Assembly: GCA_002746395.1 (NCBI GenBank)
Contig: NVXA01000004.1
Location: 161,757 to 171,780 of the forward strand
Direction of reading: 5' to 3'
DNA: 10,024 nt
DNA from: Paracoccaceae bacterium
Lineage (GTDB): Bacteria > Pseudomonadota > Alphaproteobacteria > Rhodobacterales > Rhodobacteraceae
Positions 1 through 10,024 of the stretch are shown piece by piece. How positions within the stretch are numbered: position 1 is the stretch's first letter; each line of letters starts with the position of its first letter. Under the pieces are notes generated by a model. It was given only the letters and a program-made list of their open reading frames with translations, was not told where the DNA came from and did not search any database. A program made the translations under genes and the position numbers.

Positions 1-135
1 GCATCGGGCGGCGCAAAGTTGAACGATGTGGTGGTGACGGATGCCGGCACGATGGTATCGGCGGATATGATTGCCGCGACGGTCAAATTGTCAGCCGGCA
101 AAAAACGCCATGCTTTGGTGAAAATAGAAGGTTAA
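1..135 (+). CDS. tyrS: C-terminal end of tyrosyl-tRNA synthetase (partial)
   Basis: Frame 1 is open from the first base to a TAA at 133-135 and gives 44 residues; the N-terminal part lies outside the window. The tail contains [13 protein letters not shown] followed by [16 protein letters not shown]. This is the pattern I associate with the C-terminal S4-like RNA-binding domain of bacterial tyrosyl-tRNA synthetases: a short strand with LND..VTD, then a GKK-x-H/F-x-L-V-K end. The enzyme charges tRNA-Tyr with tyrosine in the cytoplasm, and the S4 domain holds the tRNA. The catalytic HIGH and KMSKS motifs cannot be checked because they are upstream of the window. Another S4-domain protein is possible, but the length after the LND motif fits TyrRS best. 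A hairpin terminator follows. Confidence 0.72.
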
Positions 136-163
136 CCACACTTTCATAATGTTGAATGTGTCG

Positions 164-200
164 CACCCCGCCCTTCTTGTATTGGCGGGGTGTTACATTA
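164..200 (+). terminator. Hairpin terminator after tyrS
   Basis: A perfect 9-base stem, CACCCCGCC at 164-172 and GGCGGGGTG at 184-192, has an 11-base loop. It begins 28 bases after the tyrS stop. The tail is TTACATTAA, only weakly T-rich, so termination may be partial or assisted. Confidence 0.55.
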
Positions 201-233
201 AGTGAGTGCAAACAAACTATACCAGTTACACTC

Positions 234-237
234 AGGA
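234..237 (+). promoter_or_regulatory. Ribosome binding site that fixes the carrier start at 245
   Basis: AGGA lies 7 bases before the ATG at 245. The upstream in-frame GTG at 206 has no comparable site and would add 13 polar residues ahead of the first membrane helix. Confidence 0.65.
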
Positions 238-244
238 CATTCCC

Positions 245-1207
245 ATGAAACAAATCGCCTTAATCCTATCCGCCGTAATCCTTGGCCTAAGCTTTGGGTA
301 TTTCACCCACGGCCTTACCTTTTCGTCACTCGTGTGTCTGGTTGCCGGTATATTCCTTGTGACGCCCAGCTTGTTCAAGTTTCAGGTATCGGACGTGGCG
401 ATCATCAAGGATAACCTGCCGAGCGTCTTTAAAAACTTGTGGATCAATTATTTGCTTTTAACGGCTGTGGCGCTGGCCATCGGATTTGCAAGTCAGGACA
501 TCGGTATTGCCGCCGCGCTGTTCTTGCTGGCCCTTTTGCCCGGTGGTGGCATGGTGATGATGTGGATCAAACAAAGCGGTGCTAATGTTAAGCTCGGTTT
601 TGTGATTTTCATGCTTAACCTGTTGTTGTTGCTGCCAGTTACGTTGATATTCGGGCAATTTCAGAACCTGTTTGGTGGCTGGTTCCCTGCACCGGATCTT
701 ACGGCAGTATCGGATATGAGCGCAGGTAACGGCGTTAAGCCCTTGGCGCCTTTCATGATCCTGATTGTGTTTCCGTTCATCCTCAGCCGTATTGCCCTTA
801 AGTTTTTCCCCGGTGTGGTTACGTTTACCGGCAAGCATCAGCAGTTGATCTCCAAGGCGACAATGTTCGGAATTGTTTTGTACCTATTCTCCCTTTCAAC
901 AGCGCAACTGCTGTTCCAAGTTGGAATTATGGATTTGGTTAAAGCACTTGTCGCGACATCCGCGTTCTATGCCGTGGTAATTGCCGTTGCGATATTTGCG
1001 ACTGATCTGACACCAAACGGGAAATCGGTTTTCTGGCATATCGCGACCCGCTATATCACGCTGGCGCTAATTCTAGCGGTGTTCAGCGTCGAGACATATG
1101 GTGCGACCTTTATCCTGCCGATTATGTTTGCCTATTTCATCCAGATCGGGGCCGCCGGTTTCCTTGCTGAGCGCGAGGGGAAAACAAAATCGGGCCAACC
1201 TGCTTAA
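245..1207 (+). CDS. ACR3/BASS-superfamily membrane carrier lacking the ACR3 cysteine
   Basis: This 320-residue protein is almost entirely hydrophobic, with roughly ten membrane segments, typical of the bile acid/Na+ symporter (BASS) fold that includes ACR3 arsenite exporters. The ATG at 245 is preferred over an upstream GTG at 206 because AGGA at 234-237 sits 7 bases before it. Around residues 99-126 the pattern PGGGMVMMW, then a charged turn, then a helix with FMLN, resembles the fourth-helix region of ACR3 proteins, where the family has a conserved cysteine followed by MV-x-x-W. Here that position is glycine, and the only cysteine in the protein is Cys31. That cysteine is essential for arsenite transport in characterised ACR3 proteins, so another substrate is likely. 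No arsR or arsC is nearby. It lies alone between the tyrS terminator and a convergent gene. The family call is fairly sure; the substrate is unknown. Confidence 0.75.
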   Translation: MKQIALILSAVILGLSFGYFTHGLTFSSLVCLVAGIFLVTPSLFKFQVSDVAIIKDNLPSVFKNLWINYLLLTAVALAIGFASQDIGIAAALFLLALLPGGGMVMMWIKQSGANVKLGFVIFMLNLLLLLPVTLIFGQFQNLFGGWFPAPDLTAVSDMSAGNGVKPLAPFMILIVFPFILSRIALKFFPGVVTFTGKHQQLISKATMFGIVLYLFSLSTAQLLFQVGIMDLVKALVATSAFYAVVIAVAIFATDLTPNGKSVFWHIATRYITLALILAVFSVETYGATFILPIMFAYFIQIGAAGFLAEREGKTKSGQPA

Positions 1208-1217
1208 GACTGGCCCG
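1180..1217 (-). terminator. Minus-strand terminator of the DUF3179 gene, inside the carrier gene end
   Basis: The stem CGGGCCA at 1191-1197 pairs with TGGCCCG at 1211-1217, with a 13-base loop. Read on the minus strand, the hairpin comes 14 bases after the DUF3179 stop and is followed by ATTTTGTTTT, a good U-rich tail. The left arm and loop cover the last codons and the stop of the convergent carrier gene (ends 1207). Confidence 0.7.
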
Positions 1218-1231
1218 GCAGGGCTAACACC

Positions 1232-2200
1232 CTAGTTACCCAGCATCCATTCCCCGTCTGGCTCAAAGGCGTGGAACGCAAAGGCGAAGGCGACGTCGTG
1301 GATGACGTCTTCGCCAGTTACAGCGTCAAAGACGCGGATGCTGCCAATGTCGCGCGCATCAGATATGCGCCGCGCACCAAGGGCCGAGGCCATGCCGGAT
1401 TTCCAGACGATCCGCACGCCTGCCTCGGTGATCTCTTCGGCCTCGCTTAGGCGCTCAAGGGGCCATGCGCGGTTGCCAACCGTCACGACACGCGCCAGTG
1501 GCGAGATGCCGAAGGGCGGGTTTTCACCCCGATACAGGAACGGTTGCGCGGATTGATCATAGCCCGCGTATGGGTTCGCGCCATACTGGCGGCGAAAATT
1601 AGTTGGCTGGTCCATAACTTCACCGTTGGGGTTGCGCGCACGAAATTCCCCCAAGGATTCCATCCAGCTGACAACTTGGGTCAATTGTTTTCCCGTCATA
1701 TCGCCAACGATGCCCTCGCCGGTGAATTGCAGCCACCAGCTTTCGGTTTGGCGATCAAACATCACCATGTTGGAGGCCATCAGATTGCCGGACACTCCGA
1801 AATCCAGAACTTGCCCGTCAAGGCGGCGGTCAAATACCAGCGCGGAATTGCACAGCGGGCAGAAGGTTACCGCCACCGGAACATCACCGATCACGTCATT
1901 GGCAATCTCGTGCCACGTCAGATAACGAATGGGATAGGCCCGCGGGGCGACGCCGTCCATTTCAACGGTCAGAACCGGTTCGCGTTCGGAAAATTCGACA
2001 TCCACGACCGGAACAAGATCAACGCTGCTTAACGCCGGAATGCCGTCTTTGCCCGGACCGCCGGACATTATCCCGCCTAAATCAACGGAGGTGTTGGTGA
2101 AATCTGTATCAGGCCAGCCGCGTATCAGGCTGGAAGACTGGGCGAAGGCCGGCAGCGTGATCGCTGACAGCATCAGGGTCAGTAAGATTTTACGGAACAT
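1232..2200 (-). CDS. Exported DUF3179 domain protein
   Basis: This is a 322-residue protein. Residues 1-20 look like a Sec signal peptide: a lysine at position 4, a hydrophobic core, then AFA before a likely cleavage after Ala20. The body matches DUF3179. It has a W-H-E motif at 96-98, the hallmark VTFCPLCNSALVFDR with cysteines at 114 and 117, then FGVSGNL and a Q-T-E-S-W-W segment. The biochemical role of DUF3179 is not established. The conserved CPLC pair suggests metal binding or redox chemistry outside the cytoplasm, but this is inference. The ATG at 2200 has AGGGAG 4 bases upstream (2205-2210). The gene appears monocistronic, with its own terminator at 1180-1217 and a dyad-rich leader upstream. 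Family assignment is strong. Confidence 0.85.
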   Translation of the reverse strand: MFRKILLTLMLSAITLPAFAQSSSLIRGWPDTDFTNTSVDLGGIMSGGPGKDGIPALSSVDLVPVVDVEFSEREPVLTVEMDGVAPRAYPIRYLTWHEIANDVIGDVPVAVTFCPLCNSALVFDRRLDGQVLDFGVSGNLMASNMVMFDRQTESWWLQFTGEGIVGDMTGKQLTQVVSWMESLGEFRARNPNGEVMDQPTNFRRQYGANPYAGYDQSAQPFLYRGENPPFGISPLARVVTVGNRAWPLERLSEAEEITEAGVRIVWKSGMASALGARRISDARDIGSIRVFDAVTGEDVIHDVAFAFAFHAFEPDGEWMLGN

Positions 2201-2213
2201 AATGCTCCCTTTC

Positions 2214-2241
2214 CTGTTGTGTAGGTTTAACCTGCCAACAG
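2214..2241 (-). promoter_or_regulatory. Nested dyad in the DUF3179 leader
   Basis: CTGTTG at 2214-2219 pairs with CAACAG at 2236-2241. Between them is a perfect 11-base palindrome, AGGTT-T-AACCT, at 2223-2233. It sits 3 bases upstream of the ribosome binding site of the minus-strand DUF3179 gene, so it could be an operator or an RNA hairpin that controls translation. No regulator can be assigned from the sequence. Confidence 0.4.
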
Positions 2242-2278
2242 AAAGACCACAGCGCTACCCCTGCTCACGTCAAGTTGA

Positions 2279-2314
2279 GCGAAAGAGAAAAGGGCGGAGT
2301 TTCCCCCGCCCTTT
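2279..2314 (-). terminator. Terminator after the anchored cyclophilin gene
   Basis: A 9-base perfect stem, AAAGGGCGG at 2289-2297 and CCGCCCTTT at 2306-2314, has an 8-base loop. On the minus strand it lies 21 bases after the stop codon and continues as TTCTCTTTC, giving a T-rich tail. It closes the minus-strand gene run. Confidence 0.8.
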
Positions 2315-2335
2315 CAAAAACTGCTTTTATGGATC

Positions 2336-2986
2336 TTAAAGGTCGGATTTCACCCGAACCGTTGCCATATAGTCGGGGTCCTCAAACACCGAACCGTTCG
2401 CGCCGCTGTCACCGCGTTTGATCGCTTGAACAAACTCCATACCGCTGATCACACGACCGATGACGGTATATTGTCCGTCAAGAAAGCCCGCATCATCAAA
2501 CATGATGAAAAACTGCGAGTTTGCCGAATCCGGATCGTTGCTGCGCGCCATGCCGATAATACCTTCGACATAGGTGATGTTCGAAAACTCGGCTGGCAGG
2601 TTGGGCAGATCTGAGCCACCCATGCCGGACATGCGATAGTCATATCCCTCTAGCTTGCCGAATTCCACGTCGCCGGTTTGCGCCATGAAACCGTCAATCA
2701 CGCGGTGGAACACGATCCCGTCGTAAGCACCGGAGCGCGCCAACTCTTTGATACGCTCAACATGCAACGGCGCGAGGTCGGGGCGCATCAGGATTTCAAC
2801 AGTCCCGGCCCCCTCGCCCGCGATTTCGATTACCAGAATATTTTCATCTGCGGAAACTGCAGCGGTGGTTTCATTGCCACCGACCACGACTTGCGTGGGT
2901 TTGTTCGCAAGGAACAAGTATCCACTGCCAAGAATGGCCAAAATGGCAATAAAACCACCAAAAAGCTTTTTCTGTGCTTTAGACAT
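2336..2986 (-). CDS. Membrane-anchored cyclophilin-type peptidyl-prolyl isomerase
   Basis: This 216-residue protein catalyses cis-trans isomerisation of Xaa-Pro bonds, probably on the outer face of the cytoplasmic membrane. Residues 1-7 are basic (MSKAQKK) and residues 8-27 form one hydrophobic helix without a clear cleavage site, so it is probably an anchored protein facing the periplasm. A linker follows to about residue 47, then a cyclophilin domain. Active-site residues are visible by alignment to human CypA: Arg95, Phe100, Met101 and Gln103 in FHRVIDGFMAQTGD, and Gln158/Phe160 in NSQFFIMF. The CypA tryptophan position is Phe168. The ATG at 2986 overlaps the stop of the upstream cyclophilin gene (ATGTCTAA, 8 bases), suggesting translational coupling. 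An in-frame TTG at 2995 would add 3 residues and is less likely. The family is certain; the location is inferred. Confidence 0.88.
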   Translation of the reverse strand: MSKAQKKLFGGFIAILAILGSGYLFLANKPTQVVVGGNETTAAVSADENILVIEIAGEGAGTVEILMRPDLAPLHVERIKELARSGAYDGIVFHRVIDGFMAQTGDVEFGKLEGYDYRMSGMGGSDLPNLPAEFSNITYVEGIIGMARSNDPDSANSQFFIMFDDAGFLDGQYTVIGRVISGMEFVQAIKRGDSGANGSVFEDPDYMATVRVKSDL

Positions 2987-3485
2987 CTGCCGCAACTTTA
3001 ACCGAGATCATACGATCAGGATTTGGTGCAGGCTCGCCGCGCTGGATTGCGTCCACGTGCTGCATGCCGTCAATCACGCGACCAAATACGGTGTATTGGT
3101 TGTTAAGGAAGTGACCAGCATCGAACATGATGAAGAACTGCGAGTTGGCAGAATCAGGGTTTTGGCTACGCGCCGCGCCCAGAACGCCTTTGTCGAACGG
3201 CAGGCTGGAAAATTCAGCAGGCACGTTTGGATATTCGGAACCACCTGTGCCCGCGGCACGTAGGTTGAAATTGTTTTCCATGTTGCCGTTTTGAACGTCA
3301 CCGGTTTGCGCCATGAAGCCGTCAATCACGCGGTGGAAAGCGACGTTGTCGTATTTGCCTTCGCGAGTCAGCGTTTTGAAACGCTCAACATGCTTGGGGG
3401 CCACATCGGGCAGAAGCTCGATCGTGACGTTGCCGTCTTTAAGTTCGATGATAACGGTATTTTCCGGGTCTTTGATATCGGCCAT
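2979..3485 (-). CDS. ppiB: Cytosolic cyclophilin-type peptidyl-prolyl isomerase
   Basis: This 168-residue single-domain cyclophilin has no signal peptide, so it should act in the cytoplasm as a protein-folding proline isomerase. It has the catalytic pattern FHRVIDGFMAQTGD (Arg52, Phe57, Met58, Gln60) and NSQFFIMF (Gln116, Phe118). The tryptophan that confers high cyclosporin affinity in CypA is Phe126, as is common in bacterial PpiB. The ATG at 3485 has a perfect AGGAGG at 3491-3496, 5 bases upstream. The stop overlaps the start of the membrane-anchored paralogue by 8 bases, so the two form a co-translated pair. They share most active-site blocks and probably arose by tandem duplication. Confidence 0.92.
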   Translation of the reverse strand: MADIKDPENTVIIELKDGNVTIELLPDVAPKHVERFKTLTREGKYDNVAFHRVIDGFMAQTGDVQNGNMENNFNLRAAGTGGSEYPNVPAEFSSLPFDKGVLGAARSQNPDSANSQFFIMFDAGHFLNNQYTVFGRVIDGMQHVDAIQRGEPAPNPDRMISVKVAADV

Positions 3486-3556
3486 TGTTGCCTCCTGATT
3501 AATGTTGTCAGGAAACTATGTCGCCTTCACCCGAAACAAAAGGGGTTGCGACAATT

Positions 3557-4045
3557 TTAGGCGAATTTTTTATGCAAAGCTTCGGCAACGGAGGCAGGCA
3601 CGAATTTGGAAATATCCCCGCCAAGGCGGCAAATTTCCTTGACCAGTTTCGATGCAATCGCCTGATGTCCTGCGTCTGCCATCAAAAACACAGTCTCGAT
3701 TTCCGCATTCATGACACGGTTCATGCCGACCATCTGGAATTCATACTCGAAATCCGAGACAGCGCGCAGGCCGCGGATGATCGTCTTGGCCCCAACATCC
3801 GTGGCGCAATCAATCAACAGGTTTTCAAACGGATGCACGACGATTTCGGAGCCGTTACAGTCGATCTTGGCGCATTCTTCCTCGATCATGGCGACGCGCT
3901 CTTCAAGGGTGAACAACGGGCCTTTATCGCGGTTGATGGCCACACCAATCACGAGGCGGTCCACCAGCGTGCAAGCTCGCGAAATGATGTCGCGATGACC
4001 AAGGGTCACCGGATCGAATGTTCCTGGGTACAAACCTGTGCGCAT
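3557..4045 (-). CDS. coaD: Phosphopantetheine adenylyltransferase
   Basis: This 162-residue enzyme performs the penultimate step of coenzyme A synthesis: 4'-phosphopantetheine plus ATP gives dephospho-CoA and pyrophosphate, in the cytoplasm. The sequence shows the nucleotidyltransferase signature GTFDPVTLGH (T-x-G-H at 14-17), Lys41 before LFTLEERV, the RGLR-x-x-SDFEYE block beginning at Arg91, and the C-terminal IASKLVKEI block at 130-138. Length is as expected for the family. The start is the ATG at 4045, because GGAG at 4053-4056 is 7 bases upstream; an in-frame TTG at 4051 would be too close to that site. It lies between a CBS-domain gene and ppiB on the same strand with short gaps, so it may be part of a loose minus-strand transcription unit. 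CoA supply has no special link to these neighbours. Confidence 0.95.
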   Translation of the reverse strand: MRTGLYPGTFDPVTLGHRDIISRACTLVDRLVIGVAINRDKGPLFTLEERVAMIEEECAKIDCNGSEIVVHPFENLLIDCATDVGAKTIIRGLRAVSDFEYEFQMVGMNRVMNAEIETVFLMADAGHQAIASKLVKEICRLGGDISKFVPASVAEALHKKFA

Positions 4046-4102
4046 ATACAAACTCCACTTTTGTGCAATGCAGCATTATTCTGCACCACCCGTCAAGAGG
4101 GT

Positions 4103-4540
4103 TTAAATATTTCCGGCCAGCATTTCTGCCATTGAGTCATTCTCGAACTGCACTTCCTTGATCCGTGCAGCCACCACATCCCCGATTGAAATGACACCGA
4201 CAAGCTTGCCATCCTCCATCACCGGCATGTGCCGAAAGCGCCCGTCGCTCATCATTTGCATGACTTGTTGGGTGGTATCCGTGGGCGCGCAAGATTTAAC
4301 GTTGGAGGTCATCAGCGCCGATACAAGATCGGTCAAACACCCCGAACCACTGCGACCAAGTGCGCGCACGATATCGCGTTCCGACAGGATTCCGTCAATC
4401 TCGTTACCAGCATCGCGCACAATCACCGCCCCAATTCGCATCTCCGAAAGCAATTCAGCGGCGGCTGAAATCTTATCGGTTGTGGCCACGGAAATGATTT
4501 TTCCGATTTGTTTGGTGGAAAGGATATCGCGTACGAGCAT
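4103..4540 (-). CDS. Stand-alone protein with two CBS domains
   Basis: This 145-residue protein consists almost only of two CBS motifs, at about 8-62 and 74-130. Each ends in the typical strand-plus-aspartate pattern: GILSERD at 50-56 and GVISIGD at 115-121. The block GRFRHMPVMEDGKLVGVIS is characteristic of small CBS-pair proteins common in proteobacteria. CBS pairs bind adenosine nucleotides (AMP, ATP, sometimes NAD or SAM) and act as energy-state sensors or regulatory modules; the partner of this protein is not visible. The ATG at 4540 has AGGGAGA at 4546-4552 as its ribosome site. The gene lies 54 bases downstream of lysR and 57 bases upstream of coaD. Domain assignment is firm, specific function unknown. 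Confidence 0.88.
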   Translation of the reverse strand: MLVRDILSTKQIGKIISVATTDKISAAAELLSEMRIGAVIVRDAGNEIDGILSERDIVRALGRSGSGCLTDLVSALMTSNVKSCAPTDTTQQVMQMMSDGRFRHMPVMEDGKLVGVISIGDVVAARIKEVQFENDSMAEMLAGNI

Positions 4541-4568
4541 GGTTTTCTCCCTGTTATTTTATGGTTTT

Positions 4569-4598
4569 ATCGTGCATCACGACGCTGTTACCTGTCAA
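4569..4598 (-). promoter_or_regulatory. Possible promoter for the CBS-domain gene
   Basis: A perfect -35 hexamer TTGACA (4598 down to 4593) overlaps the lysR stop region. Eighteen bases on is CACGAT (4574 to 4569), a poor -10 with 3 of 6 matches. A better -10-like GATAAA is too far away. Support comes mainly from the -35 and its position before the gene. Confidence 0.28.
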
Positions 4599-5503
4599 GT
4601 AAGCGCCTCTAGTCTTTGGACCTCAAGGCGGATTTTCTTGGCGAATACTTCGGCAAAGCGGTTCAAACGCTCCACCCGTTGGTCGTCTTTATGGCGGATC
4701 AGGTAAAAACTGCGTTTTAACGACAACTGGTCCGTCAGTATCTTTTTAAGTTCGGGGAAGGTCGGAATCGCGAAATCATGGACGATGCAAACCCCTGCCC
4801 CGCGCCGCGCCCAGTTCAGCTGTACCGAAAAACTGTTGGAGGTCAGGTCCGGCTGCAAATCCTTGCCTGCATCGCCTAAATAATCGAGTTCCTGATCGAA
4901 AATCAGATCACTGATATACCCGATCATGCGGTGGTCTTTCAGGTCCGCCAGTTTGGTGATCTTCGGGTGGGTTTTCAGATATTCCTCGCTGGCGGCCAAG
5001 TGCAGATGATAGTCCGTTATCCGCTGCACCGTCAGCCGCCCCGCTTGTGGTGGAGATACCGTCACAGCCATATCTGCTTCGCGTTTGGACAGGTTGAACA
5101 CCCGCGGCAGCGCAACCAGTTGCACCTCCAACCCCGGATTTTCATCGACAATCTCGGCGCAAACTTGCGGTAAAAGGTAATTGGCGGACCCATCGGGCGC
5201 ACCGATACGAATGCTGCCGGAAAGGACGTTGGATTGGCCCTTCACCTCGGATTCTGCGGTCAGCAGGGATTGTTCCATCATGCTGGCATGGGTCATCAGG
5301 CGCAGACCTGCATCGGTCAGATCGTATCCTTGCGGGCTTTTGGTGAAAAGCCGCGCGGTCAGGTCTTCTTCCAACCTTTGCACACGCCGCCCCACGGTTG
5401 CGGGGTCCATTTTCAAGGCCCGGCCCGCGTTTGACAGACTGTTAAGCCTTGCCACCTGCAAGAAAACCTTCAAATCATCCCAACGTAATTTACTGATGGA
5501 CAT
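4595..5503 (-). CDS. LysR-family transcriptional regulator, divergent from mmsA
   Basis: This 302-residue protein has an N-terminal winged helix-turn-helix at about residues 8-66, including the LysR pattern DDLKVFLQVARLNSLSNAGRAL, then a VGRRVQRLEEDL recognition and wing segment. An effector-binding domain covers the remainder, starting near the GSIRIGAPDG strand. The ATG at 5503 is chosen because AAAGGG at 5509-5514 lies 5 bases upstream; an in-frame ATG at 5518 would add five residues and has a poorer site. It is transcribed away from mmsA across a dyad-rich gap of about 100 bases, the classic arrangement for a LysR protein that regulates its neighbour and itself. A role in controlling valine or methylmalonate-semialdehyde catabolism is inferred from position only; the ligand is not predictable. 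Confidence 0.9.
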   Translation of the reverse strand: MSISKLRWDDLKVFLQVARLNSLSNAGRALKMDPATVGRRVQRLEEDLTARLFTKSPQGYDLTDAGLRLMTHASMMEQSLLTAESEVKGQSNVLSGSIRIGAPDGSANYLLPQVCAEIVDENPGLEVQLVALPRVFNLSKREADMAVTVSPPQAGRLTVQRITDYHLHLAASEEYLKTHPKITKLADLKDHRMIGYISDLIFDQELDYLGDAGKDLQPDLTSNSFSVQLNWARRGAGVCIVHDFAIPTFPELKKILTDQLSLKRSFYLIRHKDDQRVERLNRFAEVFAKKIRLEVQRLEALT

Positions 5504-5506
5504 CGC

Positions 5507-5573
5507 TACCCTTTGCATAATTGCACTATGTTTTTACCATATTGCCTCTATGAGCTGCAAAAATGCAAGGGTA
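5507..5573. promoter_or_regulatory. lysR-mmsA operator region with nested repeats
   Basis: A long inverted repeat frames the gap. The left arm at 5507-5525 reads TACCCTTTGCATAATTGCA; the right arm at 5556-5573, read on the minus strand, is TACCCTTGCATTTTTGCA. Each arm carries a TGCA-N4-TGCA dyad (5514-5525 and 5556-5567), 42 bases apart, close to four helical turns. Each also fits the LysR T-N11-A pattern (5513-5525 and 5556-5568). Between them are two CATA-N7-TATG dyads at 5516-5530 and 5538-5552, offset by 22 bases. The left arm overlaps the lysR ribosome site, which fits autoregulation. Binding by this LysR protein is an inference. Confidence 0.6.
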
Positions 5574-5577
5574 TGAT
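5572..5577 (+). promoter_or_regulatory. Possible -10 element for mmsA
   Basis: TATGAT matches the -10 consensus at 5 of 6 bases and overlaps the right arm of the operator region. No good -35 lies 16-18 bases upstream, as is common for activator-dependent promoters. A start near 5584 would put the left arm at about -65, the usual LysR recognition position. Confidence 0.35.
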
Positions 5578-5609
5578 CGCCCCAGACTTGATTCCAACGG
5601 GAGAGAACC

Positions 5610-7106
5610 ATGAAAGAATTAACACATTACATCAACGGCGAGCATGTCAAAGGCACGTCTGGCCGTTTTGCAGACGTCAACAACCCCGCCATTGGCGAGG
5701 TTATCGCGAAGACGCCGCTGGCTTCACGCGAAGAAATGGACATCGCGGTTAAAGCTGCCGCTGCTGCGCAACCTGCGTGGGCTGCCGTGAACCCGCAACG
5801 CCGTGCGCGCGTGATGATGAAGATGGTAGATCTTCTGCACCGCGACATGGACAAACTGGCCGAGGCCTTGTCCAAAGAACACGGCAAGACCCTGCCGGAT
5901 GCCAAAGGCGACGTGATCCGTGGCCTTGAAGTTGTGGAATACTGCATCGGCGCGCCGCAGTTGTTGAAAGGTGAATACACCGACGGCGCTGGCCCCGGCA
6001 TTGATATGTATTCCATGAAACAGGCGCTTGGCGTCACGGCCGGTGTTACTCCGTTCAACTTTCCCGCGATGATCCCGTTGTGGATGTGCGCCCCGGCGAT
6101 TGCGTGTGGTAACGCATTCATCCTGAAACCATCCGAGCGTAACCCGACAGTGCCGATCATGCTGGCCGAATTGTTTGAGGAAGCAGGCCTTCCAAAAGGC
6201 ATCATGCAGGTTGTTAACGGCGATAAAGACGCGGTGGATGCGATTATCGAACACCCGACTATCCAGTCGATCGGTTTTGTTGGCTCCACCCCGATTGCCG
6301 AATATATTTACGGTAATGGCTGTGCGGCAGGCAAACGTGTGCAGGCATTTGGCGGCGCGAAGAACCACGCTATCATCATGCCGGACGCGGATATGGACAA
6401 CGTTGTAGACGCGCTGATCGGTGCGGGTTACGGCGCGGCTGGCGAACGCTGCATGGCGATTTCGGTTGCCGTTCCAGTTGGCGAAGACACGGCAGATCGC
6501 TTGATCGCCGCCTTGGCCCCACGGGTCGAGAGCCTGAAGATCGGTCCTTACACATCTGGCGATGATGTGGATTTCGGCCCTGTCATCACGGGTGCTGCGA
6601 AGGACAAGATCAACGGCTTGGTCGAAAGCGGCATTGCACAAGGCGCAACGCTGGCGGTCGATGGTCGCGGGTTTAGCCTGCAAGGGTACGAGGATGGTTT
6701 CTTCGTCGGGGCCTCCCTATTCGACAACGTCACAACGGATATGGACATCTACAAGCAGGAAATTTTCGGCCCTGTTTTGTCGGTTGTTCGCGCCCAAACC
6801 TATGAGGAAGCCATTGGCCACGCCATGGACCACGAATACGGCAACGGCACCGCGATCTTCACCCGTGACGGTGACACGGCCCGCGATTTCGCCAGCCGTA
6901 TCAATGTCGGCATGGTTGGCGTGAACGTGCCAATCCCCGTGCCGCTGGCCTACCACACATTTGGCGGCTGGAAAAAATCGGCATTTGGCGATTTGAACCA
7001 ACACGGGCCGGATGCATTCAAGTTCTACACGCGCACCAAAACGGTAACGTCGCGCTGGCCTTCGGGTGCTAAAGAAGGCGCTAACTTCTCTATTCCAACG
7101 ATGTAG
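5610..7106 (+). CDS. mmsA: CoA-acylating methylmalonate-semialdehyde dehydrogenase
   Basis: This 498-residue aldehyde dehydrogenase oxidises methylmalonate semialdehyde with NAD+ and CoA to propionyl-CoA and CO2, the last step of distal valine breakdown; the enzyme also handles malonate semialdehyde. Features that set MmsA apart from other aldehyde dehydrogenases are visible: GVTPFNFPAMIPLWM before the cofactor segment with KPSERNP, the FVGSTPIAEYIY strand, and the catalytic YGAAGERCMAISVAV with Cys281. Length is typical. The ATG at 5610 has GGAG at 5600-5603, 6 bases upstream. The gene is divergent from lysR, is followed by a strong terminator, and lies just upstream of the other valine-pathway enzymes. 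Confidence in the call is high. Confidence 0.96.
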   Translation: MKELTHYINGEHVKGTSGRFADVNNPAIGEVIAKTPLASREEMDIAVKAAAAAQPAWAAVNPQRRARVMMKMVDLLHRDMDKLAEALSKEHGKTLPDAKGDVIRGLEVVEYCIGAPQLLKGEYTDGAGPGIDMYSMKQALGVTAGVTPFNFPAMIPLWMCAPAIACGNAFILKPSERNPTVPIMLAELFEEAGLPKGIMQVVNGDKDAVDAIIEHPTIQSIGFVGSTPIAEYIYGNGCAAGKRVQAFGGAKNHAIIMPDADMDNVVDALIGAGYGAAGERCMAISVAVPVGEDTADRLIAALAPRVESLKIGPYTSGDDVDFGPVITGAAKDKINGLVESGIAQGATLAVDGRGFSLQGYEDGFFVGASLFDNVTTDMDIYKQEIFGPVLSVVRAQTYEEAIGHAMDHEYGNGTAIFTRDGDTARDFASRINVGMVGVNVPIPVPLAYHTFGGWKKSAFGDLNQHGPDAFKFYTRTKTVTSRWPSGAKEGANFSIPTM

Positions 7107-7127
7107 AGCGGCCATTCAGACAATCGT

Positions 7128-7160
7128 AAATGCCCCGACCTGTTCGGGGCATTTTCATTT
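7128..7160 (+). terminator. Strong intrinsic terminator after mmsA
   Basis: TGCCCCGA at 7131-7138 pairs perfectly with TCGGGGCA at 7144-7151 around a 5-base loop, extended by three A-T pairs (7128-7130 with 7152-7154). The tail is TTTTCATTT. It lies 22 bases after the mmsA stop and separates mmsA transcription from the following genes. Confidence 0.88.
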
Positions 7161-7171
7161 AAACTAAAGGC

Positions 7172-7200
7172 TTCCCAAAACTGTTCAGGTTTTCTATATT
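7172..7200 (+). promoter_or_regulatory. Candidate promoter for the valine-degradation unit
   Basis: TTCCCA (7172-7177, 4 of 6 to -35) and TATATT (7195-7200, 5 of 6 to -10) are separated by exactly 17 bases, directly after the mmsA terminator and before the small membrane gene. A new promoter is needed here if the terminator works efficiently. Confidence 0.42.
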
Positions 7201-7209
7201 AACTGAACA
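7182..7209. promoter_or_regulatory. Inverted repeat overlapping the candidate promoter (putative operator)
   Basis: TGTTCAG at 7182-7188 and CTGAACA at 7203-7209 are a perfect 7-base inverted repeat with a 14-base spacer. One arm falls between the candidate -35 and -10, the other at the likely transcription start, a position that would suit a repressor. The binding protein is not known. Confidence 0.45.
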
Positions 7210-7236
7210 ACCATTCATTTCTATACGGAAACCCGG

Positions 7237-7473
7237 ATGAACACTGCTTTGATAATATTCATTCTGTCTTTCATCGCCTTCGCGATGCTCAACAACTATT
7301 TCCTGAAGAACGATTATGAATACCAACGCCAAAGCAAAGAATACTCTTTATTGAGAGACCCACTGGGCATCGGCCGCTTTAAGCGACAGCCTAAGAAAAT
7401 GCTCGCTCTTATGGCCGTATTATTCGGGCCGATCGGCGTCTACAAACTCGTCCTAACTCTGACCACAGGATAA
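7237..7473 (+). CDS. Small two-helix membrane protein, unrecognised
   Basis: This is a 78-residue protein I do not recognise. It has an N-terminal hydrophobic helix (about 3-23), a polar basic segment with KNDYEYQRQSKEY and RFKRQPKK, and a second hydrophobic helix (about 54-74) containing a GPIGVYK turn. The predicted form is a hairpin of two membrane spans with a positively charged loop. CGGAA at 7226-7230 is a modest ribosome site 6 bases before the ATG. Codon use is more AT-rich than in the flanking enzymes. Its last codons, ACA-GGA-TAA, supply the ribosome site of the next gene, whose ATG is 4 bases beyond the stop, so the two are probably co-transcribed and perhaps coupled. No catalytic motif is seen, and a role in valine catabolism cannot be claimed. 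Confidence 0.65.
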   Translation: MNTALIIFILSFIAFAMLNNYFLKNDYEYQRQSKEYSLLRDPLGIGRFKRQPKKMLALMAVLFGPIGVYKLVLTLTTG

Positions 7474-7477
7474 CCTC

Positions 7478-8629
7478 ATGGATTTTGCACTTTCTGAAGA
7501 ACAGCAGATGATTTTTGACATGGCCTATGATTTTGGCCAAGAAAAGATCGCCCCGTTCGCTGCGCAATGGGAAGAAGACGGGACCATCCCCAAATCGCTT
7601 TGGCCAGAAATTGCGGCCCTTGGTTTTGGCGGGCTTTATGTATCCGAAGAATTTGGCGGGTCCGGCCTATCGCGCCTAGATGCGACGCTGGTGTTCGAGG
7701 CTTTGGCCATGGCCTGCCCTGCTGTCGGGTCTTTCCTGTCCATCCACAATATGTGCGGCGGCATGATCGACAAGTTTGGCAACGCCGAGACCAAAGCCAA
7801 ATGGTTGCCGGATCTTTGCACAATGGAAAAGGTGTTTTCCTATGCGTTGACGGAACCGGGCAGTGGCTCGGACGCCTCAGCACTTCGCACCAAAGCCGAC
7901 AAAACGGCTGATGGTTACAGCCTGAACGGAACCAAGGCGTTCATTTCAGGCGGCGGATATTCCGATGCTTACGTGGTCATGGTGCGCACGGGCGAGGACG
8001 GCCCCAAAGGCATTTCTTCGGTCATAGTGGAGGCCGGCACAGACGGGTTATCGTTTGGTGCGTTAGAAAGAAAGATGGGCTGGAAGGCGCAACCAACGGC
8101 ACAAGTGCAGTTTGATGATTGCAAAATTCCAGCCGATAATCTGATTGGCGAAGAAGGCAAAGGTTTCAAATACGCGATGGCCGGACTTGATGGCGGGCGT
8201 TTGAATATTTCGGCCTCCGCCCTTGGGGGGGCGCAAAATGCGTTGAACATTGCGCTGAATTATATGGGGGAACGCAAGGCGTTTGGCAAAACCATCGACC
8301 AGTTCCAAGCGTTGCAATTCCGCGTGGCAGACATGGAAATCGAGCTGCAAGCCGCCCGCACCTTCCTGCGCCAAGCCGCATGGAAACTGGACACCGGCGC
8401 GCCTGACGCCAGCAAATTCTGCGCCATGGCGAAACGGTTTGTAACCGACACGGCGTTCGAGGTGGCCAATGGGTCGCTGCAAATGCTGGGTGGATATGGG
8501 TATCTGTCCGACTATGGCATTGAAAAAATCGTGCGGGACTTGCGGGTTCACCAAATCTTGGAGGGCACGAACGAGATCATGCGCCTTATCACCGCCCGTA
8601 CCTTGTTGCAGGAGCGTGATCGTGGCTGA
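7478..8629 (+). CDS. Acyl-CoA dehydrogenase, isobutyryl-CoA dehydrogenase-like
   Basis: This 383-residue flavoprotein is predicted to oxidise isobutyryl-CoA to methacrylyl-CoA, passing electrons to electron-transfer flavoprotein. It starts with the family-typical FALSEEQQMIFDMA, has the flavin and substrate segment YALTEPGSGSDAS at 122-134, then NGTKAFISGG, and the C-terminal HQILEGTNEIMRLI with the catalytic base Glu362. The segments VVMVRTGEDGPKGISS, GLDGGRLNISASALGGA and MLGGYGYLSDYGIEK resemble mammalian ACAD8 (isobutyryl-CoA dehydrogenase) more than other family members I recall. AGGA at 7467-7470 lies 7 bases before the ATG. The stop overlaps the next gene's GTG start by 8 bases. The neighbours mmsA, a hydroxyisobutyryl-CoA hydrolase and mmsB support the valine assignment; another branched short-chain substrate remains possible. 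Confidence 0.88.
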   Translation: MDFALSEEQQMIFDMAYDFGQEKIAPFAAQWEEDGTIPKSLWPEIAALGFGGLYVSEEFGGSGLSRLDATLVFEALAMACPAVGSFLSIHNMCGGMIDKFGNAETKAKWLPDLCTMEKVFSYALTEPGSGSDASALRTKADKTADGYSLNGTKAFISGGGYSDAYVVMVRTGEDGPKGISSVIVEAGTDGLSFGALERKMGWKAQPTAQVQFDDCKIPADNLIGEEGKGFKYAMAGLDGGRLNISASALGGAQNALNIALNYMGERKAFGKTIDQFQALQFRVADMEIELQAARTFLRQAAWKLDTGAPDASKFCAMAKRFVTDTAFEVANGSLQMLGGYGYLSDYGIEKIVRDLRVHQILEGTNEIMRLITARTLLQERDRG

Positions 8630-10024
8630 TATCGACATTCGCATTGACGGCAAGATAGGGCGCATCACCCTGAACCGCCCCGAGGCGTTGAACGCCCTGA
8701 CCTATGATATGGTCCTGAAAATCGAAGACGCGCTGGATGCATGGGCGAATGACGACCGCGTCGCCCTGATCCTGATTGATGCCATCGGCGACAAAGCGTT
8801 TTGTGCGGGCGGTGACATTCAACAGATGTATGACACGGCGGCGGCAGGCGACTATGAATATGGCCGCAAATTCTGGCGTGATGAATACCGTATGAATGCG
8901 AAACTGGCCAACTTTCCCAAAGCCTACATCGCGCTGATGCAGGGGTTCACCATGGGTGGCGGTGTCGGGGTTTCGTGCCACGGATCGCACCGTGTGGTGT
9001 GCGAAAACAGCCAGATCGCCATGCCGGAATGCGGCATCGGGTTGGTGCCGGATGTCGGGGGGTCGATGTTGTTGGCGCAAGCGCCGGGACGTCTGGGCGA
9101 ATATCTAGGCGCAACTGGCACGCGGATGAACACGGGCGATGCTATTTATTGCGGCTTTGCGGATTACTATATTCCGCGCGCTGATTGGGCGGAACTAACG
9201 GCGCGTCTGGTTCAAACGGGCGATTACGCGCAAGTCGATGCGATGGCGCAAACACCCCCAGCCAGCGACCTTGCGGCGCAGCAGACCCAAATTGATGCGG
9301 CCTTTGGCGGCGAGACAATCGCCGACATCCTGAACGGTTTTGATGATAGCGCGTGGTCTGAAGCGGCGGCCAAGGCCCTCGCACGTGGCTGCCCCCTTTC
9401 GGTCGGGTCCTGCATTGCGCTGATCCACCGTGTGCGAGGACTTCCGGACATCGCTTCGGTTTTGAAACAGGAATACCGCTTCACGTATCGCAGCGCCTCG
9501 GACGGGGATTTTGTCGAAGGGATCCGCGCCGCGATCATCGACAAAGACCGCAATCCGAAATGGAAAATCCCGACGTTGCGCGACGTGCGCGACATCGACG
9601 TTACAAAAATGCTGATGCCTTTGGGCGAACACGAGCTTAAACTGGAGGAACCCCACATGAAAATCGGATTTATCGGGCTTGGAAATATGGGTGCGCCAAT
9701 GGCGCGCAACCTGTTGGCGGCGGGCCATTCTGTTGCGGCTTTTGACGTGGCTGGCGTGACTATCGAGGGTGCGGAAACGGCCAGCACGGCCGCACAAGCG
9801 GCAGATGGCGCAGACGTGGTTATCACCATGCTGCCAAACGGCGCGATTTTGCGAAGTGTGGCGAACGAGGTTATCCCTGCGATGAAATCCGGCGCCTGCC
9901 TTGTGGATTGCTCAACCGTAGACGTTGAATCCGCCCGCGCCGTTGCGAGCCAAGCCAACGCTGCCGGATTACTGGCGGTAGACGCCCCTGTTTCCGGCGG
10001 AATTGGCGGCGCTGAAGCTGGCAC
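8622..10024 (+). CDS. 3-hydroxyisobutyryl-CoA hydrolase-like protein continuing in frame into MmsB (partial)
   Basis: The frame opens at GTG 8622, with AGGAG at 8610-8614 seven bases upstream, and overlaps the preceding stop (GTGGCTGA). No stop occurs before the window end, giving 467 full codons. Residues 1-345 are a crotonase-fold protein of the 3-hydroxyisobutyryl-CoA hydrolase type: ITLNRPEALNAL, AFCAGGDIQ, the oxyanion segment MGGGVGVS, and MPECGIGLVPDVGG with Glu136 and Asp144, spaced 8 apart like the catalytic Glu/Asp of human HIBCH. The late block DFVEGIRAAIIDKDRNPKW is typical of HIBCH rather than short enoyl-CoA hydratases. The predicted reaction is hydrolysis of 3-hydroxyisobutyryl-CoA to 3-hydroxyisobutyrate. 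After HELKLEEPH the frame runs into MKIGFIGLGNMG, the start of MmsB. It may be a real two-enzyme fusion of about 630 residues, or a split pair whose stop was lost. Confidence 0.8.
   Translation, partial: MADIDIRIDGKIGRITLNRPEALNALTYDMVLKIEDALDAWANDDRVALILIDAIGDKAFCAGGDIQQMYDTAAAGDYEYGRKFWRDEYRMNAKLANFPKAYIALMQGFTMGGGVGVSCHGSHRVVCENSQIAMPECGIGLVPDVGGSMLLAQAPGRLGEYLGATGTRMNTGDAIYCGFADYYIPRADWAELTARLVQTGDYAQVDAMAQTPPASDLAAQQTQIDAAFGGETIADILNGFDDSAWSEAAAKALARGCPLSVGSCIALIHRVRGLPDIASVLKQEYRFTYRSASDGDFVEGIRAAIIDKDRNPKWKIPTLRDVRDIDVTKMLMPLGEHELKLEEPHMKIGFIGLGNMGAPMARNLLAAGHSVAAFDVAGVTIEGAETASTAAQAADGADVVITMLPNGAILRSVANEVIPAMKSGACLVDCSTVDVESARAVASQANAAGLLAVDAPVSGGIGGAEAG
9644..9648 (+). promoter_or_regulatory. 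Internal ribosome binding site for mmsB
   Basis: GGAGG lies 8 bases before the ATG at 9657, inside the continuous reading frame. It suggests that MmsB can be, or once was, translated on its own, whatever the status of the upstream frame. Confidence 0.65.
9657..10024 (+). CDS. mmsB: 3-hydroxyisobutyrate dehydrogenase, N-terminal part (continues past the window)
   Basis: The first 122 codons are visible; the gene runs off the right edge. The protein oxidises 3-hydroxyisobutyrate to methylmalonate semialdehyde with NAD+, feeding MmsA. Residues 1-28 form the Rossmann entry with the dinucleotide motif GLGNMG (G7, G9, G12) and an aspartate ending the second strand in FDV. Then come VVITMLPNG, VDCSTVDVESAR and the substrate-site signature DAPVSGG at 109-115, all standard for the beta-hydroxyacid dehydrogenase family and this member. 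The catalytic lysine lies beyond the window. The ATG has its own strong ribosome site, yet the frame is continuous with the upstream hydrolase, so this coordinate is an internal start within a longer open frame. Enzyme identity is firm; whether it is made separately is open. Confidence 0.85.
   Translation, partial: MKIGFIGLGNMGAPMARNLLAAGHSVAAFDVAGVTIEGAETASTAAQAADGADVVITMLPNGAILRSVANEVIPAMKSGACLVDCSTVDVESARAVASQANAAGLLAVDAPVSGGIGGAEAG

Follow-up and report, generated by a model that had tools for sequence, protein, structure and literature searches.

A fused hydrolase-dehydrogenase of valine breakdown that retains an internal start codon in Rhodobacteraceae

In the window, a stretch of 10,024 nucleotides from a Paracoccaceae bacterium (contig NVXA01000004.1), two enzymes of valine breakdown, 3-hydroxyisobutyryl-CoA hydrolase (HIBCH) and 3-hydroxyisobutyrate dehydrogenase (MmsB), share what looks like one reading frame. 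Is this a genuine gene fusion or an accident of sequencing, how did it arise, and what would be made from it? A sequence-only reading had described one open frame from HIBCH through a linker into MmsB, and translation bears this out, with no stop between GTG 8622 and the window end. The frame extends past the window and closes, still on that contig, with a stop codon at L009:4284-4286, for a total of 635 aa; the MmsB ATG is in frame with the GTG, and MmsB begins at residue 346 of the fused chain (Table 1). The valine-breakdown pair is encoded here as a single long protein, a genuine gene fusion.

Table 1. Features of the fused locus and its upstream neighbors (window coordinates unless prefixed).
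Feature	Position	Strand	Evidence and remarks
mmsA, methylmalonate-semialdehyde dehydrogenase	5610..7106	+	TIGR01722, 633.9 bits (cut-off 448.5)
Acyl-CoA dehydrogenase (acd)	7478..8629	+	Domain match; 3' end overlaps HIBCH start by 8 nt
HIBCH part of fused ORF, residues 1-335	8622..9626	+	NF004127, ECH_2; GTG start
Linker EHELKLEEPH, 10 codons	9627..9656	+	Translation
Shine-Dalgarno GGAGG within frame	9644..9648	+	8 nt upstream of MmsB ATG; -9.3 kcal/mol with the 16S tail
MmsB part, ATG 9657	9657..10024, continues to L009:4284-4286	+	TIGR01692; 290 aa from ATG 9657

Each domain is a typical member of a known family. The HIBCH-type ECH_2 domain spans residues 12-330 (3.6e-113) and NAD_binding_2 begins at residue 347. 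The HIBCH part passes the curated cut-off of NF004127 (380.7 bits against 274; 381.5 bits in the genome search), and the MmsB part, a full-length match covering profile positions 1-287 of 288, scores 363.8 bits with TIGR01692, whose cut-off is 291.6. In the 42 fused proteins that we aligned, E136 and D144 of the HIBCH motif MPE...PDVGG are invariant, and 4hdt and 4j2u have identical residues at the aligned positions; we take them to be the catalytic Glu and Asp. Also invariant are GLGNMG (352-357), S458-G460, K507 and N511 of the MmsB part, aligned with 5y8g; these presumably correspond to the Rossmann GxGxxG, the SGG, and the Lys and Asn of GxGxxxKxxxN, with S458, K507 and N511 catalytic. The HIBCH GTG start has its own Shine-Dalgarno pairing at -7.4 kcal/mol. 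The fused ORF is the only HIBCH and the only HIBADH above the curated cut-offs in the assembly (96.87% complete), so that any working valine breakdown here would have to draw its HIBCH activity from the fused chain. Single N bases occur within MmsB at L009:3782 and 3803, both at third codon positions.

The gene just upstream, acd, is probably an isobutyryl-CoA dehydrogenase, judging by gene context, and mmsA acts at a later step of the same pathway as the fused pair. Between these two lies a small ORF (7237-7473, +) of 78 aa, MNTALIIFILSFIAFAML..., with a hydrophobic start, which stops just upstream of acd; it is kept in four other genomes of the genus (68-79% identity) and in the more distant L058 and L060 (51-57%). 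Directly 3' of mmsA, at about 7131-7156 (+), a GCCCCGA...TCGGGGC hairpin followed by ATTTTC resembles a terminator by eye, and acd-HIBCH-MmsB may therefore have their own transcript; a scan did not flag this hairpin, and Rfam gave no match in the window at gathering scores. Elsewhere we noted a hydrophobic 333-aa protein with no Pfam match at E 0.001 (206-1207, +), two adjoining and slightly overlapping cyclophilin-type peptidyl-prolyl isomerase genes (2336-3485, -), a protein with a Flp pilin-like N-terminus, by eye, followed by a long Asp/Ser repeat run (L009:5222-5593, -), and a uvrA-like ORF downstream of MmsB with many X residues. These, like the N bases in MmsB, may be either ambiguous positions of the assembly or withheld letters.

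A possible objection is that a sequencing or assembly error deleted a stop codon. The sequence-only reading had itself raised this, noting that one missing T before the TTAA at 9637-9640 could explain the open frame, and many assemblies in our sample are fragmented. We looked at the genus of the window, for which 13 genomes were sampled and 10 matched, the window's own included (G007, G009 and G012 gave no match). The whole fused ORF is present in four of the nine other matching genomes (G001, G003, G006, G011); the frame is open through 92 MmsB codons in G002, where the contig ends, and just beyond the MmsB ATG in G005 and G010, again followed by the contig end; G004 and G008 are unfused. The fused relatives, at 75-90% HIBCH identity, have the same linker length and frame as the window, which disposes of the one-base explanation and speaks against a very recent join. 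The same open junction recurs in many other genera, and together with its presence across the genus this places it beyond chance.

Fused proteins are moreover already public. A protein database search (8000 candidates scored, 7182 found) was followed up for the best 120 of the 7182; all of these, 631-661 aa long, carry both ECH_2 and NAD_binding_2 (read by eye), the pair of domains for which such a search had been proposed. Forty-two of the 120 were aligned, the window's own protein among them, whose identity to the other 41 is 63-89%. Pelagimonas varians and Sulfitobacter sp. JL08 are two of several named isolates, with megabase contigs, that contribute such proteins; Mameliella alba and Thalassobius vesicularis are further cultured species with the fusion. 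One fused record, P0064, also appears as a complete transcript ORF under the source 'mmetsp', which we take to be a set of transcriptomes from marine eukaryotes. Most of the best 120 rows are nameless; where a name is given, it is mostly '3-hydroxyisobutyrate dehydrogenase', so that the HIBCH of dozens of genera is hidden behind the name of its partner. With the open frame repeated in other same-genus assemblies and in named isolates on megabase contigs, we reject sequencing or assembly error, to which we assign practically no probability.

How common is the join? A family sample of 394 genomes, practically one per genus, gave 319 matches, and 150 of these loci were classed, from a listing that favors in-frame ones: 45 are fused, another 45 have a same-frame stop, 58 are in a different frame, one lacks an adjacent MmsB and one is truncated. 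To lessen this bias we searched again with HIBCH alone, matching 316 of the 394 genomes; the best 150 of these 316, ranked by likeness to the HIBCH of one fused relative, whose kin are thereby over-represented, comprised 41 fused loci, 53 with an ATGA overlap, 37 with a stop in another frame, 18 with an in-frame stop and one without an adjacent MmsB. The union of both lists is 198 loci, one per genus, with 45 fused; the 48 loci gained from the HIBCH-only search are all unfused, in another frame. Separate genes are accordingly the usual arrangement among the loci examined, as the sequence-only reading had stated for related bacteria. A class search (385 genomes, matches at 1e-150 or better) returned 27 matches; all 25 from outside the family have at least one stop somewhere in the matched stretch, and none was therefore counted as fused.

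To place the join in history we used a protein tree of 199 rows, made up of 193 of the 198 loci and six extra rows of the window's genus; the five loci left off were incomplete, lacked an adjacent MmsB, or had MmsB 720 nt away. Support values are SH-aLRT from a quick search. The fused state changes 22 times on this tree, gains and losses taken together, where shuffles need 44.6; starred branches force at least 12 of the 22. A previous tree, built from the first, in-frame-biased list, gave 11 changes; the rise to 22 reflects the 48 added loci, all of them unfused. The join has thus been switched on or off many times in the family. Fused loci cluster on the tree and hence are not independent of one another. 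In the window's genus six fused rows lie beneath one well-supported branch, with the sister (L027) and the surrounding rows unfused; by parsimony this looks like an isolated, separate gain. We also considered an argument for selection on frame-keeping from indel lengths, since 19 of 40 length changes in unfused clades are not divisible by three and none are in purely fused clades; we rejected it because changes from fused to fused are in frame by definition and because the first list favored in-frame loci.

Why do such fusions arise? The loci themselves supply a test, in that the end of HIBCH may lie in any of three frames relative to MmsB. We applied it to 148 of the 150 HIBCH-ranked loci (one without an adjacent MmsB and one with MmsB 720 nt away were left out), taking rows without correction for kinship. 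When HIBCH is in MmsB's frame (frame 0) it runs on into MmsB in 41 of 58 loci, and for frame 2 the corresponding run-on, as far as the ATGA, occurs in 53 of 71 (p 0.69); in frame 1 a stop precedes MmsB in all 19 loci, so that run-on is 0/19 (p 1.7e-8 against frame 0). For comparison, the last 33 bases are free of stops in 68%, 45% and 61% of loci at offsets 0, 1 and 2, irrespective of which frame is used. The junction in this way provides an internal control: run-on in frame is common, at about the level expected by chance, and overrun out of frame is not seen, hence fusion looks tolerated. Out-of-frame overrun seems to be removed and in-frame run-on seems not to be.

These frequencies bear on the proposal that the fusion is adaptive, with 3-hydroxyisobutyrate passed from HIBCH to MmsB, or the ratio of the two enzymes fixed, and the join kept by selection. 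The two enzymes catalyze consecutive steps, the join has occurred repeatedly, and fused states cluster on the tree, although inheritance alone gives the same clustering. In-frame run-on is, however, no commoner than frame-2 run-on and matches the stop-free fraction at offset 0; the fused state changes often on the tree; and 3-hydroxyisobutyrate is a stable free acid that does not need protection. The frame test thus lends no support to a selected hand-off of substrate, and the direct transfer envisaged in the sequence-only reading is unsupported; a weak benefit is still compatible with the data. We regard an adaptive fusion as very improbable, and favor tolerated drift, which MmsB's own ribosome-binding site would have enabled.

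That site is still in place. An in-frame start codon is kept at 45 of 45 fused loci, as ATG (41) or TTG (1) at the aligned position or as an ATG 9 nt upstream (3); at one of the 41 aligned-ATG loci the pairing with the 16S tail is better for a TTG that lies 15 bases upstream. The Shine-Dalgarno duplex with the 16S tail (kcal/mol) has a median of -8.6 in fused loci (n=45) and -9.5 in unfused loci (n=103; p 0.31), against -3.5 for control in-frame ATGs elsewhere in the fused genes (n=879; p 1.5e-20 against fused). These p values and those below are a guide only, the rows being related, and the comparison favors the junction a little, since its score is that of the strongest among as many as six in-frame start codons and each control has a single one. 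On the HIBCH-ranked list the pairing is slightly weaker in fused loci, -8.4 (n=41) against -9.85 (n=106, one unfused row without a start codon dropped; p 0.046). The internal ribosome-binding site and start codon are, in short, retained above background, the ribosome-binding site being slightly weaker in fused loci on the second list. Of the eight junctions in the window's genus that are fused or open, six pair at -8.6 to -9.3 and the other two at -5.5 and -4.6; the two unfused relatives stand at -5.6 and -5.9. RNA folding at the junction was nothing special (z 0.80), and we rejected the idea of a hairpin at the internal start.

The in-frame GGAGG and ATG had been read as a hint that MmsB is produced free as well as fused, and retention of the start codon at every fused locus suggests the same. 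One could instead see the internal Shine-Dalgarno and ATG as mere relics, with MmsB activity due entirely to the fused chain, and some lineages point that way. In the genus of G382, whose junction is that of Marivita hallyeonensis (L030), five of 17 genomes are fused, with pairing of -8.2, -6.6, -5.8, -3.7 and -0.1, where the 12 unfused have a median of -9.5 (p 0.0017); in this genus MmsB may come mainly from the fused chain. Pairing at the MmsB ATG is weak or nearly absent in two of these fused loci, L347 (-0.1; same junction as L055) and L345 (-3.7; same junction as L053). These are candidates for committed fusion with other in-frame starts near by: L055 has an in-frame TTG 27 nt upstream and L053 an in-frame ATG 42 nt downstream, both at -8.4, and other internal starts are therefore possible. 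Internal initiation may be fading in some lineages, to which the slight weakening on the HIBCH-ranked list can be added, and ribosomes running through from HIBCH could block the internal site. Against a fused chain acting alone stand the start codon at all 45 fused loci, including the three that have the upstream ATG, and the window's genus, where most fused or open junctions pair more strongly than the unfused ones. We think this reading unlikely.

The explanation that we prefer, and hold to be probable, is a lineage-fixed fusion that arose by drift, in which one mRNA yields both fused HIBCH-MmsB and free MmsB; we infer that both products are made and active. Because MmsB is furnished with a Shine-Dalgarno and ATG of its own, the 3' end of HIBCH would be free to drift. 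In one frame HIBCH would end with the TGA of the ATGA overlap; in the frame of MmsB it would read on, giving a fusion if the short tail happens to hold no stop. In the window, ribosomes initiating at GTG 8622 would make the 635-aa HIBCH-MmsB, each HIBCH chain carrying an MmsB tail, and a second pool of ribosomes, using the old binding site and start codon that persist inside the frame, would probably make free MmsB of 290 aa. We suggest tentatively, as an extension that is possible and on balance rather doubtful, that fused chains and free MmsB co-assemble as a mixed oligomer with fewer HIBCH than MmsB domains, the ratio being set by the internal ribosome-binding site; the family's operon would then have alternated repeatedly between two genes coupled by reinitiation and such an oligomer, and would have become a committed fusion wherever the internal site decayed.

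Discussions of how neighboring operon genes come to be fused, and of whether selection or drift is responsible, usually turn on a single example. At the present junction several states coexist within one family: an ATGA overlap, a stop ahead of the start, an open fusion that has an internal start, and a fusion whose start is decaying. Among the open-licence PubMed Central papers listed by literature searches, no title or abstract start describes an HIBCH-MmsB fusion, and 'hydroxyisobutyrate' does not occur in the available part of PMC3711429. Fusion of same-pathway enzymes and internal in-frame starts are both already known, from the available parts of PMC3148214 and PMC10212523; what is new is the combination of one junction switching state many times in one family with an internal start mostly retained.

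The nearest comparison is with the separate HIBCH and MmsB genes of most family loci examined, which have either an ATGA overlap or a stop just before the Shine-Dalgarno and ATG. They share the gene order, a Shine-Dalgarno in or after the 3' end of HIBCH, and the MmsB ATG, and differ in that HIBCH ends before or at the MmsB start, giving two proteins. The ATGA-overlap relatives have the layout of overlapping gene pairs that use termination-reinitiation, as described in the accessible part of PMC10666635; in the fused form there is no stop codon, so reinitiation cannot operate and internal initiation would be needed. For Cas10d/Cas11d of type I-D CRISPR the accessible part of PMC10212523 reports the short product, as part of one complex; in HIBCH-MmsB the short product is predicted, and fused and unfused forms alternate across genera. 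Finally, the eukaryotic G6PD-6PGL and G6PD-6PGD proteins are, in the part of PMC3148214 available, repeated independent fusions of enzymes of the same pathway; HIBCH-MmsB resembles them in this and differs in being bacterial, at one operon junction, with many switches within one family.
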